A stretch of 64,000 bases of DNA from Gracilibacillus caseinilyticus (GTDB lineage Bacteria > Bacillota > Bacilli > Bacillales > Amphibacillaceae), in NCBI RefSeq assembly GCF_022919115.1, contig NZ_CP095072.1, positions 3,348,001 through 3,412,000 of the forward strand, given 5' to 3'. Shown piece after piece: positions 1 to 64,000 of this stretch. How positions within the stretch are numbered: position 1 is the stretch's first letter; each line of letters begins with the position of its first letter. Under the pieces are notes generated by a model. That model had not been told where the DNA came from and made no database searches. It worked only from the letters and a program-made list of their open reading frames with translations. The position numbers were made by a program, and so were the translations under genes.

Positions 1-2
1 GC

Positions 3-839
3 GAAGAAATGACAGTGGACGACTTGTTGAAGGGGATAGCTGTTGCCTCTGGAAATGATGCGAGTGTAGCTATGGCAGAGAGAATTGCAGGCAGCGAAGA
101 AGCGTTCGTTGAAATGATGAATAAAAAAGTAAAGTACTTAGGTTTGACTTCAACAAAATTTCAGAATTCCACTGGATTACCTGCTGAGGATCATTACAGT
201 ACCGCTCATGACATGGCAGTTATGGCGAAAGCATTATTAAAATATGAAGCCATTACGAATTACACCAGCATCTATGAAGATTATTTACGAAAAGGAACCG
301 AAAAAGAATTTTGGTTAGTTAATACGAATAAGTTAGTTCGCTTTTATGAAGGTGTGGATGGCTTAAAAACTGGTTTTACCAATGAGGCGAAATACTGTTT
401 AACTGCGACAGCTGAGAAGGATGGAATGAGGACGATTGCAGTTGTTATGGGAGCGAAAACACCGAAAGACCGTAATAATGAAATCAGTAAGCTGCTTGAT
501 TATGCCTATGCCAAATTTGATACAAAACCACTATATGAAAAAAATCAAGTAGTAACTTCTTTTGAATGGTTAAAGGCTAATCAACAAAAAGTTGATGTCG
601 TAACAAGTGATTCGGTATCGATCCTTTATCCAAAAGGTACAGATCTAGATAAAGTAGAGACCAAAATTACGATTTATAAGGATATTACGTTGCCATTGGA
701 AAAAGGCACCGTCGTCGGAAAATTACAAGTGACAGATGGTGAGCAGGTAATGAGTGAAACAGATCTAATGATTTCGGAAGACGTAGAACATGCCAATTTG
801 TTGCAGTTATTCAAACGAACATTTCAATCGTTTTTTTAA
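3..839 (+). CDS. dacF: D-alanyl-D-alanine carboxypeptidase DacF, 5' end cut by the window
   Basis: Penicillin-binding DD-carboxypeptidase of the S11 peptidase family, which removes the terminal D-Ala from peptidoglycan stem peptides. The reading frame is open to the left edge, so the signal peptide and the SxxK catalytic serine lie outside the window. Visible are the second motif SGN (in ASGNDASVA) and the third motif KTG (in GLKTGFT), followed by the beta-rich C-terminal PBP5-type domain. It lies directly upstream of spoIIAA, as in B. subtilis, where dacF is a forespore gene that can be co-transcribed with the spoIIA operon. The identification as DacF rather than another S11 paralogue rests mainly on this position. 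Confidence 0.9.
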   Translation, partial: EEMTVDDLLKGIAVASGNDASVAMAERIAGSEEAFVEMMNKKVKYLGLTSTKFQNSTGLPAEDHYSTAHDMAVMAKALLKYEAITNYTSIYEDYLRKGTEKEFWLVNTNKLVRFYEGVDGLKTGFTNEAKYCLTATAEKDGMRTIAVVMGAKTPKDRNNEISKLLDYAYAKFDTKPLYEKNQVVTSFEWLKANQQKVDVVTSDSVSILYPKGTDLDKVETKITIYKDITLPLEKGTVVGKLQVTDGEQVMSETDLMISEDVEHANLLQLFKRTFQSFF

Positions 840-867
840 ATGTTGATAAATACAGAATATTTTTGTT

Positions 868-886
868 TTCGTCAATCGAAGTCGAA
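868..886. promoter_or_regulatory. Candidate Spo0A boxes upstream of spoIIAA
   Basis: The 0A box core is TGNCGAA. The reverse complement of 868-874 is TGACGAA, an exact match, and 880-886 reads AGTCGAA, with one mismatch. Both lie 40-60 bases upstream of the sigma-H -35 element at 929, which is a sensible place for Spo0A~P to activate spoIIA. The match is short, so the call depends on the context. Confidence 0.4.
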
Positions 887-928
887 AATCGATTTATTTA
901 GGCGATTTCGTTCTACTTTTGTCATAAA

Positions 929-956
929 GCAGGAATATGCCCAACAAAAATAGAAT
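929..956 (+). promoter_or_regulatory. Sigma-H promoter of the spoIIA operon
   Basis: The -35 element GCAGGAATA (929-937) fits RNAGGAWWW at every position, and the -10 element ATAGAAT (950-956) fits RNNGAAT, separated by 12 bases. The spoIIA operon of B. subtilis is transcribed by sigma-H with Spo0A, so both the sequence and the position agree. Transcription would start near 963, about 28 bases before the spoIIAA start codon. Confidence 0.8.
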
Positions 957-990
957 TTGTAAGACAGAAAAGAACAGGGAGGGAAACTTT

Positions 991-1344
991 ATGCAATTAC
1001 AATCACAGTTTACAGTTGTGCAAAACGTTCTGATTGTCAGGCTAGATGGAGAGTTGGATCACCATTCTGCTGCTCGATTAAAAATTGAATGGCAGGATCA
1101 GCTTCAAAAGCAAGGAATTCAACACGTGATCCTGAATTTGAATGCACTTCACTTTATGGATAGCTCAGGGCTAGGTGTTGTATTAGGAAGATATAAAGAA
1201 GTAAAACAATTAGGTGGAGAAATGATTGTATGCTCTGTAAACCCAGCGGTGAAAAGACTGTTTGATATGTCCGGTTTGTTTAAAATTGTCCGTTTGGAAT
1301 CCGATGAAGACTTTGCACTTTCCAGTTTGGGGGTGGCATCGTGA
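991..1344 (+). CDS. spoIIAA: Anti-sigma F factor antagonist SpoIIAA
   Basis: STAS-domain protein that, when unphosphorylated, binds SpoIIAB and frees sigma-F in the forespore. The 117-residue length matches the family. The phosphorylated serine motif is visible as MDSSGLGV, with the target serine at residue 58, the same number as in B. subtilis. The ATG at 991 was preferred to an upstream in-frame start at 937 because AGGGAGGG lies just before it and family members start with this sequence; the upstream start would also lie inside the promoter. First gene of spoIIAA-spoIIAB-sigF; its stop overlaps the next start. Confidence 0.97.
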
Positions 1345-1781
1345 ATAATGCCGTGGAATTAAAATTTAAAAGTGTCAGTGAAAACGAGGCTTTTGCCAGG
1401 GTTTCGGTCGCATCCTTTGTTTCTCAGCTTGATCCGACAATGGATGAATTAACAGAAATTAAGACAGTAGTATCTGAAGCCGTGACGAATGCGATCATAC
1501 ATGGTTATGAAGAAGACCCGGATCAATTTGTATATATTTCTTGTACATTAACGGATCGTTCCTTGTCTTTAGTTATTAAAGATGAGGGATCAGGCATTGA
1601 CAATATTGATTTAGCGAAAGAACCCCTTTATACATCGAAACCGGAATTAGAACGTTCCGGAATGGGATTTACCATTATGGAAAATTTCATGGACAAGGTC
1701 GAAATATTATCACACCCAGGAGAAGGTACACAAGTGAAAATGACGAAAGATTTTCAGACAAGCAAAAGTATGAGTCATTAG
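1341..1781 (+). CDS. spoIIAB: Anti-sigma F factor and serine kinase SpoIIAB
   Basis: GHKL-fold protein kinase that holds sigma-F inactive and phosphorylates SpoIIAA, so that it sets the forespore switch. ATP-binding boxes are visible: the N box region around [12 protein letters not shown], the G1 box DEGSGID and the G2 box SGMGFTIM. Its 146 residues are the usual length. It begins with GTG, overlapping the spoIIAA stop as GTGA, with GGGGGTGG just upstream; this implies translational coupling, which keeps the antagonist and the kinase in step. The stop is followed at once by sigF. Confidence 0.97.
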
Positions 1782-2537
1782 GTGATGCCTATGAAAACTA
1801 AAATTTCGAACGCTTCACCATTGGATGATAAAGAGGTAAAAAAATACATTCAACTCAGTCAGCAGGGAGACGAAGAAGCTAGATCATTGTTAGTGGAAAA
1901 GAATATCCGTTTAGTATGGTCCGTTGTACAAAGATTCTTAAACAGAGGTTATGATCAAGACGATTTATTCCAAATCGGCTGTATCGGCCTATTAAAGTCG
2001 ATAGACAAGTTTGATCTGGAGTACGAAGTAAAATTCTCTACCTATGCTGTTCCCATGATTATTGGTGAAATTCAGCGGTTTATCCGTGATGACGGAACCG
2101 TGAAAGTAAGTCGGTCATTAAAAGAGATCGGCAATAAAATTAGAAGAGTGACAGATGAACTAACTAAGGAATTATCAAGAGCTCCGACAATACAAGAAAT
2201 TGCTGATAAGTTAGAATTATCACCGGAAGATATTATCCATGCACAAGAGGCAACCAAAAAACCACAATCCATTCACGAAACTGTTTATGAAAACGATGGG
2301 GATCCCATTACATTACTGGATCAAATTGCGGATGTGAATGATAACTGGTTTGACAAGCTCACGATGGAACAAGTCATTAAAGATTTAGATAAGCGTGAGC
2401 GTCTGATTGTATATTTGAGGTATTACAAAGACAAGACACAAACAGAAGTCGCCAATCGTTTGGGCATTTCACAAGTACAAGTATCGCGAATTGAGAAAAA
2501 AATATTGGAGAAAATAAAAGAAGAGATCATGAATTAA
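1782..2537 (+). CDS. sigF: RNA polymerase sporulation sigma factor sigma-F
   Basis: Sigma-70 family factor, first compartment-specific sigma of the forespore. Region 2 is visible around DDLFQIGCIGLLKSIDKFD and FSTYAVPMIIGEIQRFIRDD, region 3 in the middle, and the region 4 helix-turn-helix near TQTEVANRLGISQVQVSRIE. At 251 residues it is the normal size. GTG at 1782 directly follows the spoIIAB stop; ATG at 1785 or 1791 are alternatives, differing by at most three residues. Last gene of the operon, followed by a hairpin terminator. Confidence 0.97.
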   Translation: MMPMKTKISNASPLDDKEVKKYIQLSQQGDEEARSLLVEKNIRLVWSVVQRFLNRGYDQDDLFQIGCIGLLKSIDKFDLEYEVKFSTYAVPMIIGEIQRFIRDDGTVKVSRSLKEIGNKIRRVTDELTKELSRAPTIQEIADKLELSPEDIIHAQEATKKPQSIHETVYENDGDPITLLDQIADVNDNWFDKLTMEQVIKDLDKRERLIVYLRYYKDKTQTEVANRLGISQVQVSRIEKKILEKIKEEIMN

Positions 2538-2564
2538 GGCTGCCTTAACAGGTAGTCTTTTTTT
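2538..2564 (+). terminator. Terminator of the spoIIA operon
   Basis: GGCTGCC (2538-2544) pairs with GGTAGTC (2551-2557) using two G-U pairs, followed by seven T residues. It starts right after the sigF stop codon. Confidence 0.75.
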
Positions 2565-2776
2565 GTTGGCAAGGAAAATATCTAACATGTCCACACAAAC
2601 CAAAAAAAGCCGACGATAGGTTCTTGAATATGGTAATGTCGAAGCTACCCTTACTTTCACATTATTTTTTGATGATCAAGTTCTTTTGGACGCTTTTCTT
2701 CTGAAACTAGCTTAAGTATTCATAAGTACTAGCTAACTATAAGCGCATCCGAATTTCGTCTTTTCTACCACAAAAT

Positions 2777-2805
2777 GAATGAAAACTCCATTTCCTCTCA
2801 TACTA
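2777..2805 (+). promoter_or_regulatory. Sigma-G (or sigma-F) promoter of spoVA operon
   Basis: GAATG (2777-2781) fits the forespore -35 pattern GHATR and CATACTA (2799-2805) fits the -10 pattern CATNHTA, with 17 bases between. B. subtilis spoVA is sigma-G dependent. The remaining part of the 305-base gap 2538-2842 shows nothing beyond the sigF terminator. Confidence 0.6.
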
Positions 2806-2842
2806 AGAAAAACATTTCCTCTAAAGCCTATTAAGAAAAGGG

Positions 2843-3469
2843 ATGATGAATATGAAGGAGGAAAAAGTATATCTTCGCCTGAAAAAGAAAATCGCCGTTA
2901 AAAAGCAGCATTTGATCCGACTTAGAGACCTTGCACATATTACCGGTAATATCGATTACCTGGAAAAACTGAAAGAGTTAAAAATTTATCAGATTACCGA
3001 AAAGGATAATAATGTTTCGGTCATTGACGGTTTTCAATTATTAGAAAAACTTGTTGCGCAGTATCCATTTTTAACTATTGAATTATTAGATTCGAATCAA
3101 ACGATTATTGAGATTAAAAAAGAAGAGAAGAAAGCAAACTTGCTCCTCATTCTTGTGGTATGGCTACTGTTATGTATTGGCTCCGCGATGGCGATAATGA
3201 ATTTTCATTATGATGTAAGTATGGAAGAAGTACATCAAGGTCTCTTCTATCTGCTGACCGGTGAAAAGCAAGAAAAGCCTTTATGGATCCAAATTCCCTA
3301 CTCGATTGGTTTAGGTTTAGGTATGATCCTTTTTTTTAACCATATTTTCAAAAAAAGATTCAATGAGGAACCTAGTCCGCTCGAAGTTGAAATGTTTAAT
3401 TACCAGCAAGACCTTGATCAATATTTAATCTATCATGAAAATGCTTTGAACAAACGCGATGAGTCTTGA
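2843..3469 (+). CDS. spoVAA: Stage V sporulation protein AA
   Basis: SpoVAA, made in the forespore and needed for dipicolinic acid uptake into the developing spore together with other SpoVA proteins. The 208-residue protein has a soluble N-terminal half rich in charged residues and two hydrophobic helices in the C-terminal half (around LLLILVVWLLLCIGSAMAI and YSIGLGLGMILFF), the SpoVAA layout. Start near GATGATG at 2843; ATG at 2846 or 2852 is also possible. The C-terminus overlaps the next gene by 11 bases. A forespore-type promoter lies about 40 bases upstream. Confidence 0.9.
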   Translation: MMNMKEEKVYLRLKKKIAVKKQHLIRLRDLAHITGNIDYLEKLKELKIYQITEKDNNVSVIDGFQLLEKLVAQYPFLTIELLDSNQTIIEIKKEEKKANLLLILVVWLLLCIGSAMAIMNFHYDVSMEEVHQGLFYLLTGEKQEKPLWIQIPYSIGLGLGMILFFNHIFKKRFNEEPSPLEVEMFNYQQDLDQYLIYHENALNKRDES

Positions 3470-3893
3470 CATCCTTCATATTATTGCTGAAATTGCAATT
3501 GGCTTTGGATCAGGGTTAATGGTAGGGACTGGTTTTGTAGCATTTTTAACCGTGTTAGGAATCATTCCTCGATTAGTGCAACTCAGTAAATCAAATCATT
3601 GGCTGAAAAATTATCAAGCAAGCGTCATAATTGGTGCAATGATTGGAACGTACCTGACATTTACAGACAAGGTATTACACATACCAGCGATCTTTTTAGG
3701 GGTTTGGGGGTTATTACATGGCATTTTTATCGGAATGCTTGCAGCTGCTTTAACGGAAGTATTAAATGTTTTCCCGTTACTCATGAAAAGGCTGGGAATT
3801 GATAAAGAATTATTATGGTTATTGATGGCCATTGTGATCGGGAAAATTGTTGGCTCATTATTTCAATGGCTCATTTTTGTGGATATTATATAG
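3459..3893 (+). CDS. spoVAB: Stage V sporulation protein AB
   Basis: Small integral membrane protein of the SpoVA set. The 144 residues contain about four hydrophobic segments, including one near the N-terminus (IGFGSGLMVGTGFVAFLTVL) and one at the C-terminus, and the family-typical stretch ASVIIGAMIGTYLTF. It overlaps spoVAA by 11 bases, suggesting coupling. In B. subtilis the next genes are spoVAC, AD, AEb and AEa; here the next gene is spoVAF, only 14 bases after the stop. Confidence 0.92.
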   Translation: MSLDILHIIAEIAIGFGSGLMVGTGFVAFLTVLGIIPRLVQLSKSNHWLKNYQASVIIGAMIGTYLTFTDKVLHIPAIFLGVWGLLHGIFIGMLAAALTEVLNVFPLLMKRLGIDKELLWLLMAIVIGKIVGSLFQWLIFVDII

Positions 3894-3907
3894 TGAAGGA
3901 GTTCGTT

Positions 3908-5371
3908 ATGGCTAAAAAGAAACAAGCAATTAATCGTTCCATAGAAAAGAACCAGGAATTTCTTAAAACAAAGCTGGGAATTGGTGTATCCTTTGATGTC
4001 GGTTTCCGAGAATTAACGATTTTAAAGAAAAAAGTGCAACTGTATTATGTTACAGGATTAGTAGACACCCAATACGTCATCGAAGTAATTAAGAAACTCA
4101 TCTCTGTGAATGATAACGAGAATGTACATTCTGATCTATATGATGAAATAAATAATCGCATTGTTCACCAGCAGGTCGAGAAGAAGAAAACGATGGATGA
4201 AGCTGTTGATCAGTTATTGTCTGGCCTGCTGGTAGTATTTGCTGAAGGAGAAGAAGAATGCTTTATTGTCGATGTTCGTTCGTATCCTGGAAGACAACCG
4301 CAAGAACCGGATACCGAAAAAGTAGTCCGGGGGTCTCGAGATGGATATACCGAGAATATAGTAGAAAATACTGCATTGACAAGAAGAAGGATACGAGATG
4401 AACGACTGAGAAATGAGATGATGCAAGTTGGGGAACGTTCAAAAACGGATGTATGTATTTGTTATTTACAAGATGTTGCTGATCAAAATCTTGTAGATTT
4501 ATTGAAAAATGAATTAGATCAAATTGATGTAGATGGGATTTCGATGGCAGATAAAACGATTGAAGAATTTTTAGTTCATCAAGGGATAAATCCTTATCCG
4601 CTCGTACGCTATACGGAAAGACCGGATGTTGCGGCAACTCACTTGTTTGAAGGTCATGTTATTATTATGGTGGATACGTCTCCGAGTATGATAATTACGC
4701 CGACTACATATTTTCATCATGTGCAGCATGCAGAGGAATATCGAGAATCTCCGTCGGTTGGAACGTTTGTACGATGGATTCGGTTTGTTGGGATTTTTGC
4801 ATCATTGTTTTTGTTACCACTTTGGATGTTACTCGTGCTAGATCCATCACTGCTGCCGGAAAAATTACAATTTATTGGACCGAATGAAACGGGTAACGTC
4901 CCCATTATTGTCCAAATTCTACTTGCGGATATCGGGATAGAGTTTCTGCGAATGGCCGCTATCCATACACCGACACCTTTGTCAACAGCTATGGGCTTAA
5001 TCGCGGCTGTATTGATCGGTCAAATAGCCATTGAAGTGGGGTTATTTAGTGCAGAAGTTATTCTTTATGTATCAATAGCGGCGATTGGTTCTTTTGCTAC
5101 TCCCAGTTATGAATTAAGTGTTGCCAATAAAATGATGAGAATATTGCTAGTAATCATCACTTTTATATTCCAAATTAAAGGGTTTGTTATTGGCAGTACT
5201 GCTTATATCTTATTGTTGGCTGCAACAAGATCGTTACAGACACCTTATTTATGGCCGTTCATCCCATTTAATGATAAAGCTATTTGGCAAATTCTATTTC
5301 GTGTTGCAGTACCTTTATCGAAGACACGGCCAAGTATTGTAAAGCCGCAGAATAATCGAAAACAAACTTGA
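3908..5371 (+). CDS. spoVAF: SpoVAF, GerA-family spore membrane protein
   Basis: Member of the GerA A-subunit family; SpoVAF works with the spore germinant receptor and SpoVA apparatus in the inner spore membrane. The 487 residues comprise a long soluble N-terminal part, including the family-typical DVRSYPGRQPQEPDTE and a later stretch VRYTERPDVAATHLFEGHV, followed by a C-terminal membrane domain of about five helices. ATG at 3908 was chosen because GAAGGAG lies seven bases upstream; the open frame further upstream overlaps spoVAB. It is last in the operon, next to lysA as in B. subtilis. Confidence 0.92.
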   Translation: MAKKKQAINRSIEKNQEFLKTKLGIGVSFDVGFRELTILKKKVQLYYVTGLVDTQYVIEVIKKLISVNDNENVHSDLYDEINNRIVHQQVEKKKTMDEAVDQLLSGLLVVFAEGEEECFIVDVRSYPGRQPQEPDTEKVVRGSRDGYTENIVENTALTRRRIRDERLRNEMMQVGERSKTDVCICYLQDVADQNLVDLLKNELDQIDVDGISMADKTIEEFLVHQGINPYPLVRYTERPDVAATHLFEGHVIIMVDTSPSMIITPTTYFHHVQHAEEYRESPSVGTFVRWIRFVGIFASLFLLPLWMLLVLDPSLLPEKLQFIGPNETGNVPIIVQILLADIGIEFLRMAAIHTPTPLSTAMGLIAAVLIGQIAIEVGLFSAEVILYVSIAAIGSFATPSYELSVANKMMRILLVIITFIFQIKGFVIGSTAYILLLAATRSLQTPYLWPFIPFNDKAIWQILFRVAVPLSKTRPSIVKPQNNRKQT

Positions 5372-5460
5372 TCTTGTAGAAATAATACTTGAAGAAATGA
5401 CTTCCCTGTGATAAATTATCTTTATACTTTGTTACATTTTGTAGAAATGGGAATGGTCTC

Positions 5461-5507
5461 ATCCCTTGTCTACCTGTCTTGCAGAAAAGACGGGGATAAG
5501 GGATTTT
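5461..5507 (+). terminator. Terminator after spoVAF
   Basis: ATCCCTTGTC at 5461 pairs with GATAAGGGAT ending near 5504, with one mismatch, enclosing a second stem formed by CCTGTCTT and AAGACGG; a T-rich tract follows. Confidence 0.75.
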
Positions 5508-5551
5508 TGTTTGACAAATGGCTATAGCAGCTAATGGCAGGTGAGGTGAAA

Positions 5552-6853
5552 ATGATGATACAACCGTTTACAGCAATTCATAATAATCAATTAACCATCG
5601 CTGGTATTGATGCAGTGGAATTAACGAAGAAATATGGCACTCCATTATTTGTGTATGATGTGGAAAAAATCCGACAAAATGCTAGAGCATTTGTAAGTAC
5701 ATTTAAAAAACATGGGATTAACGCACAAGTTGCATATGCGAGTAAAGCCTTCTCTTCTGTTGCGATGGTGCAAATTGCTAAACAGGAGAATTTAAGTCTT
5801 GATGTTGTTTCACAAGGTGAATTGTATACGGCAATTCAGGCAGAATTTCCTGTAGAAAAAATACATATGCACGGAAATAATAAAAGTTTCGATGAGATAT
5901 CGATGGCAGTTGAATACAATATTGGTTGTGTAGTAGTTGATAATTTTCATGAAATTGAATTATTGGCACATATTTTAGAAGAACAACAACGTGAAATGGA
6001 CGTTCTCATTCGAGTTACACCAGGAATCGAAGCACATACACATGATTACATTCTGACCGGCAATGAAGATTCTAAGTTTGGTTTTGATTTGACGAATGGG
6101 CAGGCAGAAGAGGCGCTTCAACGGTTACGTCAGATTGACCGCATTCATGTTAAAGGATTACATTGTCATATCGGTTCACAAATATTTGAAACAGACGGTT
6201 TTACAATGGCTATTGAAAGGTTATTTCATACGCTAAAGGTTTGGAAAGATCGTCATCATTTTGAATCAGAGGTTGTCAATCTGGGTGGTGGTTTTGGCAT
6301 TAGATATACAAAGGAAGATGATCCACTTCCGCACCCAGCATACGTAGAAGCCTTAATTACCAAAGTCAAAGAAGAAATAGACCAGTACGATATGGCTTTC
6401 CCGGAAATTTGGATTGAACCAGGCAGATCGATAGTAGGAGACGCTGGAGTAACCTTATATACAATCGGATCTATTAAAGAAATTCCAAACGTCCGTAAAT
6501 ACGTTTCCGTAGACGGTGGGATGACTGACAACCTGCGTCCAGCGCTATACCAGGCTAAATATGAAGCCGTTATTGCCAACAAAGTAAATGGAACAGATGA
6601 AGAGGAAGTTTCGATAGCGGGTAAATGTTGTGAGTCGGGTGATATGTTAATATGGGATATAACCTTACCAAAGGTAGAGCCAAATGATATTTTGGCTGTT
6701 TTTTCAACAGGTGCCTATGGGTACTCCATGTCCAACCATTATAATCGATTTCCAAAGCCGGCTGTTGTTTTTGTCGAGAATGGTGAGGATAAATTAGTTG
6801 TACAACGAGAATCATATAAAGACATGACCCAAAATGATTTATCATACGAATAG
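5552..6853 (+). CDS. lysA: Diaminopimelate decarboxylase
   Basis: PLP-dependent fold-III decarboxylase that converts meso-diaminopimelate to L-lysine, the last step of lysine synthesis. The PLP lysine is in AYASKAF at residue 65, the glycine-rich phosphate-binding loop is GGGFG, the substrate and PLP-binding EPGRS follows, and CESGDM lies near the C-terminus. ATG at 5552 is preferred to 5534 because GGTGAGGTG sits at 5540-5548; this gives 433 residues. It follows spoVAF as in B. subtilis. No lysine riboswitch is recognisable in the 180 bases upstream. Confidence 0.96.
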   Translation: MMIQPFTAIHNNQLTIAGIDAVELTKKYGTPLFVYDVEKIRQNARAFVSTFKKHGINAQVAYASKAFSSVAMVQIAKQENLSLDVVSQGELYTAIQAEFPVEKIHMHGNNKSFDEISMAVEYNIGCVVVDNFHEIELLAHILEEQQREMDVLIRVTPGIEAHTHDYILTGNEDSKFGFDLTNGQAEEALQRLRQIDRIHVKGLHCHIGSQIFETDGFTMAIERLFHTLKVWKDRHHFESEVVNLGGGFGIRYTKEDDPLPHPAYVEALITKVKEEIDQYDMAFPEIWIEPGRSIVGDAGVTLYTIGSIKEIPNVRKYVSVDGGMTDNLRPALYQAKYEAVIANKVNGTDEEEVSIAGKCCESGDMLIWDITLPKVEPNDILAVFSTGAYGYSMSNHYNRFPKPAVVFVENGEDKLVVQRESYKDMTQNDLSYE

Positions 6854-6865
6854 GAGGAAAGAATA

Positions 6866-7300
6866 ATGAAACAGGCAGTAATTGAATTTGAAAATGGAGA
6901 AAAAATTGTAATTGAAATGTATGACGAGGCAGCTCCGAATACCGTTGCAAACTTTGAAAAACTTGCGAATGAAAAATTTTATGATGGGGTTGTTTTCCAC
7001 CGCGTAATCCCTGGATTTGTTGCACAAGGCGGAGACCCAACTGGAACAGGTATGGGTGGACCAGGATATACGATCAAATGTGAAACAGAAGGAAATCCTC
7101 ATAAGCATGTTGCTGGTACATTATCAATGGCACATGCTGGAAAAGATACGGGTGGAAGTCAATTTTTTCTTGTTCATGAACCACAGCCGCATTTAGACGG
7201 TGTACATACTGTATTTGGCCAAGTAATCGAAGGTATGGATACGGTTCTTCGTATTCGTCAAGGTGATGCGATGCAGACTGTTCGAGTGACAGAAGTATAA
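6866..7300 (+). CDS. ppiB: Peptidyl-prolyl cis-trans isomerase, cyclophilin type
   Basis: Cyclophilin-fold isomerase that catalyses proline cis-trans isomerisation, probably cytoplasmic since no signal peptide is present. The 144-residue single domain contains the core motifs [28 protein letters not shown] and GGSQFFL, including the catalytic arginine of FHRV. AGGAGGAAAG precedes the start by an ideal distance. Placed 12 bases after lysA, the same neighbour as in B. subtilis, so it may be co-transcribed. Confidence 0.96.
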
Positions 7301-7408
7301 AATCAGTATGATTTGTCTAATTCTGATAATGTTTGACAATGTATGACGTTTATACTATTGTAAAGTGGAAAGTGGCAATTGATTATATCATTCAAAGGAA
7401 CGATACAT

Positions 7409-7504
7409 ATGCAGAAAAGAAACATTCTTCTTTTTGTGATATTGTTAGTCTTGGCTATTGCTTGGGGCTGTTTTTACTGGTTTGGAATTGTATTTTCTTC
7501 CTAG
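7409..7504 (+). CDS. Candidate 31-residue hydrophobic peptide
   Basis: Small open frame between ppiB and ribT. It encodes a peptide starting MQKRNILLFVILLVL: a short positive N-terminus followed by one hydrophobic helix with three tryptophan/cysteine-rich turns and a TAG stop. AAAGGA lies about nine bases before ATG, an acceptable ribosome-binding site. A larger overlapping frame at 7333-7527 has no good ribosome-binding site. I do not recognise a family. The balance of a basic N-terminus, one membrane span and a spaced ribosome-binding site makes it plausible, but a frame this short could occur by chance. Confidence 0.4.
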   Translation: MQKRNILLFVILLVLAIAWGCFYWFGIVFSS

Positions 7505-7541
7505 TGATTGGAAATAATAAACAGTAACGACTTTTGAATGA

Positions 7542-7958
<417 letters not shown>

Positions 7959-7963
7959 TACGT

Positions 7964-8003
7964 AAGAACCTTTGCTGATCAAATACTGGCAAAGGTTCTT
8001 TTC
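7964..8003 (+). terminator. Strong terminator after ribT
   Basis: A perfect 12-base inverted repeat, AAGAACCTTTGC (7964-7975) and GCAAAGGTTCTT (7989-8000), with a 13-base loop, six bases after the ribT stop. The following tract is only TTTC, so the termination strength is uncertain on the + strand. Confidence 0.7.
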
Positions 8004-8171
8004 AATAACGGGAAAACAAGTCGACAGTTATTTTGAACACGGTGCTGTCATGATGAGTATTTATAGAATAATTTGGACAGGTAGTTTTCAAAAAATGAAA
8101 TATGTAGACAGTCAGATTAATGAGAAAGCTTACCGCCTTTTACAGACGATAAGCTTTGATTAGGTTTGATC

Positions 8172-8255
8172 CTAGTACCAAGCTGCACCTACGATGATTA
8201 AAAGAATGAACAACACAACGATTAAAGCAAATCCACCGCCATATGAATATCCCAT
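8172..8255 (-). CDS. YjcZ-like sporulation microprotein, 27 residues
   Basis: On the minus strand a 28-codon frame encodes a peptide beginning MGYSYGGGFALIVVLFILL and ending in GAAWY. The glycine/tyrosine N-terminus followed by the ALIVVLFILLIIVGAA helix is the signature of the YjcZ/SscA-like family of tiny sporulation proteins. AGGAGG lies at 8263-8268 (read on the minus strand), seven bases before ATG, and a sigma-E/K-like promoter lies further upstream. It is convergent with ribT and divergent from scpA. It was too short for ordinary gene calling, but motif, ribosome-binding site and promoter agree. Confidence 0.85.
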   Translation of the reverse strand: MGYSYGGGFALIVVLFILLIIVGAAWY

Positions 8256-8309
8256 TTTCAAACCTCCTAAAGATTAATTAATCAATTATAAGAATTGATC
8301 TTTCTAGAT

Positions 8310-8336
8310 TAATGTATGCAAGAATTGGATACGCGT
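8310..8336 (-). promoter_or_regulatory. Mother-cell promoter of the YjcZ-like gene
   Basis: Read on the minus strand, CATACATTA (8318 down to 8310) matches both the sigma-E -10 CATACAHT and the sigma-K -10 CATANNNTA. An AC dinucleotide for a sigma-K -35 lies 16 bases upstream (8336-8335), one short of the usual 17. This predicts mother-cell expression. Confidence 0.5.
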
Positions 8337-8390
8337 ATAGGCGTTTGTAATAAATCGCCCATAAAAAATGTATTTTTTAGGAGTTTTTTT

Positions 8391-9119
8391 ATGCCGAACC
8401 ATTACCAAGTGAAGTTAGAAAGCTTTGAAGGCCCTTTAGATTTACTCTTACACTTAATTAATAAATATGAAATCGATATATATGATATTCCAGTGGCTGA
8501 AATCACTTCTCAATATATGGTGTATATACATACTATGCAGCAGTTAGAATTGGATATTGCTAGTGAGTATCTGGTGATGGCTGCTACCTTGCTAGAGATC
8601 AAGAGTAAATTACTTCTCCCTAACCCCTCGATAGAAATTGAGGAAGAATATGAAGAAGATCCTCGTGAAGAATTAATGCGACGTTTAATAGAATATCGAA
8701 AATATAAAGAAGCTGCAGAGCATCTGAAGGATCGAGAAGTAGAACAGAGTCAGGTTCATACAAGACCTCCAATGCAATTTGAAGAAGAAGACCGTCAATT
8801 ACCGGAAGGCGCTGCGAATATCTATGATATGATTGAAGCAATAGGTAAAGTGTTGGAGCGAAAGAAATGGAACCGGCCATTGGAGACATCCGTTCAGCGT
8901 CAGGAAATACCTATTGAACAGCGGATGGAAGAAATCATGGAGACAATCGATCAGGTAAATAAGCCGATTTCGTTTTTTGAATTGTTTCCCAGTAAAACAA
9001 GAACATACATCGTCGCAACCTTTATTGCGATTTTAGAGTTAATGAAACAAAAACGAATTCATTGTAAACAAGAGAAAAACCTGGACGAGTTGATCATTTC
9101 TCGTTACGAGTCGCACTGA
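8391..9119 (+). CDS. scpA: Segregation and condensation protein A (kleisin)
   Basis: Kleisin subunit of the Smc-ScpAB condensin that compacts and separates chromosomes. The N-terminal Smc-binding part YQVKLESFEGPLDLLLHLI is unmistakable, and the C-terminal winged helix is around PISFFELFPSKTRTYIVATFIAILELMKQ. ATG at 8391 was chosen because TAGGAG lies upstream and because family members start a few residues before this motif; this gives 242 residues. The stop is 20 bases before scpB, so the two form an operon. Confidence 0.96.
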   Translation: MPNHYQVKLESFEGPLDLLLHLINKYEIDIYDIPVAEITSQYMVYIHTMQQLELDIASEYLVMAATLLEIKSKLLLPNPSIEIEEEYEEDPREELMRRLIEYRKYKEAAEHLKDREVEQSQVHTRPPMQFEEEDRQLPEGAANIYDMIEAIGKVLERKKWNRPLETSVQRQEIPIEQRMEEIMETIDQVNKPISFFELFPSKTRTYIVATFIAILELMKQKRIHCKQEKNLDELIISRYESH

Positions 9120-9139
9120 TGTTGATGGAGGTATAGAAG

Positions 9140-9721
9140 TTGGACATTAATGATATTAAGGCGATATTGGAAGGATTAATTTTCGCTGCTGGAGATGAAG
9201 GAATTCATAAAAAAGAACTAAGGAAGGTTTTGGATCTAGATAAGGATATGGCAGATCACCTGATCAATGAATTAAAGTTCGAATATGAGCATGCCAAACG
9301 GGGAATCATGCTGATGGAGTCACAAGATGTGCTTTTTTTAACAACAAAGCCAGAACATAGCGAATACTATTCTAAGCTGAAAGAGGCTAAGGTACATGCC
9401 AAATTGTCACAAGCTGCCCTGGAAACATTAGCAATTATAGCTTACTTACAACCTATTACACGAACGGAGATAGAGCAAATACGTGGGGTGAAGAGTGAAA
9501 GACCTGTACAAACCTTGACCTCGCGTGCGTTAATAGAAGAGGTGGGAAGGAAGGAAGGGGTTGGACGTCCGATCTTATTCGGTACCACTATTGAGTTTCT
9601 AACGTATTTCGGTTTGAGCTCAATCGATGATTTGCCACCACTGCCAGAAGATATTAATGAATTGGATATCGAACAAGAAGCAGATTTGTTTTTCGATCGT
9701 TTACAGAATATGAGTGATTAA
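9140..9721 (+). CDS. scpB: Segregation and condensation protein B
   Basis: ScpB, a tandem winged-helix protein that dimerises and binds ScpA in the condensin complex. The 193-residue sequence contains LSQAALETLAIIAYLQPITR and EQIRGVKSERPVQTL, the conserved second winged-helix region. It begins with TTG, with GGAGGT seven bases upstream. Pairing with scpA supports the call. A terminator follows at once. Confidence 0.96.
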   Translation: MDINDIKAILEGLIFAAGDEGIHKKELRKVLDLDKDMADHLINELKFEYEHAKRGIMLMESQDVLFLTTKPEHSEYYSKLKEAKVHAKLSQAALETLAIIAYLQPITRTEIEQIRGVKSERPVQTLTSRALIEEVGRKEGVGRPILFGTTIEFLTYFGLSSIDDLPPLPEDINELDIEQEADLFFDRLQNMSD

Positions 9722-9757
9722 CCTTGTAGCATAAATTGTTACAAGGTTAATTTTTTT
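9720..9757 (+). terminator. Terminator after scpB
   Basis: AACCTTGTA pairs with TACAAGGTT (nine bases, perfect), followed by AATTTTTTT. It overlaps the scpB stop. Confidence 0.85.
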
Positions 9758-9758
9758 G

Positions 9759-9786
9759 GCATAAGGGTGGCTTGTCTGCATAAAAT
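9759..9786 (+). promoter_or_regulatory. Possible sigma-E promoter of dacB-spmAB
   Basis: GCATAAG (9759-9765) resembles the -35 KMATATT, and CATAAAAT (9779-9786) the -10 CATACAAT. The spacer is 13 bases, one short of the usual 14-15. The dacB operon is sigma-E dependent in B. subtilis, which is why it is listed. Confidence 0.4.
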
Positions 9787-9824
9787 GTTACAAACGTATC
9801 TGGAAAAGTAGGAAGAGGTGTATC

Positions 9825-10934
9825 ATGCGAAAAATAGGATATTGCATTATTGTCCTCATCAGTATTTTTCAGTTTATACCTGCTCATGTTATGGCGACAA
9901 CTGATATACAGGTATCTGCGCAAAGTGCGATATTAATGGACCAGGAAACAGGCAGAGTATTATTTGAAAAGAATGCGGATGTACCGAGTCTGATTGCAAG
10001 TATTACAAAAATTATGACAGCCATTATAGCAATAGAATCAGGAAAAATGGACGAAAAGGTTAACGTAACTGATAATGCTATTAAAACAGAAGGTTCATCG
10101 ATTTATTTAAAAAAAGAGGATGAAATTAGCTTAGAAGACCTTGTATATGGACTAATGTTACGTTCAGGAAATGATGCAGCTGTCGCGATCAGTGAGTATG
10201 TGGGAGGAAGTGAGGAAGGCTTTGCTTATTTAATGAATGAAAAAGCAAAGTGGATTGGCATGACTAACTCTCATTTTGATAATCCGCATGGCCTTGATTC
10301 CGACACACATTACTCCACTGCGTATGACATGGCATTATTAACGAAGTACGCGATGGATAATGAAGAGTATCAAAAGATATCCGGTACCACCTCCTACAAA
10401 TCATCTTCCCGTGACTACCCTTGGAAGAACAAAAACAAGTTGCTTACGCAGATGTATAAATACAGTAGTGGAGGAAAGACGGGTTATACGAAAGCTGCAG
10501 GGAGAACCTTGGTCTCAACAGCTGAAAAAAATGGACAAACATTAATTATGGTTACATTAGATGCACCAAATGATTGGCAGGATCATATGCGATTATTTGA
10601 ATGGGGGTTTGAAACCTATCCGCTTCAAAATATTCAAGATGAATCTACATTTGAACTTCAACTGGATCAGGATCAACGAATTACAGCGAGTATAGATGAA
10701 ACGATTGATTATCCATTAACGAAAGCAGAAGCGAAAGCAGTAGACTATAAAAATTATTTGAGCGATACAGTCGGGGCTTTCGACCGGATCGGTAAAAGAG
10801 TATTCTATTTGAACGATGAGCCAATTACAACAACAAGTATATACCTGGGAGAGCCCCCTAGTAAGAAAAACTCTAATCTATGGACAAGTATTTGGCAGCA
10901 ATTTCAACATTTTTTAGGTGATCAACGTGATTAA
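9825..10934 (+). CDS. dacB: Sporulation D-alanyl-D-alanine carboxypeptidase DacB
   Basis: Serine DD-carboxypeptidase (PBP5* type) that lowers cross-linking of spore cortex peptidoglycan. A signal peptide ends near HVMATT; the three active-site motifs are SITK at 59-62, SGN at 114-116 and KTG at 218-220, followed by a C-terminal beta domain. 369 residues, normal for DacB. A ribosome-binding site GAAGAGGTG precedes ATG. It is followed by spmA and spmB, as in B. subtilis, where the three act together on cortex and core hydration. The end overlaps the spmA start. Confidence 0.95.
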   Translation: MRKIGYCIIVLISIFQFIPAHVMATTDIQVSAQSAILMDQETGRVLFEKNADVPSLIASITKIMTAIIAIESGKMDEKVNVTDNAIKTEGSSIYLKKEDEISLEDLVYGLMLRSGNDAAVAISEYVGGSEEGFAYLMNEKAKWIGMTNSHFDNPHGLDSDTHYSTAYDMALLTKYAMDNEEYQKISGTTSYKSSSRDYPWKNKNKLLTQMYKYSSGGKTGYTKAAGRTLVSTAEKNGQTLIMVTLDAPNDWQDHMRLFEWGFETYPLQNIQDESTFELQLDQDQRITASIDETIDYPLTKAEAKAVDYKNYLSDTVGAFDRIGKRVFYLNDEPITTTSIYLGEPPSKKNSNLWTSIWQQFQHFLGDQRD

Positions 10935-11505
10935 TGTTATATGGGCATTAATGGCTGTTATTGGCATTGTATATGCAATGTTTAACGGAACGATGGAAGA
11001 AGTGAATCAAGCGCTGTTTGATGGGTCCAGTGAAGCTGTAACACTTGTAATCAGTTTATCCAGTGTCTTGATTTTCTGGCTGGGAATGATGAGAGTGGCA
11101 GAACGTGCAGGTATACTGGAAGCCTTCGCAAAATTAGCACGTCCTATAGTGAGACGGTTGTTTCCCGAAATTCCTGCAGGTCATCCAGCAATGGGTTATA
11201 TCTTAGCTAATTTCTCGGCAAATTTATTTGGTTTAGGGAACGCGGCGACACCAATGGGGATAAAAGCGATGGAAGAAATGAAAAAAATAAGTCAATCGGA
11301 CAGGGCAAGTAATGCAATGATTACATTTCTGGTCATTAATACATCAAGTATAACGTTGATTCCAACGACCGTTATTGCTATTCGGTTACAATATGGTTCC
11401 CAGGCTCCAACAGAAATTGTCGCCAGTACCATATTAGCAACAACGATTACAACTGTTTCAGCCATCTTCATCGATCGATTATTGCGCCGTTCACGAAGCC
11501 ATTAA
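10927..11505 (+). CDS. spmA: Spore maturation protein A
   Basis: Integral membrane protein needed for proper dehydration of the spore core. Nucleoside-recognition (Gate) domain hallmarks are visible, including HPAMGYILANFSANLFGLGNAATPMGIKAMEEM and NTSSITLIPTTVIA, with several hydrophobic helices (quoted in parts of the visible protein). GTG at 10927 was chosen because AGGTGATC precedes it and the B. subtilis protein starts at the matching VNIIW position; GTG at 10918 is an alternative adding three residues. It overlaps the dacB stop by eight bases. Confidence 0.93.
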   Translation: MINVIWALMAVIGIVYAMFNGTMEEVNQALFDGSSEAVTLVISLSSVLIFWLGMMRVAERAGILEAFAKLARPIVRRLFPEIPAGHPAMGYILANFSANLFGLGNAATPMGIKAMEEMKKISQSDRASNAMITFLVINTSSITLIPTTVIAIRLQYGSQAPTEIVASTILATTITTVSAIFIDRLLRRSRSH

Positions 11506-11524
11506 GCTATAGGGGGGGAAAGCC

Positions 11525-12058
11525 GTGGTCGAAGCAATGACAGTCATCAGTATATGGATTGTACCGGTGACAGTTATGTTTATCTTATTAGTAGCAATCA
11601 TCAGAAAAGTACCAGCATATGAAGTGTTTGTGGAAGGTGGGAAAGAAGGGTTAAAAATGTCCGTTTCTCTTCTTCCTTTTTTGTTAGGAATGCTCGTAGC
11701 AATTGCGATTTTAAGAAGTTCTGGTGCGCTAGATGCCTTTATCCAGTTGTTAGAACCTATTCTTGTAAAAGTTGGCATACCGGCAGAAATAGCACCACTT
11801 GCTATCCTGCGTCCGATATCTGGTACTGCAGCATTAAGCGTAACATCGGAGATTATACAAGTGTATGGACCGGATTCTTTTTTGGGAAGATTGGCATCGA
11901 CTATGCAAGGCAGCACAGATACAACTTTCTATATTCTCACTGTCTATTTTGGGGCTGTAGGTATTAAAAAAATGGGAAATGCTTTAAAAATTGGACTGAT
12001 TGCGGATTTTATTGGTATAATAGTATCTGTGATAATAGTGACATGGTTATTCATGTAG
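11525..12058 (+). CDS. spmB: Spore maturation protein B
   Basis: Partner of SpmA and of the same membrane Gate-domain family. The 177-residue protein has about five hydrophobic segments; conserved stretches include GGKEGLKMSVSLLPFLLGML, LRPISGTAALSV and MQGSTDTTFYILTVYFG. GTG start with a strong AGGGGGGGA upstream. The last gene of dacB-spmA-spmB; a hairpin terminator overlaps its stop codon. Confidence 0.94.
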   Translation: MVEAMTVISIWIVPVTVMFILLVAIIRKVPAYEVFVEGGKEGLKMSVSLLPFLLGMLVAIAILRSSGALDAFIQLLEPILVKVGIPAEIAPLAILRPISGTAALSVTSEIIQVYGPDSFLGRLASTMQGSTDTTFYILTVYFGAVGIKKMGNALKIGLIADFIGIIVSVIIVTWLFM

Positions 12059-12090
12059 TAGCGCTAAGGCAAGGTAAGCGCTACTGTTTT
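12057..12090 (+). terminator. Terminator after spmB
   Basis: AGTAGCGCT (12057-12065) pairs perfectly with AGCGCTACT (12077-12085), followed by GTTTTC. It includes the spmB stop codon. Confidence 0.75.
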
Positions 12091-12111
12091 CATTTGGAAG
12101 CAAAAAACTAC

Positions 12112-12275
12112 TTATAGTGCGTATTTAAAAAGGAGGACAAAAAGCGCAAAGGAATTCAAGGCGGCGTAGTTTCGAGTACTGGAATGTATGCTTATTAATA
12201 CATGAGGAACGGAGAAGCATGCCAACGCAGAAATTCACAGCGATTTTTCCCGGACTTTTTGAACGACCTCTTATA
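12112..12275. repeat. Candidate dispersed intergenic repeat (type C)
   Basis: About 165 bases of GC-richer DNA between spmB and rluB with no open frame of note. The left end (AGGAGGACAAAAAG) and the right end read backwards (AGAGGTCGTTCAAAAAG) are imperfect inverted repeats, and the centre holds ATGTAT...ATACAT. I remember elements of this layout as common between genes of Bacillaceae, but only one copy occurs in this window, so the repeat status is from memory. Confidence 0.5.
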
Positions 12276-12304
12276 AATTATAAAAAAGAAAGTGTGTGTA
12301 TATG

Positions 12305-13021
12305 ATGGAACGTCTGCAGAAAGTGATCGCTCAAAGTGGTATAACATCACGCAGGAAAGCGGAGAAACTAATTGAACAAGGCTTAGTAGAAGTGAATGGC
12401 ACAGTTGTAACAGAATTAGGTACAAAGGTATCTTCTGAAGATGAAGTGAAAGTACAAGGTGTACCGATTGAAAAAGAAAAAAAGTTATATTTTCTTTTGT
12501 ACAAGCCACGTGGTGTCATAACGAGTGTGTCGGATGATAAACATCGCAAGACCGTAGCGGACTTTTTTGAACAATATCAAGAGCGTCTGTTCCCAGTAGG
12601 GAGACTTGACTATGATACGTCAGGAATCCTGATCATGACGAATGATGGTGAATTTACGAACTTATTGTTGCATCCAAGTCACCAAATTAATAAAGAATAT
12701 ATTGTAAAGACGCAAGGAATTCCGGATAAAGAAAAATTACAATTATTTAAAAAAGGCATTAAATCAGATGGTGACGTGCTGAAGGCGAAATATGTCAAAG
12801 TAATGTCCGTCGACACCAAAAAGAAAACAGCAATAGTGAAGATCGTGTTGCACCAAGGGAAAAATCGTCAAATCAGAAGAATGTTTGAATGGTTAGGAAC
12901 ACCAGTTCAAAAGCTCAAACGCGAAAAATTTGGCTTTTTGACGTTAGATGGTTTAACAGCAGGTGAACACCGCGAATTAACACCTCAAGAAATTGCCGAG
13001 TTAAAAAAATTAGCTAAATAA
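12305..13021 (+). CDS. rluB: 23S rRNA pseudouridine synthase RluB
   Basis: RsuA-family pseudouridine synthase that modifies 23S rRNA (position 2605 in E. coli numbering). An N-terminal S4 RNA-binding domain begins MERLQKVIAQSGITSRRKAE; the catalytic domain contains the aspartate motif GRLDYDTSGILIMTNDGE and the C-terminal GKNRQIRRMFEWLG. ATG at 12305 matches family starts; ATG at 12302 and GTG at 12296 are alternatives. The ribosome-binding site is weak (GAAAG). In B. subtilis rluB also sits between spmB and resA. Confidence 0.94.
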   Translation: MERLQKVIAQSGITSRRKAEKLIEQGLVEVNGTVVTELGTKVSSEDEVKVQGVPIEKEKKLYFLLYKPRGVITSVSDDKHRKTVADFFEQYQERLFPVGRLDYDTSGILIMTNDGEFTNLLLHPSHQINKEYIVKTQGIPDKEKLQLFKKGIKSDGDVLKAKYVKVMSVDTKKKTAIVKIVLHQGKNRQIRRMFEWLGTPVQKLKREKFGFLTLDGLTAGEHRELTPQEIAELKKLAK

Positions 13022-13087
13022 TTGTTGAATATCTGTCACATTTTCGACATGAAGTAAATGGTACAATGAGCGAAGGGAGTGAGTCGG

Positions 13088-13669
13088 ATGAGTAAGATTG
13101 AACAGGCAAAACAAAACAAGAAATCAAAAAAACGAAATCGTTTTATTTTTCGGACGTCCATCCTGATTGTGTTGTTTGGTGCGCTTCTTTTCGCAGTTGT
13201 TTCCAATTTAACAGCAGAAGAAGACGCTGTTGTAGAAGTGGGTGATCAGGCACCAGATTTTCAATTAGAGCAGATAGCAACAGATGATTCATCAACGATT
13301 CAGTTGTCTGATCTAAGGGGAAAAGGTGTCATGCTGAATTTCTGGGGAACCTGGTGTAAACCATGTGAAAAAGAAATGCCTTACATGGAGCAATTGTACC
13401 CGGAATACAAGGAAAAAGGCGTCGAAATACTTGCGGTGAATTTAGATTCAACGAAGTTACCGGTACAGAATTTCGTCGATCAGTATAACCTTACTTTTCC
13501 TATATTATATGATGAACATACCGAAGTATTAGATACTTATGGAATCAAGCCTATACCGACAACCTATTTCATTGACGAAAATGGTATCGTTGTCGAACGC
13601 GTATTAGGTGGACTGACAGTAGAAAAATTACAAGGGTATCTAGATCAGATAGTTCCAGAAGGATCGTGA
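13088..13669 (+). CDS. resA: Thiol-disulfide oxidoreductase ResA
   Basis: Membrane-anchored extracytoplasmic thioredoxin that reduces apocytochrome c cysteines before haem attachment. A basic N-terminus is followed by one membrane helix (about residues 21-40) and a thioredoxin domain with active site WCKPC (cysteines 90 and 93; CEPC in B. subtilis) and the cis-proline loop IKPIPTTYF. ATG at 13088 has AGGGAG eight bases upstream; GTG at 13079 overlaps that site. First gene of resA-resB-resC-resD. Confidence 0.95.
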   Translation: MSKIEQAKQNKKSKKRNRFIFRTSILIVLFGALLFAVVSNLTAEEDAVVEVGDQAPDFQLEQIATDDSSTIQLSDLRGKGVMLNFWGTWCKPCEKEMPYMEQLYPEYKEKGVEILAVNLDSTKLPVQNFVDQYNLTFPILYDEHTEVLDTYGIKPIPTTYFIDENGIVVERVLGGLTVEKLQGYLDQIVPEGS

Positions 13670-13678
13670 GGGGTTTGA

Positions 13679-15301
13679 ATGAATACATTAAAATGTACTA
13701 CATGTGGTCATGTTAATAACGAAGGGACGACGATTTGCGAAAAATGTGGAAAACCGTTAGATAATGACCAAAATGGAAAGTTATTAAATATGCGCTATGA
13801 TGGAACAGCGATTCGTTCAAAGACGAGAAACCGGTCAATTGTTGATAAGATTTGGAATTTCTTTTCGTCTGTTAAAGTTGGGGTTACCTTAATTGCGATT
13901 ACGCTCGTTGCATCCGCTTTAGGTACGATCTACCCACAGCAGATGTACATTCCACAAAATGTGGATCCTGCTGTTCACTATGAGGATCAGTATGGAATTA
14001 CCGGGCAAATTTACTATCAGTTAGGGTTTCATAACTTATACGGGTCCTGGTGGTACCTTATCCTGGTAGCGCTTATTGGTATTTCTATTTTTATCGTCAG
14101 TATTGACAGAGGTGTGCCGTTATTTAAAGCGTTAAAGAATCAGGCAATAAAACGGCATTTGCACTTTTTGAAAAGACAAAAGTATTTCGTGGAAAACACT
14201 GATGTATCAGAACAAGATAGAACAGCTTTTATTCAAAACTTAAAAAAACATCGTTATAAAATAACGGAAAAGAACGGCCACCTTTTAGCGGAGAAGGGAC
14301 GTTTTTCCCGCTGGGGTCCGTATGTCAATCATTTAGGACTTATTATTTTTCTAATTGGGACGTTATTTCGATTTGTACCGTTTATGTATGTCGATGATTT
14401 TGTGTGGGTTAGAGAAGGGGAAACAGCTGTTATTCCAGGTACAAACCAGCAATATTACATAAAAAATGAAGAGTTTATCTTTGAAACATATGGAGAGTCA
14501 GATGAAGACGATATCTTTCAGGCTGCATTAGATCGAACCAATGGTCCAATACCAAAACACTTTGAAACGAGGGCGACACTTTATGAAAATGTGTCAACAG
14601 ATGTGGTTGGTTCAGAACCAGAGCTGAAGGAGGTTAAAAGCGGTGAAATCATCGTAAATGAACCGATGAAAATCAATGGTCTTGGCCTATATCAGGACAG
14701 TTATCAAATGAACGAATTTCAGACAATGACTTTTAAACTTCATCGAGCGGATGATGAAGAGGAAGAAGCTATTGTTGAATTTACGGTTGATTTAACCGAT
14801 CCTCAGCGAGAATACACATTTGATAATGGGTATACGATAGAGTTAAACAAATATTATCCAGAATATGAACTTAATAATGGACAGCCACGCTCTGTATCGA
14901 ATTATCCACGTAATCCCGGTTTTGTCTTTTTTGTCAAAGGGCCTGATATAGAAGAACAAGAAGCTAGTTTCCTTGCAATTGGACAAAATATTCCTTCTGG
15001 GGATAATCAATATAAGTTAGGTTTAGCAGATTTCACGGTACGTGATGTTAGCGGATTAAATGTAAAGAAAGATTTAACTTTACCAATACTAGGAGTTGGC
15101 GCTTTCATATTTATGATCGGTGTAATCCAAGGGATGTATTGGCAGCATCGCCGAATTTGGATTCATCCGGATGATAATAGTTTATATGTTGCCTGTCATA
15201 CGAATAAGAACTGGTTTGGTTTTACAAGAGAGTTCGAGAAAATGATAAACGAAACCAACCTGAAAATGATTGAGGACCAAGAAACGAAAGAAAAAGAATA
15301 A
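13679..15301 (+). CDS. resB: Cytochrome c biogenesis protein ResB
   Basis: Large component of the system II cytochrome c synthase, which with ResC moves haem across the membrane and attaches it to apocytochromes. The 540 residues begin with a short zinc-ribbon-like segment, cysteines 6, 9, 20 and 23, also present in B. subtilis ResB. Membrane helices follow near IWNFFSSVKVGVTLIAITLV and VNHLGLIIFLIGTLFRF, then a large extracytoplasmic loop and a last helix near LPILGVGAFIFMIGVIQG. It starts nine bases after resA with GAGGGG upstream. Confidence 0.96.
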   Translation: MNTLKCTTCGHVNNEGTTICEKCGKPLDNDQNGKLLNMRYDGTAIRSKTRNRSIVDKIWNFFSSVKVGVTLIAITLVASALGTIYPQQMYIPQNVDPAVHYEDQYGITGQIYYQLGFHNLYGSWWYLILVALIGISIFIVSIDRGVPLFKALKNQAIKRHLHFLKRQKYFVENTDVSEQDRTAFIQNLKKHRYKITEKNGHLLAEKGRFSRWGPYVNHLGLIIFLIGTLFRFVPFMYVDDFVWVREGETAVIPGTNQQYYIKNEEFIFETYGESDEDDIFQAALDRTNGPIPKHFETRATLYENVSTDVVGSEPELKEVKSGEIIVNEPMKINGLGLYQDSYQMNEFQTMTFKLHRADDEEEEAIVEFTVDLTDPQREYTFDNGYTIELNKYYPEYELNNGQPRSVSNYPRNPGFVFFVKGPDIEEQEASFLAIGQNIPSGDNQYKLGLADFTVRDVSGLNVKKDLTLPILGVGAFIFMIGVIQGMYWQHRRIWIHPDDNSLYVACHTNKNWFGFTREFEKMINETNLKMIEDQETKEKE

Positions 15302-15330
15302 CTTCAAAGGGAATGTAAGGAGGAAAAAGC

Positions 15331-16518
15331 ATGGATTTATTGTCGTTAAGCAGCGGCCTGTTATATAGTGCGTTTGTTATTTATTTGATCGCAACAGTAC
15401 TCTTCGCAGCAACGATTAGAGACAAGCGGAAAGAAAAAGAATTCCGGTTCATAAACAAACTCGCGATCGGAGTTACGATATTGGGTTTTGTTGCACAAAT
15501 CGGTTATTTCTTCACGCGTTGGGTAGCCAGTAAGCATGCACCAGTTAGTAATATGTTTGAGTTTGTTACATTTTTTGGTATGATGCTCGTCTTGGCATTT
15601 ATTATCCTGTACTTTATCTATCGTATTGATTTATTAGGATTATTTGCATTACCGATAGCTTTACTGGTTATCGCCTATGCAAGTATGTATCCGAGAGAAA
15701 TATCGCCATTGGTACCTTCCTTAAAGAGTCATTGGCTTTATATCCATGTTACAACAGTTGCGCTAGGGGAAGCGATTCTAGCAGTCAGTTTTATTGCTGG
15801 TATGATCTACCTGATTAGACAGATAGATCAAACAAAATCTACTGCAAGAACCAAGTGGCTCGAAATCATCATGTACTCCATTTTTGCCACTATAGGATTT
15901 GTAATGATTACTACTACTTTTTCAGCAATGGACTATCATGCGTCATTTTCCTATGTTGTTGATGAAAATGAAACAACCTTGGATTATGAATTACCAGCGT
16001 TGTTTGGACCTGGAAACGGAGAGCTATTAACTGAAAATCGAATGGATGCATTATTACAGACACCGGAATGGATGCATGGTGCAGAAGCGCCACGAAAATT
16101 AAACACGTTAGTCTGGTCATTGTTAATTGGATTAGTCTTATATTTATTGGCTAGAATAATATTACGAAAACGAGTAGCTGCGGCAATACAACCTCTTCTT
16201 AGAAAAGCAAATCCTGAATTATTAGATGAGGTTGGTTATCGCGCTATCACCATCGGTTTTCCTGTCTTTACACTTGGTGGATTGATTTTCGCATCCATTT
16301 GGGCACAAGAGGCTTGGAATCGTTATTGGGGATGGGATCCGAAAGAGGTGTGGGCACTCATAACCTGGTTCTTTTATGCTATATTCTTGCATCTCCGTTT
16401 GTCTCGAGGCTGGCATGGTGAGCGATCTGCATGGTTAGCTGTGGTGGGTTTTGCAATAATTATGTTTAACTTAATCGTGGTTAATCTCGTACTAGCTGGT
16501 TTGCATTCTTACGCATAA
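15331..16518 (+). CDS. resC: Cytochrome c biogenesis protein ResC (CcsA type)
   Basis: Polytopic haem-handling protein of system II cytochrome c biogenesis, partner of ResB. About eight membrane helices are visible in 395 residues. The tryptophan-rich WWD haem-binding signature is seen as [20 protein letters not shown], with conserved histidines around SHWLYIHV and [24 protein letters not shown] precedes the start by eight bases. Immediately followed by the response regulator resD after 80 bases. Confidence 0.96.
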
Positions 16519-16597
16519 CAAGACAGATGAAGGCCATTCATTTGTTAGTTCTGTCATTTACTTATATACTGTAGGTAGTGACAGGGGGGAGGTAAAG

Positions 16598-17317
16598 ATG
16601 GAAACAGAAGGTAACAAAGTATTAGTAGTAGATGATGAGGAAAGAATTCGTCGTTTATTAAAAATGTACCTTGAACGAGAAGGGTATGAGATAGAAGAAG
16701 CAGAAGACGGCGAACAAGCATTAAAATTAGCTTTATCAAATGATTATGATGTCATATTACTCGATTTGATGATGCCTGGCAAAGACGGGCTTGAGGTTTG
16801 TAAAGAAATACGATTGCATAAAGCAACACCGGTTATGATGTTGACGGCAAAAGGTGAAGAGTTAAATCGAATTCACGGCTTTGAAGCTGGTACTGACGAT
16901 TACATTGTCAAGCCTTTTAGTCCACGTGAAGTAGTATTACGTGTTAAAGCGTTATTAAGAAGGTCCTCTGCTTCAACGAATATCAATCAGTCGACTCGCT
17001 CGAAAGACTTGATTGAATTCCAACATCTCCTCATAGATAATGATGCACATCGTGTGCTAGCAGACAATCAAGAGGTAAGTTTAACACCAAAAGAATATGA
17101 ATTACTCTTATTTCTAGCAAAATCACCGGATAAAGTATTCGAACGAGAAGCTTTATTAAAGGAAGTGTGGAAATATGAATTTTTTGGTGATTTACGAACA
17201 GTCGATACTCATGTAAAGCGACTACGTGAAAAATTAAACAAAGTATCTGCAGAAGCGGCAAAAATGATTGTTACTGTATGGGGTGTCGGTTATAAATTTG
17301 AAGTAACAAAACCGTAA
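16598..17317 (+). CDS. resD: Response regulator ResD
   Basis: OmpR/PhoB-family DNA-binding response regulator; in B. subtilis ResD activates respiration and anaerobic genes, including resABC and cytochrome genes. Receiver domain residues: D12, D13, phosphorylated D56 in LLDLMMPGKDG, and the conserved lysine in IVKPFSPRE. The C-terminal winged helix contains LTPKEYELLLFLAKSPD and TVDTHVKRLREKL. 239 residues. The expected adjacent sensor kinase gene resE is absent; the next feature is a cobalamin riboswitch. Confidence 0.94.
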   Translation: METEGNKVLVVDDEERIRRLLKMYLEREGYEIEEAEDGEQALKLALSNDYDVILLDLMMPGKDGLEVCKEIRLHKATPVMMLTAKGEELNRIHGFEAGTDDYIVKPFSPREVVLRVKALLRRSSASTNINQSTRSKDLIEFQHLLIDNDAHRVLADNQEVSLTPKEYELLLFLAKSPDKVFEREALLKEVWKYEFFGDLRTVDTHVKRLREKLNKVSAEAAKMIVTVWGVGYKFEVTKP

Positions 17318-17325
17318 TAGAAGAT

Positions 17326-17490
17326 TGTTTGATGGTGAGTATACTTAATAGGGAATCTGGTGGAAATCCAGAACTGTCCTCGCAACTGTAAGTGCAAACG
17401 AAACAGCAACAACCACTGTACGCAATATTTGATGTATGGGAAGGTGCTGGAGTAGAGTAAAGCACAAAGTCAGGAGACCTGCCATCTGAC
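17326..17490 (+). ncRNA. Cobalamin (B12) riboswitch
   Basis: The conserved parts of the cobalamin aptamer are all present in order: GATGG (17331-17335) and CCATC (17482-17486) form the closing P1 helix; AGGGAA, GGTGGAAATCC, the CGCAACTGT core and the B12 box GTCAGGAGACCTGCC occupy 17350-17484. Adenosylcobalamin-type ligands would lower expression of the two genes downstream. The element sits in the 280-base gap after resD. Confidence 0.93.
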
Positions 17491-17498
17491 ATGTATTC

Positions 17499-17595
17499 AT
17501 GCTTCGGGGATTAAGCATGTAAAGTAGTGTTTTTCCATATATACATACTTGCAAAATGCTTGGATCCTCAAAGAGTTTACTATTGAGGAGAGAAG
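17499..17595 (+). promoter_or_regulatory. Likely expression platform of the B12 riboswitch
   Basis: Two hairpins follow the aptamer. CATGCTT and AAGCATG enclose an eight-base loop (about 17499-17520). Further on CCTCAA (17566-17571) pairs with TTGAGG (17583-17588), the latter containing the GAGG of the ribosome-binding site TTGAGGAG for the GTG start at 17599. Masking of the ribosome-binding site, hence translational control, is the simplest reading; I cannot show which helix competes with it. Confidence 0.5.
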
Positions 17596-17598
17596 AAT

Positions 17599-17979
17599 GT
17601 GAAACAGTTTAAACAACTATTAATAGTTATCATATTAGCGGTAGTAATGACAGCTTGTGGCAATACGGGAACCAATGTGGCCGAAGGAGATATTAACGTA
17701 TCGCTAACGATAACGGATCAAATTACGAATAAGACAATTAGTGAAGAGTCCTACACGGTAACATCCGGAACAACATTAGAAGACCTTCTGCAGGATAATT
17801 ATGAGGTAGAAGTGACGGAGGATGGATTCTTAACTTCCATTAATGGACATGAGCAAAATGTTGAAGAAAATGAGTATTGGACATATGAAGCAAACGGTGA
17901 AATGGTAAGCGAAGGAATTGCAGATTATGAAGTGCAGGATGAAGATGACATTACTTTTGATCTTCAAATAATAGAGTGA
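17599..17979 (+). CDS. DUF4430 (transcobalamin-like) lipoprotein
   Basis: Predicted extracellular cobalamin-binding lipoprotein. A signal peptide of about 18 residues ends in a lipobox-like VMTAC, so the mature protein would be lipid-anchored at cysteine 20. The rest is a single DUF4430 domain, the fold shared with the C-terminal domain of animal transcobalamin and intrinsic factor; the hallmark pattern NEYWTYEANGEMVSEGIADY followed by DEDDITFDLQ is visible. GTG start with GAGGAG upstream. It is under a cobalamin riboswitch and four bases before an ECF S-component gene, which supports B12 capture. Binding itself is inferred. Confidence 0.8.
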   Translation: MKQFKQLLIVIILAVVMTACGNTGTNVAEGDINVSLTITDQITNKTISEESYTVTSGTTLEDLLQDNYEVEVTEDGFLTSINGHEQNVEENEYWTYEANGEMVSEGIADYEVQDEDDITFDLQIIE

Positions 17980-17983
17980 TTCG

Positions 17984-18487
17984 TTGAATATCTATAAACT
18001 GACATTAATATCCTTATTGGCAGCAGTATGTGTGGCAGGCCGAATTTGTTTTCAATTTTTGCCGAATATTCAGCCGGTTACTGCAATTATTATTGTGGCA
18101 GGAGCATTACTCGGGGTGGTTCCTGCCATTTGTATCGCAATCGTTTCGACTTATGTGACAAATTTGTTTATGGGAATGGGTATATGGACGATTTGGCAGA
18201 TATTTGCATGGTCTATCATCGGTTTACTAGCTGGACTGATCGGGAGGTATGTGCCTGCCAGATATCATCTGGTTATTCTCACAGGATTTAGTGTGCTGGC
18301 GGCTTTTCTTTATGGTTTGGTTCTTAACTTAGGCACCTTCACTTTCTCAGGCAGCTTTTTTGCCTACATGCTGGCAAGCATACCGTTTGACTTGATGCAT
18401 GCAATTGGCAATCTTGTTTTTATGTTGATTTTATATCCCGTAATAAGAAGAGTTTTTCAGCAAAATTTAGAAAAAATAGAGCGATAA
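17984..18487 (+). CDS. ECF transporter S component, probably for cobalamin
   Basis: Membrane substrate-binding subunit of an energy-coupling factor transporter. The 167 residues contain about six hydrophobic helices; the N-terminal LTLISLLAAVCVAGRICFQFLP and the ATPase/T-component interaction style loops fit the ECF S family (DUF6580/CbrT-like groups). It begins with TTG only four bases after the lipoprotein gene, with a weak ribosome-binding site, suggesting coupling. No ecfA or ecfT gene is nearby, so it presumably uses a shared energising module encoded elsewhere. The substrate is inferred from the riboswitch and the transcobalamin-like partner. Confidence 0.8.
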   Translation: MNIYKLTLISLLAAVCVAGRICFQFLPNIQPVTAIIIVAGALLGVVPAICIAIVSTYVTNLFMGMGIWTIWQIFAWSIIGLLAGLIGRYVPARYHLVILTGFSVLAAFLYGLVLNLGTFTFSGSFFAYMLASIPFDLMHAIGNLVFMLILYPVIRRVFQQNLEKIER

Positions 18488-18489
18488 CC

Positions 18490-18520
18490 TACCACAGTGT
18501 AAATGACTGTGGTATTTTTA
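18490..18520 (+). terminator. Terminator of the B12 cassette
   Basis: TACCACAGT (18490-18498) pairs perfectly with ACTGTGGTA (18506-18514), followed by TTTTTATTTT. Confidence 0.88.
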
Positions 18521-18538
18521 TTTTATAGTATAAGTTTT

Positions 18539-18565
18539 TGTAACTTTTGCTAGCGTTTATTCGAC
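18539..18565 (+). promoter_or_regulatory. Sigma-X-type ECF promoter of sigX
   Basis: TGTAAC (18539-18544) and CGAC (18562-18565) with a 17-base spacer exactly match the B. subtilis sigma-X/ECF promoter pattern TGTAAC-N16/17-CGWC. It lies just upstream of sigX, so autoregulation is predicted. Confidence 0.8.
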
Positions 18566-18591
18566 AAATAAAGTATCGGTGAGGGGGTCTT

Positions 18592-19134
18592 ATGATGAAG
18601 ACCACATTTGAGGATCTTTATGACAAATACCATCAAGATCTCTTCCAATATATCTTCTACCTGGTTAAGGACAAAGCACAAGCGGAAGACCTTATTCAAG
18701 AAGTTTATATTAAAGTGCTCAGTGCCTATTCTAGCTTTAATGGAGACAGCGCTGAAAAAACCTGGCTTTTTTCCATTGCCAGGCATACTACATTTGATTA
18801 TTTTCGAAAGTTGAAGCGGAAACGCATGAAGATACAAGATTTTTTTAATTGGGAAGATGATGGTGAAAAGTTAACATCAACAATGGAGGAACCGGAAGAT
18901 TCCATACTTCATAATGATGAGATGCATCAAGTCTATCATTGTTTGGATCAATGTACCGTGGATCAGAAGCAGGTCGTTATTCTACGGTACATACAGGAAT
19001 TCTCTATTAAAGAAACAGCAGAAATATTAAAGTGGTCTACCAGCAAAGTGAAAACAACACAACATCGTGCATTAAAAGTTTTGCAAACCTGCATGATGAC
19101 ATCTAGTGAAAAGGAGGATGTTAATCATGAATAA
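18592..19134 (+). CDS. sigX: ECF sigma factor SigX
   Basis: Extracytoplasmic-function sigma factor; in B. subtilis SigX controls cell-envelope functions such as D-alanylation and phosphatidylethanolamine synthesis. Region 2 is visible as DLIQEVYIKVLSAYSSF and TWLFSIARHTTFDYFRKLKR; region 4 as DQKQVVILRYIQEFSIKETAEIL. 180 residues. ATGATG at 18592/18595 with GAGGGGG upstream. It is followed by its anti-sigma factor with an eight-base overlap. In B. subtilis sigX comes right after resE, which supports both the identity and the local synteny. Confidence 0.92.
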   Translation: MMKTTFEDLYDKYHQDLFQYIFYLVKDKAQAEDLIQEVYIKVLSAYSSFNGDSAEKTWLFSIARHTTFDYFRKLKRKRMKIQDFFNWEDDGEKLTSTMEEPEDSILHNDEMHQVYHCLDQCTVDQKQVVILRYIQEFSIKETAEILKWSTSKVKTTQHRALKVLQTCMMTSSEKEDVNHE

Positions 19135-20296
19135 AGACAAGGATTATGAAACACGTTTAAAAGAGCAGTTACGTTCCATGCCTAAAATTAAAGATGAGCG
19201 CACCAAAGAAGAAATATATCGGCAAATACAGCTACAAATGATAGAAAAAGAAGAAGCGAAGCAAAGAAAAAAACGATGGTTTTGGATACCTGCTATTTCA
19301 GCTGTCACTTGTGCACTTCTGGTATTTATAGTGTTTCTTTCACAAGACAGGTTGACACAGTTTGAACAATCTTCTTCACCTTCTGCCTCTGACGAAGCTC
19401 AAATAAGATTTGAGAGTCAGGAAAATTCTATTGAAAGCCGTGATAGTGAAGAAAGTGGACAAATGGAGGAAGCGTCAGAGGAATCAGATAACACGACAGA
19501 GGATAGCGTGCTTCAATATCAGTTGGAAATACTGCCGAAGGAGAAGATTAAAAAACTTGGTTTATTGACCACACCTCCGCAATATGTAGTGCCAATTACT
19601 ATTTCAGAACAAAAAATAAAAGAACCATTCTCATTTAATAAGCTGGGGGACGAAATTGATCTAGCCGTAAATGGCTTACAGGATATCGGATTAAAGCATA
19701 TGACGTTTACTAAAAAGGAGCAAATCGTTGTTGCTTCTGTTCAGCATGATTTTACAATTGAACCTGATACTGCAAGTCAACAGCTGTTCGACCAGTTAAT
19801 GAACCTTATTTTTCAACCATTTAGGGTCAAACAGATACAGTTTGATCAGACAAACGATTTTATCGACCAAATTAATATGGTCGATAACACATATATATTA
19901 AAAGGCTCTGGCACTGTAGTCTATAAGCAATATCGATACAATGCACAAGCTTCAGGCTGGCTCGTTGCTACGAAGGTAGCGCAATTTGATTCAATCGAAA
20001 AAGCGTTGAACGAGATGAAAAAAGCAGAGCCACAGTATCATGTGAAGTCAACTATCCCAAATGATGCAGAAATAAAGGTTAAGCAAGCTGAAGATGATAC
20101 ACTAGAATTACAAATTGTTTCAGCGAAAACAGGTCAAAATCAGAAAACAGTCAACATGATCGAAGCAATTATTGCAACAGCATATTCTTTTGGTTTTCAA
20201 ACCGTACAATTTGATATCGGCTATGAACAAGTGGGCAAATATGATTTAACAAAGCCAGTGCAGACAGACCAGCAAATTAACGTTATTTATCGATAA
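19127..20296 (+). CDS. rsiX: Anti-sigma-X factor RsiX
   Basis: Membrane-spanning anti-sigma factor that holds SigX. The cytoplasmic N-terminus (about 55 residues, rich in charged residues) is followed by one helix near WIPAISAVTCALLVFIVFL, an acidic, serine-rich linker of about 50 residues, and an extracytoplasmic domain with GerMN-like repeats. ATG at 19127 follows AAGGAGG and overlaps the sigX end. The B. subtilis RsiX has the same layout. The long acidic linker is the least conserved-looking part. Confidence 0.88.
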   Translation: MNKDKDYETRLKEQLRSMPKIKDERTKEEIYRQIQLQMIEKEEAKQRKKRWFWIPAISAVTCALLVFIVFLSQDRLTQFEQSSSPSASDEAQIRFESQENSIESRDSEESGQMEEASEESDNTTEDSVLQYQLEILPKEKIKKLGLLTTPPQYVVPITISEQKIKEPFSFNKLGDEIDLAVNGLQDIGLKHMTFTKKEQIVVASVQHDFTIEPDTASQQLFDQLMNLIFQPFRVKQIQFDQTNDFIDQINMVDNTYILKGSGTVVYKQYRYNAQASGWLVATKVAQFDSIEKALNEMKKAEPQYHVKSTIPNDAEIKVKQAEDDTLELQIVSAKTGQNQKTVNMIEAIIATAYSFGFQTVQFDIGYEQVGKYDLTKPVQTDQQINVIYR

Positions 20297-20313
20297 GTGG
20301 TAAGGAAAAAAAT

Positions 20314-20343
20314 TGTCCAACGTAGATCATTCGACGTTGGACA
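20314..20343. terminator. Hairpin after rsiX
   Basis: TGTCCAACGT pairs perfectly with ACGTTGGACA around a ten-base loop, 17 bases after rsiX. The T-tract is weak (TTGGTTT). In the 200 bases from here to the fer stop I see no gene. Confidence 0.65.
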
Positions 20344-20541
20344 TTGGTTTAGGGGATGGAGGATAATTTTCTCTATTTTGCTTTCATTATATTGACGTAT
20401 AGCATGTGCAAGAGTAGTTCCTGATCTTCGCTTTGTTTTGGGACCTGCTTAGTCAGAACTAACGCTTTGCTCACAACATGTGTCAAACTTACTACAGTAA
20501 CACTATTTATAATTCCGGAGCTGTGAAAAGAATTTTTCCAT

Positions 20542-20781
<240 letters not shown>

Positions 20782-20895
20782 TTATTGTTCGTTCTTCTGT
20801 TCTAGATTATCAGATCCTCCCGTTTCTGACAAATACCTAGTATCCAAATTCGACAAATCTTGTTAGAATAAGATTAGATAGATCGAGGTGTTGAA

Positions 20896-21963
20896 ATGTT
20901 TGAATTTATATTGTTGGATTGTATGTTGAAATTAAATGGCGAACGGACGATGTATAATATATATCATTTATTGACAGCCAAAAAATCAACACAAACGATT
21001 CAGGACAGTAATATTTTTGGATTGACTGCTTATTTTGGTATATATAAATCAATGACCAGGAAACAGTTTGATGAAGAGGTGCAACGACTAGAAAAAAAGA
21101 ATTGTATTGTAATGGAAGCAAGAGATACAGTAAAGCTTACAAATAAAGGGATGACGTTACATAAGCAGCAGGGGCAACATTATCTCCCTCTTCTAACATT
21201 AAATGGAATAGAGTACGAACAGCATGCGGAGAAGCTCTTGCAACATGTGATATTATTCGTGCAGACCATCACACATTTACATATGCGAAAACATAGTTTC
21301 ATACCGATTGTTGACGATATAGCCACACAGCGATTTGTGAAGACAGTCTGGCGTAACAATCAGGTGCATGGAACTCAAAGGATGTTAGACCAGCTTTATG
21401 AAGATTTGTACCGATTATTGGAATTTTTCCCTAGTGATCATGCTGCAATATTTGTTGATCGTCTCTCAACCGATCAAAGAATAGGATTAAGCAGGTATCA
21501 ATTAGCGGAGAAATTCCAAATGACTATCCACGATATTTCCATCATCAATATGAATATTATCCATAATCTATGCAGGATGATTGTCGCTAACGATAGTACA
21601 TCGTTGTTAAAACAGCTCTATCCTGTACGCACGAAACAGCTTTTAATCAGTGATTCGGCCAATCAAACCTTATATTATGTAAAAAAAAAGCTATCTATTT
21701 CGGAAATATCAAGCATCAGGCGTTTGAAAGAAAGTACGATTAAAGATCATCTTATCGAAATCGCCTATGCCGCAAAGGAGTTTCAATGGCAGCATTATGT
21801 AAATCATCACGATTATCAACTGATCCAATCTGTAATTATTAATACAAATTCCAAAAAGTTAAAAGACTTAAAAGTACAATTGCCTACTAATATTAATTAT
21901 TTCCAAATAAAGCTCGTACTAGCAATGGAACAACAAGGAGAGAGGAGGAAGGACGATGCATGA
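20896..21963 (+). CDS. ypbB: YpbB, helix-turn-helix protein beside recQ
   Basis: Protein of unknown function found next to recQ in Bacillaceae. 355 residues; the C-terminal part has a helix-turn-helix-like region SISEISSIRRLKESTIKDHLIEIA, resembling the HTH domain found in RecQ-associated proteins and in sigma region 4. ATG at 20896 with GAGGTG upstream. It overlaps recQ by eight bases, so the two are probably translated together. A role in helping RecQ or regulating it is a guess from this linkage. Confidence 0.82.
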   Translation: MFEFILLDCMLKLNGERTMYNIYHLLTAKKSTQTIQDSNIFGLTAYFGIYKSMTRKQFDEEVQRLEKKNCIVMEARDTVKLTNKGMTLHKQQGQHYLPLLTLNGIEYEQHAEKLLQHVILFVQTITHLHMRKHSFIPIVDDIATQRFVKTVWRNNQVHGTQRMLDQLYEDLYRLLEFFPSDHAAIFVDRLSTDQRIGLSRYQLAEKFQMTIHDISIINMNIIHNLCRMIVANDSTSLLKQLYPVRTKQLLISDSANQTLYYVKKKLSISEISSIRRLKESTIKDHLIEIAYAAKEFQWQHYVNHHDYQLIQSVIINTNSKKLKDLKVQLPTNINYFQIKLVLAMEQQGERRKDDA

Positions 21964-23506
21964 TCATAAGTTAGAACAGTATTTACAGTATTATTTTGGA
22001 TATAGCTCATTTCGAAAAGGGCAAAAAGCCATCATACAATCCGTATTGAATAAGGAACATGTATTTGCTGTTCTGCCTACTGGTACGGGAAAATCGATCT
22101 GTTACCAACTGCCAGCCATGATGCTGGATGGTACTGTCATCGTTGTTTCTCCATTACTCTCTTTGATGGAAGATCAGGTGAAACAGCTGAAAGCAAATGG
22201 TTTTAAAAAAGTTGCCGCATTAAACAGCATGTTAACGTATCAGGAGAAAGAATCAATCTTAAGCAGGATCGGCAGTTATAAATTAATTTATGTATCACCT
22301 GAAATGTTACAGAGTAATCGAATCATCCGAAAAATAAAACAACTGCAGATAAATTTATTTGTCATTGATGAAGCGCATTGTATTTCACAATGGGGGCATG
22401 AATTCCGACCAGATTATTTACGAATAACAGCTATACATCAAACGTTGGGAAACCCACCACTTTTAGCACTTACTGCAACGGCAACGCCAGATGTACAGCG
22501 TGACATTATAAAGGTTTTACAATTGGAGCAAGTGAGTACTTTCATCTACCCAATGGATAAACCAAATATCTCGCTAGTGTTGGAATCCGTCACGCAATTA
22601 CATGAAAAACAAGAGCGTATCGCCGAATTAGTGAATACGTACCGAGTCCCAACTTTAATTTATTTCTCAAGCAGAGAAGAAACAGCAAAGGTTGCAGCCT
22701 ATTTACAATCTGCGGTTAAAGATCGAAGTATTGCATTTTACCATGGTGGTTTGGATAATCAGGATCGCCTTTTAATTCAGCAACAATTTATGAACAATCA
22801 AATTGATATTGTTTGTTGCACAAATGCATTTGGTATGGGAATCAACAAGAAAGATATTCAACTTGTTATTCATTATCATATTCCAAGCCAAATTGAATCA
22901 TTTATTCAGGAATTAGGAAGAGCCGGCAGAGAAGGCCAGGAAGTGGTAAGTCTTACATTGTTTCATGAAAGTGATGCTTTTATTCCGAGGCGATTAATAG
23001 AATCAGAACTTCCATCCTTATCATTGATTAAACAGCAACTTGACATCATTTATCAAACAGAACCAACATTTGAAGAAGTGAAACAATCATTTTTATTACA
23101 GGCAAATGGTGTAGAAAGCCAGTGGCGTTTCTTTCAATATCAATTAGAGAGATTAGGCCTATTACGACAAGCTAACTGGCAAGTTAAAACTATATCGCAA
23201 CAGGATGTATTAGAAGCTTTAGAAATAACAATGACAGAGAGAATGGGATATAAAGAACGAAAACTGTCTGAAATGCTGCAATGGGTTTACACTGATCATT
23301 GTCGAAGAAATGCATTGTTCCGTCATTTCCAAAACGATGTACAAGAACCGACATTCATGTGTTGCAGTTTCTGTGATTTTAAGTGGGATCATTGGCAACC
23401 TGAAGAGATGGTGAGAGAAAAGACTGTTCAAGAGTGGCACCAACTGTTATACGAATTATTATATCAAGGAGATCAAAATGAAAAACAGTCAAGAACAACT
23501 GATTAA
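21956..23506 (+). CDS. recQ: ATP-dependent DNA helicase RecQ (RecS type)
   Basis: Superfamily 2 DNA helicase for recombination repair. Walker A is PTGTGKS at 41-47, the DExH box is IDEAHCISQWGHEFRPDY, motif III is ALTATATP, and motif VI is QELGRAGREGQ. The C-terminal zinc-binding signature has cysteines in DHCRRNALFRHF and CCSFCDF. At 516 residues it lacks an HRDC domain, like the short RecS/YpbC form of B. subtilis. The start overlaps ypbB and follows GAGAGGAGG. Confidence 0.94.
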   Translation: MHDHKLEQYLQYYFGYSSFRKGQKAIIQSVLNKEHVFAVLPTGTGKSICYQLPAMMLDGTVIVVSPLLSLMEDQVKQLKANGFKKVAALNSMLTYQEKESILSRIGSYKLIYVSPEMLQSNRIIRKIKQLQINLFVIDEAHCISQWGHEFRPDYLRITAIHQTLGNPPLLALTATATPDVQRDIIKVLQLEQVSTFIYPMDKPNISLVLESVTQLHEKQERIAELVNTYRVPTLIYFSSREETAKVAAYLQSAVKDRSIAFYHGGLDNQDRLLIQQQFMNNQIDIVCCTNAFGMGINKKDIQLVIHYHIPSQIESFIQELGRAGREGQEVVSLTLFHESDAFIPRRLIESELPSLSLIKQQLDIIYQTEPTFEEVKQSFLLQANGVESQWRFFQYQLERLGLLRQANWQVKTISQQDVLEALEITMTERMGYKERKLSEMLQWVYTDHCRRNALFRHFQNDVQEPTFMCCSFCDFKWDHWQPEEMVREKTVQEWHQLLYELLYQGDQNEKQSRTTD

Positions 23507-24065
23507 AAAACTTTCAAGTAAACAATTGAAACAACAGATTTGGCTTTCACAGGGATTACTGTTATTACTGGCCATTACATTAATGTTTATCTTTTTTGAC
23601 AGTGCAGCTGCATTTTTTAATCTCTTATCCTGGTCATGGTCTCAAATTGTCTTCTATAGTCTGTTTTCTGCATTGATCATTGTGGGTATAGATATAATGA
23701 CGATGTATATTTTTCCGAAGAAATGGTGGGATGATGGGGGAGTTAACGAAAAAATATTTAAACAAGGTTCCTATATCGAAATTATAGTCCTTTGTTTCTG
23801 TATTGCCTTGGTAGAAGAATGGCTATTTCGTGGTATTGTTCAAACACAGTTTGGACTTTGGATAGCAAGTATTATTTTTGCATTAGTTCACACAAGATAT
23901 TTAGCGAAACCCTTTTTATTTATTGCTGTCATCTTGTTAAGTTTCTGGATTGGACTTGTTTATCAGTGGACGGGCAACTTAACAACCGTTATCGCTTTGC
24001 ATTTTTTTGTCGATTTATTTTTAGCATTGTTAATTCGGACAAGGGGGGTTCAGCATGCGCGATGA
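23478..24065 (+). CDS. ypbD: CPBP-family intramembrane protease YpbD
   Basis: Predicted membrane metalloprotease of the CAAX/ABI (CPBP) family. About five hydrophobic helices in 195 residues. The family motifs are present: EEWLFRG (glutamate pair plus arginine), then FALVHTRY (FxxxH) and a final ALHFFVDLFLA. It overlaps recQ by 29 bases, with AAGGAG upstream of its ATG, and overlaps ypbE at its end, so the cluster is transcribed as one. The substrate is unknown. Confidence 0.88.
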   Translation: MKNSQEQLIKKLSSKQLKQQIWLSQGLLLLLAITLMFIFFDSAAAFFNLLSWSWSQIVFYSLFSALIIVGIDIMTMYIFPKKWWDDGGVNEKIFKQGSYIEIIVLCFCIALVEEWLFRGIVQTQFGLWIASIIFALVHTRYLAKPFLFIAVILLSFWIGLVYQWTGNLTTVIALHFFVDLFLALLIRTRGVQHAR

Positions 24066-24570
24066 TAATATGAATGAAGATCAAGCAGCATCACTCAGAG
24101 ACCAAATAGAACGGCAGCAAGGTCAAGAAAACGATGCATTGCCACCTAGAAGTGAGGTCCACAAAAATAAAAAACAAAAATCAAAATGGAAAATCTCCTT
24201 TCCTTTAATCCGTTTTATGCTTATTTTATTTATTGCAATTATTGTATTAATATGGACGATGCGTTACTGGGGAGAGGAGTATTTATCAAAAGCCGTACAA
24301 GAGAAGAGTGATCATAGCGTGGAAGAAGTAACGATAAAGAGTAAGTCCTCTACCGTTGAGCAGCTACATCAAGAAGTGGATTTAGTTACACATGTTGTCC
24401 GGAAGATGGATAGTTTATTTTCAATATCTGAACAATACTACGGGACGAGTGAATATGTTGATATTATTATCGAAGCAAATGATATTGAAAATCGTACATT
24501 GATTGTTGGTCAAGAAATTACTATTCCTAATATAAATGCAGATTCGATCAGTAGCAGTTTGACAGACTAA
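24055..24570 (+). CDS. ypbE: LysM-domain membrane protein YpbE
   Basis: Bitopic protein: a polar cytoplasmic N-terminus of about 50 residues, one helix near FMLILFIAIIVLIWTM, and an extracellular C-terminal LysM domain (HVVRKMDSLFSISEQYYG ... VGQEITIPN) that binds peptidoglycan. 171 residues. ATG at 24055 follows AAGGGGGG and overlaps ypbD by 11 bases. Same order as in B. subtilis (recQ-ypbD-ypbE). Precise function unknown. Confidence 0.87.
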   Translation: MRDDNMNEDQAASLRDQIERQQGQENDALPPRSEVHKNKKQKSKWKISFPLIRFMLILFIAIIVLIWTMRYWGEEYLSKAVQEKSDHSVEEVTIKSKSSTVEQLHQEVDLVTHVVRKMDSLFSISEQYYGTSEYVDIIIEANDIENRTLIVGQEITIPNINADSISSSLTD

Positions 24571-24581
24571 ACGATGGTTAG

Positions 24582-24612
24582 CCCCGCCTCCATGAACGAG
24601 ACGGGGTTTATT
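24582..24612. terminator. Bidirectional terminator between ypbE and cotJC
   Basis: CCCCGCCTC (24582-24590) pairs with GAGACGGGG (24598-24606) with one mismatch, followed by TTTATTAA; the two flanking genes converge on it. Confidence 0.75.
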
Positions 24613-24617
24613 AATAT

Positions 24618-25187
24618 CTAAAAAATTTTTTTTCGGTCTCGCTCTTCTTTCAAAATTTCTACAGCTTCATGGAATCGTTGCGAATGGACAATTTCCCGTT
24701 CGCGTAAAAACTTCAAGGAATCATTAATAAACGGGTCGTCAGAAATATCTATAATCCACTGGTACGTGGCACGCGCTTTTTCTTCAGCCGCTATATCCTC
24801 ATATAAATCAGCAATCGGATCCCCTTTTGCTTGAATGTATGTTGCTGTCCAAGGTGAGCCAGCAGCATTTTGGTAATAGAGAGCGTGATCATGATTAACA
24901 AAGTGCGCACCAAGTCCAGCAGCCTCTAACTCTTCTGGCGTGGCATCCTTTGTCAGTTTATAGATCATCGTAGCTATCATTTCAAGGTGGGCGAATTCTT
25001 CGGTGCCAATATCGTTTAACAGTCCGACTACTTTGTCCGGAATCGTATATCGTTGATTTAGATAACGTAATGCAGCAGACAGCTCTCCGTCAGCACCACC
25101 ATATTGTTCGGTTAAATATTTGGCTAACTTTGGATTACACTTACTAACTTTCACCGGATATTGTAATTTCTTTTCGTAATACCACAT
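24618..25187 (-). CDS. cotJC: Spore coat protein CotJC, manganese catalase family
   Basis: Inner spore coat protein of the manganese catalase (ferritin-like) family. Metal-ligand style motifs are visible: EFAHLEMIATMIYKLT and, later, EEKARATYQWI and EIVHSQRFHEAVE, i.e. the ExxH-type helices of dimanganese catalases. 189 residues, full length. Third gene of cotJA-cotJB-cotJC on the minus strand with GGAGTGAG upstream of ATG. Catalase activity is likely given the intact residues but is inferred. Confidence 0.94.
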   Translation of the reverse strand: MWYYEKKLQYPVKVSKCNPKLAKYLTEQYGGADGELSAALRYLNQRYTIPDKVVGLLNDIGTEEFAHLEMIATMIYKLTKDATPEELEAAGLGAHFVNHDHALYYQNAAGSPWTATYIQAKGDPIADLYEDIAAEEKARATYQWIIDISDDPFINDSLKFLREREIVHSQRFHEAVEILKEERDRKKIF

Positions 25188-25208
25188 TTCTAACTCACTC
25201 CTCGCTTC

Positions 25209-25478
25209 TTAGACTTGCCATGGCCATGGAGCATCTTTCCAATTCCAAGGATAACCGGAATAGCTTTGGCCGAATTGCATTAACGGACCAAATTCTTCTT
25301 CGAACTTATTCTTTAATTGACGGCTCTGAAAAGCGGCTTGATTAAATTGATTGATTGCATCAACGTCATCAGGATGGGTGTCCAGGTACAAGGTTAATTC
25401 CACTAAAACAAAATCAATTGCCTGAATCTGTTCTAGTTGCTGATAATAACTATCTGGCATTGATCGGGAATGGGTCAT
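25209..25478 (-). CDS. cotJB: Spore coat protein CotJB
   Basis: Small coat protein whose inclusion with CotJC in the coat depends on the operon products. 89 residues; CotJB hallmarks are DFVLVELTLYLDTHPDD and a tryptophan-rich C-terminus GYPWNWKDAPWPWQV. It overlaps cotJA by four bases (ATGA), giving tight coupling, and precedes cotJC by 21 bases. Confidence 0.93.
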   Translation of the reverse strand: MTHSRSMPDSYYQQLEQIQAIDFVLVELTLYLDTHPDDVDAINQFNQAAFQSRQLKNKFEEEFGPLMQFGQSYSGYPWNWKDAPWPWQV

Positions 25479-25699
25479 GAATCACTACGCTCCTTTCTTG
25501 GTGGATAATCATCATACAAACAAGGCCACAAAGTTCCGGCAAAAAGTGCTTCTCTTGCAGTTGGAAATTGTTCTAGATTTTTTGGCTGGAATCCTATATA
25601 TAAATTCGGCGGCGTGGAATAACATTTTGTTTTGATTGGCTTGCAAGGATCGAACTTACTCACATACGGTGAATAGCATTTCGTTGTTGTAAATGACAT
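25475..25699 (-). CDS. cotJA: Spore coat-associated protein CotJA
   Basis: Short coat protein of the cotJ operon, 74 residues from the chosen start. It is rich in tyrosine, proline and cysteine, with FPTAREALFAGTLWPCLYDDY, the CotJA signature. ATG at 25699 was chosen because GAGGAAGGAG lies upstream by a suitable distance; the open frame extends to 25729, but that would place the ribosome-binding site inside the gene. First gene of the operon. Confidence 0.92.
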   Translation of the reverse strand: MSFTTTKCYSPYVSKFDPCKPIKTKCYSTPPNLYIGFQPKNLEQFPTAREALFAGTLWPCLYDDYPPRKERSDS

Positions 25700-25746
25700 A
25701 GCGAATAACTCCTTCCTCATAAAAATCATATTTGCGCTTCAAAATT

Positions 25747-25776
25747 AGTTTATGGGCAATAGAAGTTGTCCTATGA
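25747..25776 (-). promoter_or_regulatory. Possible sigma-E promoter of cotJ
   Basis: On the minus strand, TCATAGG (25776-25770) as -35 and CATAAACT (25754-25747) as -10 are separated by 15 bases, near the sigma-E pattern KMATATT-N14/15-CATACAHT. cotJ is sigma-E dependent in B. subtilis. Confidence 0.4.
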
Positions 25777-25801
25777 CGGAATGTCGATAATAATGAATGA
25801 T

Positions 25802-25831
25802 TTCACATTTATGCTTACGATTGGGTATACT
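25802..25831 (+). promoter_or_regulatory. Possible sigma-A promoter of ypdA
   Basis: TTCACA (25802-25807) and TATACT (25826-25831) are 18 bases apart. It is the best vegetative promoter in the 300-base gap between cotJA and ypdA; nothing else was recognised there. Confidence 0.4.
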
Positions 25832-26006
25832 ATAAACATCCAACAAATTTCGATTTTATAAACAAGCTAGTTAACGTTCTTTGAACAAACATGTTAATAT
25901 ATTATTGGGTAAAATTTTCCCTCGATATCGTGATCTTCTAAGGGAATTATACATAATAGCATCGTTTATTAAGATTGGGTGTAGAATTGAAGGAGTGTAT
26001 CAAACC

Positions 26007-26990
26007 ATGCAACAGGAAAAAGCTATTGTTATCGGTGCAGGACCTTGTGGAATGTCTGCAGCGATAGAACTGCAAAATATTGGAATAGATCCATTACTCA
26101 TTGAAAAAGGTAATATCGTCGATGCGATATATCAATATCCAACACATCAAACCTTTTTTAGTTCCAGTGATAAATTAGAGATTGGAGATGTCGCATTTGT
26201 CACAGAAAAAAACAAACCCGTACGAAATCAGGCATTAGCATATTATCGTACGGTTGCGATAAGAAAAAAGCTGCGAATTAACAGCTTTGAAGAGGTAATC
26301 GCAATCGAACATGTCAACGATCAATTCGAAATAACAACGACAAATCAATACCAGGAAAAGAAAACTTACCATGCAACTTATTGTGTTATAGCAACCGGAT
26401 ATTATGGTCAACCAAATTACTTGGGTATTAAAGGAGAAGAGCTTGATAAAGTACACCATTATTTTAAAGAAGCTCATCCATTTTACCAGCAAAATGTAGT
26501 CGTGATTGGCGGAAAGAATTCGGCAGTAGATGCAACGATTGAGCTGCATAAAGCAGGTGCAAATGTAACAGTGTTATATCGAGGAAGTGAATATTCGAAA
26601 AGCGTGAAGCCCTGGATATTACCAGAGTTCGCATCGCTGGTGAACCATGAAAAAATAACAATGGAGTTCAATGCAGAAGTGGAAGAAATCTCCACACACC
26701 ATATTACGTATCACGTTAATGGAGAACGAAAGAAAATAGATAATGATTTTGTCTTTGCGATGACTGGTTACCGACCGAACCACCCCTTCCTGGAAAAAGC
26801 AGGAATTTCTATTGAGGAAGATACAGGAAAACCAGCATATCAACCTTCGACAATGGAAACGAATGTGGAAAACATTTACATTGCAGGTGTCATTGCTGCT
26901 GGTTTTGACAACAACGGTATATTTATTGAAAATGGTCGTTTTCATGGAGGATTGATAGCGGCATCTGTTCAGGAGAAAGAAAATAGTTAA
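26007..26990 (+). CDS. ypdA: YpdA, NADPH-dependent bacillithiol/bacilliredoxin reductase
   Basis: FAD/NADPH flavoenzyme (Bdr) that reduces bacillithiol disulfide/bacilliredoxins in thiol homeostasis. An N-terminal dinucleotide motif GAGPCG (10-15) carries the conserved cysteine 14, and a second nucleotide-binding motif is VVIGGKNSAVDA. The C-terminal YIAGVIAAGFDNNGIFIENGRFHG is typical. ATG at 26007 with GAAGGAG upstream gives 327 residues; an upstream in-frame start at 25881 lacks a site. bshA, another bacillithiol gene, lies at the end of this window. Confidence 0.93.
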   Translation: MQQEKAIVIGAGPCGMSAAIELQNIGIDPLLIEKGNIVDAIYQYPTHQTFFSSSDKLEIGDVAFVTEKNKPVRNQALAYYRTVAIRKKLRINSFEEVIAIEHVNDQFEITTTNQYQEKKTYHATYCVIATGYYGQPNYLGIKGEELDKVHHYFKEAHPFYQQNVVVIGGKNSAVDATIELHKAGANVTVLYRGSEYSKSVKPWILPEFASLVNHEKITMEFNAEVEEISTHHITYHVNGERKKIDNDFVFAMTGYRPNHPFLEKAGISIEEDTGKPAYQPSTMETNVENIYIAGVIAAGFDNNGIFIENGRFHGGLIAASVQEKENS

Positions 26991-27036
26991 CTGCTTTAAT
27001 GGAATTCCTTATCAAGGAAATATATGGAAGGATAAA

Positions 27037-27073
27037 CAATCCCCACGAAACTTTAAGTTTGTCGTGGGGATTG
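27037..27073. terminator. Terminator between ypdA and ansA
   Basis: CAATCCCCACGA (27037-27048) and TCGTGGGGATTG (27062-27073) form a perfect 12-base stem. On the minus strand it is followed by TTTATCC, so it mostly serves ansA; ypdA ends 47 bases upstream. Confidence 0.8.
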
Positions 27074-27083
27074 TAGATGATGA

Positions 27084-28046
27084 TCAGTCTTTAAATGCAT
27101 GGATCATTTCATGATGTGATGCATGGTTTTCCAGTAATAACATGAGTTTCAGCCTTGCTTTTGGACCATTTAAATGGTTGGCAAAGATAACTCCCTTGTC
27201 AACTAAGGTACGACCACCACCTTCATATTGATAGGTTGGCTGTACGATGCCTTTATAACATCTAGATACCAGCAGTACCACTACGTTATGCTGTAATAAA
27301 TGCTGGATTGCTGGCACTATCGTTGGCGGGACATTACCTTGTCCTAAACCCTCAATAATCAGCCCATCCGTCTTAGCCGGATCCAACATTTCGATTAATT
27401 CTTTAGGCATGCCAGCATATGCTTTCAGTAGCAGTACATTTTTACTTACAGCTGATATATCAAAAATTTCTTCGTGATACGTCTTCTGATAATAATAGAC
27501 ATCTTGCTTCGTTACCATACCGACAGGTCCAAACTGAGGACTCTGGAACGTCGCCACGTTACTGGTGGATGTCTTCGTTACATATTGGGCTGTATGTATT
27601 TCATCATTCATGACAACGAGTACACCTCGTTGTTTGGATTTATGATGTGACGCGACACGAATGGCACATATTAAATTATATAAACCATCAGAGCCGATTT
27701 CATTGCTTGATCTCATTGCACCGGTAAAAACAATGGGAACGGTGGTGTTGACACAAAGATCAACGAAGTAAGCTGTCTCTTCCAATGTATCTGTTCCGTG
27801 TGTGACAACAATTCCTGCATACGTACCATTGCTTGCTTTTTCCTTAATATAATTGGCTAAAGTCAGCATATGTGGTGGTGTAATATGTGGTGATGGCAGA
27901 TGAAAGACGTTCTCTTCTTCAATGGAATGAGTTTTTAATAAGTCTGCGTTGGACAATGGGTGTGAATCTGTTTCTACGACACTGCCATCTGGGTTCTCTT
28001 TCATAGAGATTGTTCCACCTGTATGGATCACTAATGTTTTTTTCAT
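27084..28046 (-). CDS. ansA: L-asparaginase, type I
   Basis: Hydrolyses L-asparagine to aspartate and ammonia. The two active-site threonine motifs are visible: HTGGTISM near the N-terminus (threonine 12) and VVTHGTDTLEETAYF, and the GAMRSSNEIGSDG region follows. 320 residues, the cytoplasmic type (no signal peptide). GGAAGATGG lies before ATG on the minus strand. It is divergent from prsW, and shares the promoter region of about 75 bases with it. Confidence 0.94.
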   Translation of the reverse strand: MKKTLVIHTGGTISMKENPDGSVVETDSHPLSNADLLKTHSIEEENVFHLPSPHITPPHMLTLANYIKEKASNGTYAGIVVTHGTDTLEETAYFVDLCVNTTVPIVFTGAMRSSNEIGSDGLYNLICAIRVASHHKSKQRGVLVVMNDEIHTAQYVTKTSTSNVATFQSPQFGPVGMVTKQDVYYYQKTYHEEIFDISAVSKNVLLLKAYAGMPKELIEMLDPAKTDGLIIEGLGQGNVPPTIVPAIQHLLQHNVVVLLVSRCYKGIVQPTYQYEGGGRTLVDKGVIFANHLNGPKARLKLMLLLENHASHHEMIHAFKD

Positions 28047-28122
28047 TTTCCATCTTCCTTTTTTGATTCTTTTAACAAATACATTAAATATTATGGCATA
28101 ATTGATTGGAGGTAGAAAGTAG

Positions 28123-28791
28123 GTGACAAGTTTGTTTGCTCTTATTTCCGTTTCAATTGCACCGGCTTTTGCACTAATGTCGTTTTTCTATTTAAAAGAT
28201 AAATACGAACTAGAGCCGGTTTATGCAATTTTTAGAACATTTATCTACGGAGCACTATTAGTATTTCCAATTATGTTTATTCAATATGCATTTCAGGAAG
28301 AAGGAATAGGGCAAACGCCTTTCTTTCAATCCTATTTCATATATGGCTTATTTGAAGAGTTCTTTAAATGGTTTATTTTCATGTTTACTACTTATAAATA
28401 TTCGAAATTTGATACTGTTTATGACGGTATTGTTTATGGTGCAGCGATTAGCTTAGGTTTCGCGACATTAGAAAATATTCTTTATTTGTTTGCACATGGT
28501 ATCGAATTTGCAATCGGCCGCGCCTTATTTCCGGTGTCATCACATGCTTTGTTTGGTGTAATCATGGGATATTATCTCGGAAGAGCGAAGTTCGCGAAGC
28601 GTTATACACCTCTATTAATCTGCTTGGCATTTCTGATTCCAGCATTTCTACATGGCACATATGATTTCATCTTAGAAATCATACAGAAACGATGGATATA
28701 CGGTTTAATGCCATTTATGGTAATACTCTGGCTGTTAGGTCTTCGAAAAGTAAAAATTGCAAATGAAATCACACAACATCAAATTAATTGA
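28123..28791 (+). CDS. prsW: Intramembrane protease PrsW
   Basis: Glutamic-type intramembrane protease that makes the first cut of anti-sigma factor RsiW in B. subtilis, activating SigW. About eight membrane helices in 222 residues; the catalytic glutamates are in FEEFFKWFIF (EExxK motif) and a second motif is FATLENILYL; HALFGVIMGYYLG and HGTYDFIL provide the conserved histidines. GTG at 28123 with GGAGGTAG upstream. The target here may be RsiW elsewhere; RsiX is not an established PrsW substrate. Confidence 0.94.
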   Translation: MTSLFALISVSIAPAFALMSFFYLKDKYELEPVYAIFRTFIYGALLVFPIMFIQYAFQEEGIGQTPFFQSYFIYGLFEEFFKWFIFMFTTYKYSKFDTVYDGIVYGAAISLGFATLENILYLFAHGIEFAIGRALFPVSSHALFGVIMGYYLGRAKFAKRYTPLLICLAFLIPAFLHGTYDFILEIIQKRWIYGLMPFMVILWLLGLRKVKIANEITQHQIN

Positions 28792-28819
28792 AGAAGTCTT
28801 TAAATGAGACTTCTTTTTT
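28791..28819 (+). terminator. Terminator after prsW
   Basis: AGAAGTCT pairs with AGACTTCT around a seven-base loop, then a run of seven T. Confidence 0.85.
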
Positions 28820-28897
28820 TATGAATAAATTTTCTTTTTTATTAAAAGCTATCCATATCATCAATCCATTTTGACTAGTTATGGAGGGTCAACGAAA

Positions 28898-29794
28898 ATG
28901 AAAAATAAAATATTAATATGTCTTTTCATACTTACCATTAGTTCGTTTGGTTTCATTAATTCAGAGAAAGATCAGCTGGATGCTTTTTCGAATCAAGTCA
29001 TTCAACAAGGGGCAACAGGTGATGACGTAATTGAACTACAGGCAAGACTTCAATATTTAGCTTTTTATAATGGCAAAATTGATGGTGTATTTGGTTGGGG
29101 TACGTATTGGGCACTACGTAATTTTCAATATGAATTCGGAATGGAAATTGATGGTCTGGCAGGTGCAGCCACCAAGCAAAAATTAGCGGATGCGAGTGAA
29201 TTTGACAGGGACTATGTATATGAACAAATTAGGAAAGGTAATGATTTTACTCATTACGGTGGAGTCGATAATGACAAACAGTCCAAACCTAATAACAACA
29301 ATACATCGTCAGGATCTGGAAGTTCTGGAGGAACAAGTGGATCTGACTCTGGATCAGGTGATTCCGATCAGCAGCAGGATACGAATGAAACAACGGATGA
29401 AGACCTTGAACCAAGTGCTGTCAATATGCCACAAGGATTCTCGCAGAATGATATTCAAATCATGGCTAACGCCGTATACGGTGAAGCAAGAGGGGAGCCG
29501 TACGAAGGTCAGGTAGCAGTTGCTTCTGTTATTCTTAATCGCGTAGAAAGTCCAAGTTTTCCTAATACGGTTTCAGGTGTCATTTTTGAACCAAGAGCAT
29601 TTACTGCTGTAAGTGACGGGCAAATATGGCTAACGCCAAATGATCAAGCAAAAAAGGCAGTACTTGATGCGATTAACGGATGGGATCCAACGGGAGAAGC
29701 GATCTATTACTTTAATCCAGATACTGCGACTTCGGCATGGATATGGTCGAGGCCACAAATAAAACGGATAGGTAAGCACGTATTCTGTATGTAA
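28898..29794 (+). CDS. sleB: Spore cortex-lytic enzyme SleB
   Basis: Lytic transglycosylase that degrades spore cortex peptidoglycan during germination. A signal peptide (about 25 residues) is followed by a peptidoglycan-binding domain (GDDVIELQARLQYLAFYNGKIDGVFG), a long Ser/Gly/Asp-rich linker, and a C-terminal SleB hydrolase_2 domain with the catalytic glutamate in VYGEARGEPYEGQVAVASVI. 298 residues from ATG at 28898, which follows GGAGGG. The neighbour ypeB is needed for SleB stability in the spore. Confidence 0.95.
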   Translation: MKNKILICLFILTISSFGFINSEKDQLDAFSNQVIQQGATGDDVIELQARLQYLAFYNGKIDGVFGWGTYWALRNFQYEFGMEIDGLAGAATKQKLADASEFDRDYVYEQIRKGNDFTHYGGVDNDKQSKPNNNNTSSGSGSSGGTSGSDSGSGDSDQQQDTNETTDEDLEPSAVNMPQGFSQNDIQIMANAVYGEARGEPYEGQVAVASVILNRVESPSFPNTVSGVIFEPRAFTAVSDGQIWLTPNDQAKKAVLDAINGWDPTGEAIYYFNPDTATSAWIWSRPQIKRIGKHVFCM

Positions 29795-29812
29795 TTTTTC
29801 GGAGGTGAAAAC

Positions 29813-31147
29813 ATGTTTCGATGGCTATTTATTACCGTATTGAGTATAGGAATTATCGGTGTCTCCGTATGGGGATACCAAGAACATCAAGAAAAAAATG
29901 CTGTATTAATCCAGGCAGAAAATAATTATCAACGGTCATTTCATGATCTAACCTATAATCTGGACTTGCTTCATGACAAAATCGGTTCCACGTTAGCGAT
30001 GAATACAAGAGATCAATTATCTCCACAATTAGCAGAAATTTGGAGATTAACATCCATGGCACATAATGATGTTGGACAATTGCCACTAACGTTAATGCCA
30101 TTTAACAAAACGGAAGAGTTTCTTTCCCAAATGGGGAATTTTAGTTATCGAACCGCTATTAGAGATTTAGAAAGCGAACCATTGTCAGAAGATGAGGTAG
30201 GCACACTAGAATCTCTCTATGAAATGTCAGGTAATATTGAATCAGAATTGCGAAAAGTACAAAACATGGTGTTAAATGATAATCTCAGGTGGATGGATGT
30301 ACAGCTTGCATTAGTAAATAATGATGAGCAAGCGGACAACACCATTATTGATGGCTTTAAAACAGTAGAAAAAACAGTTGAAGGCTTTGAAGAAGGTAAG
30401 TTAAATGCAAGTATGATGGGAACTTCCAGCGATAAAGATGGATTTTCGATGTTAGGTGAATCGAAAATAACGGAAGAAGAAGCGAAACAGAAAATGAAGG
30501 ATTTCCTGGAACTAAAGGATGATACAGAATTAACCATTGCTGCTACTGGTAAAGGAGCAAACGTCCCAATGTACAGTGGTTCATTCAAAGAATCGGAACG
30601 CTCCGGATATATAGATATTACTCAGCAAGGTGGTTACCCAGCCAGTCTCATGATTAACCGGGAAGTAAGTGACACTAAAATCAGCTTGCACGAGGCAATG
30701 AATATTGCCAAGGACTATGTGTCAAAATTAGACCTTGCTTCTGAGGTTGCAATGGTCGAGAGTAATCAGTATGACAATGTCGGTGTTTTTCAATTTGTTC
30801 CGAATGTAAATGATGTCTGGATATACCCAGATGCTATTCAGGTAAAGGTTGCCTTAGACAACGGCGATGTCCTAGGATTTGTAGCAAAAGATTATTTGGA
30901 GAACTATCATGAAAGAGATATTGCAGAACCTGCGATAACAGAGGAAGAAGCAAGTGATAAAGTAAATCCTAACCTGGAAATCCAGGAAAATCATATCGCG
31001 ATTATTGAAGATGATATGGGAGAGGAAGTTCTCACATACGTATTTTTAGGGACGTTAAATCAGGACACGTACCGGATTTTTATCAATGCAGAAAACGGCA
31101 GTGAAGTTAGAGTAGATAAATTAAAGCAAGCTGAGATAAAATATTAA
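29813..31147 (+). CDS. ypeB: Germination protein YpeB
   Basis: Spore protein that is mutually dependent with SleB for localisation and stability. An N-terminal membrane helix (LFITVLSIGIIGVSVWGY) is followed by a helical region of about 180 residues and a C-terminal part with PepSY-like repeats (ITEEEAKQKMKDFL, LHEAMNIAKDYVSKL, ITEEEASDKVNPNL), the YpeB layout. 444 residues, full length. GGAGGTG precedes ATG. It lies 18 bases after sleB, in the same operon as in other Bacillaceae. Confidence 0.95.
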   Translation: MFRWLFITVLSIGIIGVSVWGYQEHQEKNAVLIQAENNYQRSFHDLTYNLDLLHDKIGSTLAMNTRDQLSPQLAEIWRLTSMAHNDVGQLPLTLMPFNKTEEFLSQMGNFSYRTAIRDLESEPLSEDEVGTLESLYEMSGNIESELRKVQNMVLNDNLRWMDVQLALVNNDEQADNTIIDGFKTVEKTVEGFEEGKLNASMMGTSSDKDGFSMLGESKITEEEAKQKMKDFLELKDDTELTIAATGKGANVPMYSGSFKESERSGYIDITQQGGYPASLMINREVSDTKISLHEAMNIAKDYVSKLDLASEVAMVESNQYDNVGVFQFVPNVNDVWIYPDAIQVKVALDNGDVLGFVAKDYLENYHERDIAEPAITEEEASDKVNPNLEIQENHIAIIEDDMGEEVLTYVFLGTLNQDTYRIFINAENGSEVRVDKLKQAEIKY

Positions 31148-31150
31148 GAA

Positions 31151-31364
31151 AAGTGCAAGCGTCCGTTTAGAAACGTAGCGACTGGACGGCATTAACTGAG
31201 ATAAAGGAATCATGGTGAGCAAGTGATGTAGATGATGACTTTCGCCCAAAGGCATAAGGGTGACTAGGCCTCTGGTTATTACCAATCGGCAAGTCTTCTT
31301 TATCGCAGGGCGATGCAGGAAGTCGCCTAGTTTCTGGGCGCCGGAGTGGACATGGCTGTTCATG
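31151..31364. repeat. Dispersed structured intergenic repeat (type B)
   Basis: About 215 bases of GC-richer DNA after ypeB without a credible gene. Internal inverted repeats include ACTAGGC (31263-31269) with GCCTAGT (31325-31331) and GATAAAGGA with TCTTTATC. I recognise this as an element that recurs between genes of halophilic Bacillaceae; only one copy lies in this window, so the claim of dispersal rests on memory. It accounts for most of the 368-base gap. Confidence 0.6.
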
Positions 31365-31408
31365 TTAGAAAGTGATACAAAACCTTAAAATTTTATACTT
31401 TCTGGTAA

Positions 31409-31443
31409 AAAAGAAAGAAGGTCTTTTCCTTCTTTCTTTTTTT
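31409..31443 (+). terminator. Terminator downstream of the ypeB region
   Basis: AAAAGAAAGAAGG (31409-31421) pairs perfectly with CCTTCTTTCTTTT (31428-31440), followed by T residues. Confidence 0.85.
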
Positions 31444-31515
31444 TGCGATAATAGGGACAAAGGATTATTCTCTAATTGCGTGTTTTTTAAATAATACATA
31501 GAAAGAGGTAAAAAA

Positions 31516-32172
31516 TTGGTTAGAATTGGTTCCTTTATACAACTTGAAGAAGTAAAAAATAAAAATAAAACGTATAAATGCCGGGTGATTGATCGAAAAC
31601 AAGATAAACTGTACATCGATTATCCAATTGATGTGCAAACAAATCGGACGCAGCTATTCCCGGTCGGCAGCGAATTCCAGGCACTTTTCACCGAAAATTA
31701 TTCTCTGTTTAGTTTTCCATCACAAATTATCGGAAAAGCTAATATCAATAATATTCCAACCTTAATTATGAACTTTGATAAAGAACAATTGAAGAAGATC
31801 CAGCGCCGTGAATTCGTAAGGGTTGAATCACTGCTCGACATATCTGTGCGCAGCAGGAATCAGGAACCTTCATTTGTACCGTTTACATCGGTCACCCATG
31901 ATATTAGTGGTGGTGGATTATCAATCTTAATTAAAAATAATTTGGTCATAAATGAAGGCGAAATGTTGGATATTATGTTAGTATTACCTTTAGATAATGA
32001 GATAGAATATCTTCATCTTATTGGAACGGCAATTCGTATACATAGCATTTGTGAAAATAACAACATACTATCGGTTAAATTTGTGGAAATTGATAAGAAG
32101 GATCAACAACATATTATCCGGTACTGTTTCATCAAACAACTAGAGAATCGCCGTAAAGGATTTATTCAGTAG
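31516..32172 (+). CDS. ypfA: PilZ-domain flagellar brake protein YpfA
   Basis: Cyclic-di-GMP receptor; YpfA (DgrA) of B. subtilis acts on MotA to slow motility. An N-terminal YcgR-like domain is followed by a PilZ domain from about residue 95 with the binding motifs IQRREFVRV (RxxxR) and HDISGGGL (D/NxSxxG). 218 residues. TTG start at 31516 with AGAAAGAGG upstream. cmk follows 15 bases after the stop, as in B. subtilis. Confidence 0.92.
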   Translation: MVRIGSFIQLEEVKNKNKTYKCRVIDRKQDKLYIDYPIDVQTNRTQLFPVGSEFQALFTENYSLFSFPSQIIGKANINNIPTLIMNFDKEQLKKIQRREFVRVESLLDISVRSRNQEPSFVPFTSVTHDISGGGLSILIKNNLVINEGEMLDIMLVLPLDNEIEYLHLIGTAIRIHSICENNNILSVKFVEIDKKDQQHIIRYCFIKQLENRRKGFIQ

Positions 32173-32187
32173 GGAAGGAAGAAAAAA

Positions 32188-32877
32188 ATGAACGAAAATA
32201 AGAAATTAGCCATCGCGATAGATGGACCTGCAGCTGCGGGAAAGAGTACCGTTGCAAAGCTGGTAGCCAAGCATCTCGGCTATGTTTATATTGATACAGG
32301 CGCTATGTACAGGTCTTTAACCCACTCTGTACTAAAACATAAAATCGATGTAAACAATCATGTACAAGTGGTGAACCACCTACATGAAATATCCATCGAT
32401 ATCGATCCAAAGCAGCAGGTGTATCTGGATCAAGCGAATGTGACAGACGATATCCGTACCGAAGAGGTTACCAATAGCGTTTCAGCTGTTGCTTCTATTG
32501 CGAAAGTAAGAGAAGAAATGGTATTACGACAAAGAAAGCTAGCAGAAAAGCGTGGAGTCGTGATGGATGGCAGAGATATTGGTACTCATGTAATACCAGA
32601 TGCGGAGGTAAAGATATTTCTGGTAGCCAGTGTACAGGAAAGGGCACTGCGAAGACATGAAGAAAATCAGCAGAAAGGTTTCCATTCTGATTTGGAACAA
32701 ATAAAAACTGACATTAAACAGCGGGATAAGATGGATTCTGAACGAGAAGTGTCTCCATTAAAAAAAGCATCAGATGCCATTGAAATTGATACAACATCAT
32801 TATCTATTGAAAGTGTTACAGATCAAATTTTATCAATAGCACAACTAGCACAACAGAAAAAGAGGAATGACAAATGA
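32188..32877 (+). CDS. cmk: Cytidylate kinase
   Basis: Phosphorylates CMP and dCMP. The P-loop GPAAAGKST is at residues 13-21, the base-binding [12 protein letters not shown] follows, [14 protein letters not shown] is the family signature, and the lid region is around [26 protein letters not shown]. 229 residues, the usual length. AGGGAAGG lies before ATG. It overlaps the downstream acyltransferase by four bases. Confidence 0.96.
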
Positions 32878-33452
32878 GCTTTTATCAATTTGCTAAAACT
32901 GCAGTAAAAATATTTCTAAAACCGAAATATAAAGTTCAAAGCTTCGGAACGGAGAATATTCCAAAAGAAGGGCCTGTAATTATTTGTTCCAATCATATTT
33001 CCAACTATGATCCTCCGATTGTAGGAATAACGAGTCCAAGACCAATTCATTTTATGGCGAAAGAAGAATTATTTGATAACAAAGTCTTTGGATTTATATT
33101 ACGCCATGTAAATGCCTTTCCGATCAAGCGAGGGATGAGCGATCGAAATGCATTACGAAGAGGGTTAGAAGTTTTGAAAGATGGACATGTTTTAGGTTTG
33201 TTTCCAGAGGGTACTAGAAGTAAGACAGGGGAAATAAAGCGTGGTCTTGCGGGAGCTGGTTTTTTTGCTTTACGCTCTAAAGCTACGATTGTTCCGTGTG
33301 CGATTATCGGGCAATATAAAAGCAAGAATCCGTTAAAGGTTGTGTACGGAAAACCAGTAAATATGGAATCGATGAGAGCAAATAAATCTTCTGCTCAAGA
33401 AGTAACGGATGCAATTATGGAAGAAATTAAAAAAATCAAAGAAAATCATTAA
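32874..33452 (+). CDS. plsC: 1-acyl-sn-glycerol-3-phosphate acyltransferase
   Basis: Membrane-associated acyltransferase that makes phosphatidic acid from lysophosphatidic acid. The catalytic NHx4D motif is SNHISNYD (histidine 41, aspartate 46); the second and third blocks are [11 protein letters not shown] and [20 protein letters not shown]. 192 residues. ATGA overlap with cmk shows coupling; AGAGGAATG precedes the start. In B. subtilis plsC is elsewhere, but cmk-plsC-ypfD is common in related genera. The symbol is given by function. Confidence 0.92.
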
Positions 33453-33550
33453 GTTTTGATTATATAACTTGACAAATCACGCTAAATATTAGAAGTTAGA
33501 AAAAAGCACATTTTATTGTTTTGTGTTGGAAATCGAAGGAGGTCTTTGTC

Positions 33551-34690
33551 ATGGATGAAATGAATCAAGAAATTTCTGAGATTAACGAGCTTTCCGTAGG
33601 TGATATTGTACGGGGAAAAGTAGTTAAGGTAGAAGAGAAACACGTCCTAGTCGATATTGGATATAAAGTAGAAGGTATAGTACCGATTAGTGAACTTTCT
33701 CCACTGAGGATCGAGACTGCAAGTGATGCAGTCAATGAAGGTGACGAACTAGAATTGCAAGTGAAGAAAGTCGAAGAAGAAGAGGTAGTATTATCTAAAA
33801 AAGCAGTTATTGCTGAAAAAGCTTGGGAAGACTTACAAGCTAAATTTGATAATAGCGAAATCATTGAAGCAACAGTTCGCGATATTGTAAAAGGTGGTCT
33901 AGTTGTTGATGTAGGCATTAGAGGATTTATTCCTGCCTCATTAGTAGAAACACACTATGTAGAAGATTTCTCTGATTATCAAGATAAATCACTTGCATTA
34001 AAAATTGTGGAACTGGATAAAGAACAAAACCGAATTATTTTATCCCACCGTGCAGTGATTGAAGAAGAAGAGCAAAATAAAAAACGTTCTCTGTTAGATA
34101 AAATAGAAGAAGGGCAAGAAATTGAAGGAACTGTACAACGTATTACAGACTTTGGTGTTTTTGTGGATATAGGCGGATTGGACGGGCTTGTACATATATC
34201 ACAACTTGCTCATACCCATGTAGACAAAGCTTCTGACGTAGTTTCAGAAGGAGATTCATTGAAAGTAAAAGTTCTATCAGTAGATAAAGATAATGAACGA
34301 GTATCTCTATCTCATAAAGCAACTTTACCAGGTCCATGGGATAATATTGAAGAAAAAGTAGCTATCAATGATGTTGTAGAAGGTACCGTAAAACGCCTAG
34401 TAAACTTTGGTGCCTTTGTCGAAGTACTTCCGGGTGTCGAAGGTCTTGTTCATATTTCACAAATCTCGACAGAGCATATCGGAACTCCTGGTGAAGTATT
34501 AGAAGTTGGTCAAACTGTACAAGTCAAAGTACTTGATGTCAGCGAATCCGATAAACGCATTTCTTTAAGCATCAAAGAGATTGAAGAAGAAAAAAGTCAA
34601 CAAGAGATCAAACAATTTGAAGCGGACGATGAACAGTCCGGCTTTCAACTTGGTGATATGATTGGTGATAAATTAGATAAATATAAATGA
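33551..34690 (+). CDS. ypfD: S1-domain RNA-binding protein (ribosomal protein S1 homologue)
   Basis: Four S1 OB-fold RNA-binding domains in 379 residues: repeats beginning near GDIVRGKVVKVEEKHVLVDI, EATVRDIVKGGLVVDVGIRG, EGTVQRITDFGVFVDIGG and EGTVKRLVNFGAFVEVLPG. This short form is the Bacillus YpfD protein, related to but not fully equal to E. coli S1 (six domains). ATG at 33551 is preceded by GAAGGAGGTC; an upstream in-frame ATG at 33521 is not. It ends with a strong terminator. Confidence 0.94.
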   Translation: MDEMNQEISEINELSVGDIVRGKVVKVEEKHVLVDIGYKVEGIVPISELSPLRIETASDAVNEGDELELQVKKVEEEEVVLSKKAVIAEKAWEDLQAKFDNSEIIEATVRDIVKGGLVVDVGIRGFIPASLVETHYVEDFSDYQDKSLALKIVELDKEQNRIILSHRAVIEEEEQNKKRSLLDKIEEGQEIEGTVQRITDFGVFVDIGGLDGLVHISQLAHTHVDKASDVVSEGDSLKVKVLSVDKDNERVSLSHKATLPGPWDNIEEKVAINDVVEGTVKRLVNFGAFVEVLPGVEGLVHISQISTEHIGTPGEVLEVGQTVQVKVLDVSESDKRISLSIKEIEEEKSQQEIKQFEADDEQSGFQLGDMIGDKLDKYK

Positions 34691-34701
34691 TTAATAGAAA
34701 G

Positions 34702-34736
34702 AAAAGGTTCATGTTCCTGCATGAACCTTTTTTTAT
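34702..34736 (+). terminator. Terminator after the S1-domain gene
   Basis: AAAGGTTCATG pairs with CATGAACCTTT around a six-base loop; a run of T follows. Confidence 0.9.
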
Positions 34737-34809
34737 TATTAGCAAAGGAAGTAGATAATAAGGCGATTTGCTGAAGTGAATAGCGGTTAAGATTGAAATA
34801 ATGACTTAT

Positions 34810-35287
34810 TATAATACAAATTATGTTAACTAGCTTAGTGGTCATTTTGAAATAATTCATGTGCTGGGATATCGCTTCTGCTATTGCTTAAGCTGTACAA
34901 CTGTTGTAAGAGGTAACATATAAATCGGTATCTTTTAGTGTTCAGAAATGTTACCACCCTACGGCAAGCAATTCATAATGCAGAGCAACACTGCTATTAC
35001 TTGACGCTAACGTTGTAGGACTTCCCTTAAGCTTAGGAATATGCGGAGACTCCCGTTGGATCAGTCGCGTCCGAAAATCCCGCAATAATATGCCTGTTTC
35101 TTCTAGGATCGCTTCGAAAGTAGGCTTATTAGACACGAAGCAGCGAAGAAACATGTTCAAGTAGTAGCTAAAAGATCGACGCTCCACAAGACGCGGAGCA
35201 TATCTACGGAGTTTGCTTAGCAGGTAAATTATGTCTTAATTATCATATTCTGAAAAAGGTTTCCCAGTTAACATAATCTGTATTACA
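34810..35287. repeat. 478-bp intergenic element with 22-bp inverted ends (type A)
   Basis: This fills most of the 720-base gap between the S1-domain gene and yphA. The left end 34810-34831 and the right end 35266-35287 are inverted copies, 20 of 22 positions identical (core GTTAACATAAT). The left 69 bases (34810-34878) closely match, in reverse, 54308-54376. The inside contains further GC-rich stem motifs such as GCTCCACAAGACGCGGAGC. No transposase frame is present; the short minus-strand frame 34951-35187 is not credible. A small non-autonomous element or a composite of several repeats are both possible. Confidence 0.65.
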
Positions 35288-35411
35288 ATTAGCTATTATA
35301 TATTTAAGGCAGTGGTAGGGTAAGGAAACGTCTTTTTTCTTAGCAGTATTTTCTTTTAAATTTCTCGACTAAAGTTGTTCTTTTTCGTACATACTGTTAA
35401 AGGTGATGCAG

Positions 35412-36011
35412 ATGTATTTATATATAACGGTGTATTTATGTTGGATTTTATGGTGTTTTGTTACTTTTTTTATGCGTAAGAACAGGAATCGATTAAAATA
35501 TATGGTCTTACTTTATCTGTGTTTAATTCTTTTACCCATAAAACTAATAATAGGAGATTTACCCGTTAACGGTTTGTTTTTATTTTTGCTTATGTATGCA
35601 GTAATGATGGTAATATTGACTAAATTTCCTGTAAAAAGATATTTACTCGTTCTGTTTATAAGTTACCTCTACGCTGTTTACTTTATTTGGCGCATCACAA
35701 GTCCTGTTCTCGATGAAAATACTTTTATTATGATTGCCATTATTAGCGGATTTCTACTGATTCATCTATTCACGAAGAACAAAGATGAGCAAATCACGAT
35801 AATAATAGCTGGATGCAGCTTTGGCCAATTGTTTTATCTGATCATTTGTAACAGTTATCACTTACAGTATACGGTCAATTATGAAACATACTTTACGATA
35901 ATATTTGCCATTCTGTTCATTATCGCTATTCAATCTTGCTGGGAATATATAATGATAAAGATTGAAAGCTTTATCAAATCACTCGAGTACAAAAAGAGGT
36001 GGAATACGTGA
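35412..36011 (+). CDS. yphA: Membrane protein YphA
   Basis: Integral membrane protein of about 199 residues with six or so hydrophobic helices and hardly any soluble part. It matches the B. subtilis YphA (SeaA) in position, size and layout, between ypfD and der; that protein is implicated in spore envelope assembly. ATG at 35412 follows AAAGGTG; GTG 35403 and ATG 35406 overlap that site. Its stop overlaps the next start as GTGA. Confidence 0.75.
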   Translation: MYLYITVYLCWILWCFVTFFMRKNRNRLKYMVLLYLCLILLPIKLIIGDLPVNGLFLFLLMYAVMMVILTKFPVKRYLLVLFISYLYAVYFIWRITSPVLDENTFIMIAIISGFLLIHLFTKNKDEQITIIIAGCSFGQLFYLIICNSYHLQYTVNYETYFTIIFAILFIIAIQSCWEYIMIKIESFIKSLEYKKRWNT

Positions 36012-36898
36012 ATCCATTCATATATCCGATTCTATTCGGTATTATTATTGGGACGCTTGCTAGAATGGTTATGTTGAAAACGGATTACCGACAGTATCCT
36101 ACCTATTTACACGGTAAAATCATTCATTTAGCATTAGGGTTTATCGCTGCCAATTTAGGTGCGGTAGCGGTACCTGCAATATTAGAAAAAGAATATACAG
36201 CCGTCACGTTTCTCACCATTGCTGCTTCACAATTTCGAGAAGTGCGTAACATGGAACGGAATACGCTGACAGAAATGGATAGTTATGAATTGGTGCCGAG
36301 AGGGAAGACATATATAGAAGGTATTGCCATAGCATTTGAAAGTCGAAATTATTTAGTTATTTTTACTTCGTTGCTTTCAACATTAACATACATAGCCTTA
36401 AATATATATGCAGCTGTTATTGTGGCGTTCATTTGTTATTTGCTTATTCACAAATATATGAGCGGATCAACGATGAAGGATATCGTTGACATTGAACTTT
36501 CTAAAATTTCCTTCGATGGAGCAGGTCTTTATGTAGACAATATTTACATTATGAATATCGGGTTACCAGAACGACAGGAGGAAATATTAAAATACGGAAT
36601 GGGATTCGTCATGAAACCAAAAAACTTCGATGTCCGCTCGACCATTGCTAATTTAGGGCAGCGACAGGCCATCTTGCATGATATTTCCGTTTCATTGGGA
36701 GTTGTACGAGATTCGGGTACACCCGCACTGGTTCCGTTAATTAAACGTGATTTAGATGATGGCAGAATTGGTATTTTTATATTACCACAAGAGAAAGACA
36801 ACAAGAAAGCCTTAAAAGTATTGCAATCCGTTCCTGTTCTCGAGAATGCTATTCGTATGCCATCTGAATCCAGTGCTGATAAAAGGAGTGGTGCATAA
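36008..36898 (+). CDS. YIEGIA-family membrane protein
   Basis: Member of the YIEGIA family, named for a motif that is visible here in PRGKTYIEGIAIAFE near residue 105. N-terminal and central hydrophobic helices are followed by a soluble C-terminal half. GTG at 36008 was chosen because AGAGGTGG lies just before it and it overlaps the yphA stop; GTG at 35999 is less well placed. 296 residues. The next gene starts inside its stop codon (TAATG) and encodes its recognised small partner. Role unknown; sporulation has been suggested for the family. Confidence 0.8.
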   Translation: MNPFIYPILFGIIIGTLARMVMLKTDYRQYPTYLHGKIIHLALGFIAANLGAVAVPAILEKEYTAVTFLTIAASQFREVRNMERNTLTEMDSYELVPRGKTYIEGIAIAFESRNYLVIFTSLLSTLTYIALNIYAAVIVAFICYLLIHKYMSGSTMKDIVDIELSKISFDGAGLYVDNIYIMNIGLPERQEEILKYGMGFVMKPKNFDVRSTIANLGQRQAILHDISVSLGVVRDSGTPALVPLIKRDLDDGRIGIFILPQEKDNKKALKVLQSVPVLENAIRMPSESSADKRSGA

Positions 36899-37083
36899 TG
36901 GTGTTAGAGAAAGCGATATTAGCAACCATTACAACTGATGCCAGCAAAGTAACGGCAGGAGCATCCATTTTCATTTGTGAATCAAAAGAAGAAATGGACA
37001 AAGTAGCTGCAAACTTGGAAGCAATCTTGGATGGAATCAGTCATGCGTTAAGTGATGAAATTTATATTATAGTCAAACATTGA
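36898..37083 (+). CDS. Small partner (capping-complex) protein of the YIEGIA family
   Basis: 61-residue protein with alternating strand and helix pattern (ILATITTDASKVTAGASIFI, then a helix KEEMDKVAANLEAIL). In databases a small family of this size, found directly after YIEGIA genes, is called the capping complex subunit for YIEGIA; this gene fits by size, sequence feel and TAATG overlap. AAAGGAG precedes the start. Function unknown. Confidence 0.72.
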   Translation: MVLEKAILATITTDASKVTAGASIFICESKEEMDKVAANLEAILDGISHALSDEIYIIVKH

Positions 37084-37220
37084 TAGTTAGTAAACGATAA
37101 TATTATTATGTAAACTAAATGAAATAAACTTGTTTTCATTGGTACAGTTGTGGTAATTTAGTAAAGTGATAATTTACACAAATTTAGCAGAAAATTAATT
37201 AGTAGGAAGGATGTGCCTTC

Positions 37221-38531
37221 ATGAGAAGTTCTGTAGTAGCAATTGTAGGAAGGCCAAATGTAGGGAAATCTACCATCTTTAACCGATTGGTAGGAGAAAG
37301 AATTTCTATTGTAGAAGATATTCCAGGTGTAACACGGGATCGGATATACGCCAAAGCAGAATGGCTCAATTCCACTTTTCGTTTAATTGATACAGGTGGT
37401 ATTGAAATTGGTGATGAGCCATTATTAATACAAATGCGTGAACAAGCAGAAGTTGCAATTCGTGAAGCGGATGTCATCATTTTTCTTGTCAATGGAAGAG
37501 AAGGGATTACAGCTGCAGATGAAGAAGTTTCCAAAATATTATATAAATCCAATAAACCAGTTGTACTGGCAGTAAATAAAGTTGATAATCCTGATATGCG
37601 TGAGCAGATTTATGAGTTCTATGCATTAGGATTTGGGGAGCCATACCCGATTTCTGGTACTCATGGACTAGGTTTAGGCGATTTATTAGATAGTGTCGTT
37701 AATTTATTTCCAGAACGGGAAAATGAAATAGTGGATGATGATATTATACATTTCAGCTTGATCGGAAGGCCGAATGTCGGGAAGTCATCTTTAGTCAATG
37801 CACTTTTAAATGAAGAACGTGTAATTGTCAGTGACATTGCGGGAACGACAAGGGACGCAATCGACACTAATTTTGAAAAAGATGATCGAGAGTTCGTGAT
37901 CATAGACACAGCAGGAATGCGAAAACGAGGAAAAATCTATGAAACTACCGAAAAATACAGTATTCTCCGTGCTTTGAAGGCCATTGAACGGTCTGATGTT
38001 GTATTAACATTGATCGATGCTGAAACAGGTATTATTGAACAAGATAAAAAAATCGCCGGTTATGCTCATGATGCTGGTAAAGCAGTCGTAATTGTAGTCA
38101 ACAAATGGGATACTATTTTGCAACATGATCAGGCGATTAAAGAATTTGAAGAAAAAGTACGAGCGCATTTTCAATTTTTAGATTATGCTCCCATCATTTA
38201 TTTATCGGCAAAAACAAAAAAACGAATTCACACATTATTACCTAAAGTAATCCAGGCAAGTGAAAACCATACAAAACGGGTGGAAACAAACGTATTAAAT
38301 GATGTAATCATGGATGCACTAGCGATTAATCCAGCACCATCTAAGCATGGAAAGAAATTAAAGGTTCTTTATGCGACGCAGGTGGCCGTAAAACCACCAA
38401 CATTTGTGGTATTCGTCAATGATCCAGAGCTTATGCACTTTTCTTATGAACGCTTCCTAGAAAACCAAATTCGTGAAGCATTTGGATTCGAAGGTACCCC
38501 GATTAAAATCTATGCGAGAAAACGTAGTTAG
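37221..38531 (+). CDS. der: Ribosome assembly GTPase Der (EngA)
   Basis: Essential GTPase for 50S subunit assembly, with two tandem G domains and a KH-like C-terminus. First domain: [17 protein letters not shown]. Second domain, from about residue 175: [23 protein letters not shown]. The C-terminal domain contains [26 protein letters not shown]. 436 residues, full length. GTAGGAAGGATG precedes ATG. It is followed by gpsA as in B. subtilis. Confidence 0.97.
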
Positions 38532-38542
38532 AGGTGATCAGC

Positions 38543-39583
38543 ATGTCAAAAGTAGCTGTAATTGGTGCGGGTAGCTGGGGAACAGCTTTAGCAATGGTGT
38601 TATGCGATAACCATCACGACGTTAGGATTTGGACACATAATACGGAGCAAAAGCAACGAATGGAGCAAGAAGGGAAGAACCAGAAATATCTTCCCGACAT
38701 TCCATTACCGTCCTCTTTAACTATCCATGACGATTTAGCATTGGCAGTTGAAGAAGTAGAAGCAATTGTATTAGTTGTTCCAACAAAAGCTATTCGTGAA
38801 ACATGTCAACGATTAGATCAGGTTCTGCGTCATCAGGTTGTTATGATTCATGCAAGTAAAGGTATTGAACCTGACAGTCATTACCGTATTTCTGAAATGA
38901 TTAACGAAGAACTGGATAGTACTCATTATCAGGAAGTGGCCGTGCTGTCAGGGCCGAGCCATGCTGAAGAAGTAAGCTTAAAACATCCAACCACTGTAAC
39001 AGCAGCTTCTGAAGATGAATCGTTAGCTTCGTTTACACAGGATTTATTTATGAATCAATATTTCAGAGTGTACACGAGTACGGATGTGATAGGAGTAGAA
39101 TTGGGAGGCGCTTTAAAAAATATTATAGCTTTAGGTGCTGGTATTTCCGATGGGCTTGGCTATGGAGATAATGCGAAAGCAGCGCTCATTACAAGAGGGC
39201 TTGCTGAAATCACACGATTGGCATCTGTAAAGGGTGCTAATCCTTTAACTTTTATTGGATTGACAGGCGTTGGCGATCTCATCGTAACTTGTACAAGTTC
39301 ACACAGCAGAAATTGGCGAGCTGGTAACTTACTCGGCCAAGGATTATCGTTAGATGAGGTCCTCAGTAAGATGGGGATGGTTGTAGAAGGAATTCGTACG
39401 ACTGAAGCAGTGACTCAACTAGGCCAAGAAGAGAAAATAGAAATGCCGATTACGACAGGAATTTACGATGTCATTCACCAAAATAAGTCGCCAAAAAAAG
39501 TAGTAGATGAGTTAATGGCGAGAGACAGAACGACAGAAATTGATGATATTTCTGATATTCTCTTCAATCGAGATAAGGATTAA
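38543..39583 (+). CDS. gpsA: Glycerol-3-phosphate dehydrogenase [NAD(P)+]
   Basis: Makes sn-glycerol 3-phosphate from dihydroxyacetone phosphate for phospholipid synthesis. The dinucleotide motif GAGSWGTA is at 8-15; the catalytic lysine is in VELGGALKNIIALGAG, and GLTGVGDLIVTC and GMVVEGIRTT are family blocks. 346 residues from ATG at 38543, which follows AGAGGTGATC; the ATG at 38534 lies inside that site. Confidence 0.96.
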   Translation: MSKVAVIGAGSWGTALAMVLCDNHHDVRIWTHNTEQKQRMEQEGKNQKYLPDIPLPSSLTIHDDLALAVEEVEAIVLVVPTKAIRETCQRLDQVLRHQVVMIHASKGIEPDSHYRISEMINEELDSTHYQEVAVLSGPSHAEEVSLKHPTTVTAASEDESLASFTQDLFMNQYFRVYTSTDVIGVELGGALKNIIALGAGISDGLGYGDNAKAALITRGLAEITRLASVKGANPLTFIGLTGVGDLIVTCTSSHSRNWRAGNLLGQGLSLDEVLSKMGMVVEGIRTTEAVTQLGQEEKIEMPITTGIYDVIHQNKSPKKVVDELMARDRTTEIDDISDILFNRDKD

Positions 39584-39610
39584 CTGTTTAACTCCTCCCT
39601 GCATACTATA
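39583..39610 (+). promoter_or_regulatory. Sigma-K promoter of the spoVIF-like gene
   Basis: AC (39583-39584), a 17-base spacer and CATACTATA (39602-39610) match the sigma-K pattern AC-N17-CATANNNTA exactly. spoVIF (yjcC) is a late mother-cell gene in B. subtilis, which fits. Confidence 0.55.
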
Positions 39611-39638
39611 GGAATGACTATAGTAGTTAGGAGGAGTT
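39590..39638. terminator. Stem-loop between gpsA and spoVIF, overlapping promoter and ribosome-binding site
   Basis: AACTCCTCC (39590-39598) pairs with GGAGGAGTT (39630-39638), and inside it ACTATA (39605-39610) pairs with TATAGT (39619-39624). It may terminate gpsA transcripts; the T-tract is short (ATTTTG). Read-through transcripts from gpsA would have the spoVIF ribosome-binding site buried in this stem, while transcripts from the sigma-K promoter, starting near 39617, would not contain the left arm. Confidence 0.55.
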
Positions 39639-39641
39639 ATT

Positions 39642-39902
39642 TTGAGTGATTTTAAACAAAATATGTTCGATCAGATCCAGAAAAAATCAAATATTCAACC
39701 AGATCAAATCATGAAAGTGGCCCAATCGGTTCAGAGTGCTGATTTTTCTGATGAAAAAACAGTAAGAAAATTAGTGAAGCAATTGGCTCGCCTCTCCGGT
39801 AAACCTGTATCAAAGCAAAAAGAGGATAAAATTGTCAAGGCCATTATCAATAATAATATGCCTAAGGATATTGGTACTCTAAGTAAATTATTTAAAAATT
39901 AG
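39642..39902 (+). CDS. spoVIF: Stage VI sporulation protein F family protein
   Basis: 86-residue protein of the SpoVIF family (YjcC in B. subtilis, needed for late spore coat and resistance properties). Family-like stretches are IMKVAQSVQSADFSDEKTVR and VKAIINNNMPKDIGTLSKLF. TTG start with AGGAGGAG upstream. A sigma-K-type promoter precedes it. In B. subtilis spoVIF is elsewhere on the chromosome, so this position between gpsA and yphE is noteworthy. Confidence 0.82.
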   Translation: MSDFKQNMFDQIQKKSNIQPDQIMKVAQSVQSADFSDEKTVRKLVKQLARLSGKPVSKQKEDKIVKAIINNNMPKDIGTLSKLFKN

Positions 39903-40003
39903 TATTCATAGGCACATGAGGATGCAAGGTAATATTGCTTCGCATACAATAAACCGCACAAGCATTCACTTTCAGGGTGATAATGGGTATTTATTTAGTC
40001 ATT

Positions 40004-40042
40004 AACCGGAGTAGATCTTCCCCTACTGCTTCGGTTTTTTTA
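40004..40042 (+). terminator. Terminator after spoVIF-like gene
   Basis: AACCGGA with TTCGGTT (one mismatch) and GTAG with CTAC form an interrupted stem, followed by a run of T. It lies 100 bases after the gene; the remaining sequence up to yphE shows no gene. Confidence 0.55.
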
Positions 40043-40176
40043 TTATTTATTAGTTGAATAAGCCCATTTATTGCAAGTTTGTCAGACTGCTAACATATAG
40101 TTATCTCTCTTTGAAAACTATGTTATAATATGTAGCGAATCTTTATCGAATTATGCCTAGAGAGGATGAAAAACAG

Positions 40177-40377
40177 TTGTCAGCTTCATTAATGAAAATG
40201 TGGATATCCTTTGGAGGGATGGGTGCACTCATTCTTGCAATGGTGTTAATATTATTAAGCAGATATAAATTGAAAGGTATACTATCCATCATAGTAGCAG
40301 TTATTGCATACGTTTGCTTATTCTTTGGTGGGATCATTATTGCCTTAGTTGTTTTAAGTGGACCTACGGGTGCCTGA
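40177..40377 (+). CDS. yphE: DUF2768 membrane protein YphE
   Basis: 66-residue protein with two hydrophobic helices (MGALILAMVLILLSRY and ILSIIVAVIAYVCLFFGGIIIALVVL). It matches B. subtilis YphE, which starts in the same way before KMxISFGGMG. TTG at 40177 was preferred to ATG at 40153 because AGAGGA lies ten bases before it and the homologue starts at that position. It is followed 20 bases later by yphF. Function unknown. Confidence 0.82.
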   Translation: MSASLMKMWISFGGMGALILAMVLILLSRYKLKGILSIIVAVIAYVCLFFGGIIIALVVLSGPTGA

Positions 40378-40397
40378 TAAGGAGGATGAGAAACGTA

Positions 40398-41126
40398 ATG
40401 TTACATAAATTCACAGCGCTTTTATTAAGTGTTATTTTACTGGCCGGCTGTATGTATCCGGAAGAAAACCTAAGTGAAAATCAGATTTCAAATGATACTC
40501 AGCTTCAAACTGTACAACAAGCGATAAATCAATATTCGGAACAAACGGGAGGATTATTACCAATTCAGACAAAAGAAAATGACACGCCATTATATCAAAA
40601 ATATGTGATCGATTTCAGCATGTTAAAACAAAACGGACTAATTCAATCGATTCCTGCCACTGCTTTTGAAAATGGCGGTAGTTATCAATATGTACTTGTC
40701 GATGTTGAAGAAAACCCTACGGTTAAAGTGATTGACTTGCATTTAACGGATGAGATTCGAACAATTCAACAACGACTTTTCATTTATCGTAGCGATCATA
40801 CATATCCTCCATTCGGTAAGAAGGTAGCAGAAGGTATTTACGAACTGGACTATGAGAAACTAAACCTGGATGCAAAACCACAAGTGCACAGTCCCTATTC
40901 TGAAAACACGTTGCCTGTTTATATTACCGCTGAAGGTGAATTATTGATCGATTACCGGATTGACCTTTACCAAGCACTTCAAAGTAAAGAACACCAATAT
41001 AATAACGGAGACGATATTCGTCCTATATTAATAAAAGATTATCCGGTTGTTCCTGCTTACAGTATTCCGTATACAATTAAAGATGGAGAACCAGTCTTTG
41101 CGCCTGATCTCGAGGAAGGCTGGTAA
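40398..41126 (+). CDS. yphF: Lipoprotein YphF
   Basis: Predicted lipoprotein of unknown function. A signal peptide with lipobox ILLAGC gives a lipid-anchored cysteine near residue 18. The rest is a 220-residue soluble domain with pairs of aromatic and proline motifs such as YRSDHTYPPFGKKVAEGIYELDYEKL. ATG at 40398 lies 12 bases after AAGGAGG; ATG at 40386 directly abuts it and was rejected. Size and place (yphE-yphF-spoIVA) match B. subtilis. Confidence 0.85.
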   Translation: MLHKFTALLLSVILLAGCMYPEENLSENQISNDTQLQTVQQAINQYSEQTGGLLPIQTKENDTPLYQKYVIDFSMLKQNGLIQSIPATAFENGGSYQYVLVDVEENPTVKVIDLHLTDEIRTIQQRLFIYRSDHTYPPFGKKVAEGIYELDYEKLNLDAKPQVHSPYSENTLPVYITAEGELLIDYRIDLYQALQSKEHQYNNGDDIRPILIKDYPVVPAYSIPYTIKDGEPVFAPDLEEGW

Positions 41127-41132
41127 TCAACG

Positions 41133-41165
41133 AAAAAAACTTATCCGATTGGGTAAGTTTTTTTC
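41133..41165 (+). terminator. Terminator after yphF
   Basis: AAAAAAACTTATCC pairs with GGGTAAGTTTTTTT around a short loop. Confidence 0.88.
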
Positions 41166-41215
41166 TTATATACGCAAAAGAATTGCCATTCTGATCGATT
41201 AAACAGGAGGTAACG

Positions 41216-41441
41216 TGGTTCATCTCATTCTGCGTTTAGAAAGCTTAAAGGCGAATTGCAGAAACAATCAGATATCGCTCAGGCAAATCACTTCGCGCCT
41301 GTGGGGCACGGCAAATCCCACGGGAGTCTACGTGATTGGCCTGCGCAAGAGTGCAGGCTCTACAACTGATGTCACAGGAAAGTATATACTCATTCAGATA
41401 ATACATAATGTCTAGCACCACTTAACATAATCTGTATTATA
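41216..41441. repeat. Composite intergenic repeat, type A relative
   Basis: Part of the 630-base gap before spoIVA. Its right end (41420-41441) is a copy of the type A terminal motif ending CTGTATTATA. Inside, TTCGCGCCTGTGGGGCACGG near 41300 is the reverse of a motif near 54280 (CCGTGCCCCGCAAGACGCGAA), and a motif with GACTCCCGT in reverse matches 35043. The short open frame at 41215-41415 runs through the repeat and has no family resemblance. From 41445 to 41670 I see nothing identifiable. Confidence 0.55.
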
Positions 41442-41670
41442 GGTAGCTTTGTACATATTCAAGTTAGTTAGAACGCTCGGAGGGAGCAAATTTTTCTTTA
41501 AAAAGATAGTGAAGTATAATGCTTCATGTATCATATTGAAGTCATAACGAATTGGCCAAGTTTCAAATAAATGGGCATATTCAATGTTCCACTTTCATAC
41601 CTTGTCATTAGTACTGGATAACTGAGTTGACGTATATTCCATGAAAGTTTATTTATTATGCGAATATCTT

Positions 41671-41700
41671 GCATAAAATAGTAGGACAACATCATAGAAT
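41671..41700 (+). promoter_or_regulatory. Sigma-E promoter of spoIVA
   Basis: GCATAAA (41671-41677) and CATAGAAT (41693-41700) are 15 bases apart, close to KMATATT-N14/15-CATACAHT. spoIVA is sigma-E dependent in B. subtilis. Transcription would start near 41707, 50 bases before the start codon. Confidence 0.6.
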
Positions 41701-41756
41701 AGAATTGTCAAAGATTCGAATGAATGATGAGGTCGAACAGATCGGGAGGGGATCAT

Positions 41757-43235
41757 TTGGAAAGGGTAGATATCTTCAAGGATATTTCAAAGCGAACGAA
41801 TGGTGATATTTATTTAGGAGTCGTTGGTGCAGTTCGAACAGGGAAATCAACATTTATTAAGAAGTTCATGGAAAAGACGGTCTTGCCTAATATCGCAAAT
41901 GAAAGTGATAGACTAAGAGCGCAAGATGAATTACCACAAAGTGCAGCAGGAAAAACTATTATGACAACAGAGCCAAAATTTGTTCCAAACCAAGCTGTAT
42001 CGTTAACAGTAGAAGAAGGATTAGAAGTAAATGTCCGATTAGTAGATTGTGTTGGGTATACGGTAAATAGTGCACAAGGGTTCGAAGATGAAAATGGTCC
42101 ACGGATGATTCACACACCTTGGTATGAAGAACCGATTCCTTTTCATGATGCAGCGGAAATCGGAACTCGAAAGGTCATCCAAGAACACTCTACGATGGGT
42201 ATTGTCGTTACGACAGACGGCTCGATTGGCGAGATCCCTCGTGAAGATTATGAAGAAGCAGAAAATCGTGTGGTGGACGAACTAAAAGAAGTAGGAAAGC
42301 CTTTCATCATGATCATTAACTCTGTCCAACCTTATAATCAGGAAACTGAATTATTAAGACAAGAACTATCTGAAAAACACGATATTCCAGTGTTGTCCAT
42401 GAGTGTTGAAAGCATGTCAGAACATGATGTTAATAATGTTCTGCGTGAAGTTCTTTATGAGTTTCCAGTACTTGAAGTGAATGTTAATTTACCAAGCTGG
42501 GTACTAGTGCTTGATGAATCACATTGGCTTCGACAAAATTATCAGCTTGCAATCGAAGAAACGGTAAAAGATATTAGACGTTTACGAGATGTAGATCATG
42601 TTATCGGCCAATTTGACCAATTTGATTACATTCAGCAAGCTTCACTAGCAGGGATTGAAATGGGTGAAGGTGTAGCAGATATCGATCTTCACGCACCGGA
42701 TGAATTATATGACCAAGTATTAAAAGAAATTGTAGGCGAAGAGATCCGCGGAAAAGATCACTTGCTTCAACTTATGCAAGAATTCACTAATGCAAAGCGA
42801 GAATATGATCAAATTTCAGATGCATTAAAAATGGTGAAGCAAACAGGCTATGGGGTAGCAGCACCTGCTTTAGCGGACATGGCATTAGAAGAGCCAGAGA
42901 TTATTCGTCAAGGACCTCGCTTCGGTGTTAGATTGAAAGCTGTTGCACCTTCTATTCACATGATCAAAGTTGATGTGGAATCAGAATTTGCTCCTATTAT
43001 CGGTACGGAAAAACAAAGTGAGGAATTAGTTCGTTATCTAATGCAAGATTTTGAAGAGGACCCGCTTTCCATCTGGCAATCTGATATTTTCGGACGCTCT
43101 TTAAGCTCTATCGTAAGGGAAGGAATCCAGGCTAAACTGTCATTAATGCCTGAAAACGCCAGATTTAAATTGAAAGAAACATTAGAGCGCATCATCAATG
43201 AAGGATCAGGCGGACTAATCGCCATCATATTATAA
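41757..43235 (+). CDS. spoIVA: Spore coat assembly ATPase SpoIVA
   Basis: Cytoskeletal ATPase that polymerises on the forespore surface and forms the coat basement layer. Walker A is GAVRTGKST (24-32); VDCVGYT is the Walker B region with the conserved threonine, and the middle and C-terminal domains end in the highly conserved GSGGLIAIIL that anchors to SpoVM-marked membrane. TTG at 41757 (reads MERVDIFKDI, matching B. subtilis MEKVDIFKDI) follows GGGAGGGGA; the frame extends upstream to 41724. 492 residues, full length. Confidence 0.97.
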   Translation: MERVDIFKDISKRTNGDIYLGVVGAVRTGKSTFIKKFMEKTVLPNIANESDRLRAQDELPQSAAGKTIMTTEPKFVPNQAVSLTVEEGLEVNVRLVDCVGYTVNSAQGFEDENGPRMIHTPWYEEPIPFHDAAEIGTRKVIQEHSTMGIVVTTDGSIGEIPREDYEEAENRVVDELKEVGKPFIMIINSVQPYNQETELLRQELSEKHDIPVLSMSVESMSEHDVNNVLREVLYEFPVLEVNVNLPSWVLVLDESHWLRQNYQLAIEETVKDIRRLRDVDHVIGQFDQFDYIQQASLAGIEMGEGVADIDLHAPDELYDQVLKEIVGEEIRGKDHLLQLMQEFTNAKREYDQISDALKMVKQTGYGVAAPALADMALEEPEIIRQGPRFGVRLKAVAPSIHMIKVDVESEFAPIIGTEKQSEELVRYLMQDFEEDPLSIWQSDIFGRSLSSIVREGIQAKLSLMPENARFKLKETLERIINEGSGGLIAIIL

Positions 43236-43243
43236 CCATTTAG

Positions 43244-43281
43244 AAAAAAAGCGTTAATGTAGAGACATTACGCTTTTTTTG
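43244..43281 (+). terminator. Terminator after spoIVA
   Basis: AAAAAAGCGT...AATGT pairs with ACATT...ACGCTTTTTT around AGAG, with a single bulged T. Confidence 0.88.
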
Positions 43282-43332
43282 TTTGTGTATTCTTAGACAC
43301 TTCCAAATGAATGTTAAGCAAGAATTTCGAAG

Positions 43333-43366
43333 AAAACCGGGGCATAAATTCCCGGTTTTTATTTTT
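43333..43366. terminator. Second hairpin between spoIVA and hbs
   Basis: AAAACCGGG (43333-43341) pairs with CCCGGTTTT (43351-43359), followed by TATTTTT. Its presence so soon after the first terminator suggests back-up termination. Other than promoters, the 530-base gap to hbs has no gene. Confidence 0.75.
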
Positions 43367-43648
43367 GGATAAGTATAGTATATTAGCAAATGTTTTACTG
43401 GAACGATTTGCTATTTTCAAGAGGGACTTTAAAATAAACGAGAGATAGCGCTTATTCTCACGTTTTTACTGTATATTCAGCTAGTTATATGGCAATAATA
43501 GGTAATAGGAAACAATAAATCAGCAAAAGATTATTATATCAACGTTTGAAAACACTTGCATCGTAGAATTACATGTGATAACATTCAGGATAACTTAACA
43601 ATAAATAGACAAAATATTATTTTTTTCTTGCTGAATAGCTATAAATTG

Positions 43649-43677
43649 TTGAATTATCTTTAAATCTCAGTTATGAT
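43649..43677 (+). promoter_or_regulatory. Sigma-A promoter of hbs
   Basis: TTGAAT (43649-43654) and TATGAT (43672-43677) with a 17-base spacer, about 80 bases before the gene. A second pair, TTGCAT and TAACAT, 17 bases apart, lies near 43557-43585; B. subtilis hbs also has two promoters. Confidence 0.6.
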
Positions 43678-43766
43678 AAGCCTTGTCATCCTTTAAAGAT
43701 GGCAATTAGCTATAAATATTCCATTTGTTAAAAATTTATAGCTTACATTGGGAGGAGGTGAATATC

Positions 43767-44039
43767 ATGAACAAAACAGATCTAATCAATGCAGTTGCTG
43801 AAAAAAGTGAACTATCTAAAAAAGATGCAACAAAAGCTGTAGATGCAGTTTTTGAATCTATCATGGATTCACTAAAAGATAGCGAAAAAGTTCAACTAAT
43901 TGGTTTTGGTAATTTTGAAGTACGCGAGCGTGCTGCACGTAAAGGGCGTAATCCACAAACTGGGGATGAAATCGAAATTCCAGCAAGCAAAGTGCCTGCT
44001 TTTAAACCAGGTAAAGCCCTTAAAGATATCGTAAAATAA
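43767..44039 (+). CDS. hbs: DNA-binding protein HU
   Basis: Histone-like HU protein, the major nucleoid protein. 90 residues; [20 protein letters not shown], the [13 protein letters not shown] hinge and the DNA-binding arm [20 protein letters not shown] are typical. The very strong GGAGGAGGTG precedes ATG at 43767; an upstream in-frame start at 43725 is not used. In B. subtilis mtrA and mtrB follow it; here they are missing and the next gene is hepS. Confidence 0.97.
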
Positions 44040-44061
44040 TATGGTATTACATATGGGCAAT

Positions 44062-44092
44062 AAAAAGGGTGCATACCGCACCCTTTTTTCTT
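44062..44092 (+). terminator. Terminator after hbs
   Basis: AAAAAGGGTGC (44062-44072) pairs with GCACCCTTTTT (44078-44088) and T residues follow. Confidence 0.9.
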
Positions 44093-44225
44093 ACCTCTAA
44101 GCAATTGACCCCTCTATAAATATCCTTCCATCAATCGTAACATGTTTAATCTGGTCAGGATGATGTAAACTTATGTTATACTATGTTAAAATAGAATAGG
44201 ATTTTGAAGAATTGCGGTGAGTATA

Positions 44226-45002
44226 ATGACATATACAGAAACGATAAAATACTATACAAATTTAATACATCAGACCATCCAGCAAAGTTTTCTGAGCAAA
44301 CACCTGAATAGTCCGGAACTGGATATACATAAAATCGTCGCTATCGATAACCTGGTAAAAGACAAACCGAACCAGGATGAATTAGTCCGGACTACAATGC
44401 TTGTGCAGATTGCCTTAAATACGCATGATCAAATCAATGTTCATTTTAACGAAGAAAATGTGATGGAGCAGCAATTAACTGTACTCGCTGGTGATTATTA
44501 TTCTGGCATCTATTATCATCTTCTAGCTAATATTGAAAACATCAGCTTTATTCGACTACTTGCAGATGGCATCAATGAAATGACACAAGCGAAGATGACG
44601 TTTTACTACAGTAAATATCGTGACTTTAATCATTTTATGTCGGATTATAAAGAAATTGAATGTGTATTAATTGATAAGGTGGCGCAATATGTGAACAAAT
44701 CGGATGATAACCATTATCTTAACAAATGGATCATTCTTAAGCGGCTTGAGTTTGAACTAGTCTCGCTTCAAAAAGGAAACAACAATTTCTTTCACCGCCT
44801 GGCAAAAGAAAATATCGCCACGATACAGGACAATCAGCAGCTTGCGAAAGCATTGAAAGAGTATATAAAAAAGGTATCTCATGAATTAGACACACTTACT
44901 GTTAATAATGAGCAAGTTATCATTCCTAAAGAGATTGATTTGTATCAGCTTAGATCAGAAAACACATGGAATTTGGTGCTGGAAGAAGGATTATCACAAT
45001 GA
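44226..45002 (+). CDS. hepS: Heptaprenyl diphosphate synthase component I
   Basis: Non-catalytic subunit of the heterodimeric heptaprenyl diphosphate synthase (GerCA), which with HepT makes the menaquinone-7 side chain. 258 residues, mostly helical, without aspartate-rich motifs, as for this subunit; typical stretches include [15 protein letters not shown] and [12 protein letters not shown] at 44226 follows GGTGAG; GTG at 44217 lies within that site. An extended -10 element TGTTATACT sits about 45 bases upstream. Overlaps menG by four bases. Confidence 0.9.
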
Positions 45003-45715
45003 CAAAACAATCAAAAGAAGAAAAAGTACATCAAGTATTTGAAAAAATCTATAGTAATTATGATCATATGAACTCTATTATCTCTTTTCAACGCCATAAA
45101 AAATGGCGACAGGATGTAATGAAAAAAATGCAAGTTAAAAATGGGGAAAATGCATTGGATGTTTGCTGCGGGACAGGTGACTGGTCATTTGCTTTGTCAG
45201 AGGCAGTAGGTGAAAATGGGGAAGTAATAGGCCTTGATTTCAGTCAAAATATGCTATCAGTGGCAGAGGAAAGAAAACAGCAACACCCTCTCGAAAATGT
45301 TAAGTTTGTTCATGGTAATGCGATGGATCTGCCATTTGAAGATAATTATTTTGATTACATTACAATCGGTTTCGGGTTACGTAATGTTCCTGATTATTTA
45401 CAAACTTTGAAGGAAATGCACCGCGTAGTAAAACCAGGTGGAAAAGTAGTATGTTTAGAAACTTCTCAGCCTACCGGTAAATTATTTCGCAAAATCTACT
45501 ATTTCTATTTCAAAAATATCATGCCTTTATTTGGGAAAATTTTCGCAAAAAGCTATCAAGAATATGTATGGTTACATGAGTCTGCTAAAGATTTTCCAGG
45601 TAAAGAGGCACTGAAAAAGCTATTTGAAGATGCAGGCCTTATCAATGTGCAGTATAAAAGTTATACAGGCGGCGTAGCAGCCATGCATCTAGGTGAAAAA
45701 CACGAAAAGAAATAA
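44999..45715 (+). CDS. menG: Demethylmenaquinone methyltransferase MenG (UbiE)
   Basis: SAM-dependent methyltransferase that makes the last step of menaquinone synthesis. The SAM-binding motif is [11 protein letters not shown] and later motifs are [21 protein letters not shown] (quoted in part) and [14 protein letters not shown]. 238 residues from ATG at 44999, which overlaps the hepS stop as ATGA and follows GGAAGAAGGA. Order hepS-menG-hepT is the classical gerC operon. Confidence 0.96.
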
Positions 45716-45727
45716 AGGTGACATTAT

Positions 45728-46699
45728 ATGAAGCTTGCAAAGACATATGCATTTATCAAAAAAGATTTATCCGTAATTGAAGATGCACTAGAAAAAACGG
45801 TACACGCAGACCAACCTGTCCTCCACGAAGCCTCTATTCAATTATTGAAAGCTGGTGGGAAACGTTTAAGACCGGTATTTGTTGTATTAGCCTCTAAATT
45901 TGGAGAATACAATCTAGACCATATAAAAAATGTGGCTAGTTCTCTTGAATTGATACACATGGCATCACTGGTGCATGATGATGTGATTGACGATTCCAAT
46001 ATGAGAAGGGGAAAACCCACCGTCAAAGCAAATTGGGATAATCAAGTTGCGATGCTGACTGGTGATTACATTTTTGCTAAAGCATTGCAGCAATTTACCG
46101 ATATTAATAAGCCCAGAGCTCATCAAATCTTAGCAAAAACAATGATGGAACTGACCGTAGGCGAGATTGAACAAATTAAAGACAAATATAATCTTCAACA
46201 AAATTTGCGAACATACTTACGCAGAATCAAGCGCAAGACAGCACTGTTAATTTCATCAAGTTGTCAGTTAGGTGCCATCGTGGCGAATACGGATAAGCAT
46301 ACAGAGAAGGTTTTATTCCGGTATGGCTACTATATGGGGATGTCTTATCAAATTATTGACGACATATTGGATTTTACAGCATCTGAGAAAGAACTGGGTA
46401 AACCTGCGGGCAGTGACTTGATTCAAGGAAATATTACCTTACCCGTTCTCTATGCATTAGAAAATGATTACATAAAAAAAGATTTAGAAAAGGCATTTGA
46501 AAACAAGCATGAAGTAACACCAGAAAGAATGCGACCAATTATCGAGCAAATTGCTAACTCTGATGCTATTTCACAAGCAAGAACCGTAAGTGATCTCTAT
46601 CTCAGAAAGGCGTATGATTCTTTAGAATTATTACCAGCCAATCAGGCTAAAGATGCTTTAGCTAGAATTGCAAATTATATAGGCAATAGAAAATTATAA
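45728..46699 (+). CDS. hepT: Heptaprenyl diphosphate synthase component II
   Basis: Catalytic subunit of heptaprenyl diphosphate synthase. The first aspartate-rich motif is LVHDDVIDDS and the second is YQIIDDILDF; GGKRLRPVFVV, GDYIFAKAL and GNITLPVLYAL are other polyprenyl synthase blocks. 323 residues, full length. AAAGGTG lies upstream of ATG at 45728, 12 bases after menG. Followed 12 bases later by ndk. Confidence 0.96.
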   Translation: MKLAKTYAFIKKDLSVIEDALEKTVHADQPVLHEASIQLLKAGGKRLRPVFVVLASKFGEYNLDHIKNVASSLELIHMASLVHDDVIDDSNMRRGKPTVKANWDNQVAMLTGDYIFAKALQQFTDINKPRAHQILAKTMMELTVGEIEQIKDKYNLQQNLRTYLRRIKRKTALLISSSCQLGAIVANTDKHTEKVLFRYGYYMGMSYQIIDDILDFTASEKELGKPAGSDLIQGNITLPVLYALENDYIKKDLEKAFENKHEVTPERMRPIIEQIANSDAISQARTVSDLYLRKAYDSLELLPANQAKDALARIANYIGNRKL

Positions 46700-46711
46700 T
46701 GAGGTGATAAC

Positions 46712-47158
46712 ATGGAAAAAACGTTTTTGATGGTAAAACCAGATGCAGTACAACGAAATCTAATTGGGGAAATTGTAAAAAGATTTGAACAAAAAGGATT
46801 TAAACTATTAGCAGCTAAGCTTATGACAATCCCGGAAGAAACAGCAAAGAACCATTATGCAGAACATGAAGAAAAGCCTTTCTTTGGGGACTTAGTATCT
46901 TTCATCACTTCAGGACCAGTATTTGCGATGGTCTGGCAAGGGGAGAATGTAATTGAAACTTCTAGAAAAATGATGGGGAAAACAAATCCTCAAGAAGCTG
47001 CGGTAGGAACGATTCGTGGAGATTTTGGTATTATGACACACCGAAACATCATTCATGGGTCCGATTCACCAGAAAGTGCCGATCGAGAAATCCAATTATT
47101 TTTCAATCCTGAAGAAATACAGGACTATGCGAAAGATATAGATAACTGGTTGTCATAA
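46712..47158 (+). CDS. ndk: Nucleoside diphosphate kinase
   Basis: Exchanges gamma-phosphate among nucleoside di- and triphosphates. The phosphorylated histidine is 115 in [21 protein letters not shown] is the N-terminal signature. 148 residues, full length. GAGGTGA precedes ATG. Placed between hepT and cheR as in B. subtilis. Confidence 0.97.
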
Positions 47159-47188
47159 ATAGAAAAAAGCTATTGAGGGAGACGGAAG

Positions 47189-47962
47189 ATGTCGGATTAT
47201 CAAGTCTTTACTAGTCAAGTCTACAAAAAAACAGGCCTTGATTTGTCTTTATACAAAGAAGCACAAATGAAAAGGCGATTAACATCCTTGCGTAATAAAT
47301 TGGGATTTCATTCATTTGATGACTTTTTTCAGGCGATTAACACAGATCAGCAAGTAATGAATGAGTTTCTTGATAAAGTGACGATCAATGTTTCCGAATT
47401 TTTTCGAAATCCTTCTCGATGGGAAGTGTTGGAGAATGAAATTTTTCCTCCGCTTTCCAAAAGGAAGAAACGAATTAAAATTTGGAGTGCTGCTTGTTCA
47501 ACAGGGGAAGAACCGTACACCCTGGCAATCATCGCCAATCAATTCTGGAAAGTATCTGATATTGAGATCCTTGCAACCGATATTGACCAGAATGTTCTGG
47601 CAAGAGCAAAACAGGGCATTTACAAAGAAAGAGCATTACAGGAAGTGCCCCCCCATCTAAAAAAGCAATATTTTCACCGTGAAGGCGATACATATAAGAT
47701 CGATGAAAAATTAAAGGAATCCATACGTTTCAAACAACATAATCTATTAGCAGATCCTTACCCAAACCAAGTGGATCTTATCGTTTGCAGAAATGTATTG
47801 ATCTACTTTACGGAAGAGGCAAAGCGTACGATTTATCAGCAATTCAGTCAATCGTTGGATATAAATGGAATCTTTTTTGTTGGTAGTACGGAACAAATAT
47901 TTTCACCAGATCAATATAGCTTGGAAGTTCTGGATACTTTTTTTTACAAAAAAATTAATTAA
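47189..47962 (+). CDS. cheR: Chemotaxis protein methyltransferase CheR
   Basis: SAM-dependent methyltransferase that methylates glutamates of chemoreceptors. An N-terminal helical domain (about 1-70) is followed by the catalytic domain with VSEFFRNPSRWEVLENEIFP, KIWSAACSTGEEPYTLAI (SAM site) and LIVCRNVLIYFTEEAKR. 257 residues. GAGGGAGACGG is upstream of ATG. A motility function is consistent with the PilZ brake protein at 31.5 kb. Confidence 0.95.
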   Translation: MSDYQVFTSQVYKKTGLDLSLYKEAQMKRRLTSLRNKLGFHSFDDFFQAINTDQQVMNEFLDKVTINVSEFFRNPSRWEVLENEIFPPLSKRKKRIKIWSAACSTGEEPYTLAIIANQFWKVSDIEILATDIDQNVLARAKQGIYKERALQEVPPHLKKQYFHREGDTYKIDEKLKESIRFKQHNLLADPYPNQVDLIVCRNVLIYFTEEAKRTIYQQFSQSLDINGIFFVGSTEQIFSPDQYSLEVLDTFFYKKIN

Positions 47963-48042
47963 CACAAAAATCAGAAAATTTACATACAATACTGATTTGC
48001 TATGGTATATTAATACAAAATTAATCATTAAGGGGGATATTC

Positions 48043-49209
48043 ATGCGTTATTTAACAGCAGGTGAATCACATGGTAAACAGCAAACTACAATTATAGAAG
48101 GTTTACCGGCACGGATGCCATTGACACAAGATGATATTAATGATTCTCTTCTCCGCCGTCAGAAAGGACATGGAAGAGGGAAACGAATGCAAATAGAGAA
48201 AGATTTAGTAGATATTGTGGGAGGGGTTCGCCATGGCTACACGCTAGGTTCACCAATCGCCCTCGTTGTGCATAATGATGACTTTAAGCATTGGATCGAT
48301 GTAATGGGAGAAGACCCTGTGGAGGAGGATCAAAAGATTCGCCGTGTTGTAACAAGGGCACGACCTGGTCATGCTGATTTGAATGGTGCTTTAAAATACG
48401 GTCATCGTGATATGCGTAATATACTGGAGCGTTCTTCAGCACGTGAGACAACTGCACGTGTTGCTGCTGGTGCAGTAGCTAAAACATTGTTAAAACATTT
48501 AGGGATTGAAATTGTCGGCTATGTAAAGGAAATTGCAGGTATAAAAGCAGAAGAAAAGCCTGATCTATCCATTAAAGAAAAGATTAAAATCTCAGAAGAA
48601 TCACCAGTTCGTTGCTTGGATGAAACGGTAGGCAAGCAAATGATGGATGCAATAGATCTAGCGAAGAAAGATGGAGATTCTATTGGTGGTGTTTGTGAAG
48701 TTGCAATAGAAGGACTTCCGGCGGGAATTGGTTCATATGTACATTATGATCGCAAACTTGACGGACGTATCGCCGGTGCTGTACAAAGTATAAATGCTTT
48801 TAAAGGGGTAGAATTTGGAATCGGCTTTGAAGCGGCTCGTAAGAACGGAAGTGACGTTCACGATGAAATATTATGGTCAGAAGAGCGAGGTTTCTACAGA
48901 AAAACAAATCGTCTTGGCGGTTTCGAAGGTGGTATGACAACAGGAATGCCAGTAATTGTGAAGGGTGTTATGAAACCAATTCCGACCTTGTATAAACCGT
49001 TACAAAGTGTAGATATTGAATCAAAAGAACCTTTCAATGCAAGTATTGAGCGATCTGACTCCTGTGCTGTTCCTGCTGCTGCAGTTGTGATGGAGCATGT
49101 CGTAGCATTTGAAGTTGCCAAATCGATTCTAGAACAGTTTCCAAATGATCAATTCCCTAAATTAAAAGAAGCGATTGATCAATACCGTGAGGAAATCAGG
49201 TGCTTCTAA
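48043..49209 (+). CDS. aroC: Chorismate synthase
   Basis: Last step of the shikimate pathway, converting EPSP to chorismate with reduced flavin. Family signatures are [11 protein letters not shown] at the N-terminus, [27 protein letters not shown] and [13 protein letters not shown]. 388 residues. AAGGGGG precedes ATG. First of six closely packed genes; it overlaps aroB by one base (TAATG). In B. subtilis nomenclature this gene is aroF. Confidence 0.97.
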
Positions 49210-50288
49210 TGCATAAACAGACAATCAAAACGGATACCAACGAATATGATGTGCTTGTCGGCAAAGCTATTATTAATCATATTGATCAATACTTGCCCAG
49301 GAAGTATTCAAACATTCTCGTGATAACAGACTCAGAAGTCCATTCCTTATATGCAGATAAAGTGGTTCGCCACTTATCTGCTGATACAAAGGTCCATGTC
49401 AGTGTTGTGCCTGCAGGAGAATCCTCCAAGAGTATAGAACAATACTATCAATTATTGACCGATGCAATTCAATATCAGCTTGATCGTAAATCATTAATAA
49501 TCGCATTAGGTGGAGGAATGATTGGTGATTTAGCCGGATTTGTAGCAGCGACCTATATGCGAGGAATTGACTTTATTCAAGTACCCACTACAATTCTAGC
49601 TCATGATAGCAGTGTCGGAGGGAAGGTGGCCATAAATCATCCAGAAGGAAAGAATTTAATTGGCAACTTCTACCCACCACAAGCTGTTCTGTATGATATA
49701 GATACACTACATTCACTGCCAGATAAAGAAAAACGATCTGGTTATGCAGAGGTTGTGAAACATGGGTTTATTAGTAATGAGGCCTATTTGTCTGATATTC
49801 TAAAAGTTGATTTAACGAAAGAACTTCGACCAAAAGTATTGTCTGATCATATTCAAAAAGGTATCGCGGTAAAAGCAAGTATTGTTGAACAAGACGAGAA
49901 AGAATCAAATATAAGAAAGTTCTTGAATTTCGGTCATACATTGGGACACGCCATTGAATCAGAGTTAGGTTATGGACGAATTACCCATGGTGAAGCTGTC
50001 GCAATCGGAATGTTATTTGCCATTAGAGTAAGTGAGAATAAACTGGCTAGTAAACTACCATATAATGAATTGTTCTGTTGGCTGTCAAACAATCATTATC
50101 CACTTACTTTACCTCCACTGTCAGTGGATGATTTGATAAAGCGGATGAAGAAAGATAAAAAATCAGAAAATGCCAAAGTACAAATGGTTCTTTTGAAAAA
50201 TATTGGTCATCCGATAACTGTAAACGTGGAAGATACGGAACTGACAGAACTACTTGAAAAATTCTTGAGAGAGTTGGATTCACGATGA
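49209..50288 (+). CDS. aroB: 3-dehydroquinate synthase
   Basis: NAD- and metal-dependent enzyme that cyclises DAHP to 3-dehydroquinate. The motifs GGGMIGDLAGFVAATYMRG, PTTILAHDSSVGGKVAIN and NFGHTLGHAIES are visible, including the metal-binding histidines. 359 residues from ATG at 49209, with AGGTG upstream; GTG at 49200 lies inside that site. Overlaps aroC and aroH (four bases). Confidence 0.96.
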   Translation: MHKQTIKTDTNEYDVLVGKAIINHIDQYLPRKYSNILVITDSEVHSLYADKVVRHLSADTKVHVSVVPAGESSKSIEQYYQLLTDAIQYQLDRKSLIIALGGGMIGDLAGFVAATYMRGIDFIQVPTTILAHDSSVGGKVAINHPEGKNLIGNFYPPQAVLYDIDTLHSLPDKEKRSGYAEVVKHGFISNEAYLSDILKVDLTKELRPKVLSDHIQKGIAVKASIVEQDEKESNIRKFLNFGHTLGHAIESELGYGRITHGEAVAIGMLFAIRVSENKLASKLPYNELFCWLSNNHYPLTLPPLSVDDLIKRMKKDKKSENAKVQMVLLKNIGHPITVNVEDTELTELLEKFLRELDSR

Positions 50289-50671
50289 TACGAGGAATAC
50301 GAGGAGCCGTTACGGTTGAACATAATGACGTAGATGAAATTATTCAGTCAACCAAACAATTAATTGAAGAAATGGCCTCACATAATGATATAGATCCTGA
50401 GACCATTGCACAGGTTTTGATCTCGGTAACAACAGATCTTAACGCAACTTTTCCTGCTAAAGCATTAAGGCTTTTGGAAGGGTGGAAGTATGTACCCGTT
50501 ATGTGCATGCCTGAAATTGAAGTTCCAGGTAGTTTGCCGAAATGCATTCGTGTGATGATGACGGTGAATACAAACATGGCGCAGAAAGAAGTAGAACATA
50601 TTTATTTAAATGATGCAGTGAAATTAAGACCAGACCTAGTAGAAAGCAATCATACGAAAGAAAGGAGATAA
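50285..50671 (+). CDS. aroH: Chorismate mutase, AroH class
   Basis: Monofunctional trimeric chorismate mutase of the B. subtilis AroH fold, forming prephenate. 128 residues, with MIRGIRGAVTVEHND at the N-terminus (active-site arginine) and PGSLPKCIRVMM with the catalytic arginine. ATGA overlap with aroB. In B. subtilis the trpEDCFBA genes follow; here hisC follows after four bases, so the trp genes are not in this position. Confidence 0.96.
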   Translation: MIRGIRGAVTVEHNDVDEIIQSTKQLIEEMASHNDIDPETIAQVLISVTTDLNATFPAKALRLLEGWKYVPVMCMPEIEVPGSLPKCIRVMMTVNTNMAQKEVEHIYLNDAVKLRPDLVESNHTKERR

Positions 50672-50675
50672 ACCA

Positions 50676-51764
50676 GTGAAAGCAAAACAAGTATTTCAAC
50701 AAATGTCACCATACACACCTGGAAAACAAATCGAGGATGTAAAAAAAGAATATGGCTTAACAAAAATAACAAAGCTAGCTTCTAACGAAAATCCCTTCGG
50801 CTATTCGCCAAAAGTGAAAGAACTTATTCCTACCATTATCGATCATCTAGAAATCTATCCTGATGGTTATGCTACGGAACTTCGCATAACTCTTGCTGAA
50901 AAATTGCAAGTTGATGAGAAACAACTAACGTTTGGCTGTGGCTCTGACGAAGTTGTGGATTTGATTTGCCGAACTTATCTAGAACCTGGTACCAATACGG
51001 TTATGGCCACACCGACTTTCCCGCAATATAAACATAATGCTGTGATTCAAGGAGCAGACATTGTTGAAGTGCCACTAACAGATGGTCACCACAATTTGGA
51101 TGCAATGCTATCGGAAATTAATAATCAGACGCGAGTAGTATGGTTATGTTCACCTAACAACCCAACCGGTTCATTAATTAACCGAGATCAATTAGTATAC
51201 TTCTTAACTAATTGTCCAGCAGATGTAATGGTTGTATTGGATGAGGCGTATTATGAATATATCGAATCAACCAATAACCCAGATAGTATCGACCTGCTTA
51301 ACGATTATCCAAACTTAGTAATCTTACGCACTTTTTCAAAGGCATATGGTTTAGCGAACCTTCGTGTTGGTTATGGTGTATCTTCAGAAGAGATTGCTAC
51401 AAACTTGAACATTACCAGAGGACCATTTAACACAACATCCGTTTCGCAAATTGCAGCTCGTTGTGCATTAGAAGATGAAGCATTTCTAATACATACATAT
51501 GAAGAAAATTTACGAAACAAACAAGCTTTTATGGAAGCTTGCTCTAATTTAAATTTGAGTTACTATGACTCAGAGGCCAATTTTCTATTTGTGAAATTAC
51601 CGTCATCAGGGGATGCACTGTTTGAATATTTGTTAACCAAAGGATTTATTGTTCGTTCTGGTGAGGCATTAGGTCATCCAAATGGTGTTCGTATAACGAT
51701 CGGTTCTGCGGAACAAATGAAAGAATTAGAACAACATCTGAAAGAATTTTTAGCAACATTATAA
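50676..51764 (+). CDS. hisC: Histidinol-phosphate/aromatic aminotransferase HisC
   Basis: PLP-dependent class II aminotransferase that acts on histidinol phosphate and, in Bacillus, on phenylpyruvate and 4-hydroxyphenylpyruvate. The PLP lysine is in RTFSKAYGLANLRVGYG, and SPNNPTGSLI is the conserved asparagine block. 362 residues. GTG start with AAAGGAGA upstream. The place in the aro-tyr cluster explains a role in phenylalanine and tyrosine transamination. Confidence 0.95.
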   Translation: MKAKQVFQQMSPYTPGKQIEDVKKEYGLTKITKLASNENPFGYSPKVKELIPTIIDHLEIYPDGYATELRITLAEKLQVDEKQLTFGCGSDEVVDLICRTYLEPGTNTVMATPTFPQYKHNAVIQGADIVEVPLTDGHHNLDAMLSEINNQTRVVWLCSPNNPTGSLINRDQLVYFLTNCPADVMVVLDEAYYEYIESTNNPDSIDLLNDYPNLVILRTFSKAYGLANLRVGYGVSSEEIATNLNITRGPFNTTSVSQIAARCALEDEAFLIHTYEENLRNKQAFMEACSNLNLSYYDSEANFLFVKLPSSGDALFEYLLTKGFIVRSGEALGHPNGVRITIGSAEQMKELEQHLKEFLATL

Positions 51765-51777
51765 AAGGAGAATAATC

Positions 51778-52878
51778 GTGAAGCAAACGGTTTTGATTGC
51801 GGGGCTCGGTCTAATCGGTGGCTCGCTCGCTTTAAATATAAAAGACACGGAAGGTATTACATTATTAGGCTTTGATACAAATCAAACCACCTTAGAGTAT
51901 GCCAAAATGAATAAAATGGTGGATGATGTGTATGACGAATTTAAAGAGGCGGTTGTGCAGGCAGATATTTGTATTTTTGCAGCACCCGTTTCGGTGACTG
52001 TCGATTTAATTCACCAATTAAATCAGTTATCATTCGATAAGCACATTATTATGACAGACGTTGGGTCTGTTAAAGGGCCTATAATGGAAGCTGCAACACA
52101 AATTGAGTCTGATAACATTGCATTTATAGGCGGTCATCCAATGGCTGGCTCTCATAAAAGAGGTGTACAGGCAGCCAAAAAGCATTTATTTGAGAATGCC
52201 ATTTACGTACTATCTCCAACAGGAAGCAGTTCTAATCAGGATCTTGATGTATTGCAAGCATTACTGGCACCGACAAATTGTAAATTTTTAATTTTGGAAC
52301 CCGAAGAACATGATGAGATGACTAGTGTTATTTCTCATTTTCCCCACTTAATTGCATCTTCTCTCGTTCATCAGGCAAAAAATTGGCAAAAAACGCATCC
52401 ATATATTCCTAAGCTTGCAGCTGGTGGTTTTCGTGATATTACAAGAATAGCGTCCAGTAATCCGTTAATGTGGAGAGATATATTTTTTCAAAACCGTTCG
52501 AAAATGAGTCGGTTACTTGGTGACTGGATCGAAGAAATGAAAGAATTAAAGACATTGATTGATACTAGTGAAAAAACACAAATTCAAGAATACCTCGAAC
52601 AGGCAAGAGATTATCGCGACGGATTAGACAGCAGAAAACAAGGAGCGTTACTTTCATACTATGATATATATGTAGACATTTTTGATCAACCTGGTGCATT
52701 ACTAAAGGTGATAGAACTATTGGCTAAACATGATATCAGTATTAATAATATTGAAATACTTGAAATAAGAGAAGGAATTACTGGAGTATTACGATTAAGC
52801 TTCCAAAATAAAAACGATCAGGAGCTTAGTCAAGCAATTCTAACAAAAAACCAATATGATACGGTTATTGAAGAATAG
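51778..52878 (+). CDS. tyrA: Prephenate dehydrogenase with ACT domain
   Basis: Oxidatively decarboxylates prephenate to 4-hydroxyphenylpyruvate for tyrosine. The N-terminal NAD motif is AGLGLIGGSLA; GGHPMAGSHKRGV contains the catalytic histidine, and the C-terminal ACT domain begins near residue 296 (YYDIYVDIFDQPGALLKVIEL), expected to bind tyrosine as feedback inhibitor. 366 residues. GTG start with AAAGGAGA upstream, 13 bases after hisC. Confidence 0.96.
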   Translation: MKQTVLIAGLGLIGGSLALNIKDTEGITLLGFDTNQTTLEYAKMNKMVDDVYDEFKEAVVQADICIFAAPVSVTVDLIHQLNQLSFDKHIIMTDVGSVKGPIMEAATQIESDNIAFIGGHPMAGSHKRGVQAAKKHLFENAIYVLSPTGSSSNQDLDVLQALLAPTNCKFLILEPEEHDEMTSVISHFPHLIASSLVHQAKNWQKTHPYIPKLAAGGFRDITRIASSNPLMWRDIFFQNRSKMSRLLGDWIEEMKELKTLIDTSEKTQIQEYLEQARDYRDGLDSRKQGALLSYYDIYVDIFDQPGALLKVIELLAKHDISINNIEILEIREGITGVLRLSFQNKNDQELSQAILTKNQYDTVIEE

Positions 52879-52890
52879 GAGAGGTGTAAT

Positions 52891-54189
52891 TTGTCTCATA
52901 AAGTGTTAGCTTTTCAAAATCAAAAATTGTCCGGAAAAATTCGCGTACCTGGTGACAAATCAATATCCCACCGCGCAGTAATGTTCGGTGCATTGGCAGA
53001 GGGAAAAACAACCATCACCAATTTCCTTGTCGGAGAAGACTGCCTGTCTACTATAGGAGCCTTTCAAGCGATGGGTGTATCGATTCAGCGTGATCAACAT
53101 ACGGTCTGGATTGAATCAGCTGGATTTGAAGGATTAAATGAGCCGGTAGAACCGATAAACCTCGGTAATTCTGGTACAACTGCCCGCTTATTGATGGGCA
53201 TTTTGGCTGGGTTACCACATCATTTCACACTATACGGTGATGCTTCCTTATCAAAAAGACCGATGGATCGTATTGCTGACCCATTGCGAGAGATGGGGGC
53301 TAAAATTGATGGACGTAACAACGGTCGTTTGTTACCAATGGCAGTTCGTGGTGGCGGTTTAAGTCCAATTACGTTTTATCCTGCTGTCAAAAGTGCTCAG
53401 GTTAAATCTGGTGTTTTGCTTGCTGGACTTCTGACAGATGGAGAAACAATCGTTGTAGAAGAAACAAAAACGAGAGATCATACAGAAAATATGTTAAAAG
53501 CATTTGGTGCAGATCTTTCGGTAGAAGGAAATGAGATAACTGTTCGAGGTAATCAAACGTTAAGAGGTTGTGATATCGAAGTACCAGGTGATATTTCCTC
53601 TGCTGCATTCTTCCTGGTTGCAGCATCCATTGCGCCTGACAGTGAAATTACGATTGAAAATGTCGGACTGAACCCGACTAGAACTGGAATTATTGATGTA
53701 TTAGAATTAATGGGCGTTTCAATTATGGTGGAAGAAAAGAAGAATATCGGTGGTGAACCGATCGGTGATATTACAGTTCGTTCTTCAGAGCCAAAAGCAG
53801 CTGTTATAGAGGGAGATATCATTCCGCGTATCATTGATGAAATACCAATCATTGCGCTTTTAGCCACCCAGGCAAAAGGGCAAACCATAATAAAAGATGC
53901 GGAAGAACTGCGTTTTAAAGAAACGGATCGGATTGATTCTGTCGTTAAGACGTTAACGAAGCTAGGTGCTTCCATCACGCCGACGAATGATGGTATGGTA
54001 ATCGAAGGTGGCACTTCCTTAAATGGTGGTGTAACTGAATCATTTGGCGACCATCGAATCGGTATGATGATCGCTATCGCGTCACTACTAATAGATGATA
54101 AGGTAGAATTACACGACGACGAATGTATTAATATATCCTATCCAACCTTCTTCGAAGACTTACACACACTATTAAACCAAGGACAATAA
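52891..54189 (+). CDS. aroA: 3-phosphoshikimate 1-carboxyvinyltransferase (EPSP synthase)
   Basis: Transfers enolpyruvyl from PEP to shikimate 3-phosphate. Motifs: PGDKSISHRAVMFGA (shikimate 3-phosphate site), NLGNSGTTARLLMG, LSKRPMDR and RFKETDRIDS. 432 residues, class II-like by position in Bacillaceae but this needs a residue comparison. TTG start after GAGAGGTG, 12 bases after tyrA. Named aroE in older B. subtilis nomenclature. A strong terminator closes the cluster. Confidence 0.96.
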   Translation: MSHKVLAFQNQKLSGKIRVPGDKSISHRAVMFGALAEGKTTITNFLVGEDCLSTIGAFQAMGVSIQRDQHTVWIESAGFEGLNEPVEPINLGNSGTTARLLMGILAGLPHHFTLYGDASLSKRPMDRIADPLREMGAKIDGRNNGRLLPMAVRGGGLSPITFYPAVKSAQVKSGVLLAGLLTDGETIVVEETKTRDHTENMLKAFGADLSVEGNEITVRGNQTLRGCDIEVPGDISSAAFFLVAASIAPDSEITIENVGLNPTRTGIIDVLELMGVSIMVEEKKNIGGEPIGDITVRSSEPKAAVIEGDIIPRIIDEIPIIALLATQAKGQTIIKDAEELRFKETDRIDSVVKTLTKLGASITPTNDGMVIEGGTSLNGGVTESFGDHRIGMMIAIASLLIDDKVELHDDECINISYPTFFEDLHTLLNQGQ

Positions 54190-54192
54190 TAC

Positions 54193-54227
54193 AAAGATCC
54201 ATGTTCGCTGCGAACATGGATCTTTTA
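54193..54227 (+). terminator. Terminator of the aro-tyr cluster
   Basis: AAAGATCCATGTTCG pairs perfectly (15 bases) with CGAACATGGATCTTT around CTG; a T follows. Confidence 0.92.
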
Positions 54228-54277
54228 TGCCTTTCTCGTCACAAACTTCAGTATAATATATAGATTAGCAGCCGTGC

Positions 54278-54379
54278 CCCGCAAGACGCGAAATGGAGTG
54301 GTTGGCCGGAACGCTATCCCAGCAGTTGAATCATTTCAAAACTACCCCTTAGCTAGTTGACATAATCCGTATTATAGGA
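54278..54379 (+). repeat. Intergenic repeat, type A copy
   Basis: Lies in the 345-base gap between aroA and ypiA. From 54308 to 54376 it matches 34878-34810 in reverse over about 69 bases, sharing the segments TATCCCAGCA, ATTTCAAAA, TAGCTAGTT and ACATAAT. The left part (CCGTGCCCCGCAAGACGCGAA) matches, in reverse, a stretch near 41300. No open frame of interest. Confidence 0.65.
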
Positions 54380-54535
54380 AATATTAATGCGCAGTATACT
54401 TTCAACATTCATCAGTTAGGCAAAATGATAGGATTTCTCTCGATTGTATAATAGTCGAATAAGTTTTCTAGTTGCTCGAACGGCTTGAATTAGATAAGAT
54501 GAAAGGGAAGAAGTAAATGAGAAAGGTTGAATGGA

Positions 54536-55810
54536 TTGAATAATACGATAGAACAAGCAATAGAAATGATTCATGCAGGTGAAGTTGCTGAAGCGTTGAC
54601 GTTACTAAATGAAACAGCTACTTCCGCTGATGCAGATACAAAATTAGATATATGCCAAATATTTATCGAACTAGGTAATCATGATTTAGCCAAGAACCTA
54701 TTAGAAAATATGCTGCTCACAGACCATAACAATAGTGAAGCAAAACTCTTGTTAGCCGATATCATGATCGACGACGAACGAGATGAAGCAGCTATCGAGC
54801 TACTAAATGAAATAGAAGAAAGTGACGGAAATTATTTGCAAGCCTTAGTCCAACTGGCTGATCTCTACCAAGCACAGGGACTTTTTGAAGTAGCAGAACG
54901 AAAGCTGTTAGCAGCAAAGAACATTGCACCAGAAGAACCGATTATCGATTTCGCATTAGGCGAATTACTATTTTCCTCAGGTGAATATCATAAATCAACG
55001 ATCTATTACGAAAAATTAAAAAGAACATCCGATGAATTTGCTGGTGTGAATATTGCCAGCCGTTTGGCAGAAGCCTATGCCTTAAACGGAGAATTTGAAG
55101 AATCACTCGAATATTACCAGACGATTGAAACCGATGATCCTGAAACTCTGTTTCGATACGGCTTTCTAGCTTTCAAATCAGAGCGATACGAAATAGCTAT
55201 CCAAATTTGGGAGCAGCTATTAGAGAAAGAATTAGAATATCCATCTGTATACTTGTATCTTACAAAAGCATATGAAGAAGAAGGATTGCTGGACGAAGCG
55301 TATCAAACAGCGAATCAAGGCGTAGAAATGGACCCGTTTAATAAAGAAATGTGGTTCCACGCTGGACGAATCACATTGAAATATGGTGACAGTCCAAAAG
55401 CGTTCGAATTAGTCAAAAAGGCTATTTCATTGGATAATGAATACCAGGAAGCATTACTATTTTTAGTCGAGTCTTACAAACAGCAGGAAATGTATGCTGA
55501 AATTATTGAACTGCTTTCGGATGATGTGGACATCGAACAGTTAGATGGTATTTTTGGCTGGGAGCTTGCGAAAGCCTATTATGAAGAAGAAGCGTATAAA
55601 CAGGCATTAAATGCTTACCAAAATGCATACAATAAAATGAAAGGAGATATTGATTTCCTTAAAAATTATGGCTATTTCCTTGTGGAAGAAGGGAGGATTC
55701 ACACCGCTATCGAAGTGTTCGAAGCATATTTATCCATTGATCCTTCAGATTTCGATATCGGTCAACATGTAGAACGTTTGAAAGAACAAAGTGATGATAC
55801 TCTCTTTTAG
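54536..55810 (+). CDS. ypiA: TPR-repeat protein YpiA
   Basis: Cytoplasmic protein made almost wholly of tetratricopeptide repeats, about nine of them (for example EVAEALTLLNETATSADADT, YLTKAYEEEGLLDEAYQTAN). 424 residues. TTG at 54536 was chosen since GAAAGG lies nine bases before it and homologues start NTTIxQA; TTG at 54527 abuts the site. In B. subtilis YpiA and its neighbour YpiB take part in ClpCP-dependent control of MurAA, a peptidoglycan precursor enzyme. Confidence 0.88.
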   Translation: MNNTIEQAIEMIHAGEVAEALTLLNETATSADADTKLDICQIFIELGNHDLAKNLLENMLLTDHNNSEAKLLLADIMIDDERDEAAIELLNEIEESDGNYLQALVQLADLYQAQGLFEVAERKLLAAKNIAPEEPIIDFALGELLFSSGEYHKSTIYYEKLKRTSDEFAGVNIASRLAEAYALNGEFEESLEYYQTIETDDPETLFRYGFLAFKSERYEIAIQIWEQLLEKELEYPSVYLYLTKAYEEEGLLDEAYQTANQGVEMDPFNKEMWFHAGRITLKYGDSPKAFELVKKAISLDNEYQEALLFLVESYKQQEMYAEIIELLSDDVDIEQLDGIFGWELAKAYYEEEAYKQALNAYQNAYNKMKGDIDFLKNYGYFLVEEGRIHTAIEVFEAYLSIDPSDFDIGQHVERLKEQSDDTLF

Positions 55811-55832
55811 TATGGGGGGAGGGATATAAACC

Positions 55833-56396
55833 TTGGAAACGTCAATTAAAATTGAGGATAAGAAATCTTTTATACAGTGGTTTCTTGGTAATTTTCAACT
55901 AAAAAAGAGAGAAAGTGTCTGGATTCTTAATTATTTGTTAAACCATGATCAATTGCTGGAACATGTCCATTTTGTATTGGAAGCTAGGTTTTGCCCACGA
56001 GCGATGATCATTTCCACGCATTGCTCCAAAGAAATCGCCTTTCGATTTTACAAAAAACATATCGTGACGACAGATGCAGATAAATCATTTCACGATATTC
56101 GGCTGCATGCACAGGAGCCTATCTATATTCAGCTCAATTTCAAAGATTCGAAGCAGAGTATACCTTACATGAAAGTGTTAGAAGATAATCCATTCATTCC
56201 GGATGATTATTTTCTAACCAAAAGTGATAAAAGGATGGCGGATGAATGGTTACAACATTCATTATATGAGTACAAAAAAGAAATGTTACTGCAACAAATC
56301 AATGAAGCGTTAGACGAAAAGAATCAAGAGCTTTTTGTATATTATTCAGAGCAATTGAAAAAATTAGAAACCTCCTATATTATTAAAAGTGAGTAG
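55833..56396 (+). CDS. ypiB: YpiB/ReoY, UPF0302 family
   Basis: Protein of the UPF0302 family, named ReoY in Firmicutes for its part in ClpCP degradation of MurA, hence in control of peptidoglycan synthesis. 187 residues; conserved N-terminal FIQWFLGNFQLKKRESVWIL and a C-terminal helix LLQQINEALDEKNQELF (IDEALDxxD-type). TTG start with GGGGGAGGG upstream. Next to ypiA, its functional partner. Confidence 0.9.
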   Translation: METSIKIEDKKSFIQWFLGNFQLKKRESVWILNYLLNHDQLLEHVHFVLEARFCPRAMIISTHCSKEIAFRFYKKHIVTTDADKSFHDIRLHAQEPIYIQLNFKDSKQSIPYMKVLEDNPFIPDDYFLTKSDKRMADEWLQHSLYEYKKEMLLQQINEALDEKNQELFVYYSEQLKKLETSYIIKSE

Positions 56397-56403
56397 CTTG
56401 AAG

Positions 56404-56443
56404 AACGGAAGACCTTTAAGAGAGGTAAATTCCGTTTCTTTTT
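56404..56443 (+). terminator. Hairpin between ypiB and ypiF
   Basis: AACGGAA...ACCT pairs with AGGT...TTCCGTT, followed by TCTTTTTG. It separates ypiAB from ypiF. Confidence 0.7.
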
Positions 56444-56512
56444 GTGGTTAGCTCGATTTTTTTCTTATATATAACAGAAGGTATAATGATACTAAAAAAG
56501 GAGACGGAAACA

Positions 56513-56974
56513 ATGAAATGGACAAGTACTGACTTAGAGGTTTTTTATCAATCCAAAGAATTTATCGATACATTATGTATCCCATTAATACCACTTGACT
56601 TAGCTAATTCAGCTGATGTTCATAAATTAGCCAATCAAAAAACGTCTTTACAAATAATATCGGATGAATTAGAACGAAATTATACGGGCAGAATAATGTT
56701 GAGTCCCACTTATACATATGTACGGGGAACAGACTTTCAAATAGAATGTGATCGTGTAAACCAGTGGACAAGCAACCTTTCTGGAGATCACTTCCAACAT
56801 ATTTTTCTACTTTCATATGATGTGAATTGGAAACGATTTGAAAGAGATCTTGCTGGCAGCTTCGTTTGGTTAGCAGCTCCTTCAATCGATGATTTTAAGT
56901 CTGAGCACGCTCAAAAAGCAATTTCAAACCAGACGAATCAACTTAGTGAATTAATTGAAAGTTATTGGAAATAA
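56513..56974 (+). CDS. ypiF: DUF2487 protein YpiF
   Basis: Protein of unknown function, 153 residues, soluble, found before qcrA in B. subtilis. Typical start MKWTSTDLEVFYQSKEFIDT and the stretch VRGTDFQIECDRVNQW. ATG at 56513 has AAAAGGAGAC at a proper distance; the upstream extension to 56444 runs through the promoter-terminator region. No known domain otherwise. Confidence 0.85.
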   Translation: MKWTSTDLEVFYQSKEFIDTLCIPLIPLDLANSADVHKLANQKTSLQIISDELERNYTGRIMLSPTYTYVRGTDFQIECDRVNQWTSNLSGDHFQHIFLLSYDVNWKRFERDLAGSFVWLAAPSIDDFKSEHAQKAISNQTNQLSELIESYWK

Positions 56975-57017
56975 CTAAATTGAATAGAAAATAATAGATA
57001 TTATAGAAGAGATTATA

Positions 57018-57046
57018 TTGACCCTAGCAAAAGTTTGCGCTATCAT
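57018..57046 (+). promoter_or_regulatory. Sigma-A promoter of qcrABC
   Basis: TTGACC (57018-57023) and TATCAT (57041-57046) are 17 bases apart, about 65 bases before qcrA. In B. subtilis qcr is repressed by AbrB and depends on Spo0A; I could not see a clear operator. Confidence 0.65.
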
Positions 57047-57111
57047 AGTAATGTCCTAGTAATATAAGAGATAATGATCCATGAAGTCGGAATATGTGTA
57101 GAGGGGGGTAA

Positions 57112-57639
57112 ATGATGGCAGAGAAAAGGCAACAAGTGTCCCGTCGCCAATTTTTAAATTATACGTTAACAGGTGTTGGGGGATTTATGGCTGCAGGTAT
57201 GCTTGCACCTATGGTACGTTTTGCGATTGATCCAGTATTGCAAGCTTCAAGTAGTGAAGAAATGCATGCGGTAGTGGATGTGTCCGAATTAACGAATGAA
57301 CCACAGCGGTTCGATTGGACGATCGAGCAGGTTGATGCGTGGTATACATCAAACGTAACTCATAGTGCCTGGGTTTATAAGGATGAAAATGATGAAATAA
57401 TTGCTTTATCACCAACTTGTAAACACTTAGGTTGTGCGGTTAACTGGAATAGTAATCCAGATTTTCCGGAAGAATTTTACTGTCCATGTCATGGTGGGCG
57501 TTATTACAAGAGTGGTTTAAATGTACCAGATACACCACCTAATGCAGCACTTGATACATTCCAAATGGAAGTAAAAGAAGGAACTTTATATCTTGGAGAT
57601 ACAGTTCCAAATCCTGTCCAGGAAGGAGGAGCAAATTAG
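57112..57639 (+). CDS. qcrA: Menaquinol:cytochrome c reductase Rieske iron-sulfur subunit
   Basis: Rieske [2Fe-2S] protein of the bacillary bc complex. A twin-arginine motif SRRQFL and hydrophobic helix at the N-terminus target it to the Tat pathway and anchor it. The cluster motifs are CKHLGC and CPCHGG, and the disulfide cysteines are in the same loops. 175 residues. The ATG at 57112 or 57115 follows GAGGGGGG. First gene of qcrA-qcrB-qcrC. Confidence 0.96.
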   Translation: MMAEKRQQVSRRQFLNYTLTGVGGFMAAGMLAPMVRFAIDPVLQASSSEEMHAVVDVSELTNEPQRFDWTIEQVDAWYTSNVTHSAWVYKDENDEIIALSPTCKHLGCAVNWNSNPDFPEEFYCPCHGGRYYKSGLNVPDTPPNAALDTFQMEVKEGTLYLGDTVPNPVQEGGAN

Positions 57640-58314
57640 ATGTTACAGAAAGTTTATGACTGGATTGATGAACGTGTAGATATTACTCCGATCTGGCGTG
57701 ACATAGCAGACCACGAAGTACCGGAGCATGTAAACCCTGCACATCACTTTTCAGCTTTTGTATATTGTTTTGGTGGGTTAACTTTCTTTGTTACAGTAAT
57801 CCAAATCTTATCAGGTATGTTTTTAACCATGTATTATGTTCCTGATATTGAAAATGCATGGCGTTCTGTTTATTACTTACAAACAGAGGTGGCGCATGGT
57901 CAGATAGTTCGAGGAATGCACCACTGGGGAGCTAGTGTAGTTATAGTAATGTTATTTTTACATACGTTGCGTGTTTTCTTCCAAGGGGCATATAAGAAGC
58001 CACGTGAATTAAACTGGATGGTAGGGGTATTAATTTTCTTCGTTATGCTTGCCTTAGGCTTAACCGGTTACTTATTACCATGGGATAACAAAGCATATTT
58101 TGCAACAGTTGTTACGCTTCAAATTGTGGAAGGGGTTCCTTTTATAGGCGAATTTGCTAAAACGCTTTTAAATGGTGATCCATCCATTGTCGGTGCTCAA
58201 ACACTTGCAAGATTCTTTGCCATTCACGTATTTTTCTTGCCAGCTGCATTATTTGTTTTAATGGCTGTGCACTTTATAATGATCCGAAAACAAGGTATTT
58301 CTGGTCCATTGTAG
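57640..58314 (+). CDS. qcrB: Menaquinol:cytochrome c reductase cytochrome b subunit
   Basis: Cytochrome b6-type subunit of four membrane helices, with the quinol sites and two b haems. Haem histidine pairs are seen in QIVRGMHHWGASV and FAIHVFFLPAALFVLMAVH; a b6-type cysteine for covalent haem is in the early part (HFSAFVYCFGG). 224 residues. AGGAGG before ATG, one base after the qcrA stop. Confidence 0.96.
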   Translation: MLQKVYDWIDERVDITPIWRDIADHEVPEHVNPAHHFSAFVYCFGGLTFFVTVIQILSGMFLTMYYVPDIENAWRSVYYLQTEVAHGQIVRGMHHWGASVVIVMLFLHTLRVFFQGAYKKPRELNWMVGVLIFFVMLALGLTGYLLPWDNKAYFATVVTLQIVEGVPFIGEFAKTLLNGDPSIVGAQTLARFFAIHVFFLPAALFVLMAVHFIMIRKQGISGPL

Positions 58315-58341
58315 AATTCAGACAGATAAGGAGGGATAGCG

Positions 58342-59136
58342 TTGAAACGAGGTAAAGGGATGAAGTTTGTCGGCGACTCACGTATTCGTGCTGACAAACC
58401 AAAGTTTATTCCAAAAGATTATTCAGAATATCCTGGTAGAACAGAGGCTTTTTGGCCAAACTTCCTGCTTAAAGAATGGTTAGTTGGTGCAGTATTCTTA
58501 GTTGGTTTCTTATGTTTAACAATCGCGCACCCGGCTCCATTAGAGAAATTAGCTGATCCAACAGATACAGCATATGTACCATTACCGGACTGGTACTTCT
58601 TATTCTTATATCAATTATTGAAATATAAATTTGCAAGTGGTGCTTTCAACGTACTAGGTTCCGTTGTTATTCCAGGTCTTGCTTTTGGTGCCTTATTCCT
58701 AGCACCTTTCTTAGACCGTGGAAAAGAACGCCGTCCTCATAAGCGTCCAATTTCAACAGGATTAATGCTACTAAGTATTGTGGCTATCTTCTGGCTAACA
58801 TACGAAGCTGCTCATCATGTTGATTGGGAAGCAAAAGCAGAAAATAATAAACCGGAATTACCGGAGGAAAATGCGGTTGAAATTGATCAATCTGATCCCG
58901 GTTATGAAGTATATCAAGCGAACAGCTGTATTCAGTGTCACGGTGATGACTTATCAGGTGGTGCTGCAGCTCCTTCCTTAATTGGAACTGAGCACGGTGT
59001 TGATGAAATTAAAGATATCGCGGTCAATGGTATCGGAACTATGCCAGCAGATCAGTTCGAAGGTTCAGATGAAGAATTACAGCAGCTTGCTGAATTTATT
59101 GTGTCTGTCAACGAACAGGCTGCAGAAGGTGAATAA
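58342..59136 (+). CDS. qcrC: Menaquinol:cytochrome c reductase cytochrome b/c subunit
   Basis: Fusion of a subunit IV-like membrane part (three helices, with the PDWYFLFLYQLLKY stretch) to a C-terminal cytochrome c domain with a CxxCH haem site, CIQCHGDDLSGG, and a distal methionine in GTMPADQFEG. 264 residues. TTG start after AAGGAGG. The haem attachment needs the ResABC system encoded at 13-16.5 kb. Confidence 0.96.
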   Translation: MKRGKGMKFVGDSRIRADKPKFIPKDYSEYPGRTEAFWPNFLLKEWLVGAVFLVGFLCLTIAHPAPLEKLADPTDTAYVPLPDWYFLFLYQLLKYKFASGAFNVLGSVVIPGLAFGALFLAPFLDRGKERRPHKRPISTGLMLLSIVAIFWLTYEAAHHVDWEAKAENNKPELPEENAVEIDQSDPGYEVYQANSCIQCHGDDLSGGAAAPSLIGTEHGVDEIKDIAVNGIGTMPADQFEGSDEELQQLAEFIVSVNEQAAEGE

Positions 59137-59146
59137 CACATATTCG

Positions 59147-59183
59147 AAAAACCCTCGCTCTCACATATCGGGCGAGGGTTTTT
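59147..59183 (+). terminator. Terminator of qcrABC
   Basis: AAAAACCCTCGC pairs perfectly with GCGAGGGTTTTT around a 13-base loop. Confidence 0.93.
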
Positions 59184-59269
59184 ATCACGGTATAAACCGG
59201 TAGTAATACATGTTTCAAAGATTACTGTGAGGTTCATTCATGATCTTACCAAATGTTAGGGGAAAAAAG

Positions 59270-59866
59270 ATGATTAGAAAATTTTTATTTCAACCGAATA
59301 TCATAGCTTTGTTGTTCATCGTAAATTTATTAGGGACAATCTATGGCTATTATTGGTATGGCAACCAATTGGCAGATACGCCGATTCCATTTCTGCTATT
59401 TGTTCCTGACAGCCCGACAGCAAGTTTATTCTTTACTATTTTCTTGTTTTTTATCTTAAAAGGAAAAAACGTCCCGCTTATTGAAGCGCTCGCCTTTACC
59501 ACTCTAGTAAAATACGGCATTTGGGCAGTGATTATGAACATTCTGACATTAGTCGTTACTGGGGATTTAAGTTGGCAAGGGTATATGTTAATCGCTTCTC
59601 ATGGTGCAATGGCTATTCAAGCGTTTCTCTATGCTCCACTGTACAAAATAAAATTAGTCCACTTAACCATCGCAGGAATTTGGCTGCTGCATAATGAAAT
59701 GATTGATTATGTTTATGGAATGATGCCTGTATATGGCAGTTTATCGGATTACCAAACACATATCGGCTACTTTACGTTTTGGTTATCGGTTGTTACCATC
59801 CTAGCTGTTTATTTCTGGTCTGTTCATCGCAATGATCCATACCAAAAATTGGGTAACAAGCTTTAA
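59270..59866 (+). CDS. ypjA: DUF1405 membrane protein YpjA
   Basis: Integral membrane protein of about 198 residues with six hydrophobic segments. Conserved pieces are LLGTIYGYYWYGNQL, VPDSPTASLFFTIFLFFIL and EALAFTTLVKYGIWAV, found in YpjA of B. subtilis. ATG at 59270 follows TTAGGGGA; ATG at 59240, with its own GAGGTTC, adds ten residues and cannot be excluded. Function unknown. Lies between qcrC and ypjB as in B. subtilis. Confidence 0.88.
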   Translation: MIRKFLFQPNIIALLFIVNLLGTIYGYYWYGNQLADTPIPFLLFVPDSPTASLFFTIFLFFILKGKNVPLIEALAFTTLVKYGIWAVIMNILTLVVTGDLSWQGYMLIASHGAMAIQAFLYAPLYKIKLVHLTIAGIWLLHNEMIDYVYGMMPVYGSLSDYQTHIGYFTFWLSVVTILAVYFWSVHRNDPYQKLGNKL

Positions 59867-59938
59867 AGCAAAACGGTTGCATATCTATCCACACTCCATC
59901 ATACATTTTTAAAAAGAAAGATGGAAGAAGGGGTAGCT

Positions 59939-60655
59939 GTGCGTATTCGCGTGATGATCGTATTTTTTTTCTCTTTAATGATTATACAAGCATTTGTGCA
60001 TAGTAATGTGTTGGCGCAGCAAGATGCACGATATATGTATACATTCGAAAGACTAGTGCAGGAACAGCGATATCATGTTGCACTGCAATTGATTGAGAAT
60101 AATAAATCAACGATATTGGAAACTGCTGCAAGAGAAAAGAATGCATATAAAGATGTCATGCAGCAATATTTGGAAAGTGGAATCGACATTTTACAAGAAG
60201 ACTCAGCAAGCTATACCGAAAAAAGAATTGCTGCACAGCAGATTTTAATTTTGTGGGATGCCATTCAGAATGAAAATGCTCCACTCTGGACGACATGGAA
60301 GCAAGAATTAGATAGAAAAATGGATCTTATTCTGTCTAAAGAATCAGTTAGTACTGAAGATGTGGAAGAAATTGCATACTATGTGCAGGTGATTTCTCCA
60401 GTTGCAAAATTGCATCTTGACGAGGAGCAATATCAGGATTATCAAGCATCCATCTCATTATTGACCAATGATCAAAAGGTATCTAATGAAAAAGAACTAG
60501 AGGAGACATTCTCACACATTTCCCAACTAAATAGTGATACGATGAATAAGGCGAATGCAGAATATACAAAATGGTTAATTTTTATCGTATTCGGTTTTAT
60601 TTTCCTTAGTTTATCTTATGTCGCCTGGGCAAAATACAGAGGAGAAGCGGTATAA
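59939..60655 (+). CDS. ypjB: Sporulation protein YpjB
   Basis: Sporulation-linked protein with an N-terminal signal peptide or anchor (MIVFFFSLMIIQAFV), a helical extracytoplasmic part of about 190 residues and a C-terminal membrane helix near WLIFIVFGFIFLSLSYVAW. 238 residues from GTG at 59939, which follows GAAGGGG; ATG at 59921 overlaps that site. Role unknown in detail. Confidence 0.85.
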   Translation: MRIRVMIVFFFSLMIIQAFVHSNVLAQQDARYMYTFERLVQEQRYHVALQLIENNKSTILETAAREKNAYKDVMQQYLESGIDILQEDSASYTEKRIAAQQILILWDAIQNENAPLWTTWKQELDRKMDLILSKESVSTEDVEEIAYYVQVISPVAKLHLDEEQYQDYQASISLLTNDQKVSNEKELEETFSHISQLNSDTMNKANAEYTKWLIFIVFGFIFLSLSYVAWAKYRGEAV

Positions 60656-60664
60656 TCATTACAA

Positions 60665-60693
60665 TTGACACGTTGTCGGATTTTGACTAAAAT
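60665..60693 (+). promoter_or_regulatory. Sigma-A promoter of the metallopeptidase gene
   Basis: A perfect TTGACA (60665-60670), 17 bases, then TAAAAT (60688-60693), 37 bases before the start codon. Confidence 0.7.
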
Positions 60694-60730
60694 TAATGTT
60701 ATAAATGAATAAACTAATGGAGGATTGTAC

Positions 60731-61408
60731 ATGTTAGGGTATTTAATATATCTGGTTTTATTAATTGCTGTACCACTTTGGGCCCAATCCAAAGTAAAGA
60801 ACACGTATAAAAAATATTCTCAAGTAATGAATGCAAACATGATGACCGGTGCAGAGGTTGCCCGTAAAATATTAAATGATAATGGGTTGTTTGATGTCAG
60901 GATAGAAGAGACAAAAGGTACCTTATCAGACCATTATGACCCCCGTAAAAAGGTCGTTCGATTATCGAGTGATAATTATCATGGTTATTCAGCTGCTGCT
61001 TCTGCGATCGCAGCCCATGAGGTAGGACATGCGATTCAGGACGCCGAAGCTTACGCATTCTTACGGTTTCGCCATACTTTAGTACCAATTGCAGGACTTG
61101 GTGACAAGATGTCCTTTATTTTTATCATTGCAGGAATACTGTTAGGGGCAATGAACTTAGTACTTGTTGGGGTTATTTTTATGTCATTCGCAGTATTGTT
61201 CCAACTAGTCACGCTGCCAGTTGAATTTGATGCTTCCAACCGGGCAATGAACCAATTAGTCTCAACTGGTATTATTCGCAATAATGAAGAACGTCAAACG
61301 AAAAAAGTGTTAAATGCTGCCGCGTTAACATATGTTGCAGCAGCACTGGTGGCAGTAGCGGAGTTAATCCGCTTTGCATCCATGTTTTTCCTTGCGAGTG
61401 ATGAATAA
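60731..61408 (+). CDS. YugP-family zinc metallopeptidase
   Basis: Membrane-bound zinc metallopeptidase. The HExxH motif is AAHEVGHAIQD near residue 97; membrane helices flank it (MLGYLIYLVLLIAVPLWAQS at the N-terminus, two in the centre, one at the C-terminus). 225 residues matches the YugP family. ATG at 60731 follows GGAGGA. In B. subtilis yugP is elsewhere, and ypjC occupies this place. It has its own sigma-A promoter and terminator. Confidence 0.88.
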   Translation: MLGYLIYLVLLIAVPLWAQSKVKNTYKKYSQVMNANMMTGAEVARKILNDNGLFDVRIEETKGTLSDHYDPRKKVVRLSSDNYHGYSAAASAIAAHEVGHAIQDAEAYAFLRFRHTLVPIAGLGDKMSFIFIIAGILLGAMNLVLVGVIFMSFAVLFQLVTLPVEFDASNRAMNQLVSTGIIRNNEERQTKKVLNAAALTYVAAALVAVAELIRFASMFFLASDE

Positions 61409-61422
61409 GTTTTATTATGATG

Positions 61423-61454
61423 AAAGACAGATGTATAAACATCTGTCTTTTTAT
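61423..61454 (+). terminator. Terminator after the metallopeptidase gene
   Basis: AAAGACAGATGT pairs perfectly with ACATCTGTCTTT around a four-base loop, followed by T residues. Confidence 0.92.
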
Positions 61455-61474
61455 TTAACAATGGAGGGTGTTGA

Positions 61475-61825
61475 ATGTATAATAAAGAAAGTATGGCGAA
61501 CATGCAGCAACGAGTCGATCAATATATCTCACAATTCAAGGAAGGTTATTTTTCGCCATTAACTATGATGACTCGTTTTACCGAAGAAATCGGAGAATTA
61601 GCTCGCGAAGTCAATCACCTTTATGGTGAAAAACCGAAGAAAAATACAGAGAAAGACAATTCGATTGAAGCGGAGTTAGGAGACTTACTGTTCGTCATGA
61701 TTTGCTTTGCTAACTCTCAAGGGATTAGCTTAGATGAAGCATTTGACCGAACAATGAATAAGATCGAAACAAGAGATAAAAATCGTTGGACAAGGAAAAA
61801 CAGTCAGGAGGATCAGAATGAGTAA
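61475..61825 (+). CDS. ypjD: MazG-like nucleotide pyrophosphohydrolase YpjD
   Basis: All-alpha NTP pyrophosphohydrolase of the MazG family. The metal-binding EExxE...ExxD signature is visible as RFTEEIGELAREVNH and EAELGDLLFVMICFAN. 116 residues, ending RDKNRWTRK as in B. subtilis YpjD. GGAGGG lies before ATG. It overlaps dapB by eight bases. Confidence 0.93.
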   Translation: MYNKESMANMQQRVDQYISQFKEGYFSPLTMMTRFTEEIGELAREVNHLYGEKPKKNTEKDNSIEAELGDLLFVMICFANSQGISLDEAFDRTMNKIETRDKNRWTRKNSQEDQNE

Positions 61826-62618
61826 AGTGAAAGTTATTGTTGCTGGCCCGCGAGGAAAAATGGGCAGTGAAGCATTACGTATGATCGAGAAACAAGATGA
61901 TTTAGAATTGATTGCCTGCTTAGATCATAAATTTGAAGGAAAGAAAGTTAGCGAATTCGAAGAGTTGCCCAATTTCGATGTAGACATTTACACAGATATT
62001 GAGCAATGTTTTCAGGCAGTCGATGCGGATGTATTAGTTGATCTTACCACTCCTGAATTCGGGTATTTACATACTAAAACTGCAATTAAATACGGAATCC
62101 GACCTGTTGTAGGTACAACTGGCTTTAGCGACGAACAACTTCAGGAGCTAACAGACCTAGCAGAAGAGAAAGGGATTGGTGTCATCATTGCACCTAACTT
62201 TGCTCTAGGAGCTGTATTGATGATGCAGTTCGCCAAATGGGCAGCGAAATACTTTCCAGATGTAGAAATTATCGAAAAGCATCATGATCGTAAATTAGAT
62301 GCGCCTTCTGGAACAGCTGTCAAAACAGCACAATTAATTCAAGAAGAAAGGGAATCCAAAACACAAGGACACCCTGATGAAAAAGAAACGATTGCAGGAG
62401 CACGTGGAGCAGATGTGGATGGCATGAAAATTCACAGTATGCGGTTACCTGGTCTTGTAGCACATCAGGAAGTCGTATTCGGTTCCGCTGGGGAAAACTT
62501 AACGATTAAACATGACTCCTTCCATCGTGAGTCTTTTATGACTGGTGTGAAGCTTGCAATTGATCATGTGATGAAGTTGGACCTGCTTGTATATGGATTG
62601 GAAAACATTTTAGAATAG
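61818..62618 (+). CDS. dapB: 4-hydroxy-tetrahydrodipicolinate reductase
   Basis: Second enzyme of the lysine/dipicolinate branch from dihydrodipicolinate; sends carbon towards DAP, lysine and cell wall. The dinucleotide motif is [11 protein letters not shown], and [15 protein letters not shown] contains the catalytic histidine and substrate-binding lysine. 266 residues. AGGAGG before ATG. With lysA at 5.5 kb it gives the window two steps of lysine synthesis. Confidence 0.96.
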
Positions 62619-62629
62619 GGGAGATCATC

Positions 62630-63019
62630 TTGAAAATTGCCTTAATTGCACATGATAAAAAGAAACAGGATATCGTAAATTTTACTATTGCTTATACAGA
62701 AATTTTGAAGCATCATACCTTATTGGCGACTGGAACAACTGGGAAGAAAATCAGTGACGCTACCGGCTTGGAAATTCATCGCTTCCAATCAGGACCGTTA
62801 GGCGGTGATCAGCAGATTGGAGCGAGAATTGCTGATAATGAAATGGATTTGGTCATTTTCTTCCGAGATCCGTTAACTGCTCAACCACATGAGCCAGACA
62901 TCAGTGCGTTGATGCGCCTTTGTGACGTCTATCAAATTCCATTAGTAACAAATCTTGGTGGTGCAGAAGTTATGATTAGAGCACTAGATGCAGGCTTCTT
63001 TGATTGGCGTAAATTATAA
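62630..63019 (+). CDS. mgsA: Methylglyoxal synthase
   Basis: Converts dihydroxyacetone phosphate to methylglyoxal and phosphate. The 129-residue protein has [10 protein letters not shown] at the N-terminus, TGTTGKKI (phosphate binding), [13 protein letters not shown] with the catalytic aspartate, and [17 protein letters not shown] start after GGGGAG, 11 bases after dapB. In B. subtilis bshB1 follows; here bshA follows after 29 bases. Confidence 0.96.
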
Positions 63020-63048
63020 GATTAAAAATAAACGAGGTGGGTTGCCAT

Positions 63049-64000
63049 ATGCTTAAAATCGGAATTACATGCTATCCATCTGTCGGTGGATCTGGAATTA
63101 TTGCGACTGAACTTGGAAAAATGCTGGCCAAACAAGGTCACGAAATCCATTTCATTACATCTAGTATCCCGTTTAGACTGGACTCATTTTATCCTAATAT
63201 ATTTTTTCATGAAGTGGAGTTAAATCATTATCCAGTGTTCCAATATCCACCATACGATTTAGCGCTGGCAACAAAAATGGCAGAAGTAATCGATACGGAA
63301 CAGATAGATATTATTCACGCACATTATGCTGTGCCACATGCGATTTGCGCTATTTTAGCAAAACAAATGGCAAAGCATCCTGTCAAAATAGTGACAACGT
63401 TGCACGGTACGGATATTACCGTACTTGGTATTGATCATAGTTTGAAGAAAATGATTCAATTCGGTATTGAACAATCAGATGCTGCTACAGCAGTAAGCGA
63501 AAGTCTAGTTGGACAAACGAAGGAAATGCTCGGAGTTAAGTGTCCATTACATGTTATTTATAATTTTGTGAACGAGCTCGAATACGTGCCGAATCAAAAA
63601 CATCATTTGAAACAGAAATACGGAATGGCGGATGATGATAAAGTACTGATCCATATTTCTAACTTCCGCAAAGTAAAGCGGCTGGAAGATGTAATTCATA
63701 CGTTCCAAAAGGTCCATGAGAAAGAACCGTCCCATTTACTGCTGATTGGTGATGGACCAGAGTACGGACAGATTTATGATCTAGTGCGTGCATTAGGTCT
63801 TGAAGAGGTAGTTCACTTTCTCGGAAAACAAAAAAATATTCCGGAGTTACTTTCGATTGCAGATATTAAATTACTGTTATCAGAAAAAGAAAGCTTTGGG
63901 TTAGTTCTGCTTGAAGCAATGGCTTGCGGTGTGCCCTGCGTGGGTTCGAATATAGGTGGAATCCCAGAAGTAATTGCTGATGGCGAAACAGGTTTTATTG
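63049..64000 (+). CDS. bshA: Bacillithiol biosynthesis glycosyltransferase BshA, 3' end cut by the window
   Basis: GT4-family glycosyltransferase that joins N-acetylglucosamine to L-malate, the first step of bacillithiol synthesis. The N-terminal domain starts [20 protein letters not shown]; the C-terminal GT-B domain has [14 protein letters not shown] and the nucleotide-binding [16 protein letters not shown] (Ex7E). About 317 codons are visible without a stop; the full protein is near 375 residues. GAGGTGGG precedes ATG. The usual partner bshB1 is not present upstream. Confidence 0.94.

Follow-up and report, generated by a model that had tools for sequence, protein, structure and literature searches.

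We analyzed a window of 64,000 nucleotides of Gracilibacillus caseinilyticus, i.e., positions 3348001 to 3412000 of contig C1 in genome G000, which is assembled as a single contig of 4.51 Mb. The locus of interest contains, in this order, resA-resB-resC-resD, a cobalamin riboswitch, a gene for a DUF4430 lipoprotein, a gene for an ECF S-component, a terminator, and the pair sigX-rsiX (Table 1).

Table 1. Features of the locus in the window (coordinates in the window) and of the kinase-regulator pair QHK-QRR (coordinates on contig C1 of G000).
Feature	Position	Strand	Evidence
resA, thiol-disulfide oxidoreductase	13079..13669	+	NCBIfam NF002854 (ResA), 251 bits vs cut-off 170
resB, cytochrome c biogenesis	13679..15301	+	Pfam ResB PF05140, E=7e-84
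resC/ccsB, cytochrome c biogenesis	15331..16518	+	TIGR03144 (CcsB), 263 bits vs cut-off 187.6
resD, orphan response regulator of the OmpR family with D56 intact	16598..17317	+	Response_reg and Trans_reg_C
Start point, in relatives, of the resE gene whose deletion is near certain here	17317..17317	+	resE directly 3' of resD in 40/40 and 71/71 loci
Cobalamin riboswitch aptamer	17316..17500	+	RF00174, E=7.2e-27, 110.7 bits vs gathering score 31.5
7-bp inverted repeat over the likely RBS of the DUF4430 gene; a potential but unsupported expression platform	17566..17589	+	Sequence inspection
DUF4430 lipoprotein, probable corrinoid-binding protein	17599..17979	+	PF14478, E=7e-19; TACG lipobox
ECF S-component, CbrT-like, probable B12 uptake	17984..18487	+	PDB 6fnp chain A, E=4.3e-22
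Intrinsic terminator-like hairpin and T-run	18490..18514	+	Terminator scan
sigX	18592..19134	+	Best match NCBIfam SigX NF007220, 234 bits, below cut-off 260
rsiX	19106..20296	+	Named by position
QHK, kinase beside qoxABCD	C1:2510963-2512372		G000
QRR, QHK's own regulator	C1:2510278-2510973		G000

In B. subtilis, the gene of the sensor kinase ResE is located between resD and sigX. Neither the open reading frames of the window nor the family searches revealed a kinase in this interval. A first-pass annotation of this DNA had described the res genes and sigX-rsiX as intact and resE as absent, with the riboswitch, the two genes, and the terminator between resD and sigX. The reading frames and family matches agree with the former, and the RF00174 and PF14478 matches, the kinship with CbrT, and the hairpin with each element of the latter. 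The absence of resE is not an assembly artefact, since the genome is a single contig and the cassette directly follows resD in all 17 Gracilibacillus genomes. The riboswitch overlaps the stop codon of resD by 2 bases. Terminator-like sites are more frequent in the region than in shuffled sequences (8 vs 3.8). RsiX has no match in Pfam or NCBIfam. The sigX-rsiX pair is kept in 16 of the 17 genomes of the genus; in locus L058 (G007, 6494-7109), the sole such genus mate, it is absent between the cassette and ypbB-recQ. In loci L059 and L199 (G001), the frames of resC, EcfS, and rsiX are split, as is that of qoxB, perhaps because of errors in the draft.

The cassette itself probably serves B12 uptake. 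Its S-component is related to chain A of PDB 6fnp, which PMC5997447 gives as an ECF-CbrT entry, and its best Pfam matches are ECF S-component families. The DUF4430 protein weakly resembles intrinsic factor (E=0.004), and the aptamer scores above the Rfam gathering threshold. The S-component is thus a sequence relative of that of ECF-CbrT of Lactobacillus delbrueckii, but here it stands under a cobalamin riboswitch, is paired with a DUF4430 lipoprotein, comes after the last of the res genes, and its transport function is predicted. We make no claim on how the riboswitch switches: the segment 17316-17605 folds no better than shuffled sequences do (z -0.49), and the 7-bp inverted repeat is absent from the predicted minimum-energy fold. 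As no terminator-like site separates resD from the cassette in the window, transcription of the res genes may continue into the cassette.

We searched for ResE in 17 Gracilibacillus genomes and 183 other relatives, using the protein of Saliterribacillus persicus (G051) as query with a cut-off of E<=1e-90. It was found in 182 of the 183 relatives and in none of the Gracilibacillus. The one relative without a match, G117, is 80% complete and lacks a ResD match too. In an even draw of 397 genomes across the order, ResE (E<=1e-80) is present in 392, and the five misses (G000, G005, G006, G014, and G016) are all Gracilibacillus. In other words, the sampled species of this salt-loving genus lack one half of a respiration switch that is near-universal in the order. 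The proteins of Gracilibacillus matching the query at E<=1e-40 are other kinases (27-42% identity), the foremost being WalK, PhoR, and QHK, a kinase encoded beside the oxidase operon qoxABCD (see below). In genome G000, HATPase_c is matched 52 times and HisKA 18 times, and a genome-wide search of its kinases found no ResE-class protein. The first-pass annotation had also considered that resE might have moved, an idea that the lack of a ResE-class protein in all 17 genomes contradicts. Among the papers searched, none combines Gracilibacillus and ResD, and the matches listed include nothing on the loss of ResE in the genus, as judged by titles and abstract openings.

The gene order in relatives indicates what happened at the locus. 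In all 40 loci examined from other genera, resE lies directly 3' of resD, and it adjoins resD in the four outgroups G026, G032, G051, and G071. Among 80 named loci, it directly follows resD in the 71 that are not Gracilibacillus (two of them cut by the end of the contig), whereas the nine Gracilibacillus have the DUF4430 gene in its place. These counts of adjacency exclude divergent ResE matches of genera g3, g7, g8, g9, g31, and g37. The order resD-resE-DUF4430-EcfS-sigX-rsiX is found in S. persicus, Aquibacillus rhizosphaerae (G071), and G032, that is, in the three near outgroups whose contig runs on; in the fourth, G026, the contig stops just past resE. Among the 40 loci from other genera mentioned above, the DUF4430 gene follows resE in 27, both cassette genes are present in 24, the full order from resD and resE through the cassette to sigX is conserved in 15, and resE is followed by sigX in 5. 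Only 4 of the 71 named loci outside Gracilibacillus have a cassette gene downstream. Hence, the nearer family is characterized by the cassette, but the order as a whole is not.

The outgroup order implies that the cassette predates the loss and that resE was deleted; judged from these gene orders, both conclusions are close to certain. The first-pass annotation had the cassette take the place of resE, which the same cassette downstream of an intact resE in relatives rules out: it sits exactly where resE should be only because resE is missing. The position of the riboswitch gives the extent of the deletion. In the 13 loci of the genus that have one (13/13), its first base falls anywhere from 4 bases before to 13 bases past the end of resD; in G051, G071, and G032, it lies 50, 79, and -2 bases after resE, respectively. 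Hence, what was deleted is almost exactly the stretch between the stop codon of resD and the riboswitch, and it is near certain from these comparisons that this clean event took place in the ancestor of Gracilibacillus.

The riboswitch is not kept throughout the genus. It is a remnant below threshold in G005 (20 bits, after resD), and no cobalamin riboswitch was found after resD in G004, G006, and G008, which keep the B12 genes (loci L061, L064, L070, and L066, respectively). The gap between resD and the DUF4430 gene is down to 16 bases in G004 and 24 bases in G008, where the cassette genes look as if they were now plain genes of the res operon. Two other arrangements are worth recording: locus L069 (G032, 4479-6943, oriented on resD) keeps resD-resE and the cassette and lacks resABC between rluB and resD, and in locus L180 (Virgibacillus senegalensis), DUF4430-EcfS-sigX seems to be repeated in tandem downstream of resE.

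ResD is present in all 17 Gracilibacillus genomes, and that of the window, encoded beside resABC and made of a receiver and an OmpR-type DNA-binding domain, is 76-98% identical to those of its 16 genus mates. The first helix of the receiver (where kinases dock), the motif around the receiver aspartate D56, and the MLTAKGEE and IVKPFSPREVV stretches, with T83 and K105, are intact in all of them (17/17). Of the positions conserved to at least 95% in 113 ResD from elsewhere, only four (80, 90, 92, and 236) are commonly different in Gracilibacillus, none of them in helix 1. Hence, this is a ResD ortholog outside a ResDE pair, and the first-pass annotation was right to suggest that it may be an orphan, and to describe D56 as intact. 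It shares with the Bacillus ResD-ResE system the order of resABCD, the sequence of ResD, the chemistry of the receiver, the docking helix, and sigX-rsiX downstream, and differs in that none of the 17 genomes has ResE. Orphan response regulators are typical regulators without a linked kinase, according to a review (PMC12471899). Here, in addition, the lost partner is known, the loss is dated to the ancestor of one genus, and ResD shows no decay.

The pace of evolution of ResD gives a similar picture. At matched distances in YpbB, RecQ, or SigX, pairs of ResD within the genus differ less than pairs from other genera, in every bin holding both. Pairs between Gracilibacillus and another genus are more divergent in some bins, most of all at RecQ distances of 0.42-0.48, where receivers differ by 0.278 vs 0.204. 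This may reflect change on the stem branch of the genus. We do not retain the idea that ResD evolved faster after the loss. An apparent excess of about two-fold over ResC within the genus came from outgroup loci mostly picked for their closeness to the ResD of the window, which biases the comparison, and a genus-spread set gave slower or equal change within the genus relative to YpbB, RecQ, and SigX. We also gave no weight to the PKMDG loop of ResD in G006, which resembles the QRR of G000: 23 of 130 ResD have PEM, PEI, or PKM there, and the ResE-bearing locus L091 has the same loop.

From this conservation, we infer that ResD is still in use and still docks a kinase, and that it is likely phosphorylation-dependent. 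The first-pass annotation had left two options, service by another kinase or action without phosphorylation. The conserved docking face and the continued constraint favor the first, without proving it, and make the second less attractive. Under this second option, ResD would act unphosphorylated or through acetyl phosphate, and the loss of resE would just have removed a layer of regulation. B. subtilis ResD can act as an activator independently of phosphorylation, which lends the idea some plausibility. The review PMC12471899 describes orphan regulators as often independent of phosphorylation or using small phosphodonors, and the receiver divergence mentioned above could be a burst that followed the loss. 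Yet, a regulator without a kinase would be free to lose its docking face, whereas helix 1, D56, and the T83 and K105 stretches are intact throughout the genus, within which ResD is not faster than elsewhere. We regard kinase-free action as less likely than not, but as a live rival.

If another kinase serves ResD, QHK is the leading hypothesis. QHK and its regulator QRR are divergent from the oxidase operon, which we read as qoxABCD from the sequences. QHK has a PF18698 domain (the ResE-type sensor domain) followed by HAMP, HisKA, and HATPase domains. It is the only protein of G000 with PF18698; among 14 control genomes, only B. subtilis has this domain, and in G026, G051, and G071 it is found in both ResE and QHK. 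The match falls below the cut-off in the QHK of G004 and G026. We compared six ResE kinase cores with 16 kinases of G000 (15 of the 18 HisKA proteins and one more, with three long ones left out), and that of QHK came closest (mean of 185 bits, vs 172 for PhoR and 156 for WalK).

QHK is found in 16 of the 17 genomes of the genus, and the genome without it (G003) is 73% complete. It is also present, with 55-58% identity, in G026, G031, G051, and G071, where it coexists with ResE. Hence, QHK predates the loss of resE. In a tree of 55 kinase cores, ResE and QHK form separate, fully supported clades whose mutual position is open, and QHK falls outside that of ResE. There is no PAS domain in the QHK of G000 or G006, while the ResE of G051 has one. 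In short, QHK shares with ResE-type kinases PF18698, HAMP, HisKA, and HATPase, and is encoded next to a respiratory oxidase operon, but it lacks PAS, forms a clade of its own, and has its own regulator. By its sequence it is ResE-like in layout but not ResE, and its role in the control of ResD is putative.

In one species, QHK has outlived QRR. Genome G006, a 99% complete draft, encodes QHK in a frame of 464 aa with HAMP, HisKA, and HATPase, and a tblastn search of the site found no trace of QRR beside it. Elsewhere in this genome, the best match to QRR is ResD itself (46%). G006 also lacks an ortholog of qoxB, a 50% relative of QoxB being the only oxidase found. For comparison, QoxB is present with at least 88% identity in 11 of the 13 genomes of the genus searched, G003 and G006 being those without it, and most genomes of the genus still have a QRR for QHK to serve, which speaks against QHK as donor to ResD. 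In locus L205 (G008), QHK is intact, but a frame change close to its N-terminus breaks QRR in two (4280-4402, minus strand). We did not count this as a loss of QRR, as it may be real decay or an error of the draft.

QHK also seems to have changed in its phosphotransfer (DHp) domain. We counted differences at columns that are fixed both across Gracilibacillus, meaning 15 or more of 16 genomes, and across the genomes of four outgroups. QHK has 10 of them, 6 in the 50 fixed DHp columns and 4 in the 125 others (p=0.033 within QHK). WalK and PhoR, used as controls, have none in the DHp (0/59 and 0/51) and three each elsewhere. The DHp of QHK differs from those of these two control kinases with p=7.5e-4, in a test framed after seeing QHK, and the remainder gives p=0.30. 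As the receiver of QRR has only 1 fixed difference in 55 columns, co-evolution with QRR does not readily explain the change. For the direction of change, we took ten distant kinase loci, of which one (G153) gave no row. With the nine others as a guide, the residues at H+9, H+20, and H+30 are derived in Gracilibacillus, the histidine at H+18 is found only there, and the direction is uncertain at H+40 and H+42.

There is no clear net shift of this domain towards ResE when its rows are compared by eye with the consensus. The phospho-histidine of EnvZ is H243. None of the changed residues falls on the helix-1 specificity positions of EnvZ (250, 251, 255, 257, and 258) given in PMC2991266. The same paper reports more non-cognate transfer in an alanine mutant of EnvZ D273. 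The distance of this residue from the histidine equals that of H+30 of QHK, a parallel to which we give no weight since no alignment links helix 2 to that of EnvZ.

We therefore arrive at four steps of unequal strength. The comparison of loci shows a clean deletion of resE in the ancestor of Gracilibacillus, with the cassette already there and playing no part. The conservation of ResD suggests that it would have stayed in full use and under control by phosphorylation. Its phosphate would now come mainly from QHK, which has the same extracytoplasmic sensor domain and no PAS. The presence of QHK before the loss may have made ResE dispensable. Taken as one explanation, deletion, continued use of ResD, and QHK as main donor are tentative, with a little less than an even chance of all being right, and much the same can be said of QHK as the predicted donor considered separately. 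More doubtful, although still a serious option, is a swap of partners: QHK would have taken over ResD in the ancestor, its DHp changing on that branch, and QHK-ResD would be in G006 a newly formed two-component system reading a ResE-type extracytoplasmic signal without PAS input.

For QHK speak its being the sole PF18698 kinase of G000, its core being nearest to ResE, its persistence without QRR in G006, and the change of its DHp. Against it, other kinases have a docking helix closer to that of ResE: among 12 kinases compared over 22 residues from the phospho-histidine, it matches the ResE consensus at 8, vs 12 for the CssS-like kinase at C1:660500, 11 for WalK, 10 for L044, and 9 each for PhoR and L035. 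Among six regulators compared, the receiver of QRR is identical to that of ResD at 52 of 122 positions, fewer than those of WalR (63), PhoP (60), and the L044 regulator (58). In an alternative scenario, the main kinase of ResD would be a different non-cognate one (PhoR, WalK, the one at C1:660500, or one outside the comparison), and QHK would serve only QRR. Besides these better matches of docking helices and receivers, QHK lacks the PAS domain found in PhoR and WalK, and regulatory links between PhoPR and ResDE in B. subtilis are described in the review PMC12471899. But PhoR and WalK have no PF18698 in G000, their own regulators adjoin them, neither has a fixed DHp difference around the loss, and this scenario does not account for why G006 keeps QHK but has no QRR. 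We consider this alternative less likely than QHK, but likewise a live rival. Finally, insertion of the cassette into resE, replacement by it, or a move of resE elsewhere would fit the position of the cassette at the site of B. subtilis resE, but is scarcely credible given the cassette downstream of intact resE in many relatives and the absence of a ResE-class match in the 17 genomes of the genus.

The clean, genus-wide loss of a kinase whose regulator is kept would make partner rewiring testable in nature, beyond engineered mutants, as would a ResE-like kinase outliving its own regulator in one species. It also raises the question of whether PAS-based sensing is dispensable for the function of ResD. 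Two further observations concern the other kinases. PhoR of the genus and its neighbors (L032 and L226-L244) is about 459 aa long, and in G000 it has PAS, HisKA, and HATPase domains and, by Pfam, no extracytoplasmic sensor domain. At L044 (G000:C1:4481178-4481841), HisKA lies in a frame of 312 aa and HATPase in a different one of 99 aa, i.e., either a broken kinase gene or a sequencing error.
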